64,000 nt of DNA from [Erwinia] mediterraneensis (lineage in GTDB: Bacteria > Pseudomonadota > Gammaproteobacteria > Enterobacterales > Enterobacteriaceae), in contig NZ_LR026978.1 of the NCBI RefSeq assembly GCF_900604315.1, positions 3,606,013-3,670,012 on the forward strand, in the 5' to 3' direction. A program made the position numbers and the translations under genes. Every line of letters starts with the position of its first letter. The stretch's first letter is position 1. Of the stretch, positions 1 through 64,000 are shown one piece after another. A model generated the notes under the pieces. That model did no database searches and had not been told where the DNA came from. It worked only from the letters and a program-made list of their open reading frames with translations.

Positions 1-189
1 TACAGCCACCTGTTTAAATATCCAGTGTTTTTTTTAGCCAGTTAGGTAAAACTACGTTGTAACAACAAAAAGAATTTTGTGGTGATAAGCGCTGACAAGC
101 TGTTGATTAAGCGTTATCTTTTGACAAGTGAAGCGCTAATGCAACACACTGTTCTAAGCCATCACCCTCAGCTCGCAGGAGTAAGCGTC

Positions 190-1917
190 TTGAATGCCAG
201 CATGATTTACAGTCTTTTCATCATCGGTTCTGTGCTGGTTGCAGCAAGTATCCTGCTAAGTTCCCTCTCCTCACGCCTTGGTATTCCAATTCTGGTCATC
301 TTTCTCGCACTGGGGATGCTAACGGGTATTGATGGCATCGGCGGCTTTGCGTTCGACAACTATCCACTGGCCTATCTGGTTTCTAACCTGGCGCTGGCGG
401 TCATTTTGCTTGATGGTGGTATGCGCACCAAAGCCAGCTCTTTTAAAGTTGCGCTCGGGCCAGCGCTCTCGCTGGCTACGGTGGGCGTGTTAATCACCGC
501 CGGTCTGACCGGGCTGGCGGCCGCCTGGCTGTTCCGGCTGGATTTGATGCAGGGATTTTTGATCGGCGCCATCATCGGTTCCACCGACGCCGCGGCGGTC
601 TTCTCCCTGCTGGGCGACAAAGGCCTTAACGAACGCGTTAACTCCACGCTGGAGATCGAGTCGGGCAGTAATGATCCGATGGCGGTCTTCCTGACTATTA
701 CCCTGATTGAGATGATCCAGCAGGGGCAAACCGGATTGAGCTGGATGTTCCTGGTGCATCTGGTACAGCAATTTGGTCTCGGTATTGTGCTGGGTCTGGG
801 CGGCGGCTGGGCATTACAGCAACTTATCAACCGCATCTCGCTGGCGAATGGCTTATATCCACTGCTGGCGGTAAGCGGCGGTATCCTGGTTTTTGCCTTA
901 ACTACCGTGCTGGAAGGAAGCGGTATTCTGGCCGTCTATCTTTGTGGTTTCCTGTTAGGTAACCGGCCGATTCGCAACCGCCATGGAATTCTGCAAACCT
1001 TTGACGGTATGGCCTGGCTCAGCCAGATTGGCATGTTTATCGTCCTTGGTCTGCTGGTTACGCCATCAGACCTGTGGCACATTGCCGTTCCGGCCATGAT
1101 CCTGTCCCTGTGGCTGATCCTGATCGCCCGCCCTCTCTCTGTTCTGATAGGACTGCTGCCGTTCCGTGGGTTTAATGGACGCGAACGCTTTTTTATCAGC
1201 TGGGTTGGCCTGCGCGGCGCGGTGCCGATTATTCTGGCGGTATTCCCGATGATGGCGGGTCTGGAAAACGCCTCGCTCTATTTTAATATCGCCTTCTTTG
1301 TCGTGCTGGTTTCTCTGATGCTGCAGGGCACATCCCTGGGTTTTGCCGCCCGGAAAGCCAGGGTCATTGTACCGCCGCTGGCCTCGCCGATTAGCCGCGT
1401 AGGACTGGATATCCATCCGGAAAACCCATGGGAACAGTTTGTCTATCAGCTCAGCGCGGATAAATGGTGTATCGGCGCCGCGCTGCGCGACCTGAAAATG
1501 CCGCGCGAGACACGCATTGCGGCCCTGTTCCGTGACAATGCGCTGATGCACCCCAGCGGCAATACGCGCCTGAAAGAAGGGGATGTGATCTGCGTGATCG
1601 GACGCGAACGCGATTTGCCGGCGCTGGGGAAAATGTTTAGCCAGACGCCGCCGGTGTCGCTCGATCAGCGCTTCTTCGGGGACTTTATTCTTGATGCCGA
1701 TGCACGCCTGCGTGACGTCGCCCAAATCTACGGGCTGGAACTGAATGATGCGACAAATGACCTGCAGTCGCTGGGGCAACTGATTATGGGACTGTTAGGC
1801 AGTACCCCGGTTGTGGGTGATCAGGTAGAGTGGAATCATTTAATCTGGACGGTAGCGGAAAAAGAGGATAACAACATTATTAAAATTGGCGTGCGTGTAG
1901 CGGAACAGAAGGAATAA
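190..1917 (+). CDS. cvrA: K+/H+ antiporter NhaP2 (CvrA)
   Basis: Inner-membrane potassium/proton antiporter of the CPA1 family with a cytosolic regulatory tail. Residues 1 to about 390 are a chain of hydrophobic helices including the conserved [12 protein letters not shown] and [11 protein letters not shown] motifs that carry the ion-binding aspartates. About residues 400-490 form a TrkA-C (RCK) domain and the tail a CorC/HlyC-type domain. I place the start at TTG 190, because AGGAG at 177-181 lies 8 bases upstream and the protein then begins [10 protein letters not shown], like E. coli CvrA; length 575 against 578. The open frame extends back to 79 and ATG 202 is an alternative. It converges with dadX as in E. 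coli, but three extra genes lie between them. Confidence 0.92.
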
Positions 1918-1993
1918 TCCTGACGCGTGAACTCGATATTCCTCCCATAACAACTATGATTTCTATTTAGCCCAGAGCTTACGGGAGGAAATA

Positions 1994-2227
1994 ATGGGTC
2001 ACGTGCTTAAAATTAATCCTTATGAAATCGTCGATGCAGAAATGGATGTTGATAACCTGCAGACGGTGCGCATTCCCTGCCAGACTAATCCTGGTTTGGT
2101 TCGTCAGCTGGATGGCTGGGATAGTGAAACCAGCATATCGGCACAAATTGACGGCAATCAGGTGGAGCTGGCATTAGATCACTATGATAAGGAGCATGAT
2201 TGCTGGGTTTTAAAAAAAGCGGTCTGA
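1994..2227 (+). CDS. YebV-like DUF1480 small protein
   Basis: Protein of 77 residues, soluble and acidic, of unknown function. Its middle (IPC, two polar residues, then P.L..QLD.WD.ETSI) matches my memory of E. coli YebV, a DUF1480 protein that in E. coli sits next to rsmF and pphA. Here the rsmF-pphA junction near 53.76 kb has no such gene, so this looks like the same family at a different place. The start has a near perfect ribosome site (GGGAGGAAATA then ATG). It stands alone between cvrA and wbaP. The DUF1480 assignment is fairly secure; the role is not known. Confidence 0.72.
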   Translation: MGHVLKINPYEIVDAEMDVDNLQTVRIPCQTNPGLVRQLDGWDSETSISAQIDGNQVELALDHYDKEHDCWVLKKAV

Positions 2228-2607
2228 TTTTTGTTTTTGCCGCCATTCCTGAACGTTTGGCGGTAATTCCTAAAAAGAGTCTTAAAATTTATTGTTATAA
2301 TTCTCTACCCTCCTGATTTATCCTTTTTTTTCAAAAGATTAAAGAAGAGTAACTTTAATCTGTAGTGTCCTTTTCAGACTATTTCCATATTAACTAAGTC
2401 AAATATCTACTGCATACTCTTTAACGTTGCTGCAGCTTTTCGTGACGTTAATCACGTCACCGACAATCCTTTTGGTGCAGCGCTTATGGCAGCATTGACT
2501 CGTAGCAAGCTGAAACAGAAACGTTTTTTTCTGTCAGCCGATTACACCTGAGCGCGTACTTGATTCTGGTCAGGCCATCTTTTACTTAAGAAAAGAGAGC
2601 AGGTTTT
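2228..2607. other. 380-bp AT-rich leader of wbaP
   Basis: No coding frame is convincing here. It holds a short inverted repeat at 2239-2264 (GCCGCCA / TGGCGGT) without a following T run, a long AT-rich stretch that should contain the wbaP promoter, and a JUMPstart-like block at 2478-2516 described separately. I looked for an RcsAB box and found only weak half-sites. Confidence 0.5.
2478..2516 (+). promoter_or_regulatory. JUMPstart-like leader element upstream of wbaP
   Basis: The stretch contains CAGCGCTTATGG, GTAGC and GCTGAAAC within 39 bases. These are pieces of the JUMPstart element (CAGCGCTT.GG, GCTGAAAC, and ops GGCGGTAGC) that recruits the antiterminator RfaH to polysaccharide operons, but their order and spacing differ from the classic element and the ops core is incomplete. 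It lies 91 bases before the wbaP start codon. RfaH control is inference. Confidence 0.35.
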
Positions 2608-4074
2608 ATGGCAAGTACATTGGTAATGAATGATGCAAGCCGCTCCTGGAGCGGGTTGCGTAAAAATATTATTGCGAAAATTGCTCTGAGCGTTTCAGAT
2701 CTTATCGCTTTAAATCTGGCATTGTTTTTATCTGCCGCAACTGTCCAGGGTATTTGGGGAGAGCTGGACAGTTTTATTCCGCCGCAGCAGATTGGCTACC
2801 GTTTTACAGCACAATTTATTATGTCGCTGCTGTGCACCGGCTGGTTCTGGATGCGTATGCGGCACTATACGTATCGCAAACCGTTCTGGTTTGAACTGAA
2901 AGAGATTATTAAAACGCTGGTGGTCTTTTCGCTGCTCGATCTGGCGCTGATCGCCTTTTCGAAATGGGACTTCTCACGCCTGATTTGGGGCTTCAGCTGG
3001 AGCTATGCGCTGCTGTTGCTGCCGCTGATGCGTGCCCTGGTGAAACGGGCGATTAATAAAGCGGGCCAGTGGCAAAAGGAAACCATTATTATCGGTTCCG
3101 GTAAAAACGCCATGGAGGCTTATGCGGCGTTGCAGAGCGAAGAGATTCTTGGCTACAACGTGCAGGCCTTTATTGCCGTTGATGAAGGTAATCATCCTGA
3201 AAACCTGAATGGCGTGCCGGTGATCACCTGGAAAGATATTAACTGGCAGACCATGGACCGGGATAATACTCAGTTCATCGTGGCGATGGAGTATGAACAG
3301 CAGTCGGCGCGTGATAAATGGCTGAAGTTTTTGTCAAAAATGCAGTGCCGCTCAATCTCGGTCATTCCGACGCTGCGTGGCGTGCCGCTTTACGGTACAG
3401 ATATGTCATTTATCTTCAGCCATGAAGTGATGATTTTGCGCGTCAGCAACAATCTGGCGAAGCGTTCTTCCCGTATCCTGAAGCGCGCTTTTGATATTGT
3501 GGTCGCGTCTTTACTGCTGCTGTTTCTGGCCCCGGTATTTGGCGTGATCTGCTGGATGGTAAAACGTGATGGCGGCAATGCAATCTATGGTCATGAACGT
3601 GTCGGTCACGAAGGCAAAAAATTTAAGTGCCTGAAGTTCCGCTCAATGGTAACTAACTCACAGGAAGTGCTGCAAAATCTGCTGGCAACCAGTGAAGCGG
3701 CGCGGGCTGAATGGGATCGTGATTTCAAACTGAAAAACGACCCGCGCATCACCAAAATCGGCAATTTCCTGCGTAAAACCAGCCTGGATGAACTGCCTCA
3801 GCTCTGGAACGTGATCCGCGGCGAGATGAGTCTGGTCGGCCCGCGTCCGGTGATTGAAGCCGAACTGGAGCGCTATGCTGGCGACGTGGATTATTATCTG
3901 ATGGCGAAACCGGGCATGACCGGCCTGTGGCAGGTCAGCGGCCGTAACGATATCGATTACGACACACGCGTCTATTTTGATTCCTGGTACGTGAAAAACT
4001 GGGCGCTGTGGACGGACATCGCTATCCTGTTTAAAACTGCGGGCGTGGTACTGCGTCGCGACGGCGCTTACTGA
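2608..4074 (+). CDS. wbaP: Undecaprenyl-phosphate hexose-1-phosphate transferase (WbaP/AmsG type)
   Basis: Initiating transferase of exopolysaccharide or O-antigen synthesis: it moves sugar-1-phosphate (galactose-1-phosphate in WbaP and Erwinia AmsG) from UDP-sugar to undecaprenyl phosphate at the inner face of the inner membrane. There are four hydrophobic segments in the first 150 residues, a CoA-binding-like middle domain (IIIGSGKNA near residue 160), a fifth hydrophobic helix near 300, and the bacterial sugar transferase domain at about 295-488 with KFRSM, LRKTSLDELPQLWNV, GEMSLVGPRP and GLWQVSGR. Length 488 is typical. It stands alone, with its own leader and terminator, rather than inside a polysaccharide cluster. 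Sugar specificity cannot be read from sequence alone. Confidence 0.88.
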   Translation: MASTLVMNDASRSWSGLRKNIIAKIALSVSDLIALNLALFLSAATVQGIWGELDSFIPPQQIGYRFTAQFIMSLLCTGWFWMRMRHYTYRKPFWFELKEIIKTLVVFSLLDLALIAFSKWDFSRLIWGFSWSYALLLLPLMRALVKRAINKAGQWQKETIIIGSGKNAMEAYAALQSEEILGYNVQAFIAVDEGNHPENLNGVPVITWKDINWQTMDRDNTQFIVAMEYEQQSARDKWLKFLSKMQCRSISVIPTLRGVPLYGTDMSFIFSHEVMILRVSNNLAKRSSRILKRAFDIVVASLLLLFLAPVFGVICWMVKRDGGNAIYGHERVGHEGKKFKCLKFRSMVTNSQEVLQNLLATSEAARAEWDRDFKLKNDPRITKIGNFLRKTSLDELPQLWNVIRGEMSLVGPRPVIEAELERYAGDVDYYLMAKPGMTGLWQVSGRNDIDYDTRVYFDSWYVKNWALWTDIAILFKTAGVVLRRDGAY

Positions 4075-4087
4075 TTCATCATCCGTA

Positions 4088-4123
4088 CGCTGCCGGTGCC
4101 CGTTGCGCCGGCAGCGCATTTTT
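4088..4123 (+). terminator. Rho-independent terminator of wbaP
   Basis: GCTGCCGG (4089-4096) and CCGGCAGC (4108-4115) form an 8-bp stem followed within three bases by a run of five T, 14 bases after the wbaP stop. Confidence 0.8.
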
Positions 4124-4197
4124 GTATGCTGCCCTTCCCTTTTTATCCCTGAATCATTACTCTCTCCGCTCTTTTGACAGGATGTTTGCCGGATAAC

Positions 4198-5388
4198 ATG
4201 CAAAAATTTACCCTGCTTCTGCTTAGTCTGGTGCTGCTGGCGCCGTTAGGCATCGATCTCTATTTACCTACCCTGCCGCAAATTGCGCAGGGACTCTCTA
4301 CCCCCGTGACCAATATTCAGGCGACCATTCCGCTGTTTTTGCTGGTGATGGGTATCGGGCAGCTGGTCACCGGTCCGCTGGTAGATAACTTTGGCCGTAA
4401 ACCGGTGGCATTAATTGGCCTTGCCCTCTATATCCTGGGCAGCGTAGTTGCCGCTACCGCCACCCTCTGGCCGATTTTCTTACTGGCGCGCCTGATTCAG
4501 GGCTGTGCCGTCTGTTGCACCGCCGTGGTGGCGTTCAGTGGCGTGCGCGATCGCCTGAACGGGGAAGAAGCGGCACGCGCCTATGGTTTTCTGAATGGCG
4601 CTTTAAATATCGTGCCCGCGCTGGCGCCGCTGCTGGGGGGGTTACTGGCGGAGGCTTATGACTGGCGTGCGCCTTTCTGGTTTCTGGCGGCGTATGCCCT
4701 GCTGATCACGGTGATAGTTTTCTTCTGGCTGCCGGAGACACGCCCGGCCAATACCCTGAAAGTAGTCGGGCTGCCGCTGCGTCAGTATGGCGCGATTTTG
4801 CGCCAGCCGCGTTTCCTTGCCTTCGCCTTTGCCAATGCGGGCGCGCTGGGCATGGTGCTAACCTATGTCTCTCTTGCCCCACAGGTTCTGATGATCGAAG
4901 GCGGATTGTCGCCGGTGCAGTTCTCCTTCGCCTTTGGCGCGAACGGATTCTGGATCCTTGCGGTCAGCGCCTTCGTCAATAAAACCATTCGCAAAGCGGG
5001 CCGCCCTTTCTGTCTGGGGATGGGATTTATTACTATGTTGACCGGCGCCCTGCTGCTGGCTGGCGGTGAGACGCTGCTGCCGCTGGCGTGGCAGACCCAC
5101 TGGGCTCTCTATATGATCCCGGTGGCGATCGCCGTTGCTGGTCTCGCCTTTACCGTCGGCCCGGCGACCAGCTACGCCCTTGAGCCTTATCAGCAACAAG
5201 CAGGGGTGGCGTCGGCATTGCAGGGGTTTATTCAAATGGCGCTGGGCGCGGCGGGCAGTCTGTTAATGGTTGCCTTGCCGATTGCAGAAAAAACTGCGCT
5301 GGCGCTGATGATGCTGGTGGGTTCGGCGCTGGTATTTATCGCCTGGCGCTGCAGTAAAAAGATGCGCGGCACCGTCACCGCGCTCTGA
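4198..5388 (+). CDS. Bcr/CflA-type MFS drug exporter
   Basis: Twelve-helix proton-coupled exporter of the major facilitator superfamily, DHA1 (Bcr/CflA/MdtL) group. It has LAPLGIDLYLPTLPQIA in helix 1, the loop 2-3 motif GPLVDNFGRKPV, and RLIQGCAVCCTAVVAFSGVRD in helix 4, all typical of the group. From ATG 4198 it is 396 residues. The frame opens at TTG 4174, but ATG 4198 gives the usual short N-terminus. It ends two bases before the convergent dadX stop with no terminator between. It is absent from this place in E. coli; the substrate is unknown. Confidence 0.82.
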   Translation: MQKFTLLLLSLVLLAPLGIDLYLPTLPQIAQGLSTPVTNIQATIPLFLLVMGIGQLVTGPLVDNFGRKPVALIGLALYILGSVVAATATLWPIFLLARLIQGCAVCCTAVVAFSGVRDRLNGEEAARAYGFLNGALNIVPALAPLLGGLLAEAYDWRAPFWFLAAYALLITVIVFFWLPETRPANTLKVVGLPLRQYGAILRQPRFLAFAFANAGALGMVLTYVSLAPQVLMIEGGLSPVQFSFAFGANGFWILAVSAFVNKTIRKAGRPFCLGMGFITMLTGALLLAGGETLLPLAWQTHWALYMIPVAIAVAGLAFTVGPATSYALEPYQQQAGVASALQGFIQMALGAAGSLLMVALPIAEKTALALMMLVGSALVFIAWRCSKKMRGTVTAL

Positions 5389-5389
5389 T

Positions 5390-6460
5390 TCAGATCACTT
5401 CTACCGGCACGCGTGGGGCGAGCGCGCACATCAGCTCATAACCCACCGTACCTGCTGCCCGGGCGACATCGTCGATTTTGACCTGTTCGCCCCACAGCTC
5501 CACTTTCGAACCGATACCCGCCTGCGGGCATGGGGTCAGATCGACCATCAGCATATCCATAGAAACCGCCCCCAGCGTGCGGGTCATCACACCGTCAACC
5601 ATCACTGGCGTGCCAGTGGGCGCATGGCGCGGATAACCGTCGGCATAGCCGCAGGCAACGACGCCGATACGCTGTTCGCCGGTCGCATGATAGCGATAGC
5701 CGTAACCGACTCCATCCCCGGCACTCAGCTGCTGAATCGCAATAATCTCACTGCTGAGCGTCATTGCCGGCTTCAGACCGGTGCTGGCTATATCCTGCCA
5801 CTGCCCGCTCGGCGAGGCGCCATACAGCACGATGCCAGGACGTACCCAGTCGTAATGCGCTTCCGGATGCCAGAGGGTCGCCGCCGAATTGGAGAGCGAA
5901 CGCGGACAGTCGAGACCTTCGGCAGCCTGTTCGATGCGCCGCAGCGGCTCAATCAGCCCGTCCGGTTTCTCGGCATCCGCGAAATGCGCCATCAGCGTCA
6001 TCTCACCCACATTGTCCAGCAACCGCAGTTTGTTCCAGGCCGCCGAAACCTGCTCGGGACGAAAGCCGAGCCGGTTCATGCCGCTGTTCACCTTCAGGTA
6101 GATATCCAGCGGCGCGTTTAACTGTGCTTTGGCCAGCGCATGAATTTGCCAGTTACTGTGAACACTGGTGGTCAGGCGATAGCGATCGAGCAGAGCCAGC
6201 TCGTCGCTGTGAAAGAAGCCTTCCAGCAGCAGAATGGGTTTTTTCCAGCCCTGCTCGCGCAACAGGATCGCTTCCTCCAGGTTAAGCAAGGCGAAGCCAT
6301 CGGTTTCCGCCAGACTCTGCCAACAACGGGCAATACCGTGCCCGTACGCGTTGGCTTTCACAACAGACCAGACGCGGGAATGCGGGGCTGCCTGGCGTAC
6401 AATCGCCAGATTCTGCCGCAACGCCTGTTGATGAATGGTTGCGACAATTGGACGTGACAT
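5390..6460 (-). CDS. dadX: Catabolic alanine racemase DadX
   Basis: PLP enzyme that interconverts L- and D-alanine, supplying D-alanine to DadA during growth on L-alanine. Residues 31-42 read [12 protein letters not shown], with K35 forming the PLP aldimine, and the second catalytic tyrosine lies in [15 protein letters not shown]. From ATG 6460 it is 356 residues, the E. coli DadX length. It follows dadA by 19 bases on the same strand, so the two form the dadAX operon, which is why I call it DadX rather than the biosynthetic Alr. Confidence 0.95.
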
Positions 6461-6479
6461 ACTTCTTCTCCCTGAATGC

Positions 6480-7781
6480 TTAACGGGTCGCGTTGGCGTT
6501 ACGCAACGGTGAAGCCTGATAGTCAAAACCCGGCAGATAACGCAGCACTGACAGATCGTCGGCTGCGATTGCCGGTTTCTGTCCGGATATCACGTCGGCC
6601 AGCAGCTGACCAGAACCACAGGCCATTGTCCAGCCGAGCGTACCGTGGCCAGTATTAAGATAAAGGTTGCTGAGCGGAGTGCGTCCGACAATCGGCGTAC
6701 CGTCTGGCGTCATGGGGCGCAGACCGCTCCAGAACGTGGCTTGCTCAATATGGCCGCCTTCAGGATAGAGATCACGCACCACCATCTCCAGTGTTTCACG
6801 GCGTGCCGGTAACAGTTTGGTGTTAAAACCGACGATTTCCGCCATACCGCCAACACGGATACGGTTATCGAAGCGGGTAACCGCCACTTTATAGGTCTCA
6901 TCCAGCACCGTAGAGACCGGTGCCGCATCCGGGTTTTTCACCGGAATGGTCAGCGAGTAGCCTTTCAGCGGATATACCGGAATATCCACAATGTGATTCA
7001 GCAACGCAGTCGAATAGGAGCCAAAAGCCACCACATAGGCATCCGCTTTGACGATCTCTTCGCCGCACTTCACGCCATAGATACGATTGCCTTCTCGCAG
7101 CAGCTGATCAACCCGGGTATTGAAACGGAACGTGACGCCCGCCTGCTCAGCCATTTTAGCCAGACGCTGGGTAAACAGCTGGCAATCGCCGGTCTCGTCA
7201 TTGGGCAGGCGCAGGCCGCCGGTGAGCTTATGTTGGGTCGCCGCCAGCGCAGGCTCAACGCTGGCAAGCTGACTCGCCTCCAGCAATTCATAAGGCACGC
7301 CCGCCTCCTGCAACACCGCGATGTCTTTGCTGGCGCTTTCATACTGCTGTGCGGTGCGGAACAGCTGCAGCGTTCCTCCCTGACGATCTTCATAGCGGAT
7401 GCCGGTTTCTTCACGCAGCGCTTTCAGGCAGTCACGGCTGTACTCGGCAATACGCACCATACGGCTTTTGTTTTCCTGATAATGACGCATATCGCAATTG
7501 CGCAGCATGTTCCACATCCATTCCAGCTGGAAGCGGCTGCCATCCAGGCGAATCGCCAGCGGAGCATGACGCTGAAACATCCACTTAATCGCTTTCAGCG
7601 GAACGCCAGGTGCCGCCCAGGGCGCAGCATAGCCGGGTGAAATCTGTCCGGCATTGCCGGCGCTGGTTTCCAGCGCGGCGCCAGACTGGCGGTCAATGAC
7701 GGTGACCTCATGTCCTGCTTTCGCCAGATACCACGCACTCGCCACGCCAACTACACCACTTCCAAGAATCACAATGCGCAT
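6480..7781 (-). CDS. dadA: D-amino acid dehydrogenase, small subunit
   Basis: FAD-dependent, membrane-associated dehydrogenase that oxidises D-alanine to pyruvate and passes electrons to the respiratory chain. The N-terminus [19 protein letters not shown] holds the GxGxxG dinucleotide-binding loop and a DAO-fold oxidoreductase body follows, ending in [14 protein letters not shown] and [16 protein letters not shown]. From ATG 7781 it is 433 residues, against 432 in E. coli. It is the first gene of dadAX. The family is controlled by Lrp and CRP; upstream, 8083-8087 offers only a half match to a CRP site. Confidence 0.95.
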
Positions 7782-8288
7782 ATCAACCCCATCGCCATTA
7801 ATAAAAGCATAATTCACTGCTCATTCCACCATGAGCAGCATGAACGAATCAGGCCTCATTACCCTTTTTTCCAGACAACCATTTCACATCTTTTTTACTC
7901 AACGGGTAACTAAAATCATAGCGCTGAGTAAAATTCAGTATTTTTTATGGCAAAAAATTATTTCTCAGCGGTTAATCAGGCTGAAAGCAGTTAAATGAAC
8001 TTTTTTCAGGAGAATCAATTAGTGTCCCGACAGAGATGGGTTAGCAGATGCATATATTACTATTAATAAAATAATCAACATATCACACTATTAAATTTAC
8101 GCAGTCCGCGGTTTGAATGATTTTCTGTGGCAGAATTCATTTGAGTTCCGGTTTCAGATAGATCAGAGTGGACTATCATTGAAGTGTTCGCTCAGTTCTT
8201 TGGGCTCTCTTTCTCAGGATGAAGCCTTAAATAACCGGAACAGGCTATGCCCGTCGGGCCAGGCCTGTTTGCATAACAGAGGTGCGCT
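7782..8288. other. Divergent promoter region dadA / ycgB
   Basis: About 500 bases with no plausible gene. The part near 8041-8100 is very AT-rich, as expected for an Lrp-controlled dadA promoter. The sequence complementary to 8072-8087 has a TGTGA half-site. The ycgB end holds a stem-loop listed separately. Confidence 0.5.
8239..8269 (+). promoter_or_regulatory. Stem-loop in the ycgB leader
   Basis: AACAGGC (8239-8245) pairs with GCCTGTT (8263-8269) and inside it GCCC (8249-8252) pairs with GGGC (8256-8259), giving a nested hairpin that ends 19 bases before the ycgB start codon. It leaves the AGAGGTG ribosome site free. Its role is unknown; it could affect translation or mRNA stability. Confidence 0.4.
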
Positions 8289-9824
8289 ATGACGACAATC
8301 TTTGACGATCCCATTAAGGACAGCAAACGACTCAGTGATGGACCTGACTGGACTTTTGACCTGCTGGATGTCTACCTGCAAGAGATTGACCGCGTTGCCA
8401 AACTCTACCGCCTCGATACCTATCCCCATCAAATTGAGGTCATCACCTCTGAGCAGATGATGGACGCCTACTCCAGCGTCGGCATGCCGATCAATTATGC
8501 GCACTGGTCATTCGGCAAAAAATTTATCGAGACTGAACAGCGTTATAAACATGGTCAACAGGGGCTGGCTTACGAGATTGTGATCAACTCCAATCCCTGC
8601 ATCGCTTATCTGATGGAAGAGAACACCATGACCATGCAGGCGCTGGTGATGGCGCACGCCTGTTACGGCCATAATTCTTTCTTTAAAAATAACTATCTGT
8701 TCCGTAGCTGGACTGACGCCAGCTCGATCGTCGACTATTTGCTGTTTGCCAAAAATTATATCTCTGAATGCGAAGAGCATTATGGCGTGGAGGAAGTGGA
8801 GCGCCTGCTTGACTCCTGCCATGCGCTGATGAACTACGGTGTTGACCGCTACAAACGCCCACAAAAGATTTCGCTGCAGGAAGAGAAAGCGCGGCAAAAA
8901 AGCCGGGAAGAGTATCTGCAGAGCCAGGTGAATACGCTCTGGCGCACCCTGCCGCGCAGGGAAAAAGAGACGGTGCAGGTCGAAGCGACGCGCTATCCCT
9001 CTGAGCCGCAGGAAAACCTGCTCTACTTTATGGAAAAAAATGCCCCGCTGCTGGAGCCCTGGCAGCGTGAGATTTTGCGCATCGTGCGTAAGGTGAGTCA
9101 GTATTTCTATCCGCAGAAACAGACGCAGGTGATGAATGAAGGCTGGGCGACCTTCTGGCACTACACTATCCTCAATCATCTTTATGATGAGGGAAAAGTG
9201 ACGGAACGATTTATGATGGAGTTCCTGCACAGCCACACCAACGTGGTGTTCCAGCCGCCCTATAACAGTCCCTGGTATAACGGTATTAACCCTTACGCGC
9301 TGGGTTTTGCCATGTTCCAGGATATTAAACGCATCTGTCAGTCCCCCACCGAAGAGGATCGCTACTGGTTCCCGGATATTGCGGGTTCAGACTGGCTGGA
9401 AACCCTGCATTTTGCCATGCGTGAGTTTAAAGATGAGAGCTTTATCAGCCAGTTTTTATCTCCCAAAATTATGCGCGATTTCCGGCTGTTTACCGTACTG
9501 GATGACGACCGCAACAATTATCTGGAGATTGCCGCGATTCATGATGAGGCGGGTTATCGTGCGATTCGTCAGCAGCTCTCTGCGCAATACAACCTGAGTA
9601 ACCTGGAACCTAATATTCAGGTGTATAACGTCGATTTGCGTGGCGATCGCTCTCTGACGCTGCGTTACGTGCCGCAAAACCGCGCGCCGCTGGACAGAAG
9701 TCGTCGCGAGGTGCTGAAGCATGTTCACCGGCTGTGGGGTTTTGATGTTAACCTGGAGCAGCAGAACGATGATGGCAGCGTGGAGTTGCTGGAGCGCTGC
9801 CCCTCGCGCGGGTCGGCGCTGTAA
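8289..9824 (+). CDS. ycgB: SpoVR family protein YcgB
   Basis: Cytosolic protein of the SpoVR family, named for a Bacillus sporulation cortex protein; in enterobacteria it is a stationary-phase, RpoS-linked gene of unresolved biochemical role, often associated with the kinase YeaG. Length 511 against 510 in E. coli. Family blocks visible are MAHACYGHNSFFKNNYLFR (about residues 120-140), MNEGWATFWHYTIL (about 280) and NPYALGFAMFQDIKRI. The start has AGAGGTG 5 bases upstream. The conserved histidines and glutamates in HACYGHN and NEGWATFWH suggest a metal site, which is my inference. Confidence 0.93.
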   Translation: MTTIFDDPIKDSKRLSDGPDWTFDLLDVYLQEIDRVAKLYRLDTYPHQIEVITSEQMMDAYSSVGMPINYAHWSFGKKFIETEQRYKHGQQGLAYEIVINSNPCIAYLMEENTMTMQALVMAHACYGHNSFFKNNYLFRSWTDASSIVDYLLFAKNYISECEEHYGVEEVERLLDSCHALMNYGVDRYKRPQKISLQEEKARQKSREEYLQSQVNTLWRTLPRREKETVQVEATRYPSEPQENLLYFMEKNAPLLEPWQREILRIVRKVSQYFYPQKQTQVMNEGWATFWHYTILNHLYDEGKVTERFMMEFLHSHTNVVFQPPYNSPWYNGINPYALGFAMFQDIKRICQSPTEEDRYWFPDIAGSDWLETLHFAMREFKDESFISQFLSPKIMRDFRLFTVLDDDRNNYLEIAAIHDEAGYRAIRQQLSAQYNLSNLEPNIQVYNVDLRGDRSLTLRYVPQNRAPLDRSRREVLKHVHRLWGFDVNLEQQNDDGSVELLERCPSRGSAL

Positions 9825-9827
9825 AAC

Positions 9828-9857
9828 AAAAAACCGGACCTGAGGTCCGGTTTTTTA
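9828..9857. terminator. Bidirectional terminator between ycgB and fadR
   Basis: A-run, ACCGGACC, short loop, GGTCCGGT and T-run form a symmetrical hairpin between the convergent stop codons of ycgB (9824) and fadR (9858), able to end transcripts from both sides. Confidence 0.9.
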
Positions 9858-10577
9858 TTAACGCTTGCTGCCTAAATCTTCTGGCATCGATTTTTGCATG
9901 CTGTGCCAGATCTCGCCGCTACGACGTCCGTAGTCACGCACCGCCTCGACAATCTGTTCTTTGCCGGGGTTATTATCACACAACCAGAGCAGCTGCTGAT
10001 AGAACTTCTGCGCCAGTTCACGCGCGTCCGGATTGGAATAGTAGTGACGTCCTACTCGCGTATAGAGCCCTTTCAGCCCGTTGAGAATCAGCCCGTAAAT
10101 GGGATTGCCGGAAGCAAAGGCCAGCCCACGGAAAACGCGATAGTCGATCTCGGTATAGGTTTCCGCCTGTTCATCGGCGGCAACGGTATTTTCCAGCACC
10201 GGACGCGCTTTATCAGGATAATGGCGTAAGGCGCGCGTAATAAAAATTGACGCGATATTGGTACGCACCGAGAGTAGATTATCAATCAGCTGCGGTACGC
10301 TGTCGTGGTCGAGACGGGCAAGGGTTTCCAGAATATTCAGACCGGAGGTTTCCCAGAAATCGTTCACGCGCGTCGGCTTGCCATGCTGAATGGTCAGCCA
10401 GCCATCACGGGCGAGGCGCTGCAGCACCTCACGCAGCGTGGTTCGCGTAACGCCAATTAATTCAGAAAGCTCACGTTCAGCGGGTAAAATCGATCCGGGG
10501 GGAAAACGGCTGTTCCAGATGCTTTCTATAATATATTCTTCAGCAAATCCCGCAGGGCTCTGCGCCTTGATCACCAT
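9858..10577 (-). CDS. fadR: Fatty acid metabolism regulator FadR
   Basis: GntR-family regulator that represses beta-oxidation genes and activates unsaturated fatty acid synthesis; long-chain acyl-CoA releases it from DNA. The winged helix is at about residues 10-75 ([36 protein letters not shown]) and an all-helical acyl-CoA-binding domain follows to 239. Length equals E. coli FadR. A FadR-like operator lies before fadD in this window (20859-20875), so regulator and one target are both here. It is divergent from nhaB as in E. coli. Confidence 0.95.
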
Positions 10578-10791
10578 AACGTTTTATTCTCGTCGCTTTC
10601 TTAATCGTAATTTGCACTCATCATACCAGACGGTCAGAAATGGATATAGCCTGCCGGAGATTTAAAGCGCGCCATGCCGCAAAAAACAACGCAGGCGCAA
10701 TTCCGCGCGCAGAATGATTGCCTGGGTGCGCGCTGACGTTTACCCTTTGCAGCACATTTTAAAAACTCAGTTTATGAGGATAGCTACACAG

Positions 10792-12336
10792 ATGGAAATT
10801 TCATACGGCGCGGCGTTTAGCCGTAATTTTCTCGGCAAGTCGCCGAACTGGTATAAAGGGACACTACTCTTCTTTTTAGTGCTTAATCCCCTGCTGTTTT
10901 TTTTCGTCAGCCCTTTTCTCGCCGGCTGGCTGCTGGTGGTTGAATTTATCTTTACCCTGGCGATGGCACTGAAATGTTATCCGTTGCTGCCGGGCGGTCT
11001 GCTGGCGCTGGAAGCGATTGCTATCGGCATGGCCAGCGCAGAACAGGTCAAAGAGGAGCTGGCCGCGAACCTGGAAGTATTGCTGCTGTTGATCTTTATG
11101 GTGGCGGGCATCTTTTTTATGAAGCAGCTGCTGCTGTTTGTCTTCACCCGCCTGCTGCTTTCCATTCGATCTAAAGTGGTGCTGAGTCTCGCTTTTTGTC
11201 TCGCCGCCGCCTTCCTCTCCGCCTTCCTGGATGCCCTGACGGTGATCGCCGTGGTGATCAGCGTCGCAACCGGCTTTTATGGTATTTACCATCGCGTAGC
11301 CTCCAGCCAGAAATCCGATGAGGCAACCGCCAGCGATGAGAATATTCAGGAAGAACATCGCGCCACGCTGGAAAAATTCCGTGCGTTTTTGCGTAGCCTG
11401 ATGATGCAGGCCGGTATCGGTACCGCGCTGGGCGGCGTAATGACCATGGTAGGCGAACCGCAAAACCTGATTATCGCCAAGGCAGCAGAATGGGACTTTA
11501 TCTCCTTTTTCCTGCGTATGGCGCCGGTGACGCTGCCGGTGTTGCTCTGCGGCGTGCTGACCTGTGTGCTGGTGGAGCGTTTTAAACTGTTTGGCTACGG
11601 GGAAGTGTTGCCGGAGAAAGTACGTACCATCCTGCTGGACTTTGACCGTCAATCCACCGGGCAGCGTACGCGTCAGGAGTGGATCGCCCTGTGGATTCAG
11701 GGTGCGATTGGCATCTGGCTGATTGTGGCGCTGGGTCTGCATCTGGCTGAAGTGGGCCTGATTGGCCTGTCGGTGATTATTCTCACAACCTCGCTGTGCG
11801 GCATTACTGATGAGCATACCATCGGTAAAGCCTTTACCGAAGCGCTGCCTTTTACTGCCCTGCTGGCGGTGTTCTTTGCCGTGGTAGCGGTGATTGTGGA
11901 TCAGAGTCTCTTCAGCCCGCTGATTCACTTTGTACTGCAGGCGGAACCTGGCGCTCAGCTGACCTGGTTTTATGTCTTCAACGGCCTGCTCTCCTCCATC
12001 TCCGATAACGTCTTTGTCGGTTCGGTGTATATCAATGAAGCAAAAAACGCCTTTACCAGCGGCGTGATTGATGCGAAACAGTTTGAATTGCTGGCGGTGG
12101 CGATTAACACTGGCACTAACCTGCCTTCTGTCGCAACCCCTAACGGCCAGGCAGCATTTCTGTTCCTGCTGACCTCAGCGCTGGCGCCGCTGATCCGGCT
12201 CTCTTATGGCCGTATGGTGTGGATGGCGCTGCCCTTTACGCTGGTACTGACGCTGGTGGGACTGTTCTGTATTGAATATACCCTGATACCCGCTACAGAG
12301 TATTTTATGCAACAGGGCTGGATCGCCCAGCCCTGA
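10792..12336 (+). CDS. nhaB: Na+/H+ antiporter NhaB
   Basis: Electrogenic sodium/proton antiporter of the inner membrane with about a dozen helices. From ATG 10792 it starts [15 protein letters not shown], aligned with E. coli NhaB, and is 514 residues (513 in E. coli). Highly conserved stretches such as [30 protein letters not shown] and [20 protein letters not shown] are present. The frame runs back to 10714, but GAGGA at 10776-10780 fits the downstream start, with a long spacing of 11. Confidence 0.94.
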
Positions 12337-12395
12337 ACCCTGTAGTACATTAAGCAGGATCAGGTTTAAGTCATTTTTTTAGATGATTTTTTTCA

Positions 12396-12424
12396 GAAGC
12401 CGGGCTGGCACGGCTTCGCTTTTG
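12396..12424 (+). terminator. Probable terminator of nhaB
   Basis: GAAGCCG (12396-12402) and CGGCTTC (12411-12417) form a stem followed by GCTTTTGG, 60 bases after the nhaB stop. The T run is short. Confidence 0.6.
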
Positions 12425-12464
12425 GTTTACACTGCGAAACATTAACGACAACAGGGAAAAGGCT

Positions 12465-12995
12465 ATGTTGCGATTTTTGAACCAGTGTTCGCGCGGACGC
12501 GGAGCCTGGCTGCTGATGGCGGTCACGGCGCTGATACTCGAACTGGTGGCGCTCTGGTTTCAGCATGTCATGATGCTGAAACCCTGCGTAATGTGTATTT
12601 ATGAGCGCTGTGCGCTGTTTGGTGTGATGGGCGCAGGTATCCTGGGTGCAATTGCGCCGAAATCCCCCCTGCGCTATCTGGCACTAGCCGCCTGGCTGGT
12701 CAGCGCCTGGCAGGGTGTACGGCTCGCTTATGAACACACCAATCTGCAGCTGCATCCCAATCCCTTTGTCACCTGTGATTTTGCCGCCCGCTTTCCTGGC
12801 TGGTTACCGCTGGATAAGTGGCTGCCGTCGGTGTTTGTTGCCAGTGGCGACTGTGCCGAGCGTAGCTGGAGCTTTCTGACCCTGACCATGCCGCAGTGGA
12901 TGATGATCATCTTTGCTGCCTATCTGATGGTGGCCCTGCTGGTGCTGATCGCGCAGCCGTTTAAGCCCAAACGGCGTGATCTCTTTTCCCGCTAA
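12465..12995 (+). CDS. dsbB: Disulfide bond oxidoreductase DsbB
   Basis: Four-helix inner-membrane protein that reoxidises periplasmic DsbA and passes electrons to quinone. The first redox pair C41-V-M-C44 sits at the periplasmic end of helix 2, and the second pair lies in the loop with VTCDF and SGDCAERSW. An arginine after the first pair (YERC) fits the quinone site. Length 176 equals E. coli. It follows nhaB as in E. coli, with its own gap of about 130 bases. Confidence 0.96.
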
Positions 12996-13053
12996 ACCCT
13001 CTGACACAGGGCCTGCCGCTGAGCTGCCGGCCCTTCTTTCCTGCCCTGATTCT

Positions 13054-13500
13054 TCAGCCGTTACGGTCCGGGGGATCAATGATGTGATCTTCCCAGTCGC
13101 GCACTTCACTTTCGCGCACGGCGATATAGCGTACCGAAATACGCTGCGCATGCATCGCGTTCTTCGAGCCCGTGAGCAACGGATGCCAGGCCGGCAGGCT
13201 TTTCCCTTCCGCCAGCAGACGATAGGCACAAGTGCGCGGTAGCCAGTTAAAGGTGGTGAGATTTTCACGCGTCAGCTTGATGCAGTTTTCTTCATATTCA
13301 AAGCGGCGTGCGTAGTTACGGCACTGGCAGGTTTTAATGTTGAGCTGATTGCAGGCGACGTTGGTGAAATAGATTTCATCGGTATCGGCATCCTGCAGCT
13401 TATTCAGACAGCACTGCCCGCAGCCATCACACAAGGATTCCCATTCCTCATCGTTCATTTGCTCAAGGCGTTTATGTTGCCAGAAAGGGGTCTCGGTCAT
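13054..13500 (-). CDS. ycgN: UPF0260 zinc/iron-cluster protein YcgN
   Basis: Soluble protein of the UPF0260 (YkgJ-type CxxCxxCC) family, function unknown. The N-terminal third holds CDGCGQCCL, then [17 protein letters not shown], and later RTCAYRLL; the spaced cysteines suggest a bound metal or iron-sulfur cluster, which is inference from the family. ATG 13500 gives 148 residues with GGAA upstream; the frame opens 24 bases earlier. It lies just downstream of ycgM on the same strand. Confidence 0.9.
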
Positions 13501-13563
13501 GTTGCTGTTCCGCATTGAAAACAAAGCGCACCTTATAAAGCCTCAGGTGCGCTGATGCAAGCT

Positions 13564-14223
13564 TTAGAGTACGCGCGTGCTGATACCGTGTCCCGCCAGC
13601 GAGAGTTCCAGCGCATCGCCGGAACGCAACGGACCGACGCCTTCCGGTGTACCAGTCAACACCACGTCACCGGCGCGCAGGGTAAAATAGCGGCTCATCC
13701 AGGCAATAAGCGGCAGAATTTTATAAATCATATCTGCCGTGTTGCCTTGCTGGCGGACCTCACCATTGATCATTAACTTCAGCTCCACATTTTGTGGATC
13801 GGCGCTGAACTCCCCCACGGGAATAAACCCTGACAGCGGACAGGCGTTGTCAAAACCTTTGGCTTTTTCCCAGGGCTGTCCCGCTTTCTTCAGCCCGGCC
13901 TGCAGGTCACGCAGCGTCAGGTCGAGCGCAATACCGTAGCCGGCAATGGCGCGCGTCACATGCTCTTCACTTGCCTGCTTCAGCGTGGCGCCAATCAGCA
14001 CCGCCAGTTCAATTTCGTGGTGCACTTCCCCAAAGGCGTCTGGAATCGACAACGGCTGTCGCAGGTCACAAAGCGCCGTTTCCGGCTTGATAAAAAGCAC
14101 GGGCTCGGTCGGCGTCTGGCTACCCATTTCCTTAATATGCCTGGCATAGTTACTTCCCACACAAACGACCTTGTTGACCGGATAGTCCAACAGAGCGCCT
14201 TGCCAGTTACGATGCTGATACAT
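13564..14223 (-). CDS. ycgM: Fumarylacetoacetate hydrolase family protein YcgM
   Basis: 219-residue single-domain FAH-fold enzyme, the size of FAHD1-type acylpyruvase or oxaloacetate tautomerase/decarboxylase proteins. The metal site is visible as EVHHEIELAVLIG (about residues 65-77), with the third acidic ligand in GYGIALDLTLRD, and GDVVLTGTPEGVGPL near the C-terminus. E. coli YcgM has the same length. The physiological substrate is not settled. It is followed by ycgN, probably co-transcribed. Confidence 0.9.
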   Translation of the reverse strand: MYQHRNWQGALLDYPVNKVVCVGSNYARHIKEMGSQTPTEPVLFIKPETALCDLRQPLSIPDAFGEVHHEIELAVLIGATLKQASEEHVTRAIAGYGIALDLTLRDLQAGLKKAGQPWEKAKGFDNACPLSGFIPVGEFSADPQNVELKLMINGEVRQQGNTADMIYKILPLIAWMSRYFTLRAGDVVLTGTPEGVGPLRSGDALELSLAGHGISTRVL

Positions 14224-14270
14224 GCTGTTCCCCTGCTTTCCATTGAGTGTAACGCCAGCGACTGGCGCGT

Positions 14271-15314
14271 TTATTGTGCGATGGCATCAGCAAGCATGCC
14301 GACGCTGATAGCGAAATAATAAGATCGATTCCAGCGCAGAAGTGTGCGGAAATTGTCAGAAACCATAAACGCCCGCCCGGTGCCCGCGTCCGGCAGTACG
14401 ATCCAGGCGGTTTGCGCGGCAGCCAGCCGGTTCGCAGGCGCACTTACCCCGCGCTGTTGCCATTGCGCCACTGTTTTCCCCTGCGCTCTCTTCGTGCCCG
14501 CCAGCGCGCTGTCAAAGCGCTCGGGCAAGCTGGCTTCGCTGCCCCAGTGCCGCCCGCGCTGCCACCCTTGCCGTGCCAGGTAGTTGGCGCTGGAAGCAAA
14601 CACATCGTCAGGCGTGTTCCAGATATCGATTCGCCCGTCGCCGTCGCCATCCGCACCGTAGGTCAGATAGGAGCCGGGCATAAACTGGTTTTGCCCCATC
14701 GCGCCAGCCCAGGAGCCTTTCATACTGCTGGCGTCAATGGCTCCGCGCTGGATCATCCGCAGCGCAGAAAAGAGCTCTTTTTTGAAAAAGGCTTCGCGGC
14801 GCCCTTCAAAGGCCAGGGTCGCCAGCGCCGAGACGATATCCTCTTTGCCCTGAATTTCACCATACTGACTCTCTACGCCCCAAAGCGCCACAATAACGGC
14901 GGGTTCAACGCCATAGCGCTGGCCGATGTTCTTTAGCGGCAGCTGGTATTGCGCCAGCAGGGTTTTGCCGCGCGCAATTTTTTCCGTACTCAGCACGCGC
15001 GCCAGATAATCATCCAGCGTCACTTGCTGTTCTGGCTGATTACGGTCGGCCTGGATAACGTGATCGACAAAATGGATTTGTGCGAAGGCTTCACGGATAA
15101 CGGCGTCGGAGATGCCCTGCGCCCGCGCCTCTGCCCGTAATGTTTCGACGTAGGCAGGAAACTGCGCCGGATCGCGCCCCTGTTCAGAAAGACGTTGCGT
15201 GGTCGGGGCCGGTTTTTCCGCTGCGGGGATCGGGGCTTGCGTCTGATGACTCCTGGCAGCGCAACCCGTTAACAGTAGCGATAAAAAGAGAAGACGCAAT
15301 GCAGAATGCTTCAT
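14271..15314 (-). CDS. MltB-type lytic murein transglycosylase lipoprotein
   Basis: Outer-membrane lipoprotein predicted to cleave peptidoglycan glycan strands with formation of 1,6-anhydro-muramic ends. The signal peptide ends in the lipobox LLTGC (Cys about residue 18). The SLT family 3 catalytic domain shows VALWGVESQYGEIQG, whose glutamate is the catalytic acid, plus GSWAGAMGQNQFMPGSYLTYG and the DGDGDGRIDIWN calcium-loop motif of MltB. From ATG 15314 it is 347 residues, with AAGGTG 6 bases upstream. E. coli has no such gene between ycgL and ycgM, so this is an extra MltB paralogue. A C-terminal peptidoglycan-binding-like segment is likely. Confidence 0.85.
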   Translation of the reverse strand: MKHSALRLLFLSLLLTGCAARSHQTQAPIPAAEKPAPTTQRLSEQGRDPAQFPAYVETLRAEARAQGISDAVIREAFAQIHFVDHVIQADRNQPEQQVTLDDYLARVLSTEKIARGKTLLAQYQLPLKNIGQRYGVEPAVIVALWGVESQYGEIQGKEDIVSALATLAFEGRREAFFKKELFSALRMIQRGAIDASSMKGSWAGAMGQNQFMPGSYLTYGADGDGDGRIDIWNTPDDVFASSANYLARQGWQRGRHWGSEASLPERFDSALAGTKRAQGKTVAQWQQRGVSAPANRLAAAQTAWIVLPDAGTGRAFMVSDNFRTLLRWNRSYYFAISVGMLADAIAQ

Positions 15315-15405
15315 GCCGATCACCTTTTATATTCAGTTAACGTTTTCGCTACCTATTTCATTACCAGTCAGAAGCCAGCAGATAATATTTACAGATGAAT
15401 CCGAA

Positions 15406-15681
15406 TTAACTTTTTTTAACTGATTCCAGATGAATCTTTAGCAGACTTTCTGGCGGAGGCGGCAGCTGTAAATAAAAGCCTTTTTCACTTAAATTCTGCT
15501 TCACTTTATTGATATCCGCGCCAGCCAGCTTGTCACGCTTATCCAGCGATAACACCATAGCTAACTGAGGTTTACCGAAACCTTTCATCAGTTCTTCAGG
15601 GACGCGCGAGAAATCGTCTTTTTTTTCAACATAAAGATAAGTCTGGTCACGGAGTGGACTTCTGTAGATCACACAAAACAT
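15406..15681 (-). CDS. ycgL: YcgL domain protein
   Basis: 91-residue soluble protein of the YcgL family, divergent from minC as in E. coli. It begins [28 protein letters not shown], a family signature. The function is poorly defined; in Pseudomonas a YcgL protein has been linked to RNase D maturation, and rnd does lie nearby here. Start is ATG 15681. Confidence 0.88.
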
Positions 15682-15836
15682 ATTTTTTACTCGAATTAAC
15701 TGGGGTGGTGACTTGCCTGAATATAGCAGTAACTATAACATGCTTGCAGTACTTCGAATATTCACCGTTTTGGTATAAATGGCGATTTTATCAGCGCTTA
15801 TCAGACGGTAAAGACAACAGGACTGAGTCAGGACAG

Positions 15837-16541
15837 ATGTCGCAAACGCCAATCGAATTCAAAGGCAGCAGTTTTACCCTGTCTGTAGTTCATCTGCATC
15901 ATTCGCAGCCCGAGGTGATTCGTCAGGCGCTCCTGGACAAAATCGAGCAGGCTCCCGACTTTCTGAAAAACGCCCCGGTAGTGTTAAACGTGGCCGGGCT
16001 GAGCGGCAACGTGAACTGGAAGCAGCTGCAGCAGGCCGTGGCGTCAACCGGGCTGCGTATTGTTGGCGTCAGCGGCTGTAAAGATGAAAGCCTGAAGCGC
16101 ATGATCGTGAAAGCGGGCTTGCCGGTCCTTTCTGAAGGTAAAGAAGCAAAAAAACGCAGCGAAGAGGCTGCGCCGCCGGACGCACCGGCAGCCGCAGCGC
16201 CAGAGCCGGCCACCAAAACCCGTATCGTCACCACGCCGGTACGCTCAGGGCAGCAAATTTATGCCCGCAATGCTGATTTAATCGTCACCAGCAGCGTCAG
16301 TGCCGGTGCCGAGCTGGTGGCGGATGGCAATATACATATTTACGGCATGATGCGTGGTCGCGCGCTGGCTGGCGCCGGCGGCGATCGCGACTGCCAGATA
16401 TTCTGCACGAACCTCGCCGCAGAACTGGTCTCGATCGCAGGCGAATACTGGATCATGGATCAGATACCGGCGGAGTTTTTCGGTAAGGCGGCGCGCCTGT
16501 ACCTTAAAGACGGCGCCCTTACCATTCAGACATTAATTTAG
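15837..16541 (+). CDS. minC: Septum site inhibitor MinC
   Basis: Inhibitor of FtsZ polymerisation, carried to the membrane by MinD. The N-terminal FtsZ-binding domain (about 1-105) starts [17 protein letters not shown], a Pro/Ala-rich linker spans about 105-128, and the C-terminal beta-helix domain contains TPVRSGQ, the RSGQ motif that contacts MinD and FtsZ. From ATG 15837 it is 234 residues; the frame runs back to 15654, but homologues begin at this methionine. AGGA lies close upstream (3-base spacing, unusually tight). First gene of minCDE. Confidence 0.95.
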
Positions 16542-16574
16542 GCCCCTTTTCTTTCGTTAAGGAAATCAACATTT

Positions 16575-17387
16575 ATGGCACGCATCATTGTAGTTACATC
16601 AGGTAAGGGGGGCGTTGGCAAAACCACGTCAAGCGCGGCCATCGCCACCGGTTTAGCGCAAAAAGGCAAAAAAACGGTTGTCATCGATTTTGACATCGGC
16701 CTGCGTAACCTTGATCTGATCATGGGCTGCGAACGCCGTGTGGTTTATGACTTTGTCAATGTGATTCAGGGTGACGCCACGCTGAATCAGGCGCTTATCA
16801 AAGATAAACGCACCGAGCAGCTCTACATCCTGCCCGCATCACAAACACGTGATAAAGACGCACTGACACGCGAAGGCGTGGAGAAAGTGCTGAACGATCT
16901 CAACGCGATGGATTTTGAATTCGTGGTCTGCGACTCTCCGGCCGGAATTGAAACCGGGGCGCTGATGGCGCTCTACTTTGCGGATGAAGCTATTATCACC
17001 ACCAACCCGGAAGTCTCCTCGGTTCGCGACTCCGACCGTATTCTGGGGATTATCGCTTCAAAATCCCGCCGCGCTGAAACTGGCGCCGAGCCGGTAAAAG
17101 AGCATCTGTTGCTCACCCGTTACAACCCTGGCCGCGTTAATCGTGGCGACATGCTGAGTATGGAAGACGTACTGGAAATTTTACGTATTCCACTGGTTGG
17201 CGTGATTCCGGAAGATCAATCGGTACTGCGCGCCTCTAACCAGGGTGAACCGGTGATCCTGGACACAACATCCGATGCGGGTAAAGCCTATGCTGACACT
17301 GTAGACCGCTTGCTCGGCGAAGAACGCCCCTTCCGCTTTATTGAAGAAGAGAAGAAGGGTTTCCTGAAACGCCTGTTCGGGGGATAA
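16575..17387 (+). CDS. minD: Division site ATPase MinD
   Basis: Membrane-binding ATPase of the ParA/MinD family that oscillates from pole to pole, recruiting MinC and driven off by MinE. The deviant Walker A motif GKGGVGKT is at residues 10-17 with both lysines (K11, K16) present. The C-terminal amphipathic membrane-targeting helix is visible as KKGFLKRLFGG. Length 270 is exact for the family. It follows minC by 33 bases. Confidence 0.97.
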   Translation: MARIIVVTSGKGGVGKTTSSAAIATGLAQKGKKTVVIDFDIGLRNLDLIMGCERRVVYDFVNVIQGDATLNQALIKDKRTEQLYILPASQTRDKDALTREGVEKVLNDLNAMDFEFVVCDSPAGIETGALMALYFADEAIITTNPEVSSVRDSDRILGIIASKSRRAETGAEPVKEHLLLTRYNPGRVNRGDMLSMEDVLEILRIPLVGVIPEDQSVLRASNQGEPVILDTTSDAGKAYADTVDRLLGEERPFRFIEEEKKGFLKRLFGG

Positions 17388-17390
17388 ACC

Positions 17391-17660
17391 ATGGCATTAC
17401 TCGATTTCTTTTTATCCCGGAAGAAGAACACTGCCAACATTGCCAAGGAAAGGCTACAGATCATCGTGGCAGAACGCAGGAGGGGCGATAATGAGCCCCA
17501 CTATCTTCCGCAGCTCAAGCGCGACATTTTGGAAGTGATCTGTAAATACGTCAAAATTGACCCTGATATGGTCACCGTTCAGCTCGATCAGAAAGGTGAT
17601 GATATTTCGATTCTGGAGCTGAACGTAACGCTACCGGAAACAGAAGAAGTGACGAAATGA
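17391..17660 (+). CDS. minE: Division topological specificity factor MinE
   Basis: Stimulates the MinD ATPase and forms the ring that confines MinC/MinD to the poles. It has the membrane-targeting start [12 protein letters not shown], the contact helix [16 protein letters not shown] (about 16-31) and the C-terminal topological domain. 89 residues against 88 in E. coli. It starts 3 bases after minD, so it is translationally linked to it. Confidence 0.97.
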
Positions 17661-17676
17661 CGCTCTGCATATCCTG

Positions 17677-17705
17677 AAATTCCCCTGCGCTGTAGCAGGG
17701 GAAAT
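17677..17705. terminator. Inverted repeat between minE and rnd
   Basis: AAATTCCCCTGC (17677-17688) and GCAGGGGAAATT (17694-17705) form an almost perfect 12-bp stem with a 5-base loop between the convergent minE and rnd stops. It is symmetrical, with weak T tails, and probably acts as a bidirectional terminator. Confidence 0.6.
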
Positions 17706-17719
17706 TGCCCGTCGGGCTT

Positions 17720-18841
17720 TTATTCGCTGGTCAGTAACTGATCGATGCCCGCTTTCAACAGCTCGCCACGCCATCCTGTCAGCAATTCCGGCATACGCAT
17801 CTGCGGTTTTAATTGCCAGTACCAGTTTAAAACCTGATTGATTTGCCGACGTGACGCCAGCAGTTCCTGGCTGTAGCCCGTTTGCTCACTCACCTGCTGC
17901 ACCAGCGCTTTAATCGCCTTAAACTTTTGCTTATAGTGCGGCTGATCCACCAGATTACTGAGCGGCGCTGGCAGCGTGCCTTCTTCCTGCGCCTGCGCCT
18001 CGGCCACCAGCGCCAGCAGCGTCTTGCCGTGGAAGCGGATTTCATGCCCTGAGAGGCCCAGATGATCCAGTTCCCCCAGAGAACCCGGCAGAAAACGCGC
18101 CACCTTCCAGAGATTCTCTTCGCGCACCACGAAATTGACTGCCATATCCTTTTCTCGCGCCAGTCTTAAGCGCCAGGCCGCCAGACGCTGCAGCGCCGCC
18201 AGCTGACGCGGTTGCAGCTGCCAGGCATTGGTAATGTCACGCCAGGCCTCTTCCGGCTGCTGAATATCGAGGCGACGCTGACAGAGGGTTTCACACTCAC
18301 TCAGCGCGGCCGCCAGATGACCGGCCTCCTGCGCCTGCGCCATCAGCTTGTGGGCGATGGGCAGCAGCCAGGCCACATCCGCAGCGGCATATTCGCACTG
18401 ACGGGTGGTTAACGGACGCGCCAGCCAGTCGGTGCGCGCTTCGCTCTTGTCAAGTTGCACCTGATGAAAATGCGCCACCATAGAGGCAAATCCCCAGGAG
18501 AGCGGCTGACCGGCGAAAGCCGCCAGAATCTGCGTGTCCACCATCGGCTGTGGCAGTACGCTGAAGCGGTGCAGGAAGACTTCCAGATCTTCCCCGCCCG
18601 CATGGAGAAACTTGGTGACACGGGTATCGGTGAGTAAATCGACAAAAGGTGACCAGTCGCTGATGGGCAGCGGATCGATGAGCGTCAGCTGTTCGCCGTC
18701 ATACAGCTGGATCAGGCCAAGCTGCGGATAGTAGGTACGGGTGCGAACAAACTCTGTATCCAGCGCAACGCTCTGATACTGGCGCGCCGCCAGGCAGACT
18801 TCGGCCAGTCTGGCGTCATTATCGATCAAGGAATAATTCAC
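17720..18841 (-). CDS. rnd: Ribonuclease D
   Basis: 3'-5' exoribonuclease of the DEDD superfamily, acting on tRNA precursor 3' ends. The exonuclease domain (about 1-170) has ALDTEFVRT (first D and E), TKFLHAGGEDLEVF (next D) and QCEYAAADVAWLLPI (last D with tyrosine, DEDDy). One or two HRDC domains follow to residue 373. Size agrees with E. coli. The element copy at 18893-19070 ends 52 bases before its start codon, so the rnd promoter must lie in or very close to that repeat. Confidence 0.95.
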   Translation of the reverse strand: MNYSLIDNDARLAEVCLAARQYQSVALDTEFVRTRTYYPQLGLIQLYDGEQLTLIDPLPISDWSPFVDLLTDTRVTKFLHAGGEDLEVFLHRFSVLPQPMVDTQILAAFAGQPLSWGFASMVAHFHQVQLDKSEARTDWLARPLTTRQCEYAAADVAWLLPIAHKLMAQAQEAGHLAAALSECETLCQRRLDIQQPEEAWRDITNAWQLQPRQLAALQRLAAWRLRLAREKDMAVNFVVREENLWKVARFLPGSLGELDHLGLSGHEIRFHGKTLLALVAEAQAQEEGTLPAPLSNLVDQPHYKQKFKAIKALVQQVSEQTGYSQELLASRRQINQVLNWYWQLKPQMRMPELLTGWRGELLKAGIDQLLTSE

Positions 18842-18892
18842 GTTCAGATATTTTCACTGCGGCAAACTACGCGCAGCGCTCCATGTTGAAAA

Positions 18893-19070
18893 CAGTAAAA
18901 ATCCGCCTTCATAGAAGGCGGCTTTGATTGTACCCCATAGGGGTGTACCAAAAACCTTAAAAAGAAGTCTCTGCCTGTTCCGTAAGATTCAAATCCAGAG
19001 ACGATAAGGCAGAGCCAAAAACTTATTGATGACCACGCCCGCAGGACGTGGTTTTAAGCTGGCAATAAAA
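18893..19070. repeat. Dispersed structured element, copy A
   Basis: 178 bp, near identical to 20939-21115 and 43475-43650, all in the same orientation. Read on the plus strand it holds, in order, CCGCCTTC-ATA-GAAGGCGG, a CCCC-ATA-GGGG hairpin, a core able to form two alternative helices, and CCACG...CGTGG. On the minus strand the first of these becomes a terminator (GAAGGCGG then ATTTTT). It lies between the fadD terminator and the rnd start. Copy A differs from B at a handful of sites, such as GAAGTCTC against GCAGTCTC and CCAAAAACTTATT against CCAAAACGTATT. Confidence 0.92.
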
Positions 19071-19090
19071 ACGCCGGTCAGTACCGGCGT
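19066..19090 (-). terminator. Terminator of fadD
   Basis: On the minus strand ACGCCGG, a 6-base loop and CCGGCGT are followed by TTTTATTG. The T run belongs to the end of repeat copy A, so element and terminator are joined base to base. Confidence 0.85.
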
Positions 19091-19113
19091 TCAACCTGTG
19101 TTGCCAGACGCGA

Positions 19114-20790
19114 TCAGCGCAGTGCGGCTTTCGCTTCATCACGCAGTTCGCGACGTAAAATTTTGCCCACGTTGGTTTTGGGCAGATCATCGCGAAACTC
19201 AATAATTTTAGGCACTTTATAGCCGGTAAGCTGGCGACGGCAGTGCTCGAGCAGCTCTTCTTTCGTCAGCGACGGGTCTTTCTTCACCACACAGGCTTTC
19301 ACCGCCTCGCCGGAAAGATCGCTGGGTACGCCGATGGCGGCAGCCTCGCGCACTTTGGGGTGCAGCATCAGCACATTTTCAATCTCGTTCGGGTAGACAT
19401 TGAAGCCCGAGACCAGAATCATATCTTTTTTACGATCGACGATACGGATAAAACCTTCATGGTCAACGGTAACAATATCACCGCTCCTGAGCCAGCCATT
19501 TTTTAACACTTCCTCAGTGGCCTGCGGCTGCTGCCAGTAACCGAGCATCACCTGCGGGCCGCGGATGCAGAGTTCGCCCGGCTCACCTTCCGGCACCTCA
19601 TTGCCCTGCTCGTCGATAATACGGATATCCGTCGACGGCACCGGTAAGCCGATACTGCCGGTGTGGCAGGTAATATCATACGGGTTCACCGATACCAGCG
19701 GCGAGCACTCGGTCAGGCCGTAACCTTCCAGCAGATAGTGGCCGGTGAGCTTCTCCCAGCGCTCCGCTACCGCTTTTTGCACCGCCATGCCACCCCCTGC
19801 CGAAAGACGCAGGGTAGAAAAGTCGAGCTGATGAAACTTCGGCTCATTCAGCAACGCGTTGAACAGGGTGTTCACGCCAGTAATAGCAGTAAAAGGAAAT
19901 TTACTCAGCGCCTTCACAAACGCAGGAATATCGCGTGGGTTGGTGATCAGCAGGTTATGGCCGCCCAGCTCGAGAAACAACAGCCCGTTCACCGTCAGGG
20001 CAAAAATATGATAAAGCGGCAGCGCGGTGACAATACACTCCTTACCGTCGCGCAGCAGGGAGCCGTAAGTCGCTTTGGTCTGCTCCAGATTGGCCTGCAT
20101 ATTACGATGGGTCAGCATCGCGCCTTTGGCCTGACCGGTGGTGCCACCGGTATATTGCAGAAAGGCCAGGTCGCTGTTGGTGATATCCGGACGCTGATAA
20201 CGCAGCTGCCTGCCCTGCTGCAGCACGCGGCGAAAAGGTATGGCGCCGGGCAGCTGATAGTCCGGCACCAGCTTTTTGACATATTTTACGACGAAATTGA
20301 CCAGGGTGGCTTTGAGCGGTGCCAGCGCATCGCCCATATGGGTCAGAATCACATGTTTAACGGGCGTTTCTGCCCGCACCTTTTCCAGCGTATGCGCGAA
20401 GCTGGAAACAATCACAATGGCGCTGGCGCCGCTGTCATTGAGCTGGAGTTTGAGTTCACGGGGCGTGTAGAGCGGGTTAACATTCACCACCACCAGGCCG
20501 GCACGCAGCACGCCAAACAAGGCCACCGGATACTGCAGCAGGTTCGGCATCATCAGCGCAACGCGATCCCCCTTTTTCAACTGCAGTTCCTGTTGCAGAT
20601 AAGCGGCGAAGGCCCGGCTTTGGGTTTCAAGCTCGCGGTAGCTCATCTGCTGGCCCATGTTTTCAAAGGCCGGTCGGTCAGCGTAACGCGCCACAGCCTG
20701 TTCAAACAGATCGATTAATGAGTCATAACGGTCCGCATCGATCTCGGCAGGTACATTTGCCGGATAACGTTTCAGCCAAACCTTATTCAA
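19114..20790 (-). CDS. fadD: Long-chain fatty acid CoA ligase FadD
   Basis: Peripheral inner-membrane enzyme that activates incoming long-chain fatty acids to acyl-CoA (ATP to AMP), the entry to beta-oxidation and the source of the FadR ligand. The adenylate-forming motifs are [15 protein letters not shown] (P-loop, about 205-219), YGLTE, and the linker and C-terminal lysine region [20 protein letters not shown] and [15 protein letters not shown] place the start at TTG 20790: GGAG lies 7 bases upstream, the protein then begins with NKVWLKRYP, and E. coli fadD also starts with TTG. That gives 558 residues (561 in E. coli). The frame extends to 20823. Confidence 0.94.
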
Positions 20791-20858
20791 GGAATCACTC
20801 CAGGATTTATTTATTATTGCCATCGCTACCCCTGCTGACCGTTTTTTAACATTATATT

Positions 20859-20875
20859 AACTGATTGTACCAGTA
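20859..20875 (-). promoter_or_regulatory. FadR operator and promoter of fadD
   Basis: AACTGATTGTACCAGTA matches the FadR palindrome AACTGGTCGGACCAGTT at 13 of 17 positions. On the minus strand it is followed at once by a perfect TATAAT (20851-20856), so a bound repressor would cover the -10/-35 spacer of fadD. FadR itself is encoded at 9858-10577. Confidence 0.65.
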
Positions 20876-20938
20876 TGATCGGTAGCGCCGTTTCAGGTTG
20901 CGAAGCACATCACTAAATTTTACGCCGCAGCAGTGCGC

Positions 20939-21115
20939 CAGTAAAAATCCGCCTTCATAGAAGGCGGCTTTGATTGCACCCCATAGGGGTGTACCAAAAA
21001 CCTTAAAAAGCAGTCTCTGCCTGTTCCGTAAGATTCAAATCCAGAGACGATAAGGCAGAGCCAAAACGTATTGATGACCACGCCCGCAGGACGTGGTTTT
21101 AAGCTGGCAATAAAA
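20939..21115. repeat. Dispersed structured element, copy B
   Basis: 177 bp, the second copy of the element at 18893-19070, between yeaY and fadD. It abuts the yeaY terminator hairpin at 21116-21146 in the same way copy A abuts the fadD terminator. Its second hairpin reads CACCCC-ATA-GGGGTG, where copy A has TACCCC-ATA-GGGGTG, a U-G to C-G improvement of the pair. Confidence 0.92.
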
Positions 21116-21146
21116 TGGCCCGGTCGTGCAGGTCACGGCCAGGCCA
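21111..21146 (-). terminator. Terminator of yeaY
   Basis: On the minus strand a 13-base arm (21146-21134) pairs with 21128-21116 at 12 of 13 positions (one G-U pair) around a 5-base loop, followed by TTTTATTG from repeat copy B. It begins 31 bases after the yeaY stop. Confidence 0.75.
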
Positions 21147-21176
21147 GTATGGCTTGCTTTTCCTCAGCAGCGTGCC

Positions 21177-21773
21177 TTATTCCGTTAAGATGGTTTCGAC
21201 CCGTGCCGGGCCGGAACTGTACATTCCCCAGTAAGGATTGGGTCCCCAGTAACCGTGACGGTGACGCCCGGGGCCGGACCAGATCCAGGGATCGATCATC
21301 GGCTGCGGCGGTGCCACAACCTGTTTCACCATGCGCCAGCGCTGATAACCTTTCACATCGATGACGATAAAGCGATAGTTCGCCTGCCCCACCTCGCCAA
21401 CTTCGCTGCCTTTGATGGTGCCCAGGACGGTGACATACTGGTTATTAAGATTGAGGGGATCCACAAAGCCGCGGATATCAGCATAGATACGTCCCACCGA
21501 GGCGCTGCCCAGACGGGGCCGCGCCTGCTCATCCAGGGGTTGCGTGGCGATTTCGAGACGGGTCACCTCGTTAAGATTGGTCACCCTGACGACTTTTCCG
21601 CCGAAACGGGATTCCTGGCCGACATAGAGCTGTGGTGCATTCATCACGCGTAACAGATCCTGCTGCGGGAGCGGAGAGCTACCTTTGAGGGTATCAGGCA
21701 CGGAAACACAGCCGCCAAGCAGCAGCGCCACTGCTAACAGGAGGCCGTGAGTTCCTTTAGGACGTTTTGACAT
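21177..21773 (-). CDS. yeaY: Slp-family outer-membrane lipoprotein YeaY
   Basis: Lipoprotein of the Slp (starvation lipoprotein) family, function unresolved. The signal peptide runs from [22 protein letters not shown] to the lipobox cysteine at about residue 22. The Slp domain follows ([29 protein letters not shown]) and the tail is rich in Trp, Gly and Tyr. ATG 21773 has AGGAGAGG upstream; 198 residues. It lies between tsaB and fadD as in E. coli. Confidence 0.88.
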
Positions 21774-21830
21774 AAACCTCTCCTTTGTTCTCCTGTTAGA
21801 CTGAGCGGAAAGCATTTAGTTGCGTGTCTG

Positions 21831-22529
21831 TCAGCGGCCCGGCAGCTTTTTCCAGGTCACTTCATTACGCAAATAGACTGGCTCTGCATGCTCCGGCGTA
21901 ACCGTATCACCCGCTTCCCAGGCCTGTAGCGCCAGCGGCAGCATATCTTCGGCGGCCGGCAGCAAAACGTCGCTGGCGGTCAGCGTCAGCGCATGACCCT
22001 GCTGCAACTGCGGATACGCCTGCCAGCCGGTTCCCACCGTGGTCCAGGCACCGCCCAGCGCCTGCAGACGCGCCAGCACGGCTTCCGGCTTCAGGACGCT
22101 TTCCGTGACCTCGCCCTGCCAGTAGCCCTGGGCGTCACGTTGATATTCCGCCCAGTAGACTTCTCCCATACGCGCGTCGATTGCCGCCAGTACCCGGGTA
22201 GCACCCTGACGACGCCATGCGCCTTGCGCCATGGTCAGCAGTGTCGAAACGCCGATCATCGGCAGTCCGGCACCCAGCGCCAGGCCCTGGGCAATACCGA
22301 TACCAATACGGACACCGGTAAAACTGCCGGGGCCGCGGCCAAAAGCCAGCGCATCGAGCGCGGTAAGCGTCAGTTGCTGCGCCTGCAGCAGTTCATTAAC
22401 CAGCGGCAAAATGCGTTGCGTGTGGTCGCGCGGCGCGATTTCAAAGCGCGCATCCCGTTGCTGGCCATTCATCAGGGCCACGGAACAGGCTTCCGTCGCC
22501 GTGTCCAGCGCTAAAATTCGGGCAGACAT
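21831..22529 (-). CDS. tsaB: tRNA t6A37 synthesis protein TsaB
   Basis: Scaffold subunit of the TsaBDE complex, which with TsaC makes N6-threonylcarbamoyl adenosine at position 37 of ANN-decoding tRNAs. Actin-like fold with [15 protein letters not shown] at the start and [22 protein letters not shown] (about 70-91). From ATG 22529 it has 232 residues (231 in E. coli), with AGGATG upstream. The frame runs back to 22562. It directly follows yoaA on the minus strand. Confidence 0.95.
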
Positions 22530-22583
22530 AACATCCTCAGGGTAGTGCAAAATGGCGCACATTTTAACACAGACTGGTACAAA

Positions 22584-24494
22584 TTACTGAGCCCTGTCGG
22601 CACGGATAAATTGCACCGCACGCGTCAAATCACGTGTACGCGGCGTCGGTGGCAGGCTGTTTAAAAAGAGCGCGCCGTAGGGGCGGGATACCAGCCGCTG
22701 ATCGCAGATTACCAGCACACCGCGATCCTCAACGTCACGAATCAGACGCCCGACGCCCTGCTTCAGGGTAATCACCGCGTCCGGCAGCTGCACATCGTTA
22801 AAGGGATCGCCGCCGCGCAGACGGCAATCTTCCATGCGCGCCTTCAACAGCGGATCTTCCGGCGAGGTAAACGGCAACTTGTCGATAATCACCAGCGAGA
22901 GCGCATCGCCGCGCACATCTACCCCTTCCCAGAAGCTGCTGGTCGCGACCAGCAAGGCGTTACCGGCGTCGATAAACTGCTTTAACAGCTGTCCCTTACT
23001 GGTTTCGCCCTGCAGCAGCACTGGCAGCGTCATTGAGGCGCGAAACTCAATCGCCAGTTCACGCATCATGGCGTGCGAGGTACAGAGAAAGAAGCAGCGC
23101 CCTTTATTCGCCTCGATCAACGGCTTCATCATCCGCGCCAGCTGACGCGCGCCACCGGGCCGGTTCGGCTCGGGCAGATTGCGCGGCACGCAGAGCAATG
23201 CCTGCTGCGCATAATCAAACGGGCTGTTCAGAATCAGACTTTTAGCCTGGCTGAGGCCCAGCCGCTCGGCAAAATGCCCCAGTTGCTCGTTAACCGCCAG
23301 GGTGGCGGAGGTAAAAATCCACGCCGCTTTACGGTTATCCATGACTTCACGAAAACGCTCCGCCACGGATAACGGCGTCAGCGCGAGAGTAAAATGACGC
23401 GCGCTGCATTCATACCAGTAACTGAAGCCCGGCTCATCAATGGTGCGTAAGCGCCTGAGACGGCTGCGGTAGAGCGCCGCGCGCTCAAAGGCAGCATCCA
23501 GCAGCGCGGAGCGCCCGAGCGACAGCTTGATCACGTCGTAACAGAGCTCCAGCGCATCATCCAGCAGCGTCAGCATGCGCATCACGTTTGGATCGCTCAG
23601 CAGATCGCGCAGATTACCGCGAAAACCGGGTTCGCCCAGCGCCAGACGGAAATCCTGTGCGCACTGCGCCAGCCTGTCCGCTGATTTCTGCAGCTGCTGG
23701 ACGTCCCGCACCTCGGTGCGGTAAGCGATAATGATATCTTTAGCGAGATCCTGCAGCTGGCGGCTGGAGAGTTGCTGACCGAAATACTGGCTGGCGATAT
23801 CGGGGATCTGATGCGCTTCGTCGAAGATCATCACCTCCGCCTCCGGGATCAGTTCGGCGAAACCGATCTCTTTCACCACCAGGTCAGCAAGAAACAGATG
23901 ATGGTTAACCACCACCACATCCGCTTCCATCGCCCGTTTGCGCGCTTTTACCACAAAGCACTCTTTGTACAACGGACAGTCGCTGCCCAGGCAGTTGTCA
24001 TTGGTGCTGGTGACCAGCGGCCAGATGGGACTGTCTTCAGCCACGCCGCTGCAACTGCTGATATCGCCGTCGACAGTTTCCGAACACCAGGCGCGCAGCG
24101 TGACCAGATCGCCCAGCGCCTGAGCGCTGAGATCACCTCCGGCCATGGTCTGCTGCTCCATGCGCTCCAGACAGAGATAGTTGGAACGCCCTTTCAGCAG
24201 CGCGGTTTTGCCACTAAAGGTCAGGGCGCGCGCGACGCCCGGCAGATCGCGGTTGTAGAGCTGATCCTGCAGCGCTTTGGAACCGGTGGAAATGATCACT
24301 TTTTTTCCGGCACGCAGTGCGGGTGCCAGGTAGGCATAGGTTTTGCCGGTGCCGGTGCCAGCTTCGACGATCAGTTCACCGCCCTCTTTCACCGTTTGCG
24401 TAACCGCTGTGGCCATCTCCTGCTGCGCTGCGCGCGGCCTGAAGCCAGGGATCGCCTGCGCCAGCGCGCCATCTGTTGCAAAATCGTCCGCCAC
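22584..24494 (-). CDS. yoaA: DinG-family ATP-dependent helicase YoaA
   Basis: XPD/DinG superfamily 2 DNA helicase with an iron-sulfur cluster; in E. coli it works with HolC in repair of replication damage. Walker A EAGTGTGKTYAYLAPAL at about residue 44, cluster cysteines across NYLCLERM, LRAWCSE, DNCLGSDCPLYKECF, Walker B MIFDEAHQIPD, and C-terminal motifs FWEGVDVRGD and GVGRLIRD. 636 residues, as in E. coli. HolE, another polymerase III subunit, is also in this window but far away. Confidence 0.95.
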   Translation of the reverse strand: MADDFATDGALAQAIPGFRPRAAQQEMATAVTQTVKEGGELIVEAGTGTGKTYAYLAPALRAGKKVIISTGSKALQDQLYNRDLPGVARALTFSGKTALLKGRSNYLCLERMEQQTMAGGDLSAQALGDLVTLRAWCSETVDGDISSCSGVAEDSPIWPLVTSTNDNCLGSDCPLYKECFVVKARKRAMEADVVVVNHHLFLADLVVKEIGFAELIPEAEVMIFDEAHQIPDIASQYFGQQLSSRQLQDLAKDIIIAYRTEVRDVQQLQKSADRLAQCAQDFRLALGEPGFRGNLRDLLSDPNVMRMLTLLDDALELCYDVIKLSLGRSALLDAAFERAALYRSRLRRLRTIDEPGFSYWYECSARHFTLALTPLSVAERFREVMDNRKAAWIFTSATLAVNEQLGHFAERLGLSQAKSLILNSPFDYAQQALLCVPRNLPEPNRPGGARQLARMMKPLIEANKGRCFFLCTSHAMMRELAIEFRASMTLPVLLQGETSKGQLLKQFIDAGNALLVATSSFWEGVDVRGDALSLVIIDKLPFTSPEDPLLKARMEDCRLRGGDPFNDVQLPDAVITLKQGVGRLIRDVEDRGVLVICDQRLVSRPYGALFLNSLPPTPRTRDLTRAVQFIRADRAQ

Positions 24495-24870
24495 ACATCC
24501 TCTCTCAACCGGGCAAAAACAGGGGGGATTATGTCAGTATCAGCGGGAGGGAGCAAAACCCTTCATGCGGTTAAATGACATTTCATGGTTACAGAGGAAA
24601 GCCCCGCCTTTTCCCTGAGTGAAATTAACGGATGAAAGATGCTGGTCATGTTTTTTAATATTAAAAGTTATATTTATAAAAACCCGTACCCGGGTAATTA
24701 TTGTTGATACGGTACATTTCTTTATAAAACATCTTCAGAGATATCCGGATAAGCGCACTCTGCTTGACCATAAGCTAATCCACAAAAAAAGACACAGATG
24801 AAAAACCTGAGCGTTTTATTGAAACAGCAAATTTTAAAGAATGCCAGAATGTTATAAAAAGGAGATTAGC
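24495..24870. other. AT-rich upstream region of the repeat-protein gene
   Basis: About 375 bases between divergent yoaA and the accessory gene at 24871. It is far more AT-rich than the neighbours from about 24640 on. A palindrome TACCCGGGTA lies near 24687. I looked for a Hrp box (GGAACC with CCAC) to support type III secretion and found none. Confidence 0.5.
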
Positions 24871-26040
24871 ATGCCAATGACAAAAATTTCTGAAACCCAA
24901 TGTATTAATGCATCCACACAGACTGAAAACGTTGAAAGCGCTGTTCCAGAAAAACCTCTGGGCGTTACTACGATCTCAGTAATTAATCATGCTGGCAATT
25001 CCCTCTTTACAGAGAATATCAAAAGCTTTATGGACAGGAATGGTCATGCCAGCAGTATAACATGTGATGATACTTTACGTTTTGCAGAAGCTATTATCCG
25101 TGTGTCTCAGGGCGAAAACTGGAAGCAGGTCTCCAGCAGACTGCCTATTAAAAATAAAGTTTATCAACGGGAGATTGAAAACTTTATTATTGCGCGGGCC
25201 CTGGAAGATATTGCTAACGGTGAAACCTGGAAGCAGGTTGCCAACAAATACGACCTCAATGAACAAAATCACCAGGATGTTCTGCAAAAATTTTCCGTCG
25301 ACCAGGCCCGCAAGCGTATTGAGGAAAATGACGCTAAAAACCGTTGTGAAATCGCCAAAGCGTTTGATGTTCCGGCAGGTAAGATTAAAGATGATATTGA
25401 TGATATTATAGACGCCGCTAAAAAGAGTATTCTCTCTAATAATCCCCGACATTTAACTTGTAGCGATGCAATAGTTTCTAACTGGCGACGGGACACCCCG
25501 AGCCTAGTGACAAATAAGTCGGACAATCTTGAAAATCCGGTCCCGGTTAACTGGCAGGAGGTCGCCGGGAAGTACCAGATTAATGTGGAAAGCCTCAAGT
25601 ACAGCGTATTGCAGGAGGCAAGCTCGTATTTATATTCACTCAATGCCAAAATACGCGACGAACAACACTGGGCAGACGAAGACATAAAATTTCTGAAAGA
25701 TATTTTAACCGCCTATCATTATGAAGACAGTGCAACAGAGCTGCTCAGAACAACGGTATGGACTGGAATATTAGAAAAGTCTGTGGAACCTGTTCTGAAC
25801 GCGGGCTTTAAAAAAGACCAGCTTATCACTGCTCTGGTTCAGGTCGCTAAGGTACTTAAAAATCACAAGCATGCCCGTTATCTTGAAAGTTTCATCCAGA
25901 AGCATCAAAAACTCAGCGAAGAGGGTTTTGATTTGAGAAAATTAATCGCTGAACATGAAAGCACGACAAACATCGATACAATAACCAAAAAAGAAAAATT
26001 CTTTATTTACCGCTATGGCAACAAGTTACTGAGTCGCTAG
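24871..26040 (+). CDS. Unknown protein with tandem helix-turn-helix-like repeats
   Basis: I do not recognise this 389-residue protein. The first 60 residues are Ser/Thr/Asn-rich and likely disordered. Then come helical units with a shared core W-[KQ]-[QE]-V-[AS]-x-[KR]-[YL]-x-[LI]: W84-K-Q-V, W120-K-Q-V-A-N-K-Y and W228-Q-E-V-A-G-K-Y, spaced 36 and 108 residues, with a degenerate unit between (IAKAFDV, 161-167). The unit resembles a helix-turn-helix of about 36 residues. No membrane segment or signal peptide is seen. ATG 24871 has AAGGAG 6 bases upstream, better than ATG 24841. Base composition is clearly more AT-rich than both neighbours, and no such gene sits between yoaA and yoaB in E. coli: an acquired gene. 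An effector or DNA-binding role is only a guess. Confidence 0.7.
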   Translation: MPMTKISETQCINASTQTENVESAVPEKPLGVTTISVINHAGNSLFTENIKSFMDRNGHASSITCDDTLRFAEAIIRVSQGENWKQVSSRLPIKNKVYQREIENFIIARALEDIANGETWKQVANKYDLNEQNHQDVLQKFSVDQARKRIEENDAKNRCEIAKAFDVPAGKIKDDIDDIIDAAKKSILSNNPRHLTCSDAIVSNWRRDTPSLVTNKSDNLENPVPVNWQEVAGKYQINVESLKYSVLQEASSYLYSLNAKIRDEQHWADEDIKFLKDILTAYHYEDSATELLRTTVWTGILEKSVEPVLNAGFKKDQLITALVQVAKVLKNHKHARYLESFIQKHQKLSEEGFDLRKLIAEHESTTNIDTITKKEKFFIYRYGNKLLSR

Positions 26041-26167
26041 TTTCCCGGTTGCGACGACGGCACTAAATCTGGAAAAACTTCAGCAACAAGGTGGCGCTGA
26101 CAGCAAAGCTGTTAAACCTGCCAGCGCCGCAACAGATGACAGGTCGGTGGTAACTGTGCCAGGCTAG
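26033..26167 (+). pseudogene. Open tail in the +1 frame after the repeat-protein gene
   Basis: Right behind the stop of the preceding gene, the +1 frame stays open from 26033 to a TAG at 26165-26167, coding for 44 residues that look like a real C-terminus (NLEKLQQQGGADSKAV, then a Pro/Ala/Thr-rich end). It has no start codon or ribosome site of its own. It may be the former C-terminal end of the repeat protein, lost by a frameshift, or the end of an older gene displaced by the insertion. Its composition is closer to the core genome. Confidence 0.35.
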
Positions 26168-26193
26168 CGCCCGCGTCGTTAAAGGAGAAAACA

Positions 26194-26538
26194 ATGACTA
26201 TTACACGTATTGATCCCGAGCACCGTATGTCAGAAGCGGTGATCCACAACAACACTGTTTACTACACCAGCGTGCCGGAAAATCTGGATGAGGATGCGGA
26301 AGCGCAAACTGCTAATGCGCTGGCGGTGATTGATGCGCTGTTAACGCGTGTCGGCTCAGACAAAAGTAAAATTCTCGACGCCACCATTTTTCTGGTGGAT
26401 AAAGCGGACTTTGCGGCGATGAACCGCGCCTGGGACGCCTGGGTTTCTCCCGGTAATGCCCCGGTGCGCTGTACCGTACAGGCGGGGTTGATGAATCCGA
26501 AATATAAAGTGGAAATTAAAATCGTCGCGGCAATGTAA
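26194..26538 (+). CDS. yoaB: RidA-family protein YoaB
   Basis: 114-residue member of the YjgF/YER057c/UK114 (Rid) family, trimeric, related to enamine/imine deaminases. The conserved arginine is in NAPVRCTVQAGLMNPKYKVEIKIVA near the C-terminus. AAAGGAGAAAACA precedes ATG 26194. It is a Rid paralogue distinct from RidA itself, so imine deaminase activity is not assured. Convergent with yoaH. Confidence 0.92.
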   Translation: MTITRIDPEHRMSEAVIHNNTVYYTSVPENLDEDAEAQTANALAVIDALLTRVGSDKSKILDATIFLVDKADFAAMNRAWDAWVSPGNAPVRCTVQAGLMNPKYKVEIKIVAAM

Positions 26539-26585
26539 CCTGACGGGCGCGCCATTGCCGCAGCGAGCGTTGTCAGCGGGGCGCG

Positions 26586-26771
26586 CTACTCCTCTTCATC
26601 TTCCTCATCAAAGCGCATCGGAACCGGAGCGCCTTTATAGTTCTGGCGAATCTCCTGCGCCACCTGGGCGATCGCCTGGCCGCTGGACATCCCTTCCGCC
26701 ATCAGCGCATGGATGCGTTCTACGGCCTGCTGTTGCTCTTCATGAGAAAGCGCGGGTAAACCTGTAATCAT
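26586..26771 (-). CDS. yoaH: UPF0181 small protein YoaH
   Basis: 61 residues, acidic C-terminus (DEEDEEE). Matches E. coli Yoa[17 protein letters not shown] and [16 protein letters not shown]. Function unknown. Divergent from pabB with about 107 bases between the start codons; AGGAGGAACAT precedes ATG. Confidence 0.88.
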
Positions 26772-26878
26772 ATGTTCCTCCTGAATGGCAAAAAGCTATT
26801 ATTTCATGAGGCGTTACCAGGTGCCAGCAGCAAAAAAATATGGCAGGCTGTTTCCCCTGATTTTTATTTTTGACAGCT

Positions 26879-28264
26879 ATGATCCCGAAGACTCTGAACT
26901 TAGCCTACACGCCTGATGCCCTGACGCATCATTTCTCACGTATTGCCCATCTGCCCTGGGCAATGCTGCTCTCGTCGGGTGCGGCCGATCATGCGGATAA
27001 TCGCTTTGATATCCTTACTGCCGATCCGCGCGCAACCCTGGTAACCCGCGGCGAGATCACAGTGGTCAGTACAAGTGACGGTGTCACCGAAAGCGCGGCG
27101 GATCCCCTCACCCTGGTGCAGCAGCAGTGTACAGCTTTGGGAGAAATGGCGACAGCACATCCCGACCTGCCTTTTCAGGGCGGTGCGCTGGGTCTGTTTG
27201 GCTATGACCTCGGACGACGTTTCGAAAAGCTGCCGGTCCGCGCCAGCGCCGATTTGCAGACGCCGGATATGGCTGTCGGCATTTTTGACTGGGCGTTGAT
27301 CGCCGATCATCATCTGCAGCGCCTGACGCTGGTCGCCCACGCGGATGTGCAGGACAGACTGCGCTGGCTGACAAGCTGGCCGGAGCGCCAGCCGGAACGC
27401 TTCCGCCTCACCAGTGACTGGCGCTCAAATCTCAGCTATGACGACTATGCCAGACGCTTTGCCGCCGTGCAGGCCTATATTCAGGCGGGCGACTGTTACC
27501 AGGTGAATCTTGCTCAGCGTTTTCAGGCCAGTTATCAGGGCGATGAGTGGCAGGCGTTCTGCGCGCTGAACAGCGCCAATCGGGCACCCTTCAGTGCGTT
27601 TTTGCGCCTGCCCGACAGCGTCATTCTGAGTCTGTCGCCCGAGCGTTTTCTGAAACTGGAACAGGGCGTGATTGAAACCCGCCCTATTAAGGGCACTCTG
27701 CCGCGCCTCGATGACGCCTGCGCCGATGCGCGACAGGCAGAAAAGCTGGCTGCCTCGGAGAAAGATCGCGCCGAGAATCTGATGATTGTGGATCTGTTGC
27801 GTAATGATATTGGCCGTGTCGCTCTCCCCGGATCGGTTTCGGTGCCGGAGCTGTTTGTGGTGGAGCCTTTTCCCGCCGTGCATCATCTGGTCAGCACGGT
27901 ACGCGCCCGGTTACCGGCAGATTTGCACGCCAGCGACCTGCTGCGCGCCTGTTTCCCCGGTGGCTCAATCACCGGCGCGCCGAAGATTCGTGCGATGGAA
28001 ATTATTGAAGAGCTGGAACCGCATCGCCGTAATGCCTGGTGCGGCAGTATCGGCTACCTCAGCCTGTGCGGCCGCATGGATACCAGTATTACGATTCGTA
28101 CGCTGATTGCTGAAAATCAGCAGCTTTACTGTGCTGCAGGAGGTGGTCTCGTGGCCGACAGTGATGTGGCTGCGGAATATCAGGAAACCCTGCATAAATT
28201 ACAGCGTATTCTGCCCTGTCTCTCTGGAGTCTCCTGTGACCCTCTCTTCCCTGACGCTGGATAG
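26879..28264 (+). CDS. pabB: Aminodeoxychorismate synthase component I
   Basis: With PabA glutaminase it converts chorismate to 4-amino-4-deoxychorismate for folate. The chorismate-binding domain occupies the C-terminal two thirds, with [11 protein letters not shown] (lysine that attacks C2), [21 protein letters not shown] and IRTLIAE. ATG 26879 gives 461 residues; TTG 26870 is also in frame but I see no ribosome site favouring it. Its 3' end overlaps nudL by 29 bases. Confidence 0.94.
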
Positions 28265-28826
28265 TTTTCTCAGCCGCTTTGTGCTGCAGATGCCCCATCA
28301 GGATGCGTCGCCGCTGCCCGCCGGACGCCATGCCGCGGTGCTGGTGCCGCTGGTAGCACGGCAACAACCGGGCCTGCTACTGACGCGCCGCTCGGCCCGG
28401 TTACGTAAACACGCCGGCCAGGTCGCTTTTCCCGGCGGTATGCAGGATGCGGATGATGTTTCCCTGATCGCTACCGCGCTGCGTGAAGCGGAAGAGGAAG
28501 TCGGCATCAGCGCCCAGCAGGTGCGCGTGATTGGCTCGCTGCCTGCAGTGACCAGCAGCACCGGTTTTCAGGTGACGCCGGTGGTGGGCATTATTCCGCC
28601 CGATCTCCCTTTACGTCTGAATCCTGCCGAGGTAGAGAGCGCGTTTGAAATGCCGCTTGCCGAAGCATTACAGCTGAGCCGCTATGTACCGCTCAATATT
28701 CATCGTCGGGGCCGCACCCATCAGGTCTGGTTATCCTGGTATCAGGATTATTTTGTCTGGGGCATGACTGCCGGGATTATCCGGGCCCTGAGTCACCAGA
28801 TAGCACTGACGGACATGGAAAGTTAA
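28236..28826 (+). CDS. nudL: Nudix CoA pyrophosphatase NudL
   Basis: Nudix hydrolase of the CoA pyrophosphatase group. The Nudix box is complete: [20 protein letters not shown] followed by EEVGI, with a UPF0035 signature before it ([13 protein letters not shown]). I place the start at GTG 28236, 6 bases after GGAG, giving [15 protein letters not shown] as in the E. coli protein and 196 residues. The frame continues far upstream inside pabB. The overlap with pabB suggests translational coupling, as in E. coli. Confidence 0.92.
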
Positions 28827-29012
28827 CGCAACGTTTGCGCGTGATCAGTCTTGTTCCGCAACGTGCGGGTTTACCTTTCCAGGATAATAATTTCTATTAC
28901 CCGAAATTAGTTTATTTCATGTGAAAAGGTCATCTTTTCCCTGTGCGTACGTTTACTATTAGCGCCATTACTGCGGCTGCAGTACACACGTATTATTGTG
29001 AGGAGTGTCACT

Positions 29013-30377
29013 GTGATTAGCGTTTTTGACATGTTCAAAGTGGGAATTGGCCCATCAAGTTCCCATACCGTCGGGCCCATGAAAGCGGGCAAGCGGTTTG
29101 TCGACCTGCTCACTGAACAGGGAAAAGTGCAGGACGTGACGCGCATTGCAGTCGATGTCTATGGATCGCTGTCACTAACCGGAAAAGGCCACCATACCGA
29201 TATCGCCATTATTATGGGACTGGCTGGTGCGGCACCCGATACGGTGGATATCGATGCTATCCCCGCTTTTATTAAAGACGTTGAACAGCGTCAGCGTCTG
29301 TTGATCGCCAACGGCACGCATGAAGTCGATTTCCCGCGTGAGGGCGGTATGATTTTCCGCAGCGAAACCCTGTCGCTGCATGAAAACGGGATGCGTATCA
29401 CCGCCTTTGCCGGCGATCAGGTGATCATGAGCAAAACCTGGTTCTCCATTGGTGGTGGCTTTATTGTAGATGAAGAACATTTCGGTCAGTCCACCCTGGA
29501 TGAAGTGAAAGTGCCCTGGCCGTTTCATTCAGCAAAAGCGCTGCTGGCGCATTGCCACGAGACTGGTATGTCGCTCTCCGGGCTGGTGATGCAAAATGAG
29601 CTGGCTCTGCATTCGCGTCAGGAAATTTACGATTACTTTGGCCACGTCTGGCACACCATGCAAGCCTGTATCGATCGTGGCCTCAACACCGAAGGCGTGC
29701 TGCCCGGCCCGCTGCGTGTCCCGCGCCGCGCTGCGTCGCTGCGTCGGCTGCTGGTTTCCTCATCGAAACACTCCAACGATCCGATGAACGTAATCGACTG
29801 GGTCAATATGTATGCCCTCGCGGTGAACGAGGAAAATGCCGCTGGCGGACGCGTGGTGACCGCGCCCACCAATGGCGCCTGCGGTATTGTTCCGGCCGTG
29901 CTGGCCTATTACGATCACTTTATTGAAAAAGTGACTCCCGATATCTACGTGCGTTACTTCCTTGCCTGCGGGGCCATCGGCGTGCTGTATAAAATGAACG
30001 CCTCGATTTCTGGCGCAGAAGTGGGCTGTCAGGGCGAAGTGGGCGTCGCCTGCTCTATGGCGGCCGCCGGCCTGGCGGAACTGCTCGGCGGCAGCCCGGA
30101 GCAAGTTTGCGTAGCGGCAGAAATCGGGATGGAGCATAATCTGGGGCTGACCTGTGATCCGGTGGCGGGTCAGGTGCAGGTGCCCTGTATTGAACGTAAT
30201 GCTATCGCCTCGGTAAAAGCGATCAACTCCGCGCGCATGGCGCTGCGCCGCACCAGCGAGCCGCGCGTGTCGCTGGATAAAGTGATTGAAACCATGTACG
30301 AAACGGGCAAAGACATGAATGCGAAATACCGCGAAACGTCACGCGGTGGCCTGGCGATCAAAGTGCAGTGCGATTAG
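29013..30377 (+). CDS. sdaA: L-serine deaminase SdaA
   Basis: Iron-sulfur L-serine dehydratase giving pyruvate and ammonia. GTG 29013, 7 bases after AGGAG, yields MISVFDMFKVGIGPSSSHT and 454 residues, exactly the E. coli length. Cluster cysteines are seen in AEVGCQGEVGVAC and GLTCDPVAGQVQVPC. The upstream gap of about 190 bases should hold the promoter; the family is Lrp-controlled in E. coli. Confidence 0.95.
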   Translation: MISVFDMFKVGIGPSSSHTVGPMKAGKRFVDLLTEQGKVQDVTRIAVDVYGSLSLTGKGHHTDIAIIMGLAGAAPDTVDIDAIPAFIKDVEQRQRLLIANGTHEVDFPREGGMIFRSETLSLHENGMRITAFAGDQVIMSKTWFSIGGGFIVDEEHFGQSTLDEVKVPWPFHSAKALLAHCHETGMSLSGLVMQNELALHSRQEIYDYFGHVWHTMQACIDRGLNTEGVLPGPLRVPRRAASLRRLLVSSSKHSNDPMNVIDWVNMYALAVNEENAAGGRVVTAPTNGACGIVPAVLAYYDHFIEKVTPDIYVRYFLACGAIGVLYKMNASISGAEVGCQGEVGVACSMAAAGLAELLGGSPEQVCVAAEIGMEHNLGLTCDPVAGQVQVPCIERNAIASVKAINSARMALRRTSEPRVSLDKVIETMYETGKDMNAKYRETSRGGLAIKVQCD

Positions 30378-30587
30378 TGACACTGTCACCCGCCCCAGTC
30401 GATTTTCCCCGGCTGCGGCGTGCAGAATCCGCTTTTCTTTTTCAGCATGAGATCAGTACGCATGGCGCTGTCATCCAGCAGCGCCTGCGCAGAACCACTG
30501 ATTAACTACGGCTAAACCCAACAGGCGGGATGCCGATAACACCCCCGTTAGCCTGCTGTTATTTTTATCTATGGAAGGTGGTTACTG

Positions 30588-32150
30588 ATGCAAAGTGCCC
30601 AGCAATTTGTTGGACAGTTTCGCCGCAAACGTTTGTTTATTGCATTAATGATCGCCTTACTGGTTCTGATTATTACTCTGGCCTTTCGCTTTATAGAAGA
30701 AAAAGCGCGTGTGGAACAACAGTCGCTGAATTTTGCCAGTAATGCTATCCAGCGCTTTGATCGCATGCTCTCTCCGCTGGATGTCGCCGCCAACACAATG
30801 CTGCCTATGGTGGGCTTGCCCTGCCCGCACATCCGTTATCCGATCATTGAAAAAGTGTCTGCGCTGCAAACTGTGCGCGCCATTATGCTGGTCAATCAGG
30901 ATACCCTGTACTGCTCCAGTCTCTATGGCGATCGGGCGATCCCTTTCAGTCAGCGCTATCCGACACTGGCGCGCGATAACCAGCGCATGCTGCTCACCAG
31001 CGATGATTTTCTGCTCAAAGGATCGCCGATACTGCTGCTCTGGACAGCGAAAAGCGAGGATAATCGCGCTGGTATTCTGCAGGTGTTGAATATCGAACTG
31101 ATGAGTAATTACCTGCTGGAGCCGCAGTTGCCCTGGGTCGAGCGTGCGGTGCTGAATGTCGGCGATAAAAGTCTGGAATATGGCAACCCCCTGATTGAAC
31201 CAACTTTCCCCGCAGAGAACCAGGTCCGTTATCATCAGACTTCATTACGTTATCCCTACTCCATCACGCTGTATGGTCCCTCTTCGATCAGCCTGGCACT
31301 GACCGCCTTACCTGCGCAGCTGCCTCTGGGGCTGTTGTTAAGCCTGCTGGTGGGTTATATCGTCTGGCTGGCGACCGCCAACCGTATGAGCCTCTTCTGG
31401 CAAATCAGTTACGGCATCAGCGCCAATGAATTTATGGTTTACTGTCAGCCGTTGATCAACGCCCGAAGTGGCCAGTGCGATGGCATCGAACTGCTGCTGC
31501 GCTGGTATAATCCGCGTCAGGGCTGGGTGTCGCCCGACGTTTTTATTCCGCTTGCGGAGCGGCATAACCTGATTGTGCCGTTAACGCGTTTTGTGATCAG
31601 ACGCGCCGTCCAGCAGTTGCCTGACCTGCCGCGTTGTGCCGGATTTCATATATCGTTGAACGTTGCCGCCAGCCATTTTCACGAGCGGGCGATTGTGCAC
31701 GATCTGCAACGCCTGTGGTGGCCCGCCAATCCGCAGCCCGGACTGGTGGTCGAACTGACAGAACGCGATGCGCTGCCGGTGATTGATCAAAAGGTGGTGA
31801 CGCAGCTGCATGATATTGGTGTCCGCCTGGCCATTGATGATTTCGGTACCGGCCACAGTTCGCTCTCCTATCTGAAAGATTTACGGCCTGATGTGCTGAA
31901 AATTGATAAGATTTTTACTGCGGCGATTGGCACCGATGCGATTAACGCCACCGTCACCGATATGGTGATTTCACTGGCGCAACGGTTAAATATCGGTCTG
32001 GTGGCAGAGGGGGTAGAAACGGCGAAACAGGCGGAGTATCTGCGTCAGCGCGGTGTTGATCATCTGCAGGGCTACTTCTACGCCCGGCCGATGCCGCTGG
32101 AAGATTTTCCCGGCTGGCTAAAGCAGTATCAGCAAGCCAGTGAGGTATAA
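30588..32150 (+). CDS. pdeD: Cyclic di-GMP phosphodiesterase PdeD (CSS-EAL)
   Basis: Inner-membrane phosphodiesterase that hydrolyses c-di-GMP, formerly YoaD. One helix at about 22-40, a periplasmic CSS-motif domain with C79 and C109-S-S whose disulfide state controls these enzymes through DsbA/DsbB, a second helix at about 240-262, then the EAL domain (about 275-520). The signature EAL reads E301-L-L here; the other catalytic parts (NVAASHF, VELTER, IDDFGTG, LKIDK, AEGVET, QGYFYARP) are intact, so activity is expected. It lies between sdaA and yoaE as in E. coli. Confidence 0.92.
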   Translation: MQSAQQFVGQFRRKRLFIALMIALLVLIITLAFRFIEEKARVEQQSLNFASNAIQRFDRMLSPLDVAANTMLPMVGLPCPHIRYPIIEKVSALQTVRAIMLVNQDTLYCSSLYGDRAIPFSQRYPTLARDNQRMLLTSDDFLLKGSPILLLWTAKSEDNRAGILQVLNIELMSNYLLEPQLPWVERAVLNVGDKSLEYGNPLIEPTFPAENQVRYHQTSLRYPYSITLYGPSSISLALTALPAQLPLGLLLSLLVGYIVWLATANRMSLFWQISYGISANEFMVYCQPLINARSGQCDGIELLLRWYNPRQGWVSPDVFIPLAERHNLIVPLTRFVIRRAVQQLPDLPRCAGFHISLNVAASHFHERAIVHDLQRLWWPANPQPGLVVELTERDALPVIDQKVVTQLHDIGVRLAIDDFGTGHSSLSYLKDLRPDVLKIDKIFTAAIGTDAINATVTDMVISLAQRLNIGLVAEGVETAKQAEYLRQRGVDHLQGYFYARPMPLEDFPGWLKQYQQASEV

Positions 32151-32151
32151 A

Positions 32152-32173
32152 AAACGGCGCCGTAGCGCCGTTT
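32152..32173. terminator. Bidirectional terminator between pdeD and yoaE
   Basis: AAACGGCGC-CGTA-GCGCCGTTT, a perfect 9-bp stem with A and T flanks, sits two bases after the pdeD stop and seven before the yoaE stop. Confidence 0.85.
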
Positions 32174-32179
32174 CGGGGA

Positions 32180-33739
32180 TTACTCTTCATCCTCATTATG
32201 CGGTTGATCTTTGGTCACCCGCACGAGGTCAATACGATAATCAGTCGCCTCGACGATATGGAAATGCAGCGGCGGCATATCGATGATTTCACCCGGCTGC
32301 GGCAGTATGCCTTTCTGCGCAATTAACAGCCCCGCCAGCGAAGCGTGGTCATCTTCCGGTTTCACCAGCTCATGATAATCCAGCAGCTGCTGCAGCGAGT
32401 GCAAATCGGTGCCGCCTTTCACCAGCCAGCCATCGCCATCAGCAACGATATCGGGCGTTTCGTCTTCATCCGGGAACTCACCGGCAATCGCTTCCAGCAC
32501 ATCAAGCGGGGTAATCAGCCCCTGCACCACGCCAAACTCATTGGTGACAATCACAAAGCTGCCTTTTGCCCGGCGCAATACCCCCAGCAGGTTAATCGGA
32601 TCCAGGGTTTCCGGCACGATAATCGCCGGCATTGCGGCGGCATAAGTCGCGACATCCTTGCCCTGATCCAGCGCAACCAGCAGCTCCTTGGCCCGCACCA
32701 CGCCAATGACTTCATCCAGCTCGCCGCGACACACCGGGAACAGGCTGTGCGGCGTATCCAGCAGCTGCATACGGATCTCATCCTGCGGGCGTTCTGCGTC
32801 GACCCAGGAAATTTCACCACGTGGCGTCATAATGCTGCGAATAGAGCGGGATGCCAGCGTCAGTACGCCGTTGATCATATAACGCTCTTCATCCTTAAAG
32901 GTCTCCTGCGGCATCACTTCCGTCAGCGCGTTATCTTCACTGCTGGCCGAAACGTTACGCTGGCGGCCGCCCATCAGGCGCAGGATCGCTTCTGCGGTAC
33001 GCTCACGCATCGGACGACGTGACTGATGGCGGATAAAATTACGGCGCGCAATCTGGTTAAACAGCTCGATAACGATCGAGAAACCAATGGCTGCGTAGAG
33101 ATAACCTTTGGGAATATGAAAGCCAAAGCCCTCTGCTACCAGACTCAGACCGATCATCAGCAGGAAGCTGAGACAAAGCACCACGACGGTAGGATGCGCA
33201 TTAACAAAACTCGTCAGCGGTTTGGACGCCAGCAACATCACGCCCATGGCAATGACCACTGCAGTCATCATCACCGGCAGGTTATTCACCATCCCCACGG
33301 CGGTAATCACCGCATCCAGCGAAAAGACCGCATCCAGCACCACAATCTGAATCACCACGGCCCAGAAGCTGGCGTAGTTTTTATTACCCTGATGCTCCAG
33401 CGGCCGGTTCTCCAGCCGCTCATGCAGCTCCATGGTGGCTTTAAACAGCAGGAACACCCCGCCCACCAGCAGAATCAGATCCCGACCGGAAAAGCTAAAA
33501 TCGCCTGGGCTGAATAAGGGTCGCGTCAGGGTGACCAGCCAGGAGATTAAGGAGAGCAGTCCCAGACGCATCACCAGCGCCAGTGAAAGCCCAATCAGGC
33601 GCGCTTTATCACGCTGTTTCGGCGGCAGTTTGTCAGCCAGAATGGCAATAAACACCAGGTTATCGATACCCAGTACGATTTCCAGCACGATAAGGGTTAA
33701 TAAACCCGCCCATATTGAGGGGTCGAGAAGGAATTCCAT
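32180..33739 (-). CDS. yoaE: TerC-family membrane protein with CBS pair, YoaE
   Basis: Integral membrane protein: a TerC domain with seven or so helices (about 1-235), then two CBS domains (about 300-420) and a CorC/HlyC domain at the C-terminus. TerC proteins such as Alx and MeeF/MeeY act in manganese export and metalation of secreted proteins, so metal transport is likely. From ATG 33739 (AAGGAG upstream) it has 519 residues; the frame extends to 33880 without support. The leader contains a motif like the manganese riboswitch, listed separately. Confidence 0.9.
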
Positions 33740-33880
33740 TAATGACTCCTTAACCAGCGGCAGGCTGCAGGATACCGCACCCATACAGGGCGGCCTGACA
33801 ACCGGACAAGCGGAACAGGAAATAACACGCAGAAAGGGATAACAGCACGCGCCAGCTGGCGCAGGGAAAAGTGAAAGCAA

Positions 33881-33925
33881 CGTCGGTGACGATCCATAGG
33901 GTGGGCTGGGGCCCGCTACTCCTGA
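33881..33925 (-). promoter_or_regulatory. Partial yybP-ykoY (Mn2+ riboswitch)-like motif in the yoaE leader
   Basis: Minus strand reads CAGGAGTAGC, a GGGC-CCCA-GCCC hairpin, then ATCGTCACC. This matches the 5' half of the yybP-ykoY riboswitch (GGGGAGUAGC, hairpin, CGUCA). The 3' half signature (GCAAGACC) is not found between here and the start codon, so it may be degenerate or a chance likeness. It lies about 145 bases upstream of yoaE. Confidence 0.3.
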
Positions 33926-34234
33926 ATAATAAACAGAGGATTACTGTAGCAGTTGTAACAGCGGCGTCAAAAAACTTTCTTATATTTACAAATAGCTTGC
34001 CGGCGTTTCAGCGCTATCGGCCATACCGATGCGCAGCGATACACTCAATAACAGAGCAATGTCACATAAAATATTTTTTTACTTACTAAAATAAATCCGA
34101 ACCTTTCGCCCGTTGACTGTTTGCCAATGAAACTACTGTGTATTGTCGTTTTGTCATATCCGTTCAGGTAACAACAATAACTTTCACCGATCTTAGCGTC
34201 CTGTTTAAGATCATGATGCGACTGGAGGTAGCAG

Positions 34235-35191
34235 GTGACCATTGCTCTTGTCATAGGTACACATGGCTGGGCGGCAGAACAACTGCTTAAAACAGCAGAA
34301 ATGCTGTTAGGTGAGCAGGAAAATGTCGCATGGATCGATTTCGTGCCGGGAGAAAATGCAGAAACCCTTATCGAAAAATACCAGGCGCGCCTGAAGGAAC
34401 TGGATACCTCACAAGGGGTGCTCTTTCTGGTGGATACCTGGGGCGGAAGCCCGTTTAACGCTGCCAGCCGCGTAGTGGCAGAAAAAGAAAATTATGATGT
34501 CGTCGCCGGGGTCAACATTCCCATGCTGGTCGAAACGCTGATGGCCAGAGATGATAATCCCTCCTTTACGGAACTGGTTGCGCTGGCGATCGAAACCGGC
34601 CAGGAAGGCGTGAAGGCGCTGAAAACCGAGATGCCCAAACCTGCCGCCCGCAGCAAACCGGCCCCCGCCGCCCCTCAACAACCCCTTGTCCCTGGCGAGC
34701 ATATGAAAATCGGCCTGGCGCGTATCGATGACCGTCTGATCCATGGCCAGGTCGCTACCCGCTGGACTAAAGAGACTAACGTTTCGCGCATTATCGTGGT
34801 CAGTGATGAAGTGGCGGCGGATCAGATGCGTAAAACCCTGCTCACTCAGGTCGCGCCGCCGGGCGTCACGGCCCATGTGGTCGATGTCGATAAGATGGTG
34901 CGCGTCTGGAATAACCCCAAATATGGTCAGGACCGGGTGATGCTGCTGTTCACCAATCCCACCGATGTGCTGCGTATCGTCGAACAGGGTGTGGAGATTA
35001 AGTCGGTGAATATTGGCGGCATGGCATACCGCCAGGGGAAAACGCAGGTCAACAACGCGGTATCGGTCGATGCCAAAGATATTCAGGCCTTCCGCAAACT
35101 GAACGAGCGCGGAATCGAACTGGAGGTGCGTAAGGTTTCCAACGATCCCAAATTAAAAATGATGGATCTGATCGCGAAAGTGAATACCTGA
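34235..35191 (+). CDS. manX: Mannose PTS EIIAB component
   Basis: Cytosolic phosphocarrier of the mannose/glucose/glucosamine phosphotransferase. IIA domain (about 1-130) with active H10 in IGTHGWAAEQ, an Ala/Pro-rich hinge at about 132-155, and IIB domain with active H170 in DDRLIHGQVATRW. GTG start at 34235 with GGAGGTAG upstream; 318 residues. First gene of manXYZ. In E. coli the manX start is a target of the small RNA SgrS and the promoter of Mlc and CRP; I did not find clear sites. Confidence 0.95.
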   Translation: MTIALVIGTHGWAAEQLLKTAEMLLGEQENVAWIDFVPGENAETLIEKYQARLKELDTSQGVLFLVDTWGGSPFNAASRVVAEKENYDVVAGVNIPMLVETLMARDDNPSFTELVALAIETGQEGVKALKTEMPKPAARSKPAPAAPQQPLVPGEHMKIGLARIDDRLIHGQVATRWTKETNVSRIIVVSDEVAADQMRKTLLTQVAPPGVTAHVVDVDKMVRVWNNPKYGQDRVMLLFTNPTDVLRIVEQGVEIKSVNIGGMAYRQGKTQVNNAVSVDAKDIQAFRKLNERGIELEVRKVSNDPKLKMMDLIAKVNT

Positions 35192-35252
35192 CAGCCAACG
35201 CATTCGCCCGTCTGGACGGGTAAATTTCCGCTACTTTGTGAGGAGAAGTGCA

Positions 35253-36053
35253 ATGGAGATAACCACGCTTCAAATTGTACTGTTATTTATTGTGGCCTGT
35301 ATTGCCGGTATGGGTTCGATACTCGATGAGTTCCAGTTTCACCGTCCCCTGGTTGCCTGTACGCTGGTGGGCGCGGTGCTGGGTGATATGAAAACCGGGA
35401 TTATCATCGGCGGAACGCTGGAGATGATCGCCCTGGGCTGGATGAATATCGGGGCCGCGGTGGCGCCGGATGCTGCCCTCGCCTCGATTATCTCGACCAT
35501 TCTGGTTATTGCCGGTGGGCAGAACATCGGGGCCGGTATTGCGCTGGCAATACCGCTGGCGGCTGCCGGCCAGGTGCTGACCATTATCGTGCGTACCATT
35601 ACCGTGGCCTTTCAGCATGCGGCGGATAAGGCGGCGGATAAGGGCAACCTGACGGCCATCTCATGGATTCATGTCTCGGCGCTGGTGCTGCAGGCGATGC
35701 GTGTCGCCATTCCGGCGCTAATCGTCGCGATCTCCGTGGGCACGGAGGCCGTGCATAATCTGCTCAACTCGATTCCGGAAGTGGTTACCAACGGTCTGAA
35801 TATTGCTGGCGGCATGATCGTGGTAGTCGGTTACGCCATGGTGATTAACATGATGCGTGCCGGCTATCTGATGCCTTTCTTCTACCTTGGCTTTGTTACC
35901 GCCGCGTTCACCGATTTCAACCTGGTGGCGCTGGGGGTGATTGGCGTGGTGATGGCAGTGCTCTACATTCAGCTCAGCCCCAAATATAACCGTGTCGCGG
36001 GTGACCCGGCAGCTGGCCGGTCGAATAACGATCTCGATAACGAACTCGATTAA
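35253..36053 (+). CDS. manY: Mannose PTS EIIC component
   Basis: Membrane subunit forming the sugar translocation path with ManZ; also the route for lambda DNA and some bacteriocins in E. coli. Begins MEITTLQIVLLFIVACIAGM (ATG 35253, AGGAG upstream); 266 residues with multiple hydrophobic helices and GTLEMIALGWMNIGAAVAPD, an EIIC-Man signature. It lies 61 bases after manX. Confidence 0.95.
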   Translation: MEITTLQIVLLFIVACIAGMGSILDEFQFHRPLVACTLVGAVLGDMKTGIIIGGTLEMIALGWMNIGAAVAPDAALASIISTILVIAGGQNIGAGIALAIPLAAAGQVLTIIVRTITVAFQHAADKAADKGNLTAISWIHVSALVLQAMRVAIPALIVAISVGTEAVHNLLNSIPEVVTNGLNIAGGMIVVVGYAMVINMMRAGYLMPFFYLGFVTAAFTDFNLVALGVIGVVMAVLYIQLSPKYNRVAGDPAAGRSNNDLDNELD

Positions 36054-36068
36054 GGAACAGGTGACAAT

Positions 36069-36914
36069 ATGGTTGATACTACCGGCTCTTCCAGAAAAGT
36101 CACACCGGGCGATCTTCGCGGTGTGTTTATACGCTCCAATCTGTTTCAGGGTTCATGGAACTTTGAACGCATGCAGGCGCTGGGTTTCTGTTTCTCCATG
36201 GTGCCCGTTATCCGTCGTCTTTATCCGGAAAATAACGAGGAGCGTAAGCAGGCCATCCGCCGTCATCTGGAGTTTTTCAACACCCAACCTTTTGTGGCGG
36301 CTCCCGTATTAGGCGTGACCATTGCCATGGAGGAGCAACGCGCTAACGGCGCGCCTATTGATGACGGGGCGATCAACGGTATCAAAGTGGGTCTGATGGG
36401 GCCGCTGGCGGGCGTGGGCGATCCTATCTACTGGGGAACGTTACGTCCGGTGTTTGCTGCGCTGGGCGCCGGGATTGCCATGAGCGGCAGCCTGCTCGGT
36501 CCCCTGCTTTTCTTTATCCTGTTTAACATTGCCCGCTTACTCACCCGCTACTACGGCGTCGCTTACGGCTACCGTAAAGGCGTCGATATCGTCAGCGATA
36601 TGGGGGGCGGTTTTCTGCAGAAACTCACCGAGGCCGCCTCCATCCTGGGGCTGTTTGTGATGGGGGCGCTGGTTAACAAGTGGACGCACGTCAATATACC
36701 GCTGGTGGTGTCACGCATCACCGATCCCACCGGGAAAACCACGGTGACCACGGTACAGACCATTCTCGATCAGCTGATGCCCGGTATCGTGCCGCTGCTG
36801 CTGACCTTCGCCTGTATGTGGCTGTTACGCCGTAAGGTTAATGCGCTGTGGATTATCGTCGGCTTCTTTGTGATTGGTATTGTCGGCTACTGGCTTGGCG
36901 TGCTGGGGCTGTAA
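36069..36914 (+). CDS. manZ: Mannose PTS EIID component
   Basis: Second membrane subunit of the mannose permease. The N-terminal cytosolic part has LRGVFIRSNLFQGSWNFERMQALGFCFSM, and LMGPLAGVGDPIYWGTLRPVFAALG in the middle is the EIID signature; hydrophobic helices follow at the C-terminus. 281 residues. It starts 15 bases after manY. Confidence 0.95.
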   Translation: MVDTTGSSRKVTPGDLRGVFIRSNLFQGSWNFERMQALGFCFSMVPVIRRLYPENNEERKQAIRRHLEFFNTQPFVAAPVLGVTIAMEEQRANGAPIDDGAINGIKVGLMGPLAGVGDPIYWGTLRPVFAALGAGIAMSGSLLGPLLFFILFNIARLLTRYYGVAYGYRKGVDIVSDMGGGFLQKLTEAASILGLFVMGALVNKWTHVNIPLVVSRITDPTGKTTVTTVQTILDQLMPGIVPLLLTFACMWLLRRKVNALWIIVGFFVIGIVGYWLGVLGL

Positions 36915-36921
36915 AAGGCTG

Positions 36922-36946
36922 GCCGGGAGATCGTCTCCCGGCTTTA
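36922..36946 (+). terminator. Terminator of manXYZ
   Basis: GCCGGGAGA-TCG-TCTCCCGGC forms a perfect 9-bp stem followed by TTTA, 8 bases after the manZ stop. Confidence 0.75.
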
Positions 36947-36995
36947 CCCGCGCTACTCAGGCTCTCTGCGAAAGAAACCGCGCTGAGGAAAAAAG

Positions 36996-37454
36996 ATGTC
37001 GCTGACTGAAATGATTATTCTGCTGTTTATCGTGCTGCTGGCGGCCTATGCCTTCTATGATGAAGTGATTATGCCGCAGCGCAAAGGCCCCACGCGTTTG
37101 CTGGTTGTGCTGAAAAGAGGCAACAAACTCGATAGCCTGATTTTTATCGCGCTGCTGGTGATCCTGCTGGGGAATAATCTTCGTCATCAGGGGCCGCAAC
37201 TTACCACCACGCTGCTGCTGGTCCTCACCTTTCTTGCCGTCTGGCTGTTCTGGATCCGACGCCCCAGACTGCTGCTCAAGGATCAGGGGATGTTTTATGC
37301 CAATGCCTGGATCGCTTATCACCGCATCCAGAGCATGAATCTGTCTGAAGATGGCATTTTGCTGGTGCAGCTGGAGCAGCGCCGGTTGCTGATAGCCGTA
37401 CGCCAGCTTGACGATCTGGAACGTATTTATCACACCCTGGTGGAAATCCGCTAA
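36996..37454 (+). CDS. yobD: DUF986 membrane protein YobD
   Basis: 152-residue inner-membrane protein with three hydrophobic segments (about 3-20, 44-62, 68-85) and a soluble C-terminus, like E. coli YobD; function unknown. GAGGAAAAAAG precedes ATG. In E. coli mntP stands between yobD and rlmA; here yobD overlaps the convergent rlmA stop by 4 bases, so mntP is gone from this place. Confidence 0.87.
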   Translation: MSLTEMIILLFIVLLAAYAFYDEVIMPQRKGPTRLLVVLKRGNKLDSLIFIALLVILLGNNLRHQGPQLTTTLLLVLTFLAVWLFWIRRPRLLLKDQGMFYANAWIAYHRIQSMNLSEDGILLVQLEQRRLLIAVRQLDDLERIYHTLVEIR

Positions 37455-38266
37455 TCACGCTGCCAGAGGGTCAGACAGAAGTCCGCCTCGCAGAGGAAAA
37501 GATCCACACTCTCCAGTTGCTGCCAGACCATTTCCCGTGCCCGCCAGGCAAAGGGCGTCATCTGCAGCAGCGTGGCCGCTTCTGCGCCGGACAGCGCCAT
37601 CTCGTAGCGTATAGCCTGCTGGTCGCCACGCCGGAAGCCTGCGTAGGTTTTCTCTTCGGCGCTATGCAGGCGGACGTCCCGATAGATAAGCGCCTTAAAC
37701 TGCTGCAGATGATGTGGGCCGGGCGTCACCGTGAGCAGATAGCCCCCCGGTTTTACCACGCGTTTCAGCTCTTCCTCGTTACAGGGCGCATAAATACGCA
37801 GTACCGCGTCCAGCGAGGCGTCGGCAAACGGCAAGCGGTTGCTGGAGGCGACGCAGAATTGAATGTCGCGATAACGTTTTGCGGCAGCGCGTATCGCCAC
37901 TTTGGCCACATCCAGACCATACACCTGTGCGCCTTCGCGCCCGCGCAGCGCCTCTGCAACCGCAGCCGTGTAATAACCTTCACCGCAACCGATATCCAGC
38001 AGCTGCGGCTCCGCTGCAGGCAGCAACTGCTGAAGCCAGCTCGCAACCTTCTGCTGTAACGGCTGATAGTGTCCGGCATCCAGAAAGGCACGCCGTGCCT
38101 GCATCATCTCTGCACTGTCGCCGGGCTCACGTGAACCTTTGTGCTGAACGGGCATCAGATTGACATAACCTTCTTTCGCCTGGTCAAACTGATGATGATT
38201 ATGGCAGCGCCAGCTGGCGTGCTGCAGCAGTAGCGGCTGCTGACACAGCGGACAGATCAAACACAT
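37451..38266 (-). CDS. rlmA: 23S rRNA m1G745 methyltransferase RlmA
   Basis: SAM-dependent enzyme that methylates N1 of G745 in 23S rRNA helix 35. The N-terminal zinc site has CLICPLCQQPL and CHNHHQFD, then the Rossmann SAM domain with LLDIGCGEGYYTAAV at about residue 88. 271 residues, similar to E. coli. Confidence 0.93.
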   Translation of the reverse strand: MCLICPLCQQPLLLQHASWRCHNHHQFDQAKEGYVNLMPVQHKGSREPGDSAEMMQARRAFLDAGHYQPLQQKVASWLQQLLPAAEPQLLDIGCGEGYYTAAVAEALRGREGAQVYGLDVAKVAIRAAAKRYRDIQFCVASSNRLPFADASLDAVLRIYAPCNEEELKRVVKPGGYLLTVTPGPHHLQQFKALIYRDVRLHSAEEKTYAGFRRGDQQAIRYEMALSGAEAATLLQMTPFAWRAREMVWQQLESVDLFLCEADFCLTLWQRD

Positions 38267-38332
38267 ACTAAGCTCCCGGGAGAAAAACGCGCCGCAGTTT
38301 ACCCTGTTCTGCCAGGCACAGAAAGCGCAAAG

Positions 38333-38359
38333 AAAAAGCCCCGGTCAGATGACCGGGGC
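38333..38359 (-). terminator. Terminator of cspC
   Basis: On the minus strand GCCCCGGTCA and TGACCGGGGC form the stem, followed by a run of five T (A run 38333-38337 on the plus strand), about 48 bases after the cspC stop. Confidence 0.85.
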
Positions 38360-38406
38360 TTTAGGATTCGTTTCAGTGGTGCATAGCACCCTGACAGGAG
38401 ACGAAA

Positions 38407-38616
38407 TCAGATAGCTACAACGTTAACCGCTGCCGGGCCTTTCTGGCCATCCTGAATTTCGAACTCTACGCTCTGACCTTCGGCCAGGGTTTTAAAGCCG
38501 TTACCCTGGATTGCAGAGAAGTGTACGAACACGTCTTTGCTGCCATCAGCAGGAGTAATAAAACCAAAGCCTTTAGACTCGTTGAACCACTTAACCTGAC
38601 CTTTAATCTTTGCCAT
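38407..38616 (-). CDS. cspC: Cold-shock-like protein CspC
   Basis: 69-residue single cold-shock domain, an RNA-binding antiterminator and RpoS-mRNA stabiliser made at 37 degrees. RNP1 KGFGFI and RNP2 VFVHF are present. It differs from my memory of E. coli CspC at only two positions. It follows yobF, with which it shares a transcript in E. coli. Confidence 0.96.
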
Positions 38617-38698
38617 TTTGCAAATTCCTTAGAGTGTTTATATTGCCCGGAGGCTGACTTACAGAGAAACCAGAGACGTTACTGAATGAGGCACTAAT

Positions 38699-38773
38699 TT
38701 AAGGTTCGGCAAGGAAGCGGTATTCAACGTTCACGTTTTTACTCGTAACTTCTTTACTGAAGATGCCATACAT
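38699..38773 (-). CDS. yobF: Truncated YobF small protein
   Basis: Twenty-four codons from ATG 38773 to TAA (38701-38699), reading MYGIFSKEVTSKNVNVEYRF then LAEP. This is clearly YobF, a 47-residue stress-induced small protein of E. coli (MCGIFSKEV...VEYRF.AEP). The TAA stands where E. coli has a tyrosine codon, and the frame behind it still reads I-S-A-S-F-S-N-V-S, matching the E. coli continuation. It precedes cspC as in E. coli. Whether the 24-residue form works is unknown; the DUF2527 core is largely kept. Confidence 0.75.
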   Translation of the reverse strand: MYGIFSKEVTSKNVNVEYRFLAEP

Positions 38774-39303
38774 ACACAGAACTGTACCTCGTTTAACCCA
38801 CGAATTGTTATCACATATTCGCAAATTATTGGCAAGCCATTTTTAAACGTCAAACGATACGGTGCGCATTATTGTTAATGCTATCGCATTGTTGGCCTTT
38901 TTTACTGGCTAACCTGTACCGCTTAAGAGGCATAAAAAGCTTATACCTCAAAGACCTTGCGAGTAAAGAATACTGTAGCGCATCCGGACTGCACCGTCCA
39001 GATGCCATTTTTAATCCTCAGCCCCGGACGAAAAAATATCGCATATTTATTACAACGATAAAATTTTTAATGTGTTTACTCACCTCAGTATGAGCATTAT
39101 CTGTAAACGTGATCCTGTACAGCCTTTGTCACCAGGTACAATTTAAAAAGGCATTTGCACCAAAATCATGAAAATAAGCCGCGCCATGCCCCAAATATAA
39201 GCAAAGCGTTATTTACGCAATGTGTGCTGGCATTCTGCCAGGCGCGAAAATTGTTGTTTAAAAATTCTGTTAAGAAAACATAGTTTTCTTTCAGCGTTTA
39301 GGA
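38774..39303. other. Gene-free region between yobF and the metallo-hydrolase gene
   Basis: 530 AT-rich bases. It should contain the yobF-cspC promoter at the left. The open frame at 38872-39093 lacks a ribosome site and a family match. A terminator-like hairpin on the plus strand at 38980-39012 has no gene before it. Confidence 0.5.
38980..39012 (+). terminator. Orphan Rho-independent terminator
   Basis: GCATCCGGAC (38980-38989), loop TGCACC, GTCCAGATGC (38996-39005) with one mismatch, then CATTTTT. It faces the plus strand, but no plus-strand gene ends here, which points to a short untranslated transcript starting somewhere in 38800-38950. Confidence 0.55.
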
Positions 39304-40308
39304 TTAATCCTGGTTAATATTAATCAGGCTACGGCTTTCCCCTATTCGCCAGGGCAGGAAGCGGTCGCGCTTATATCCCGCAGCGCTGATAACGCGCATT
39401 AACTCACGCGGCGGCTCATCAAGCGATTCATCTGCCAGCTCAAAGACGCCCCAGTGAATGGGCAGCGTCAGCGGCTGACCTATCGCATCCCAGAGCGCCA
39501 CCGCCTGCTCCGGGTCCATATGCTGGCCGCGCATAAACCATTTTGGTGCATACGCGCCTACCGGCAACGCGGCGAGATTAAAAGGCCCCAGCCTGGCAGC
39601 AACCTCCAGCAGATTTTCCGAATAGCCGCTGTCGCCGACAAACCAGAAGCGTACACTGGCCGTACGAATCACCCAGCCACACCACAGGGAGCGATTACGG
39701 TCATGCAGCGTGCGCATACTCCAGTGACGTGCCGGGACGGCATCAATTCTGATGCCGTCCGCTTGCATATGCTGCCACCAGTCGAGCTGTCTGATGTGAC
39801 GGACGCCGTTGCGCCTGCACCAGGGTTCCAGCCCCAGCGGGACAATAAAGGTAGCGTCCGGGAAATGACGCACAATACGTCTGACGGTAGGCTTATCCAG
39901 ATGGTCATAGTGATTATGTGAGATCAGCACATAGTCAAGACGGGGCAATGCCGTGATCTGCAAAGGAGCGGGCGTTTTGCGTTCCGGCCCGGCAAAAGGT
40001 AAAGGTGAAGCGCGCCGGGAAAGCGCCGGATCGATAAGCAGATAACGCTGATTAACGCGAAACAGCAGCGCAGCGTGCCCCAGCCACCAGAGGCGATCGT
40101 CCTCGCCGCTGAGATCCGCCTGCTGCCACCAGCGCGCCACAAAAGCAGGATATCCCTCCTGCGGCGGCCAGGGTAATCCCTGCGCCTTGCGCTCTTTGCG
40201 CCAGCGCTGCAGATCGCCCTGCTGACGCTGATCGCCTTCAGGATTACGGAAGCCATCAGGCGCATGATGAGGCTTGCTCGCATCGTACCAGGGATTACGC
40301 CACGCCAT
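39304..40308 (-). CDS. Metallo-beta-lactamase fold hydrolase (NAPE-PLD/UlaG-like)
   Basis: 334-residue soluble enzyme of the MBL superfamily, in the group with N-acyl-phosphatidylethanolamine phospholipase D-like proteins. The metal motif is SHNHYDHLD (HxHxDH, about residue 133), a later histidine lies in PARHWSMRT, the aspartate in FVGDSGYSE and the last histidine in LPIHWGVFELADE. There is no signal peptide. The substrate is unknown. It is absent from this place in E. coli. Confidence 0.8.
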   Translation of the reverse strand: MAWRNPWYDASKPHHAPDGFRNPEGDQRQQGDLQRWRKERKAQGLPWPPQEGYPAFVARWWQQADLSGEDDRLWWLGHAALLFRVNQRYLLIDPALSRRASPLPFAGPERKTPAPLQITALPRLDYVLISHNHYDHLDKPTVRRIVRHFPDATFIVPLGLEPWCRRNGVRHIRQLDWWQHMQADGIRIDAVPARHWSMRTLHDRNRSLWCGWVIRTASVRFWFVGDSGYSENLLEVAARLGPFNLAALPVGAYAPKWFMRGQHMDPEQAVALWDAIGQPLTLPIHWGVFELADESLDEPPRELMRVISAAGYKRDRFLPWRIGESRSLININQD

Positions 40309-40328
40309 ACCGTCTCCTTGTGGTTAAA

Positions 40329-40604
40329 TCAGCGCTCAGGGATCAGCCGGATAAAGTCACGCTTCTCACTCTCTTCCTCGTTTCGCTTCTCTGCTGAATC
40401 GGGAAGCTGCGCTTCAATCAGTCTGCGCATCAGCGCATTCTGTTTTTTCTGTTCTTCCAGCAGACTTTCGAGTAAACGAATCTGCTCGCTGGCGCGCACG
40501 CTGGCCCGGTTTACAAAAAACCAGACAATGAGCCCAATAATAATGCTTCCTGCCACCACGCCAGGTGCAACCAGGCTGGATGCTCCCGCTGCCATCTCGT
40601 TCAT
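40329..40604 (-). CDS. yebO: Small membrane protein YebO
   Basis: 91 residues: one hydrophobic helix at about 14-32 (VVAGSIIIGLIVWFFV), then a charged coiled-coil-like tail (EQIRLLESLLEEQKKQNALMRRL) and a C-terminal IRLIPER. This matches E. coli YebO (95 residues, IRLVAER end). Function unknown. Confidence 0.88.
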   Translation of the reverse strand: MNEMAAGASSLVAPGVVAGSIIIGLIVWFFVNRASVRASEQIRLLESLLEEQKKQNALMRRLIEAQLPDSAEKRNEEESEKRDFIRLIPER

Positions 40605-40824
40605 AACTGCCTCAGAATGTGTTTACATCAGTTCGTAACTGTGAAGAGCTGATTCTACCTGCTGCGCGCCAAAAAGATAATGGGATCACTTTGAATGCAG
40701 ATAATCCCGGCCAGTGCGCTTTCGGGTATCTCTGATCGATCGCGGGGAAAAAGCGATGCAAGATAACCGCCGTACAACAGCAGCGCAGCGCGGAGAGCGG
40801 CGTTCTGGATCACATGGAGACAAA

Positions 40825-41061
40825 ATGAAAATATTTATCAGCGTGGTAATGATGATGGTCGCCCTCTGGGTGGCGATGTTGTTCACTGGCTACGGGGTGC
40901 TGGCGGGCAGCAGCAAAAATGCTGTCGGGCTGGGATTACAGTGCAACTACCTGACGGCACGCGGTGTGGTTACCGCCCAGTATCTGCATACCGAAAGCGG
41001 TATAATTGGCGTTACGGAATGCCCGCTGCTGAAGAAAAGTGGCGAAGTGATCGACAATTAA
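40825..41061 (+). CDS. yobH: Small exported or membrane protein YobH
   Basis: 78 residues with an N-terminal hydrophobic segment and the YobH signature (GYGVLAGSSKNAVGLGLQCNY followed by LTARG, and YLHTESGIIGVTECPLL). Function unknown. ATG 40825 has GGAG 5 bases upstream; the frame runs to 40714 but the added part is not conserved. The mgrB gene that lies between yebO and yobH in E. coli is not seen. Confidence 0.88.
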   Translation: MKIFISVVMMMVALWVAMLFTGYGVLAGSSKNAVGLGLQCNYLTARGVVTAQYLHTESGIIGVTECPLLKKSGEVIDN

Positions 41062-41070
41062 ACGCATAAG

Positions 41071-41097
41071 GCGGGTTACGCATAACCCGCTTTTTTT
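41071..41097 (+). terminator. Terminator of yobH
   Basis: GCGGGTTA-CGCA-TAACCCGC followed by seven T. The T run touches the kdgR stop codon on the other strand. Confidence 0.88.
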
Positions 41098-41888
41098 CAG
41101 AATGGGTAGTTGTGATAACCCATCTGCTCTGAGACTGCTTTCGCGGCACGATGCAGCATGGCAACGTAATCCTTTTTCGCCTCTTCAGAGAAACGGATGG
41201 TTGGAAAAGAGATGCTGAGCCCGGCGATCACCACGCCAAAGCGGTCAAAGATCGGCACGGCAATGCAGCGTAATCCCTCTTCCTGCTCTTCATTGTCCTC
41301 ACCAAATCCCTGCACTTTCACCTGATCCAGTACCTTTAACAACGCTTCCTGACTGGTAATGGTATTGGCGGTGCTGCGCTTAAACTCGACCTCTTTCAGA
41401 ATATCTTCAACCTCAGCGCGGTCGCGCCAGGCCAGCAGTACCTTGCCAATCGCGGTGGTATGCAGCGGGTTGCGGCGACCGATACGCGAATACATGCGCA
41501 GATTGTAAAGCGAATCGATTTTATGAATATAGACAATGCTCTCTTCTTCCAGTGCGCCGAGATGGATAGTCTCTCTGGTGAGGCGCGACAGCTCGCGCAT
41601 CTGCACATCCGCGCTGCGGATAAGATCCACGTTTTGCAGCGCTTTGGCCCCCAGTTCGAACAGCTTCAGGGTAAGCGAATATTTTTCGCTTTCCCCTTCC
41701 TGCGCCACGTAGCCCAGAGATTTCATGGTTTGCAAAAAGCGGTACACGGTGCTCTTGGACATCATCACCCGTTGCGCCAGTTCGGTGATGCCGTGGTCGC
41801 GCTCTTCACCCAGCGCCTGCAAAATGCCAAATACCTTGAGTACCGAGGAGACTGAATCGGGCTGTTTCTCATTATCGCCGCTGGCCAT
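41097..41888 (-). CDS. kdgR: Pectin/ketodeoxygluconate regulator KdgR
   Basis: IclR-family repressor. In soft-rot and plant-associated enterobacteria it controls pectin and hexuronate breakdown and is released by 2-keto-3-deoxygluconate. Winged helix at about 10-75 (GITELAQRVMMSKSTVYRFLQTMKSLGYV), effector domain to residue 263. Same length as E. coli KdgR. Divergent from yebQ across about 195 bases; a clean KdgR box is not evident there. Confidence 0.95.
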   Translation of the reverse strand: MASGDNEKQPDSVSSVLKVFGILQALGEERDHGITELAQRVMMSKSTVYRFLQTMKSLGYVAQEGESEKYSLTLKLFELGAKALQNVDLIRSADVQMRELSRLTRETIHLGALEEESIVYIHKIDSLYNLRMYSRIGRRNPLHTTAIGKVLLAWRDRAEVEDILKEVEFKRSTANTITSQEALLKVLDQVKVQGFGEDNEEQEEGLRCIAVPIFDRFGVVIAGLSISFPTIRFSEEAKKDYVAMLHRAAKAVSEQMGYHNYPF

Positions 41889-42083
41889 AGCGCAATCCTT
41901 TCGAAATTGTTTTAGAAAAACTGGAACAAGGTTGCCAGTATACGTTCAGGTCGGGGACAGCGGCAATGACAACGCAATGCTGACATATTCCCTGATGATT
42001 TTTTCCTGCGAAATGCGATGCTTTCCACAAGTGAATTCATTAGCATAATGATATTCACTCACTTTACTTTCACTGTCGGCGTT

Positions 42084-43463
42084 ATGGCTCCCCTCTCTCC
42101 TCAGGATGGATTACCCCTTCCTCAGCGTTATGGTGCAATTATTACCATTGCACTCGGTATTACTCTGGCGGTACTGGATGGGGTGATTGCTAATGTCGCC
42201 CTGCCGACCATTGCGCGTGAACTGCAGGCCAGTCCGGCGGAATCGATCTGGATCGTAAACGCTTATCAGATCGCGGTGGTGATATCGTTGCTCTCGCTCT
42301 CTTTTCTGGGCGATATGCTCGGTTATCGGCGTGTTTATCAGGCAGGACTGGCGCTTTTTATCGCCACGTCACTGTTCTGCGCGCTCTCTACTTCGCTGGA
42401 AATGCTGACCGTGGCGCGCGTGCTGCAGGGCTTTGGCGGCGCGGCGTTGATGAGCGTCAATACCGCATTGATCCGCATTATTTTTCCCCAGCGTTATCTC
42501 GGGCGCGGCATGGCCCTCAATTCACTGGTTGTCGCCGTTTCGACCGCCGCCGGGCCTACCGTGGCCGCCGCGATTTTATCGGTTGCCGGCTGGCCGTGGC
42601 TGTTCCTGATTAACCTGCCGCTGGGAGCCATTGCGCTCTGGCTGGCGCTGCGTTACCTGCCTGACAATACGCAGAAAACGCAGGGACAGCGCTTTGACGT
42701 GCCGGGCGCGATAATGAACGCCCTGTTCTTTGGCCTGCTGATTGCTGCGCTGAGCGGCTTTGCGCAGGGACAAAGTCATCCGTTGGTCGGGGCGGAGGCC
42801 ATACTGTTTCTGCTGGTGGGTTATCTGTTTATCCGGCGTCAGTTGCGCATGACGGTGCCGCTTTTGCCCATCGATCTGCTGCGCATTCCGCTTTTTTCGC
42901 TGTCGATCTGCACCTCCGTCTGTTCGTTCTGCGCCCAGATGCTGGCAATGGTATCACTGCCCTTCTTTTTGCAGAATGTTCTCGGGCGGGATGAGGTTGC
43001 CACCGGGCTGTTACTGACGCCCTGGCCGCTGGCCACCATGATACTGGCCCCCATCGCCGGGCGTCTGATCGAGCGTGTCCATGCCGGATTGCTTGGTGGT
43101 CTGGGACTGGCGCTGTTTGCTGCCGGACTGTTTCTGCTCGCCTTCCTGCCGTCGCAGCCGGACGATGGCGATATTATCTGGCGCATGATGCTGTGTGGTG
43201 CCGGTTTCGGCCTGTTTCAGTCACCGAACAACCATACCATTATCACTTCTGCACCGCGGCAGCGCAGCGGCGGCGCCAGCGGTATGCTGGGTACGGCTCG
43301 CCTGCTGGGCCAGAGCTGCGGCGCCGCGCTGGTGGCGTTGATGTTTAATCTGTTTCATGACGATGGCACGCACGCCTCTCTGCTGCTTGCCGGGGGATTT
43401 GCTGCCGTAGCCGCCGTAGTCAGTACCAGCCGGATGACGCAGCCGCGCCACCCGGCGGGCTGA
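42084..43463 (+). CDS. yebQ: DHA2-type MFS transporter YebQ
   Basis: Putative 14-helix proton-coupled drug exporter. Motif A GDMLGYRRVYQAG and motif C ARVLQGFGGAALMSVNTALI are present, as is FQSPNNHTIITSAPRQRSGGASGML typical of YebQ. ATG 42084 gives MAPLSPQDGLPLPQRYGAI, matching the E. coli start region, and 459 residues. The frame opens at 42018. Divergent from kdgR; the substrate is not known. Confidence 0.9.
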   Translation: MAPLSPQDGLPLPQRYGAIITIALGITLAVLDGVIANVALPTIARELQASPAESIWIVNAYQIAVVISLLSLSFLGDMLGYRRVYQAGLALFIATSLFCALSTSLEMLTVARVLQGFGGAALMSVNTALIRIIFPQRYLGRGMALNSLVVAVSTAAGPTVAAAILSVAGWPWLFLINLPLGAIALWLALRYLPDNTQKTQGQRFDVPGAIMNALFFGLLIAALSGFAQGQSHPLVGAEAILFLLVGYLFIRRQLRMTVPLLPIDLLRIPLFSLSICTSVCSFCAQMLAMVSLPFFLQNVLGRDEVATGLLLTPWPLATMILAPIAGRLIERVHAGLLGGLGLALFAAGLFLLAFLPSQPDDGDIIWRMMLCGAGFGLFQSPNNHTIITSAPRQRSGGASGMLGTARLLGQSCGAALVALMFNLFHDDGTHASLLLAGGFAAVAAVVSTSRMTQPRHPAG

Positions 43464-43474
43464 CGTATCAGAGA

Positions 43475-43650
43475 CAGTAAAAATCCGCCTTCATAGAAGG
43501 CGGCTTAGATTGCCCCCCATAGGGGGTACCAAAATCCTAAAAAAGCAGTCTCTGCCTGTTCCGTAAGATTCAAATCCAGAGACGATAAGGCAGAGCCAAA
43601 ACGTATTGATGACCACGCCCGCAGGACGTGGTTTTAAGCTGGCAATAAAA
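43475..43650. repeat. Dispersed structured element, copy C
   Basis: 176 bp, third copy of the element at 18893-19070 and 20939-21115, lying between convergent yebQ and htpX. It touches the htpX terminator at 43651. It is the most divergent copy: the second hairpin reads CCCCC-ATA-GGGGG, where copies A and B have ACCCC-ATA-GGGGT, a two-sided change that keeps the pair, and the following spacer has small changes (ATCCTAAAAAA). Confidence 0.92.
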
Positions 43651-43676
43651 AAGGCGACATTACTGTCGCCTTTTTT
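43647..43676. terminator. Terminator of htpX
   Basis: A run, GGCGACA-TTAC-TGTCGCC, T run: a bidirectional hairpin 18 bases after the htpX stop. On the minus strand its T run is shared with the end of repeat copy C. Confidence 0.88.
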
Positions 43677-43693
43677 GTCTGTGCTTACGCGAA

Positions 43694-44575
43694 TTACTTC
43701 AGGTACTGGCCGCTACGCAGCGCCTCAATGCGCTTATCCAGCGGCGGATGCGACATAAAGAGCTCGCTCAGGGATTTCCCTTTACCGTTGATGCAGAAAG
43801 CCATCATGCTGCTCGGCTCCTGCGGCTCATAACTGGTTTTTAAACGCTGCAGCGCCGCGATCATTTTTTCACGCCCTACCAGTCTGGCTGACCCGGCATC
43901 GGCATGAAACTCACGGTAGCGCGAGAACCACATGGTGATAATGCTGGCCAGAATACCGAACACCAGCTCCAGCACCATGGCGACCGCAAAATAGACCATC
44001 GGGTTGCCGTTGCTGCTCTCTTCATCTTCGCGATTGCCGGACAGGAAGCCTGACGCCACCTGCGCGATAATGCGTGAAATAAAGATCACAAAGGTGTTCA
44101 CCACCCCCTGCACCAGCGTCATGGTGACCATATCGCCATTGGCGATATGGCTGATTTCATGCGCCAGTACCGCCTCAGCCTCATCACGGCTCATGTTTTG
44201 CAATAACCCGGTAGAAACCGCAACCAGCGAGGCATCACGCCGGGCGCCGGTGGCAAACGCATTGATATCAGGCGCGTGATAGATTGCCACCTGCGGCATC
44301 GCGATCCCGGCCTGCTGCGCCTGATGTCCGATGGTGGTCATCAGCCAGCGCTCGGTTTCATTACGGGGTTGTTCAATGACTTCACCACCAACAGAACGCA
44401 AAGCCATCCACTTTGACATCAGCAGTGAAACAAACGCACCGCCAAAGCCAAACAGGCCTGCCATAATCATCAGGCCCTGAACACTGCTTGACCGGATTCC
44501 TGTCAGACTGAGAATCAGTCCGAATACCAACATCACAGCCAGGTTGGTGAGCAGGAAAAGAGCAATACGCATCAT
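43694..44575 (-). CDS. htpX: Membrane zinc metalloprotease HtpX
   Basis: M48 protease of the inner membrane that degrades damaged membrane proteins with FtsH. Two N-terminal helices, zinc motif [13 protein letters not shown] (HEXXH) near residue 140, a hydrophobic pair at about 158-215, and the third ligand in [14 protein letters not shown]. 293 residues, like E. coli. The family answers to CpxR and sigma-32. Confidence 0.96.
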
Positions 44576-44787
44576 AAAAATTAATCTTCCTCAGTTATAC
44601 ACGCGCTTATACGCGGATCTACATCCTAAGGTCAAACCTTAGGTTTTCAAGCAACCTTAACGATTAAGTGCCTAAAAAGACATAACTTTACACTTTGTCA
44701 CAGCCCCGCCTATTTACCCCGCCATGCAGGTATAAGCCTTGCTTAACACTATCGGGTATTTCGGGTGATCGATCGCTGAACAAAAGA

Positions 44788-44815
44788 AAGCACCGCGCTG
44801 CGGTGCTTGTTTTTT
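44788..44815. terminator. Terminator of prc
   Basis: AAGCACCGC-GCT-GCGGTGCTT with T tails on both strands (GTTTTTTT on plus, TCTTTT on minus), 22 bases after the prc stop. Confidence 0.82.
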
Positions 44816-44830
44816 TGCGGACAACTGCGA

Positions 44831-46876
44831 TTACTTTTTACTGTCGTTCTCTGGCTGCGGCTGCGATTTTTCCAGTCCCGCCAGGTCATGAGCAATTTTT
44901 ACCGTTTCATCAAGATAAGGATCCGGCTCTTTGTAATCTTTCGGCAGCTCATCCAGACTTTTCAGCGGTTTTTTGCCTTCTGCCTGGTAGCGCGCGTTGA
45001 TGCGCTCAAGGCGTAACGCATCTTCCTCATGATTCTCTTTTTCGCGTTGAGCAAAGTTGAGAGAAACAATGTTGCGTTTGTCCTTCATAGCGTTAAAACG
45101 CGCAATATCTTTCATGATGTAGCGGAACTCGCGATCCTGCGCGATACGCTCCTGATGATTTTTAATCAGCTGCGGCAGCAGCGGTTTGATATCACCCGTT
45201 TTCACGTAGGTTGCCGCATTGATGCTGTCCCAGGGCAGCGCGTTATCCTCAAACTTCTCGCCGGTTTCCGCCGCTTCAACACCGGTGGGCATCAGCAGAT
45301 CGGGAGTCACGCCTTTACGCTGGGTGCTGCCGCCGTTGATACGATAGAATTTCTGAATGGTGTACTGGACCGAGCCCAGCGCAGGCCATTCCGGGCGCAG
45401 CATCTGATCGTAAATACGGTTCAGCGAGCGATACTGCTGCACTGTGCCCTTACCGAAGGTAGGTTCGCCCACCACCAGCGCACGCCCATAATCCTGCATC
45501 GCGGCGGCAAAAATTTCTGAGGCCGAGGCGCTAAAGCGATCCACCAGCACCACCAGCGGGCCTTTATAGTAGACCACGCCGTCATTATCGCTGTCTTCAC
45601 GCACGCGACCATTGTTGTCACGCACCTGCACCACCGGACCGCCCGGAATAAACAGACCGGACAGGGACACTGCTTCCGTCAGCGCGCCACCGCCGTTAGT
45701 ACGCAGATCGATCACCACACTGCTGACGTTCTGCTTCTGCAGTTTCTGCAACTGCACTTTCACATCATCGGTCAGACCGACATAGAAGCCCGGAATATCC
45801 AGTACGCCGACTTTTTCTTTGCCGACGTTATGCACCGTCATTTTCACGGCGCGATCTTCCAGACGGATCTTCTCACGTGTCAGCGTCACGGTACGGGTTT
45901 TGGTGCCTTTACCCGCTGGCAGAATTTCAAGACGAACCTTGCTGCCCTTCGGCCCTTTAATTTTGGCGACCACGTCGTCAAGACGCCAGCCGATTACATC
46001 TTCCATCGGCTTGCCAGGCTGGCCAACGCCGACAATACGATCGCCTACGCTGATCGCTTTACTCTTGGCAGCCGGACCACCAGCAACCATCGAGTTGATC
46101 ACCGTATAATCTTCGTCCATTTGCAGCACAGCACCGATGCCTTCCAGCGACAGGCTCATTTCGGTGTTGAACTGCTCGGTATTACGCGGTGACAGATAAT
46201 TGGTATGGGGATCGATTTCATGGGCGAAAGCGTTCATCGCCAGCTGGAAAACGTCCTCACTGTTGCTCTGCGCCAGGCGACGAATCGCAAAGTTGTAGCG
46301 TTTGGTCAGAATGTCGCGGATCTCTTTCTCATCTTTGCCGGTGAGTTTGAGATTCAGCGCATCATATTTTACCTTGGCATCCCAGAGTGCGTTCAGCTCT
46401 GCTTCGTTCTTTGGCCAGGGCGCTTTCGCCCGGTCGATATCAATGGTGTCATTACCATCAAAAGACATCGGGCGACTTAATACGCTCAGCGCATACTGAT
46501 AGCGTTCAAAGCGGCGTTTTTGCGTCAGATTATAGAGCTGATAAAAGAGCTCCAGCTTGCCGCTACGCAGTTCATCTCCCAGCGTGCTTTTTTTATCCGC
46601 AAACTGCGCCACGTCAGACGCTAACAGCACATTATGGCTGTAATCCAGCATATTGAGGTAGCGGTCAAAAATTTTCGCGGAAAATTCCTGATTCAGGTCG
46701 AACTGGCGGTAGTGAGAACGGGTAAAACGGGAGGTGACGCGTTCAGAGACGGTAGGGCCCTGCGGTTCTTCATGAAGCTGTGGAATCTGGTCGGCGCGCG
46801 TAATATTGTCTGCGCCAAATGACTGGCCTGCTAACAGCAGGCCAGCGATCATTCCGATCTTAAAAATGGTGTTCAT
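44831..46876 (-). CDS. prc: Tail-specific periplasmic protease Prc
   Basis: Periplasmic C-terminal processing protease (penicillin-binding protein 3, MepS turnover). Signal peptide MNTIFKIGMIAGLLLAGQSFGA, PDZ domain around 240-320 (LSLEGIGAVLQMDEDYTVINSM), and the Ser-Lys catalytic centre in DRFSASASEIFAAAMQDYG and GEPTFGKGTVQQY. ATG 46876 gives 681 residues (682 in E. coli); the frame reaches 46924. It follows proQ by 19 bases, as in the proQ-prc operon. Confidence 0.95.
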   Translation of the reverse strand: MNTIFKIGMIAGLLLAGQSFGADNITRADQIPQLHEEPQGPTVSERVTSRFTRSHYRQFDLNQEFSAKIFDRYLNMLDYSHNVLLASDVAQFADKKSTLGDELRSGKLELFYQLYNLTQKRRFERYQYALSVLSRPMSFDGNDTIDIDRAKAPWPKNEAELNALWDAKVKYDALNLKLTGKDEKEIRDILTKRYNFAIRRLAQSNSEDVFQLAMNAFAHEIDPHTNYLSPRNTEQFNTEMSLSLEGIGAVLQMDEDYTVINSMVAGGPAAKSKAISVGDRIVGVGQPGKPMEDVIGWRLDDVVAKIKGPKGSKVRLEILPAGKGTKTRTVTLTREKIRLEDRAVKMTVHNVGKEKVGVLDIPGFYVGLTDDVKVQLQKLQKQNVSSVVIDLRTNGGGALTEAVSLSGLFIPGGPVVQVRDNNGRVREDSDNDGVVYYKGPLVVLVDRFSASASEIFAAAMQDYGRALVVGEPTFGKGTVQQYRSLNRIYDQMLRPEWPALGSVQYTIQKFYRINGGSTQRKGVTPDLLMPTGVEAAETGEKFEDNALPWDSINAATYVKTGDIKPLLPQLIKNHQERIAQDREFRYIMKDIARFNAMKDKRNIVSLNFAQREKENHEEDALRLERINARYQAEGKKPLKSLDELPKDYKEPDPYLDETVKIAHDLAGLEKSQPQPENDSKK

Positions 46877-46895
46877 GCCGGGGTCAGCCTCCGCT

Positions 46896-47570
46896 TCAGA
46901 ACTGCAAATGTTCTGCACGCACAATCATAGCCATGCCGGAAGCGAGCTGTACCCGAACGCCGTCTTTGGAAACTTCCAGAACGGTGGCGTCCATCGCACT
47001 TTTGCCTGCTTTAACTTTAATATTCTGGCCGGGCTGCAACGTTGAAGTATCAGTGATGGGTTTACGCGGAGCCGGCTTGTGCTCTTGCGTTGCAGCACGC
47101 GGTGCCTGAGCGCGCGGTTTACGCGCGGCAGCAGTCTCGCCGTCAGCAGCTTTGCGTGCGGCAGGCTTACGCGGACGACGTTCACCACCCTCTTCTCCTG
47201 CTTCGCGTTTTTTCGCCTTCTGCTGTTCGCGTTGTGCCTGAACACGGGCTTTTGCCTCTTCCAGCTGTTTACGCGCATGCTCAACGTGTTGCTCATCCAG
47301 CACGCCACAGGCGTTGCCGTCCAGATCGACACGTGTTGCCCCTGCCTTGATGCCGTAAAGGTAACGCCAGCTCGAGGTATAAAGGCGCAACGCCGAACGC
47401 AGCTGCGTTTTGCTCAGGTTCATTTCGCCCTGAACGCGCTCCACAAGATCCTGAAAGATACCGATTTTAAGCGGGCGCGCTTCACCCTCGGCGCTAAAGC
47501 AGTGAGGAAAACGTTCCGCCAGAAAGGTGATGACTTCTTTACTGCTGTTCAACTTAGGTTGATTTTCCAT
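46896..47570 (-). CDS. proQ: RNA chaperone ProQ
   Basis: Global RNA-binding protein acting on small RNAs and mRNA 3' ends. FinO/ProQ domain at about 1-120 ([39 protein letters not shown]), then a Lys/Arg/Ala/Pro-rich linker (about 120-175), and a Tudor-like C-terminal domain ([20 protein letters not shown]). 224 residues, slightly shorter than the E. coli protein because of the linker. Confidence 0.95.
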
Positions 47571-47666
47571 GAAATTTCCTGATTACAACGGGATTGCCGA
47601 CCAGTGCAGGCATGAACAGGCGACATTATAATGACAACATTGCCAAATGCCATGTGATCCAGTCGA

Positions 47667-48167
47667 TTAGCTGCATTTCAGCTGAAGAAATTTTTCAATC
47701 TCGCTGCCCGCAAGCACTTCGCAAAGCCCATCAGTAATAGCGACCAGCCCGGCTTCGTCATCGTTGTCGAAGCGATTGTACACAATACTGTCGATGTCCA
47801 GCACACCCACCAGGGTACCGTTCACTTTCAGCGGAATCACAATTTCTGCATTACTGGCCGCATCGCAGGCGATGTGACCCGGGAATGCATGTACGTCGTC
47901 GACACGTTGTACCTTCTCTTCGGCAAAGGCGGTACCGCAGACGCCTTTCCCGACGGGAATCCGCACGCAGGCAATTTTGCCCTGGAAAGGCCCCAGTACC
48001 AGCGTATCCGGTTCAGTCAGCAGGTAAAAACCTGCCCAGTTCACACCTTCAAGACGTTCATACAACAGTGCACTACAATTACCCAACGCAGCGAGAAAAG
48101 AGGTTTCCCCTGCCAGCAAAGCGCGCATGTCGCGGTTTAGATCTTCATAAAAGGCTTTTTTGTTCAT
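47667..48167 (-). CDS. msrC: Free methionine-(R)-sulfoxide reductase MsrC
   Basis: GAF-domain enzyme (YebR) that reduces free methionine-R-sulfoxide. The catalytic and resolving cysteines appear in KIACVRIPVGKGVCGTAFAE and HIACDAASNAEIV. 166 residues. It lies between proQ and letA as in E. coli, on the minus strand. The C-terminus ends QLKCS. Confidence 0.93.
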   Translation of the reverse strand: MNKKAFYEDLNRDMRALLAGETSFLAALGNCSALLYERLEGVNWAGFYLLTEPDTLVLGPFQGKIACVRIPVGKGVCGTAFAEEKVQRVDDVHAFPGHIACDAASNAEIVIPLKVNGTLVGVLDIDSIVYNRFDNDDEAGLVAITDGLCEVLAGSEIEKFLQLKCS

Positions 48168-48353
48168 TGTTTAACCATAACTATTAACACAAGGACGCTT
48201 TGTTCCATCGATCGTTAAAATAAGCATTAAATATCCAGGGCCACAAGGTGAATCATTCTATTAGTTACTATACCCTTAGCATCTTGTGGATCGAAAACCG
48301 ACATCGCGTCGGCGTTTTCGTGGCGTAACGCGCTGTTAATCCACTCACGTTGA

Positions 48354-49643
48354 GTGCCGGAACCTGTAACGAATGATGGGCCAATATTGCATCACCCTAT
48401 GAAAATACACGCTATCAGCCAGGCGTTGCCCCACGCACGTTATCAGCGTTGTCCGCAATGCGATACCCTTTTTTCTTTACCAGAGGTGAAATCGCACCAG
48501 GCGGCACATTGTCCACGCTGTTATGCGCAAATTATCAGCGGTCGCGACTGGTCGATGACGCGACTGACAGCGATGGCCGTGACGATGCTGGTGCTGATGC
48601 CTTTCGCCTTTACGCTGCCGCTGATCAGTGTGCGCCTGTTAGGCATGCGCATCGATGCCAGCCTGCTGGCAGGCATTATCCAGATGACGCAGCAGGGCTA
48701 TATTCTGACCGCGGCGATGGTGACCTTCTGTACCATCGGCGCGCCCGTGACCCTGGTGGCAGCCATTGGCTACCTGTGGATCGGTCACCCCCTTGGCATG
48801 AACCTGCGCCCGGTGCTGCTGATGCTGGAGCGGCTGAAAGAGTGGGTGATGCTGGATATTTATCTGGTCGGCATCGCCGTGGCGTCTATTAAAGTGCAGG
48901 ATTATGCCACTCTGGAGCCGGGTTACGGCCTGCTCGCCTATATCCTGCTGACCCTGCTCACCTTATTGACGCTGATTCATCTTAATATGGAGCAGCTCTG
49001 GCACCGTTTTTATCCGCAGCCGTTGTCAGACCTGGCGCCGGAAAAGCTGCAGGTCTGCCTGAACTGTCACTATACGGGCCAGCCGGACAGCCGTGGCCGC
49101 TGCCCCCGTTGCCATACTCCCCTCGATTTCCGCCGCCGCCACAGCCTGCAAAAATCCTGGGCGGCCCTGATTGCCTCCATCGTCCTGCTGCTGCCGGCGA
49201 ATCTGTTGCCGATTTCCGTGGTTTACCTGAACGGCTCCCGCCGCGAGGACACCATTTTTTCCGGTATTCTCTCGCTGGCCTCCGATAACATTCCGGTCGC
49301 CGCCGTGGTCTTTATTGCCAGTATTCTGGTGCCCTTTACCAAGGTACTGGTGTTGCTGGCCGTGCTGCTCAGTATTCATTTCAAATGCGAACATGGCCTG
49401 AAAACCCGTATTCGCCTGCTTCGGATAGTGACCTGGGTAGGCCGCTGGTCGATGCTCGATCTGTTTGTGATTTCGTTAACCATGTCGCTGGTCAATCGCG
49501 ATCAGCTACTGGCTTTTACCATGGGACCCGCCGCCTTCTATTTTGGTGCGGCGGTGATCCTGACCATTATGGCTGTTGAGTGGCTGGATAGCCGCCTGAT
49601 CTGGGATGCACATGCAACAGGAAACGCCAACTACACCGACTAA
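48354..49643 (+). CDS. letA: Lipid transport inner-membrane protein LetA (YebS)
   Basis: PqiA-type integral membrane partner of LetB in lipid movement between the membranes. Two tandem PqiA modules, each led by a zinc ribbon: CPQC...CPRC near residues 34-57 and CLNC...CPRC near 235-260, each followed by about four helices. The GTG start at 48354 gives 429 residues (427 in E. coli) but lacks a clear ribosome site; ATG 48399 is an alternative. It overlaps letB by 38 bases. Confidence 0.92.
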
Positions 49644-52251
49644 CGCGACCCTACGAAACAAGCGTAAGCTCTCTCCCTTCTGGTTATTGCCCATCATAGC
49701 CCTGCTGATTGCCGGCTGGCTGCTCTGGACCAACTATCAGGAGCGCGGCACCATCATTACCATCAATTTCCAGTCCGCGGATGGTATCGTGCCGGGCCGT
49801 ACGCCGATACGTTATCAGGGCGTCGAGGTAGGCACCGTGCAGGGCATTAATCTGAGTGATGACTATCGCACAATTCAGATTAAAGCCAGTATCAAAAGCG
49901 ATATGAAAGATGCGCTGCGGGAAAATACCCAGTTCTGGCTGGTTACGCCGAAAGCCTCGCTGGCCGGGGTATCTGGCCTCGATGCTCTGGTGGGCGGCAA
50001 TTATATCGGCATGATGCCGGGCAAAGGCAAGCCGAGTGAGAATTTTACGGCGCTCGATACGCAGCCTAAATACCGTGTGACCACCGGCGAGCTGTTAATT
50101 CATCTGCATGCGCCCGATCTCGGCTCGCTGAACACCGGCTCACTGGTTTATTATCGCAAAATCCCGGTAGGCCGGGTATATGACTACAGCATTAACGGCA
50201 ATGGTGACGGTGTCACTATTGATGTGCTGATTGAGCGCCGCTTTACCAACCTGGTAAAACAGCAGAGCCGATTCTGGAATGTATCCGGCATCAATGCCGA
50301 TGTTGGCCTGAACGGGGCCAAAGTGCAGCTGGAAAGTCTGGCGGCGCTGGTGAACGGTGCCATCGCCTTTGATTCGCCCGAGAACAGCGAACAGGCGCAT
50401 ACCGATGAGAATTACGACCTCTATCCCGACCTGGCGCACAGTCAGCGCGGTGTACTGATTACGCTTGATCTTCCCGGTGGTGAAAATTTGAAGGCGGGCC
50501 GCACGCCGCTGATGTATCAGGGACTCGAGGTCGGCACCCTGACTAAACTCAACCTGCATGACGGGGGGAAAGTCACCGGTGAAATGACTATTGATCCTTC
50601 AGTGGTGGGTCTGATGCGCAGCGAAACGCGTATTGAGATGCGCAGCCCGAAAGTGACGCTGAACGAGCCCAATATCAGCGGTTTGCTCACCGGCAATACC
50701 TTTGAGTTAATTCCGGGCGATGGCCAGCCGCAGAGTCATTTTACCGTGCTGGCCGCCGTGAAGTCCCTGCTGCAAAAGCCCAACGTGCTGACAGTGAAAC
50801 TCACGGCGCCGGAGAGTTACGGTATTGATGCTGGTCAGCCGCTGATGCTTTACGGGATGCAGGTGGGCCAGATAATGGAGCGTCACCTCGATGAAAAAGG
50901 TGTTAACTTCACGGTGGCGGTCGACCCGGAATACCGGAAGTTAGTTCACAGCGACAGCAAGTTTATTGTTAACAGCCGTCTGGACGTAAAGTTCGGCCTG
51001 AACGGCATGCAGGTACTGGGTGCCAGCGCGCGGGAATGGGTTGATGGTGGTATTCGTCTGGTGCCGGGCAATAAGGGACCCGTGAAGCCCATCTATCCGC
51101 TCTATGCTAATGAAGAAAAAGCGGAAGAAGGCATCACCGGTGATCGTCCGCCCACTACCCTGACCCTGACGGCCAGCAGCCTGCCCGATATTCAGGCGGG
51201 TTCGGTGGTGCTGTACCGCAAATTTCAGGTAGGCGAAATTGTTGACGTGGTGCCGCGCGCGACCGCCTTTGATGTGGCGGTGCATATTAAGCCGGAATAT
51301 CGCAAGCTGCTGACCGCAGAAAGCGTGTTCTGGTCGGAAGGCGGCGCTAAAGTACAGCTCAACGGCAGCGGTTTAACGCTGCAGGCTTCGCCGCTTAACC
51401 GGGCGCTGAAAGGCGCTATCAGCTTCGACAACATGCCCGGCGCCCAGACGGCAAAAGGGACAAAACGCGTCCTCTACCCCTCTGAAACCGCCGCACGGGC
51501 CGTGGGCAGTCAGATTAAGTTACTGACCTACGATGGCAGTAAACTCTCCGCCGGTATGCCGATTCGCTATCTCGGTATTAATGTCGGCCAGATTGAGTCG
51601 CTGGCGCTGAGCGCAGATAAAAATCAGGTGGTGGCGAAAGCGGTGCTTTATCCGGAATATGAGCAGGACTTTGCCCGCAACGGCAGCCGTTTTTCCGTAG
51701 TCTCACCGGAGATTTCCGCCGCCGGGGTGAATCATCTGGAAACGCTGCTGCAGCCCTATGTGAATGTTGACCCCGGTAAGGGGCGCCCGGCACGTACTTT
51801 CGAGCTGCAGGAGTCCACTATCACCGATTCGCGCTACCTGAATGGATTAAATATCTATGTTGATGCCAGCGAAGCGGGTTCACTCTCTGTGGGCACGCCG
51901 GTGCTGTTCCGCGGCGTGGAGGTTGGCACCGTCACCGGCACCACCCTTGGCACCATGGCGGATCGGGTGCAGATCGCCCTGCGCATCAGCAAAAAATATC
52001 AGCATCTGGTGCGCAATAACTCGGTGTTCTGGCTGGCATCCGGTTATAACCTCGATTTTGGTCTGGTTGGCGGCGTGGTGAAAACTGGCACCTTCCAGCA
52101 ATTTATTCGTGGCGGCATTCAGTTTGCTACGCCGCCCACCGTGCCGCTCGCTCCGCAGGCGACGCCCAACAAGCATTTCCTGTTGCTGGATGAAATGCCG
52201 AAAGAGTGGCGCAACTGGGGCACCGCAATCCCTCAACCGGTACAACGTTAA
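49606..52251 (+). CDS. letB: Periplasm-spanning MCE protein LetB (YebT)
   Basis: Forms a stacked hexameric tunnel carrying lipids across the periplasm. One N-terminal helix (about 25-43), then seven MCE domains; I count seven repeats of the turn G-x-x-[LIV]-x-[YF]-x-[GK]-x-x-[VL]-G-x-[LIV], the first at [13 protein letters not shown] residues 60-75 and the last at [13 protein letters not shown]. 881 residues, close to E. coli. It overlaps letA by 38 bases, so translation is probably coupled. Confidence 0.94.
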
Positions 52252-52328
52252 CTTGCAGGGGCAGCCAGGCTGCCCCTGTTTCATTGCCGTGTTACACTGC
52301 TTCTTTTGCCTTTACTGGATATTGCTCC

Positions 52329-53756
52329 GTGTCGGATTCCTCTTGCCTTTTCCCCCCTGACTTCCTGGCTTTAATGCGCGACATCCTGTCGGATGAAGCA
52401 GAACTCAACCGCTTTCTGGCGATCAGCCAGCAGCCGCTGCGTCGCAGTCTGCGCGTTAATACCTTAAAAATCAGCGTCGCGCAGTTCCTTGACCTGACTG
52501 CCGATTATGGCTGGCGCTTAACGCCGATTCCCTGGTGTACGGAAGGCTTCTGGATCGAGCGTGACGATGAGTCGCTGCCGCTGGGCAGTACCGCCGGACA
52601 TCTGAGCGGCCTGTTTTATATTCAGGAGGCCAGCTCCATGCTGCCGGTCAGCGCGCTGTTTGATGCTGCACCAACGGCGCTGAGCGTGATGGATATGGCG
52701 GCCGCGCCCGGTTCCAAGACCACGCAAATGGCTGCCCGGATGGATAACCAGGGGGTGATCCTGGCCAATGAATTTTCTTCCAGCCGGGTAAAAGTGCTGC
52801 ATGCCAATATCAGCCGCTGTGGCGTCAGCAATAGCGCGCTGACGCATTTTGATGGTCGGGTATTTGGTGCTGCCCTGCCGGAACAGTTTGACGCCATCCT
52901 GCTGGATGCGCCCTGCTCGGGGGAAGGGGTGATCCGCAAAGATGTCGATGCACTCCGCAACTGGTCGCTGGAGAGCACCACCGCTATCGCCGGAACGCAG
53001 CGCGAATTGATTGACAGCGCCTTTCACGCCCTGAAGCCCGGCGGCACCCTGGTCTACTCTACCTGTACGCTGAACACGCTGGAAAATCAGCAGGTGATTC
53101 ACGACTTACTGGCGCGTTACCCCGATGCTGTGCGCATTGATCCCCTTGACGGACTATTCCCTGGAGCACAACAAGCGCTGACGCCGGAAGGTTTTCTGCA
53201 TGTCTTTCCTCACCTGTTTGACAGTGAAGGCTTTTTTGTCGCCCGCCTGCACAAAACGGCTTCGGTGCCGCCCCTGCCTGCGCCTGGCTATAAAGTGGGG
53301 AAATTCCCCTTTTCCCCGGTCAGCAGAAAGCTGAGCGCAGAAATCGAAGCGGCTGCGGCAGCGGTCGGGCTGGTATGGAACGATCAATTAACGCTCTGGC
53401 AGCGCGATAAAGAAATCTGGCTGTTCCCCGGCGCCGTTGAACCAATGCTGGGCAAAGTGCGTTTTTCCCGTATCGGTCTGAAGCTGGCGGAGACTTTCGC
53501 TAAAGGTTATCGCTGGCAACATGAAGCGATCATGGCGCTGGCGCATGCCGACAGCCCGCTCGCCTTTGCGCTAAGCGAAGCGGAAGCCGAAGAGTGGTAT
53601 CGCGGACGCGATATTTACCCACAGACGTTACCGTCGCAGGATGAAGCGATTATTACGTTCTGCCAGCAGCCGCTCGGGCTGGTGAAAAAGGTAGGAAGCC
53701 GCCTGAAAAACAGCTATCCTCGCGAACTGGTACGCGACGGTCGCCTGTTCCGCTGA
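52329..53756 (+). CDS. rsmF: 16S rRNA m5C1407 methyltransferase RsmF
   Basis: SAM-dependent RNA cytosine C5 methyltransferase (YebU) acting on 30S subunits. SAM loop [18 protein letters not shown], catalytic [13 protein letters not shown], second cysteine in VYSTCTLN, and a PUA-like C-terminal domain. I take GTG 52329, giving [13 protein letters not shown] and 475 residues, as the best match to the E. coli start. The frame extends back to 52206 into letB. The C-terminus [10 protein letters not shown] is conserved. Confidence 0.93.
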
Positions 53757-53761
53757 TACAG

Positions 53762-54409
53762 CTACTGCACCTGAACCATGGTCAACCTGTTACCAAATAC
53801 TGCGCCAGTATCGATATAGTGCAGGTTGGCCACATCCAGCGGCTGCTGCAGCGGTGTATGGCCAAAATAAAAGGCATCCGCGCCCGTGATACTCTCCCGA
53901 TCGCCGCGCTGATAACGATTGAGCCGCGCGCGATTCCAGACCACCTCACGCCAGTCAACGTCCTGTCCCCAGGCGTAATGATCGGAGGGATAATCGGCGT
54001 GTGCCACCACCACGATCCTGTCGCTGAGTTGCAGATGAATAATCAGCGGCATCTCCTGACAGCGCTTCAGAGCATGCCGTGCGCTCACCAGCGAGGCGCC
54101 CCGTAACTGCCAGAACCATTCGCCACCGTTCATCGCCCAGAGCATCGATTCTTGCCCGGCTAAGGCGTCCAGCGCCATCTCTTCATGATTCCCGCGCACG
54201 CTGCGAAACCAGGGCTCCTCTAACAGCTGCAGACAGCCAGGGCTGTCTGGTCCGCGGTCGATAAGATCCCCGACCGCCACCAGCAAATCCTGCTGCTTAT
54301 CAAAGTTATGCCTCTGCATCAGCGCGTCCAGCTGGCTGCGACAGCCATGCAGGTCACCGACAATCCAGATGTGCTGCCAGTTTTCGCCGTTCAGATACTG
54401 ATAGTGCAT
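53762..54409 (-). CDS. pphA: Serine/threonine phosphoprotein phosphatase PphA
   Basis: PP2A-like metallophosphatase of E. coli PrpA/PphA type, linked there to misfolded-protein signalling through CpxR. All metal motifs are seen: VGDLHGC, VGDLIDRG, RGNHEEMA, VAHADYP and FGHTPL. ATG 54409 gives 215 residues; ATG 54421 and an earlier start at 54460 are possible, none with a strong ribosome site. It converges with rsmF. Confidence 0.9.
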   Translation of the reverse strand: MHYQYLNGENWQHIWIVGDLHGCRSQLDALMQRHNFDKQQDLLVAVGDLIDRGPDSPGCLQLLEEPWFRSVRGNHEEMALDALAGQESMLWAMNGGEWFWQLRGASLVSARHALKRCQEMPLIIHLQLSDRIVVVAHADYPSDHYAWGQDVDWREVVWNRARLNRYQRGDRESITGADAFYFGHTPLQQPLDVANLHYIDTGAVFGNRLTMVQVQ

Positions 54410-54686
54410 GTCTGCATCCATACTGTGGGTTGGTGAGCAATGGCAGAGCGCCAAACCCAAGTATAGCCAGGGTCATAACAGGCAGATAATAATGCAGAGA
54501 CGAAACAGGCGTATCAGGAAGGCGCTACAGTCAGGATGCGCGATCCGCTATGCGGTCACTGACGGAGAGATGTAGCCTGGGCCTCTCTGCTGTCAGAGCA
54601 TTGTTGAAATCTGGCGAGGATGACAGCAGTAGCGAGAAAAAAGTGTAAGGGGCCAGCAGCGGCAATCCGACCCGGCAGGATTCCGC

Positions 54687-54893
54687 TTATGATAAGGGTT
54701 CTCTTTTCTGCGGATAACAGTTCGCTGCTTCCCGATTCATCAATGAGTCCACCAGGCATTTACGAATGATCGCCGGCAGGCTTTGAAAATCATGGTATTT
54801 CACCGCAATATTCTGCAAATCTTCTACTAATGCATCAATCTCAGTCACCGGGATCACTTCGCAGCCGGGTCGGAGATAGTAAACATTGCCCAT
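54687..54893 (-). CDS. Small hypothetical protein
   Basis: 68 residues, beginning MGNVYYLRPGCEVIPVTEID, mixed charge, no membrane segment. I do not recognise a family. The upstream minus-strand sequence (GAGGTTGAGCGT then ATG) offers GAGG at 9-base spacing. It is the first gene of the accessory stretch after pphA. Confidence 0.5.
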   Translation of the reverse strand: MGNVYYLRPGCEVIPVTEIDALVEDLQNIAVKYHDFQSLPAIIRKCLVDSLMNREAANCYPQKREPLS

Positions 54894-55250
54894 ACGCTCA
54901 ACCTCTTTATGCAGACCATTCGGTAAAAATTTTACAGACGCTATACTGCCGCTCAGAAAAATTTTCTATCGGTCATTAAACACTGCATCTGCCCGCTAAT
55001 TCTGCGCTTAAGTTGGTGATATGTCGCTGATCTGTGCATTATTAGTCGTTTTTGGCAGCAATTCTGCCTCTGCTGCGTTCTTAATGGAATAACAGGCCAG
55101 AAAAGGCGGTATAAAGGTTACCGGTAGCAGCCAACCCCACGAGAGCCGGATCAAGGACAAAACCGGCAAAAGCTGCCAGTTTTCAGGATACAAAGAACCT
55201 GGAAAATCAGCCACCGTTTAAGGCGGCTGATGCTATCGCTAAGCCGGCAT
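54894..55250. other. Intergenic stretch with a terminator
   Basis: 357 bases. The only solid item is the minus-strand hairpin at 55202-55231. The frame at 55008-55214 starts inside that hairpin and has no ribosome site, so I do not call it a gene. Confidence 0.45.
55202..55231 (-). terminator. Terminator of the YgdI/YgdR-like lipoprotein gene
   Basis: Minus strand ATCAGCCGCC-TTAAAC-GGTGGCTGAT, ten paired bases with one G-U, then TTTTCC, 20 bases after the lipoprotein stop. Confidence 0.7.
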
Positions 55251-55478
55251 TTAATTGATTTTAGTCATGGTTTTGACGTCGTCGCGATTAATTTGCAGCG
55301 TTAAGCCGCTGACATCTTCATATTCTATCAGACCGGTTTCGTCATCGATATTCGGTTTGCCCGAAGTGATAATGGTGCGTCCATCATTGGTTTGTATTGC
55401 GTAATCTGAAGAGCAAGCGGAAAGCATAGAAATGGATATTACCAATAGTAACCCCGCAGCTATCTGGCGTTTTTTCAT
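55251..55478 (-). CDS. YgdI/YgdR family (DUF903) lipoprotein
   Basis: 75-residue lipoprotein: signal peptide [22 protein letters not shown] with lipobox LSAC (Cys 22), then an SH3-like DUF903 domain ([20 protein letters not shown], then [16 protein letters not shown]). AGGGAGAAAAATTT precedes ATG. It is a homologue of the small lipoproteins YgdI, YgdR and YlaC-like family; function unknown. It is flanked by non-conserved sequence. Confidence 0.88.
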
Positions 55479-56012
55479 AAATTTTTCTCCCTATAATCAA
55501 AATGAGACCGAGGCTTGTGCCTCAGGATAATCATAAGTGATTTTGCCACTTTCCGATTTTAACCTGCCACTCTCACGATAAACTGCAGACTCACCGGCGC
55601 ATTCGGCAAGGAACAAAGGTAAACAGAGGTAGCATAAAAAATCGTTTTTTCACAGAGACCTCCCGAGCCACAATAAAAAACCGATAACTGGTTAATTATC
55701 ACTAATAATTTAATATTCTGCGAACCGGGAAAGAGTAAAAAACATCACTGGCAACATGCTTTGAACTAAACACTGTTTGTGCGGGCACGCTTAGCCTGCA
55801 ACGTTGCTGCCTGTGCTGCGGGCTTGTCGCACCTCATCAGGGGAGCGAATGTAAAGGTAAAGATGTGGTTTCCGTATTGCCATCAGACATTTACATTTGA
55901 CAGATTAACGCAATTTTTATCAAAAAAAGCCGCGTGGCTGGTAACAGTCTGGTGAGACAGTTAACAAACGCAACGCGGCTTTTCAATTAATCTATCATTT
56001 AATGTTAGTGTG
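55479..56012. other. Gene-free 530-bp region
   Basis: AT-rich. The left part should hold the promoter of the lipoprotein gene. A long hairpin at 55922-55984 closes the next minus-strand gene. No reading frame is convincing. Confidence 0.45.
55922..55984 (-). terminator. Long two-tiered terminator hairpin
   Basis: GCCGCGT (55929-55935) pairs with ACGCGGC (55973-55979), and inside it AACAGTCT (55943-55950) pairs with AGACAGTT (55955-55962) with one mismatch around a GGTG loop. On the minus strand it ends in seven T (55922-55928). It lies 28 bases after the stop of the gene at 56013. It is longer than a usual terminator and might be the 3' end of a small RNA. Confidence 0.65.
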
Positions 56013-56228
56013 TTAACCCAAACGTTCAGGTGCCTGCAATGGCTCCTCAAAGAACGATTCGATAAAACTGCGTTGCTGCGATGTTAACACCCATCCCTCT
56101 AACACATCTGGCTTAGGTTGTTGTTTTTTGGACTTTACTTCGTGTTTTTTGCCACTTTCATATTCATTAGCCTGTAATGCTGACAACATAGCTCGAAATC
56201 CCCTGATAAAAAAATAAAAATCTACCAT
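56013..56228 (-). CDS. Small hypothetical protein
   Basis: 71 residues: a hydrophobic start (MVDFYFFIRGFRAML), a Lys-rich middle (KKHEVKSKKQQPKP) and an acidic-aromatic end (SFIESFFEEPLQAPERLG). No family recognised. GGAG lies 7 bases before ATG 56228. A second start at 56189 would give 58 residues. It has a strong terminator after it, which supports a real gene. Confidence 0.5.
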   Translation of the reverse strand: MVDFYFFIRGFRAMLSALQANEYESGKKHEVKSKKQQPKPDVLEGWVLTSQQRSFIESFFEEPLQAPERLG

Positions 56229-56454
56229 CCAACATCTCCGTCAAATTTTAACGCAGAGATTATCGTTGTGATTTATACACCTGTTACTGGGACTAAACCT
56301 AGAATTATCAGTTTAATATTTATAATATCAGATTGACGTTAACGGTGAAGAAGCACTCTGTGCCATCGTAAGGTGTGATTGCGCTTCGTTATCTGGTTAT
56401 CGGGCGGACAAAAGTAAGACCAGAACTGACCAGAGGAGGAAAGGTAAATCAGGA

Positions 56455-56526
56455 CCGCCGTCAGGGAATCGAACCCATACCCGCAGCAGAGTAAGCTGCT
56501 GCTCTTTCCGGATGAGCTAACGGCGG
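56455..56526 (-). tRNA. Atypical tRNA-like gene, unclear identity
   Basis: Minus strand folds as a cloverleaf: 7-bp acceptor CCGCCGT/ACGGCGG, TA at 8-9, D stem GCTC/GAGC with GG in its loop, anticodon stem GCAGC/GCTGC with loop TTACTCT, and T loop TTCGATT. Oddities: the anticodon would be ACU (serine codon AGU) but there is no long variable arm; position 37 is C rather than a purine; two of five T-stem pairs are broken; the 3' end reads T-CCT rather than N-CCA. It may be a degenerate tRNA, a tRNA-like RNA with another job, or an old integration site. A perfect TATAAT lies just upstream. Confidence 0.6.
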
Positions 56527-56534
56527 ATGCTGCT

Positions 56535-56565
56535 ATTATAGCCGGAAAAACCTGGCTGCATGCAA
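56535..56565 (-). promoter_or_regulatory. Promoter of the tRNA-like gene
   Basis: Minus strand TTGCAT (56565-56560) and perfect TATAAT (56540-56535), 19 bases apart, ending 8 bases before the acceptor stem. Transcription would begin at about the first base of the cloverleaf, suggesting the gene is expressed. Confidence 0.55.
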
Positions 56566-56590
56566 AAATGAAAAGGTAACAGCTGGCCGC

Positions 56591-56803
56591 TCAGGCGACA
56601 TGCTGAATGGGCGTCACGGTAGCGTCCACCTTTCCCGCCTCACTGTACAACTCCCGCGCCAGCATACCCATGATACGGATTGTCTCGTTAGCGTCCTCCA
56701 GCGTCCCGTTAGGCTTCTCGCTGAGATTGATAATGGCAAGGGCAAGCTTTTTCGCTACCAGCAACGGGCACAGGTCATCAGTGACGGGCGTATCATTATT
56801 CAT
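56591..56803 (-). CDS. Small hypothetical protein
   Basis: 70 residues from ATG 56803, with AGGAA 8 bases upstream; it reads MNNDTPVTDDLCPLLVAKKL and then a helical region with NETIRIMGMLARELYSE. Soluble, acidic. The longer frame to 56926 is not supported. No family recognised. It lies 65 bases upstream of the tRNA-like gene on the same strand. Confidence 0.5.
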   Translation of the reverse strand: MNNDTPVTDDLCPLLVAKKLALAIINLSEKPNGTLEDANETIRIMGMLARELYSEAGKVDATVTPIQHVA

Positions 56804-56993
56804 TATGGGTTCCTGTGGAGATCGGACGCTGTTAATGCCCCCGATCGTACAGAGAGGAGACCGAGCAGTAAACCTGTTCTTTGCCAAAACGGTGATGACC
56901 ATCAGCAACGATCTGATCGCTGGCACGCATCACGTTGAGCTACGCTTGAGGCCGGGCTTATTCTTTTTCTATTGATTATCACGAGAACCTCTT

Positions 56994-57623
56994 ATGCATA
57001 ATCCTGATCCGCAGATGTTACTGTTGCTTTATTTCGTGTTACCCGTATGGCTGATTGCAGGCTTTGCTGACTGGTTATGTCACCGGGCCACGGAGATAGA
57101 GACCACCACAGGTTTGAAAGAGACCTGGATTCACATCTTAATGTTTCTCGAGATGGGCTTGCCGTTGCTCTCCGCGCTGTTTCTGGACGTGAACGCACTG
57201 GTGATCGGTTTTATGATCGTGCTGTTTTTTTGTCACGAAGCGACTGCCTTATGGGATGTCAGTTACGCCGTAACCGCGCGCAGAGTGTCGCCCGTTGAAC
57301 AGCATATACACAGTTTTCTTGAGATGGTGCCGCTGATGGCGCTGCTGCTGGTGATTTCCCGCCACTGGCCGCAGTTTCTGGCGCTGTTCGGTGCAGGCGA
57401 TGAGCCCGCGCGCTATGAACTCAAGCTGAGAGCCGATCCTCTGCCAGAGGCTTATATTATTGCCGTAATGACCGGGATCTTATTGCTGGAAGTGCTGCCT
57501 TACCTTGAGGAGGAACGCAAGGCACGGGCTAGTGGGCTAAACATGGACTTTGGGTATCTCCGCAAGAGTCCGCCAGCCCAAAATAATATAAAGTGCGCTA
57601 CGCTATCTGCAATCTCAGGGTAA
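56994..57623 (+). CDS. Multi-helix membrane protein with conserved-looking histidines
   Basis: 209 residues with about five hydrophobic segments (5-27, 45-62, 66-85, 110-128, 155-170). Histidines lie at membrane edges in WLCHRATE, WIHILMFLEMG, FFCHEATALWDVSYAV and EQHIHSFLEMVPLM. The paired IHxxxFLEM motifs recur (WIHILMFLEMGLPLL and HIHSFLEMVPLMALL), which suggests an internal duplication and perhaps a metal site, both inferences. I do not recognise the family. The ribosome site is weak. Base composition is near the core average. Confidence 0.6.
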   Translation: MHNPDPQMLLLLYFVLPVWLIAGFADWLCHRATEIETTTGLKETWIHILMFLEMGLPLLSALFLDVNALVIGFMIVLFFCHEATALWDVSYAVTARRVSPVEQHIHSFLEMVPLMALLLVISRHWPQFLALFGAGDEPARYELKLRADPLPEAYIIAVMTGILLLEVLPYLEEERKARASGLNMDFGYLRKSPPAQNNIKCATLSAISG

Positions 57624-57855
57624 GACCTTCCTGCGATTTACCTGCGCCGGGCAGAATGCCAGTAACCTTTCATATATTGCCCCTTGAAGCTTGAGACATC
57701 ATCTTCAGGAAACCGATTCTCCTTCCCGGCATTGACGTCATTAAAGGCAATATCATACAGGCGTTTTGATTTTGCATAGCTTTAAGAAAGATGAGCCTTC
57801 TTCCGTTCATTTTTTCACATCAGGTTCGAAGCCTTTCGGCGTTCACATGCTCACG

Positions 57856-58113
57856 TTAAATATTCAGGCTATCACCAGTCTTTTTATATCTTATATTGCA
57901 CAGCAGTTGTATTGCTGCGCCAGCCAGCAGCAGAGCTGTAGCGACAGACATATTGCTCTCGTCGTTTCCAGCCGCACCACCACAAGCGAGGAAGTAAAAT
58001 CCGGCAAATAATGCTTTAAAAATTTTTTTAGTATTGCTTTGCTGCTTAATACAAATACTGCGCACAGACCATGCACCTAAGATCAACCCCAGAAGTGCTA
58101 ATACTGTTACCAT
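57856..58113 (-). CDS. Small two-helix membrane protein
   Basis: 85 residues: hydrophobic 1-18, basic loop QQSNTKKIFK, hydrophobic 30-50 and 56-72, basic end. AGGA lies 8 bases before ATG 58113. No family recognised. It faces away from the membrane protein at 56994. Confidence 0.45.
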   Translation of the reverse strand: MVTVLALLGLILGAWSVRSICIKQQSNTKKIFKALFAGFYFLACGGAAGNDESNMSVATALLLAGAAIQLLCNIRYKKTGDSLNI

Positions 58114-59535
58114 ATCTTTATCCTGTTACCCGTTAAAACCCACCGTCAAAAAAACGCCTTTCGCCCCATAAGCCTTTGAAAGACAAAGGTGATGCACTGC
58201 AACTATTATACCTGTTTAAAAGCCATTAAAAAAGGAGAGATTTATGCCCTCACCCTCTTTATGCACGACGCGAAACAAATTTATTGACTCCTTTAATCAT
58301 CTCCTCAATATCACCATTGTCTTTACTCTTCAGCGGATGAGCTATTAGGGTAAACTCTGTACGCTGGCTTTAATAATTTGAATATCACAAAATAAGGTGT
58401 CAGTATAATAACACCAGGTACTTTTACTAACAATACCTGGACCAGTCAGCATAAAAACCCCCAACAATACATAAGAGAATCGCAGTTAATTTATTTATAT
58501 TTTTTTCAACGATGTCATACTCTGCATTACATACGTTTTTGTGCCAACACGAAATTGAGCGCCGGATACACTTACCTTGCCATCATTAGAGTTCCACTTC
58601 GTCCACTTTTATTCCTTATAAATCATTGTTTGCGTGCCCGGGGCATATTAATGATTTTTTTGTTTGGCAAAGCCCTTAAAAAGATCTTTTAATCGTCTGT
58701 TTATGGGATTCCAGGTTAAGCCATTATGTCTGAACAAAGTAACCGCCCCATGAACCTTGCGTCATGAATTTAGCGGTATGATGTGATAACCGTGCCATTG
58801 TCTTCCTCTACGCAAGGCCAGCCCCGACGGTCAGATGCGTATCTCTTCATATTTACTTCCGGACTTTCCTACCGAACTGCTTCATCGACTTACAATTTCT
58901 GACACTGGTTAAGTCATAAAGCCTCGTCAATTGAGTATACCTTCACAGCTAGCGCCAGCTCTTCCAGGTGGTCATGACTCTGAGCGACATACCTGCGTAC
59001 AGGTTATACCTGAAGTTGAATACCTGAACGTTGTGTCGGCTCAACTCAACCCTACATATCAAAAACGGAGCCCCAGTTTAATACCGATTTGCTGCCGGGG
59101 TTCGGGGTTCGGGCAATGAAAAATCCGTCATTGCTGGAAGCACTACAATCGGCCTGCCTTTAAAATCAGGCCGGAAAACGGTTCGCAAGATGGGTAAAAA
59201 CTGTTCACGGCAAAAATGGCGAGTACGATGCTACGCCGCTGCAGACATTTAACGGTAAATTCTCCATCAACGGCTACAATGACGAGATATCCATGTTCTG
59301 CATCATCGAACCAGTAAGTTTACTTGCCATAACTCTGTGATAAATATTTACTGATTAAGTTGCAAATAAATCTATTAATAATAGAATACTATGTAAAATT
59401 GCATAATTTTATTATATTCTCATGCTTTAACAAAGGATTCTGTCAGTATAACTTTAAATCTATAGAGTTGTTCAAGAAAACACTGCTTGATGAAAAATGT
59501 AAACCACCTTCTAAACAGCATATAAAGGTTTTATA
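58114..59535. other. Gene-free, decayed AT-rich region of 1.4 kb
   Basis: No intact gene. Short runs that look formerly coding exist, for example 25 codons from an ATG at about 58833 and the overlapping frames at 59082-59340. From about 59340 to 59535 it is extremely AT-rich and holds the upstream region of the glycosyltransferase gene. I take this as a graveyard of transferred DNA. Confidence 0.5.
59082..59340 (+). pseudogene. Frameshifted coding remnant
   Basis: Two overlapping open stretches in different frames: 59082-59249 (56 codons, with EKSVIAGSTTIGLPLKSG) and 59164-59337 (58 codons, with RFARWVKTVHGKNGEYDATP and FNGKFSINGYNDEIS) ending in TGA. Joined by a frame change they would make one protein-like sequence. 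No start, no ribosome site, family not recognised. Confidence 0.3.
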
Positions 59536-60297
59536 ATGAAAATTTTTATAATTAGCCTTGCACATTCATTTGAAAGAAGATCTGCCATGCAGGCACAATG
59601 TGAAATGTTGGGCCTATCGTATGAGATTATCGACGCAGTCAATGGCAAAGACTTTAGTAAAGAAGAAGTTAAAAAGCATACCCGTTTAAACAACTACGCT
59701 TTCCTGCCTGGTGAAATTGGCTGTAGCTTAAGCCATATCTATATTTACAAGAAAATGCTCACTGACAACATAGAAGAAGCTCTGGTACTTGAAGATGACG
59801 TATTGTTACCTGATAACTTACCTAACATTCTTGAGAAAGTATCCATAGCACAGGAAGAGCCAAAAGTTCTTTTACTCAGCCGGGTAAATAAATATTTAAA
59901 GCGTCCGGTCAGGAAGGTTAGTCCCAATATTAAAATACACAAAGCGCACCATGCAACTACTTCACATAGTTATATAATTAATCTCGGCGCTGCAAAGAAT
60001 TTATCACAAGCTTTATATCCTGTATGGATAACAGCCGACAAATGGAACCTGTTTGAAGATCTCTCTTTAATTAAAGTTGAAGCTGTGATCCCTGCCCCTG
60101 TAAATTTAGGGCAAGCTGCCAGCAAATCTACTATTAATGCACAAAAAGAAGACCCGCAATTACAATTTCGTAAAAGGAAAATATGGAATCAACTGATGAA
60201 AGCAAGACCTTTTCGCGCAAAGCTGAAAAATAAATTACGTCGAAGCATTTATCCGATCTTTAACAGGGTTGTAGATCAGGGTAAAGGGCCGCGGTAA
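59536..60297 (+). CDS. Glycosyltransferase family 25 protein
   Basis: 253-residue LPS-type glycosyltransferase (Lex2B/LgtB relatives, often galactosyltransferases). The family signatures are IFIISLAHSFERRSAM at the N-terminus, PGEIGCSLSHIYIYKKM and the DxD-like LVLEDDVLLPDN at about residue 78. The basic C-terminus (RAKLKNKLRRS) could hold it at the membrane. AT content is far above the neighbours and it stands alone, so it was probably acquired. It presumably decorates LPS or capsule; acceptor and sugar are unknown. Confidence 0.85.
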   Translation: MKIFIISLAHSFERRSAMQAQCEMLGLSYEIIDAVNGKDFSKEEVKKHTRLNNYAFLPGEIGCSLSHIYIYKKMLTDNIEEALVLEDDVLLPDNLPNILEKVSIAQEEPKVLLLSRVNKYLKRPVRKVSPNIKIHKAHHATTSHSYIINLGAAKNLSQALYPVWITADKWNLFEDLSLIKVEAVIPAPVNLGQAASKSTINAQKEDPQLQFRKRKIWNQLMKARPFRAKLKNKLRRSIYPIFNRVVDQGKGPR

Positions 60298-60675
60298 CCG
60301 TACGGTTCTGTTTATGCGCAGCGATAATACGCCATTAAGTTAATCAATGCGTTAACTATGGGTACTGCTTCGCGAAACTTACATCAAAAGTGGTGCCCAA
60401 ACAGTATTTCAGCGCGCACCGGTTGTCACAGTGCGCCTATGGGCGCCTGCAATCTCCGCACGGATGAGTATGTTAGTATCTCAGTTCCTGCCGTTGGCAA
60501 TCAGAAATGATGCTTCTATAAAATAGGCTCAACGCGAAAACCCATCTGATTTAAACAGCTATTACGCAGAAAAGCGCATCGCACATGAATTGCAGTACGC
60601 TTTTCTTAAACAGGATATTGGAAATTCGGACATTTTTGGACAACGTGTTATTTTTTGGTTATAAAACAAGGAGAT
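60298..60675. other. Intergenic region before sdsR
   Basis: 378 bases without a plausible gene. It marks the right-hand boundary between the accessory stretch and the conserved sdsR-yebY block. The open frame 60655-60873 is an antisense shadow of sdsR. The strand opposite sdsR carries the antisense RNA RyeA in E. coli; I see no separate proof here. Confidence 0.4.
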
Positions 60676-60775
60676 AAAAAAAGACCGAATACGATTCCTA
60701 TATTCGGTCCAGGGAAATGGCTCTTTGAGAGCCGTGCGCTAAAAGTTGGCATTAATGCAGGCTATGTCGCCTTGC
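60676..60775 (-). ncRNA. sdsR: Small regulatory RNA SdsR (RyeB)
   Basis: About 100 nt on the minus strand, beginning GCAAGGCGACATAGCCTGCA, followed by TTAATGCCAAC and TTTTAGCGCACGG, then a GGCTCT/AGAGCC hairpin and the terminal hairpin GACCGAATA...TATTCGGTC with a T run. It matches E. coli SdsR nearly base for base, as I remember it, and lies before yebY as in E. coli. SdsR is an Hfq-dependent, RpoS-made stationary-phase RNA that represses tolC, mutS and porin genes. Confidence 0.92.
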
Positions 60776-60778
60776 ATT

Positions 60779-60789
60779 TTAAGGGTAGA
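60779..60789 (-). promoter_or_regulatory. Sigma-S -10 element of sdsR
   Basis: Minus strand TCTACCCTTAA matches the sigma-S consensus KCTAYACTTAA at 10 of 11 positions, ending 3 bases before the inferred RNA start. Confidence 0.7.
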
Positions 60790-60916
60790 ACAGTGCAGCA
60801 GATTTGCCAGCTAACCCTTTTGGGTACGCAAAAAAGCTGTTCACTCTGTGATCGTTCTTGCAGAAATCTGTGACGGCGGGCGCAGCTGAGACTGTACCCG
60901 CACAGGCTGGGGAAAA

Positions 60917-61258
60917 TTATTGATTACAAAGCGCCTGAGCGCGCTCAACAAAAGGCTGCAGGCTCATCTTCTCGCCGGGACGATTTTTATCATCGATCTG
61001 AATCACGCTGATCGGCTGGGCTTTCACCTGGTTGGCCTTCATACGCGCCTCCGCTTTGTCATTCAGCGGATACTGCATCAGCGTGCCGGGGTTAATCGCG
61101 AACAGAGAGCCATCCTTTTCACAGCTCAACATCACCTCTTCACGGTTAAAGGCCCACTTCTCTTTGCCGATTTCAAAGCGGCTGACGGTAATAATTTGTG
61201 CCGCCAGGGCATTGCTGCAGGCGGCTAACAACAGGAAAGCGGGGATCACTTTTTTCAT
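60917..61258 (-). CDS. yebY: Periplasmic DUF2511 protein YebY
   Basis: Signal peptide [20 protein letters not shown], then [24 protein letters not shown] and [20 protein letters not shown]; two cysteines likely paired. From ATG 61258 it has 113 residues. It ends the yobA-yebZ-yebY cluster, which in E. coli responds to copper. The cysteine in the signal region (AAC) is not a classical lipobox, though a lipoprotein cannot be excluded. Confidence 0.87.
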
Positions 61259-61303
61259 CAAAATAGAGCACCTTTCTGACTCGATCAGGAACAAATTTAC
61301 TAT

Positions 61304-62188
61304 TCAGGCTGGCGGCAGCGTCGCAAATACGCTGACCAGACCGACCACCACCAGCGACAACAACAGCTCCAGCTGCGTCATACGGATAAATTGTTGCAGC
61401 GCACCGGCACCCGCAAGGCGAAAACGCGGCACCAGCCAGTAGCGATTCAGCAAGGCGATCAGTACCATCAACGCTACCAGGGCTATTTTCCACAGCAGTA
61501 ATGTCGTGTAAAGCGAGAGCCCCGACGGTAGCGGCCAGCCGGTGATCAGCAAAGTGTTGATAACGCCTGTCAGCAACGCCAGCGCCACCGCCAGATGACC
61601 ATAGCGGGAAAAGCGCATCATAGTGCGAATCGCATCGGTACGTCGTTCAATACGGCGCGCCTCCCCCATCAGGATCAGCAGCGGCAACAAACCACCGGCC
61701 CAAAACGCTGCAGCCAGCAGGTGAACGGCATGGTTAACCTGCTGCGCAATGCCTGGCCAGCCGTCACGCATCGAAGCATGCCCGGTGCAGGCCAGCGCGA
61801 TAAGCTGCAGCACGGCTGTCATGCCCAGCAATAGCTGATAGCGGCGCTCTTGCCTGACAGCCAGCAGCGCGGCAGCCACGGCAAACACAATCTGCCAGCA
61901 CCAGACCGTGCCAAAACGGGTCTGTAACACTGCCCGCCAGGTGGCACCATCGGCGATGTTTTGCCAGCTCCCGCTCATCAGCCCGGTCTGGACCGCCAGC
62001 ATCGCCAGCGCACAGCCAGCCGCCAGCCGCGTACTGTGAAGCAGGATGCCCGCCAGCCGCTGCGACAGCGCATCGCGGTAACGGGCCGGGGCCAGTAAGG
62101 TGGTATAGAACACCGTGCCTGTCAGCAGCATCACAGCAGCAAAATGCGTGGCGCGCAGCAGGATCCAGAGGATACTGAGGAGCATCAC
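61304..62188 (-). CDS. yebZ: CopD-family membrane protein YebZ
   Basis: 294-residue inner-membrane protein with about eight helices, of the copper-resistance CopD/PcoD family, proposed to import copper delivered by CopC-like YobA. Histidines sit in helices (RATHFAAVMLL, GHASMRDGWPGI, VNHAVHLLAAAFWAGG). It overlaps the yobA stop by 4 bases, a sign of coupled translation. Confidence 0.9.
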   Translation of the reverse strand: MMLLSILWILLRATHFAAVMLLTGTVFYTTLLAPARYRDALSQRLAGILLHSTRLAAGCALAMLAVQTGLMSGSWQNIADGATWRAVLQTRFGTVWCWQIVFAVAAALLAVRQERRYQLLLGMTAVLQLIALACTGHASMRDGWPGIAQQVNHAVHLLAAAFWAGGLLPLLILMGEARRIERRTDAIRTMMRFSRYGHLAVALALLTGVINTLLITGWPLPSGLSLYTTLLLWKIALVALMVLIALLNRYWLVPRFRLAGAGALQQFIRMTQLELLLSLVVVGLVSVFATLPPA

Positions 62189-62562
62189 TTCACGCTAAAA
62201 TCGTAGCTTCCTTTGGTTTTATGACCATCCACCGAGAGCACATGCCAGTTCACCTGATAGTTCCCGGCAGGCAAAGGCTGCGTCAGCGGCACGATCAGTT
62301 GATTATGCTCACGGCCATTGCGTTGCACTTTACCGGTGGACATTTTTTGCTGTTGACTGTTCTGCACCTCAACGCTGCTAAACGCAGGTTCGACGTCCTC
62401 ACTGAAGGTCAGCGTCAGCGCCTGCGGCGAGCTTTCCATAACAGCCCGGGCAGCCGGGTATTGTGACTCCAGGTGAGCATGAGCCAGCGCAGCCTGGCTG
62501 ACCAGCGACGCTGAGGCCACCAGCAGTATGGCGGCAAGGCGGGGAAACGCGCATTTTTTCAT
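62185..62562 (-). CDS. yobA: CopC-family periplasmic copper-binding protein YobA
   Basis: Signal peptide ending at ALAHA, so that the mature protein starts with His ([11 protein letters not shown]), the Cu(II)-binding N-terminal histidine of CopC proteins; a second histidine lies in [17 protein letters not shown]. From ATG 62562 (AAGGA 8 bases upstream) it has 125 residues. First gene of yobA-yebZ-yebY, divergent from holE. Confidence 0.92.
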
Positions 62563-62714
62563 CAGAGCATCCTTTTTCACTACAGCGATTTCTGCAAACG
62601 TGGCGCAAGGATACGCCGCAACAGAAAAGGTGTCGAGGCTCAGGCTGCGATTCATTCTCCTTGATCCGCGCCGGGGAAAACATTACTTTTGCCCCTCGTA
62701 ATCAGGAGAAAAGC

Positions 62715-62945
62715 ATGAGCCAGAACCTTGCCCTGCTGTCGCAAGAAGAGAAAGACAAAGTGAATGTGGATTTGGCCGCCGCAGGCGTCGCGTTCAAAGA
62801 GCGCTACAATATGCCGGTGATCGCCGAAGCGGTGGAAAGAGAGCAGCCTGAGGCGCTGCGCGACTGGTTCCGCCAGCGGCTGATGCATTATCGCCAGGCT
62901 TCGCTCGCCTTCTCTCGCCTGCCTTATGAACCGAAGCAGAAATAA
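62715..62945 (+). CDS. holE: DNA polymerase III theta subunit
   Basis: 76-residue theta subunit that binds and stabilises the epsilon proofreading subunit. Starts [20 protein letters not shown] with AGGAG 8 bases upstream (62704-62708), same length as E. coli. It lies 3 bases before exoX, so the two are probably one transcript. Confidence 0.95.
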
Positions 62946-62948
62946 TCT

Positions 62949-63617
62949 ATGTTACGCGTGATCGATACCGAAACCTGCGGGTTACAGGGTGGCGTGGTGG
63001 AAGTGGCGTCAGTGGACATTATTGATGGTCAGATCGTCAATCCGATGAGCGATCTGATTTCTCCCGATCGCCCTATCAGCCCGCAGGCGATGGCGGTGCA
63101 CCGTATTACCGAAGCGATGGTAAGGGGGAAACCCACCATTGAGGAGGCGATTGGCCGCTATCACGGGAGTCCCTGGTACGTTGCCCATAACGCCAGTTTT
63201 GATCGTCGTATGCTGCCGGAAATGCACGGTGACTGGATCTGCACCATGACGCTGGCGCGCCAGCTCTGGCCGGGCCAGAAATACAGCAATCAGGCGCTGC
63301 GTCACAGTCTGCAGCTGGCAGTGACGCCACCGGCGCATCTGCACGCCCACCGTGCCCTGTATGACTGCTATGTCACCGCAGCGCTGCTGATTCGCATCAT
63401 GGAAACCTCCGGCTGGGATGCGGCACAGATGGCGGCGCTGAGCCGCCCTGCCGCCGCGTCGGGCGATATCCTGCCCTTTGGCAAATACCGCGGCCAGCCG
63501 GTGGCGGCCGTGGCAAAGAAGGATCCCGGCTACCTGGTCTGGATGCTGGAGAACGTGCGCGATTTACGTCCTCCTTTACGTCAGGCGCTGCGTAAATACC
63601 TGAAGGATGTTCAGTAG
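62949..63617 (+). CDS. exoX: Exodeoxyribonuclease X
   Basis: DnaQ-superfamily 3'-5' exonuclease in mismatch repair and recombination. DEDDh motifs: [21 protein letters not shown] and [18 protein letters not shown]-terminal block [20 protein letters not shown] is the ExoX-like domain. 222 residues (220 in E. coli). It overlaps the convergent ptrB stop by 7 bases. Confidence 0.94.
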
Positions 63618-64000
63618 TTTGATCCCGGCAAGCTTTCCTGCGTCAGGGCGATCAGGAAAGTGTATTCCAGCGCGACACCTTCATAAGATTTAAAACGCCC
63701 TGATTTCCCGCCGTGCCCGGAATCCATATCTGTGCAGAGCAACAGCAGATTATCATCGGTTTTCAGTTCACGCAGCTTCGCCACCCATTTTGCCGGTTCC
63801 CAGTACTGCACCTGCGAATCGTGTAAGCCGGTGGTGACCAGCATATGCGGATAGGCTTTCGCTGCGACGTTATCGTACGGGCTGTATTGTTTTATATAGT
63901 GATAAAACGCTTCGTCATTGGGATTGCCCCATTCGTCATACTCACCGGTGGTAAGCGGGATCGACTCATCCAGCATGGTAGTGACCACATCCACAAACGG
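63611..64000 (-). CDS. ptrB: Oligopeptidase B, C-terminal part (runs off the window)
   Basis: Serine peptidase of the prolyl oligopeptidase family cleaving after Lys and Arg in short peptides. Only the last 129 codons are here, open to the window edge. Visible are [13 protein letters not shown], the catalytic aspartate in [17 protein letters not shown] and the catalytic histidine in [12 protein letters not shown]. The nucleophilic serine lies beyond the window. Position after exoX is as in E. coli. Confidence 0.93.

Follow-up and report, generated by a model that had tools for sequence, protein, structure and literature searches.

Across the genome of [Erwinia] mediterraneensis, copies of a short element are located directly behind Rho-independent terminators, and this association exceeds chance. 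By its sequence, the element is a non-autonomous derivative of an insertion sequence (IS) of the IS200/IS605 family that is resident in the same genome. The analysis started from a window of 64,000 nt (the whole stretch of DNA analysed; positions 3,606,013 to 3,670,012 of contig NZ_LR026978.1), which has three copies of 168–170 nt, all on the minus strand. An earlier note on this DNA had proposed that each copy begins behind a terminator, and all three do follow a terminator-type hairpin.

Copy A (18895..19064; 170 nt, TGCCAGC...GGCGGATTTTTAC, with boundaries set by vacant sites and variant copies) is downstream of fadD (19114..20823, minus strand; NF006523, NCBIfam). Its target is the fadD terminator hairpin plus TTTTTAT (19065..19091), with the stem at 19072-19089. 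Copy B (20941..21109; 169 nt) is downstream of a gene (21177..21815, minus strand) that the note had called yeaY; the hairpin claimed for it is present and the gene is assigned here to the Slp family of lipoproteins (TIGR00752, NCBIfam). The target of copy B is this terminator-type hairpin plus TTTTAT (21110..21146), and the stem (21116-21146) has 8 bp, including one T-G pair, and a 15-nt loop. Copy C (43477..43644; 168 nt) is downstream of htpX (43694..44575, minus strand; NF003965, NCBIfam), and its target is the htpX terminator hairpin plus TTTTTTAT (43645..43670), with the stem at 43653-43670. As had been noticed, the three target hairpins have different sequences, and the element itself closes with a terminator-like hairpin, CCGCCTTCTATGAAGGCGG-ATTTTTAC. 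In copy A, the left-end hairpin (CCACGTCC TGC GGGCGTGG; 19033..19055) has the guide AAAA at its 5' foot, and the right end (18895..18925) consists of the foot AAAG, the hairpin CCGCCTTC TAT GAAGGCGG, and then ATTTTTAC. Elsewhere in the window, Rfam matches are to SraC/RyeA, with SdsR/RyeB on the opposite strand (60672-60813), and to a cspA-type thermoregulator (38332-38779).

Vacant sites in relatives define the junctions. We searched 60 genomes of the genus, 56 of which matched fadD, and fetched 29 other fadD loci; the element is absent from 28 of these. After the stem, 26 of the 28 vacant sites read TTTTTAT, one reads TTTTTAC, and one TTTTTGT. With junctions marked by slashes, a vacant site such as L137 is GGCGTTTTTATTGTTTTCAACATGG and the filled site is GGCGTTTTTAT/TGCCAGC...GGCGGATTTTTAC/TGTTTTCAACATGG. 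The layout is stem-TTTTTAT/TGCC...GGCGGATTTTTAC/flank, with no bases duplicated or lost. The T tract, which had been described as shared by terminator and element, therefore belongs to the target, and the junction follows it. The fadD site alone leaves the boundary ambiguous by 2 nt because TG is present on both sides. In five copies (L016, L018, L021, L027, and L032), CCAAC follows the junction; these read TTACC where others read TTGCC, so the base after TT is assigned to the element, which properly begins TGCC or TACC.

Other insertions are found at the same terminator. At the 29th fadD locus (L158, genome G024), the left end of a full IS is located at exactly this position, with the right end on another contig (L114), and in G025 a 75%-identical short element is at the fadD terminator (L113). 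Together, these sequences suggest that the fadD terminator has probably been hit more than once. Genome G024 (L114, L116-L127, L158) matches the right end 13 times. Most of these matches are no more than about 130 nt from the edge of a contig, the pattern that a multi-copy IS would give by interrupting the assembly. The vacant fadD terminator of G066 (L138) reads TTTTTACT versus TTTTTATT in the 26 of 28; its TTTTTAC is also the reading of the element's right end and could be a trace of a past copy or a plain substitution.

The element is also absent from all 29 other htpX loci fetched. A joined-flank search at six further loci found relatives with a terminator and without the element. At L002, L004, L005, and L010, the vacant-site alignment crosses the junction, in diverged sequence that is not always TTTTAT (e.g., TTTTTTGC in L273). 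At L006 and L020, the alignment covers the left side only, and the L006 match may be to another terminator.

BLAST against the genome that contains the window yields 34 matches to the element, 30 at E <= 1.5e-47 and four end pieces. Of the strong matches, 28 cover at least 173 of 177 query bases, one is a 200-nt variant, and one is cut short. The end pieces are the ends of two longer copies of 641 nt each. The 57 nt at each end are common to the element and the 641-nt IS (88% identity), and the middle of the element has no significant match in it (both tested on one IS). A frame of about 145 aa between the ends of the longer copies encodes an IS200/IS605 transposase (TnpA; PF01797, 127.6 bits, cut-off 23; NF033573, 141.9 bits, cut-off 55) with an HVH motif and a Tyr that aligns with those of solved TnpA structures. 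A transposase search was among the checks that the note had proposed, and these two are the only genes found with PF01797 in the whole genome. Because of this, and of the shared ends, the resident TnpA is the candidate mobiliser, and the short copies have presumably been moved by it in trans.

Features of the IS conform to the IS200/IS605 family, which transposes by single-stranded peel-and-paste: a Y1 HUH TnpA, subterminal hairpins at the two ends, insertion 3' of a short fixed target that stays at the left flank and is not duplicated, and a guide at the 5' foot of the hairpin that is complementary to the cleavage site. The Y1 HUH TnpA, the hairpin at each end, the complementary guide at a hairpin foot, and insertion 3' of a short target without duplication are likewise properties of the IS200 group, whose studied model is IS608. 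Similar to PATEs and MITEs mobilised by IS200/IS605 TnpA, the element keeps both ends of a full IS in the genome, lacks tnpA, and is present in about 30 copies. It differs from them in that its middle is unmatched in the resident IS but has full-length relatives in E. coli and on a Salmonella plasmid. REP elements with TnpA-REP (RAYT) are also small palindromic elements tied to a Y1 transposase, but the TnpA here scores 25.6 bits against the REP-associated model NF047646 (cut-off 80), and a REP element, with the RAYT that the note had proposed to look for, was rejected.

The location behind terminators extends to every copy found in the genome. We required a stem with an RNA energy <= -6 kcal/mol and measured spacing from the outermost G-C pair to the junction. 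The loop limit was first 10 nt and then raised to 15 nt, for copies and controls alike, because the hairpin of copy B needs a 15-nt loop. In all 32 genomic copies, a stem precedes the junction at a distance of 7–9 nt from its outermost G-C pair (loop <=15; 7 nt in six copies, 8 nt in 21, and 9 nt in five), and 31 of 32 have one with loops <=10 nt. This outcome, with no copies away from terminators and with the T tract present at vacant sites in relatives, bears out the site-specific insertion that the note had put forward. The target ends in TTTTAT in 28 copies and has TTTTTCAT in L006. It is TTTTTAC for the second copies of three tandem pairs, whose target is the right end of the first copy. 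By a crude criterion, a same-strand frame of 80 codons or more ends <=200 nt upstream of 27 of the 32 copies; the other five are the three tandem second copies, L006, which follows a tRNA-Asp gene, and L016, with its nearest frame at 383 nt.

Controls were TTTTAT sites in 20 stretches of 20 kb from the same chromosome (400 kb), split into coding and noncoding by a simple ORF rule. A stem at 6–10 nt precedes 14 of the 92 noncoding sites and 12 of the 213 sites in coding sequence. Excluding the three tandem second copies leaves 29 independent copies, and the contrast of 29 of 29 with 14 of 92 noncoding sites is significant (Fisher p about 1e-17). The T run alone is insufficient as an explanation and was rejected as the cause: where there are exactly four Ts, a stem is present in 3 of 3 copies versus 0 of 40 noncoding controls. 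Controls with five, six, and seven Ts have stems at 3 of 30, 7 of 18, and 3 of 4 sites, respectively, and copies have a stem at every T-run length. Extrapolated from 400 kb to the 3.87-Mb contig, the 14 vacant noncoding sites correspond to an estimated total of about 135, which would put occupancy at roughly a sixth of the sites of this kind.

The TTAT at the end of the target is accounted for by the guide. In IS608, the target is read by the guide at the left-hairpin foot and not by the protein; IS608 is described as dependent on the tetranucleotide TTAC, with a preferred next base (excerpts of PMC5934647). We compared the last guide base with the last target base at 72 loci, which may be related (59 parsed automatically, 13 by hand), and the two are complementary at 61; the other 11 include some parsing faults, which were left in the count. 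Guide and target covary between groups, with AAAA or AACA paired with TTAT, AAAT with TTAA, and AAAC with TTAG. The right-end foot AAAG pairs with TTAC, a combination that is the left-end guide and site of IS608 (PMC5934647, in the same excerpts). Thus, as the pairing rule holds here as in the family, cutting at TTAT is ordinary and the novelty is the stem before TTAT. Unlike the description of IS608, a hairpin about 8 nt before the cut is present at every insertion found in the genome, and it looks like an added requirement on top of guide pairing.

Relatives of the TnpA indicate how widely this habit is distributed. A TnpA scan of named genomes found 336 loci. Of the best 80, we scored 66 after dropping six at contig edges and eight in which no left end or motif was recognised. 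At seven loci (L035, L037, L042, L043, L047, L055, and L061), we placed the cut point by hand, and automatic ones outside the group described here may err by a few nt. Among the 66 scored from the best 80 of 336, a stem precedes 18 of 21 loci in two gammaproteobacterial lineages, one of enterics, Pasteurellaceae, and Vibrio and the other of Aliikangiella and Arenicella. The exceptions, without a qualifying hairpin, are L035, L039, and L050. Elsewhere in the same sample, 1 of 45 loci (L077) is behind a stem, as are 0 of 16 with the same TTAT target. Allowing any spacing of 0–25 nt, a stem of <= -6 is found only at L077 and L083 of these 45. The contrast of the 18 of 21 with the 0 of 16 TTAT loci has a p of about 8e-8, for a grouping drawn after the labels were seen.

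The 21 loci do not constitute one clade. Fifteen are in one supported branch and L049, L055, and L061 in a second; L035, L047, and L058, with short frames absent from the tree, were joined to the group by identity. Seven short TnpA frames were left out of the tree. On this quick tree with some weak branches, the terminator label is clustered, with five changes needed versus 19.6–19.7 in shuffles. The branch that unites the two terminator-associated lineages also includes a betaproteobacterial lineage without the habit (8 of 8 rows). Because of this third lineage, one gain followed by a loss and two gains both fit. Residues N32, R97, L101, T21, and K100 are typical of the terminator-associated TnpA group, as candidates only.

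From 50 extra loci, 15 were scored; these were picked for a visible left end of the element's type and are not a fair sample, several of their hand-set cut points are 1 nt early, and the tree label "no" of L264 was assigned by eye. Among the extra loci picked in this way, stems precede 3 of 3 loci in G191, 4 of 5 in G041, L223, L229, L234, and the plasmid locus L134. Qualifying stems are absent from L225, three G049 copies, and E. coli L130, and two loci are below threshold, E. coli L128 (-5.4) and L113 of G025 (mismatched stem). L260 is another locus with no qualifying hairpin. The TnpAs of L077 and L234 are outside the group and have strong terminators upstream, at one locus each, from either an independent gain or chance.

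We infer that the copies are IS200 derivatives for which the left-end guide chooses TTAT and TnpA captures the folded terminator as a mimic of the element's right end, a combination that we hold to be probable. The HUH/Y1 TnpA of the 641-nt IS presumably mobilises the short element in trans via single strands, with the left-hairpin foot, guide AAAA, picking TTAT by base pairing as elsewhere in the family. In the terminator-associated group, integration is also accompanied by a hairpin on the 5' side of the cut, about 8 nt away, which a Rho-independent terminator provides as a stem plus TTTTTTAT. TnpA may take the folded terminator for the right end, which is built alike (stem plus ATTTTTAC). 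The element lands just past the T tract, oriented with the upstream gene and leaving gene and terminator intact. Mimicry is the likeliest form of recognition in our analysis because terminator and right end have the same build and spacing; the 8 nt from stem to cut at the right end equal the modal target spacing. In four cases, Kosakonia L042 and the three tandem pairs of the source genome, insertion is behind the right end of another copy.

Several points stand against mimicry. Spacing alone is no proof of recognition because vacant TTTTAT terminators have the same spacing as occupied targets. Tandem pairs could stem from recombination of excised circles. IS608 TnpA touches particular unpaired bases of its hairpins (excerpts of PMC8266576), and the target stems and loops here, as they vary in sequence, would not be expected to offer contacts of that type. 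It is also hard to see, by our inference, where a TnpA dimer with both ends already bound would accommodate a third hairpin. The build stem-ATTTTTAC can occur at right ends outside the group as well, and T richness of the right end was rejected as a marker of the terminator-associated group. At L011, where the target foot is G, and at L134, with foot A, target TTAC, and guide AATG, left-end guidance fits better than self-guidance by the foot of the target. The betaproteobacterial lineage on the joint branch and the loci without a qualifying hairpin count against the scheme too. The scheme is drawn from standing insertions. Generalised to the family, it would mean that some IS200/IS605 transposases have gained a structural target rule, with a folded single-stranded terminator as stand-in for the right end and guide- and shape-directed insertion into a safe harbour; we advance this tentatively, at slightly less than an even chance.

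Two rivals to mimicry are serious. In the first, an RNA polymerase paused at the U tract bares the non-template T tract as a single strand for the TTAT guide, and the hairpin acts through termination only. The strand cut would be the non-template strand at every terminator, and transposition in the family uses single-stranded DNA (excerpts of PMC5934647 and PMC8266576). Counting against such access, TTAT-targeting relatives elsewhere are behind a stem at 0 of 16 loci, provided that their hosts use such terminators. We consider this account unlikely, if the foremost of the alternatives. In the second, which we rate just below it, the IS inserts at any TTAT and the survivors are harmless insertions behind terminators. 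The genome is gene-dense, insertions behind terminators spare genes, and all the data are standing insertions rather than fresh ones. Selection of this kind has to contend with the contrast between the independent copies (29 of 29) and the noncoding sites (14 of 92), and with the same 0 of 16 relatives. Moreover, copies 99–100% identical to copy B, hence probably young, are also behind stems.

Replication could also produce a bias if terminators fold on the lagging-strand template and keep the T tract open, with no role for protein in the choice. By a hand count, 22 of 29 copies are co-directional with the fork (dnaA at 1.56 Mb, dif-like site at 3.43 Mb). Vacant stem-bearing controls are oriented with the fork at 10 of 14 noncoding and 5 of 12 coding sites, and the noncoding fraction makes the bias of the copies indistinguishable from that of genes; we regard lagging-strand access as improbable. 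Fork orientation does not help to choose between mimicry, transcription-coupled access, and selection either. The two agents named in the earlier note, a class C group II intron and a conserved 3'-UTR RNA module, share the location behind terminators and have a negligible chance of being correct: the element is too short for a reverse transcriptase, its full-length relative encodes TnpA, it shares ends and target rule with an IS200 element of which full copies are in the genome, the window has no Rfam group II intron match at the gathering threshold, and the 29 fadD and 29 htpX loci fetched from relatives are vacant apart from the one fadD locus with a full IS.

The capture of terminators by TnpA, if it occurs, would give a simple single-strand transposase added specificity while sparing the host. 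The upstream terminator and its T tract survive the insertion, which contributes a second terminator-like hairpin and has the orientation of the gene. This suggests that a transposon could spread without breaking genes by settling behind terminators. Class C group II introns insert behind Rho-independent terminators or attC hairpins (excerpts of PMC7923331). The element is not an intron and its chemistry is unrelated, so steering to the same safe harbour behind genes would, if true, be convergent. Insertion of this kind also accounts in a simple way for repeats that follow gene terminators in enteric genomes. The question can be addressed directly in vitro because target, guide, and right end are all short enough to be oligonucleotides.

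The IS200/IS605 family is well known, and its members are described as choosing their target by a tetra- or pentanucleotide (excerpts of PMC7290912). Targeting of terminators within the family is apparently new, with priority tentative: searches of an open-access library yielded no description of it for an IS200/IS605 element (ISfinder and most subscription papers were outside this scope), and the excerpts of PMC9208149, PMC7290912, PMC5934647, PMC8266576, PMC3733652, PMC1525189, and PMC7923331 do not describe it for an IS200 element.

Short relatives of the element are found in other enterics. A phage collection searched with the element gave no match. Short elements in E. coli and on a Salmonella plasmid align over 94–100% of its length at 74–79% identity; the matches to L128 and L133 include the middle part, consistent with either an old mobile lineage or a function of that part. 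Across E. coli genomes, 27 of 5426 have any match. On E. coli chromosomes, a 78%-identical short element (L128, L129, L131, and L132) is in prophage-like gene sets (lysB, lysC, and a tail gene), after a virion morphogenesis gene; the first or second gene on the far side encodes an HNH endonuclease. A vacant-site search for L128 returned 998 matching records, and one for L130 found no vacant site, its sole matches being nine genomes that carry the insertion. Of 2384 matching plasmid records, 40 were listed, and in 38 of these the IS200-like copy at L135 matches in two pieces, probably because of a broken frame, and in the one plasmid record examined this copy is near an aminoglycoside phosphotransferase gene.
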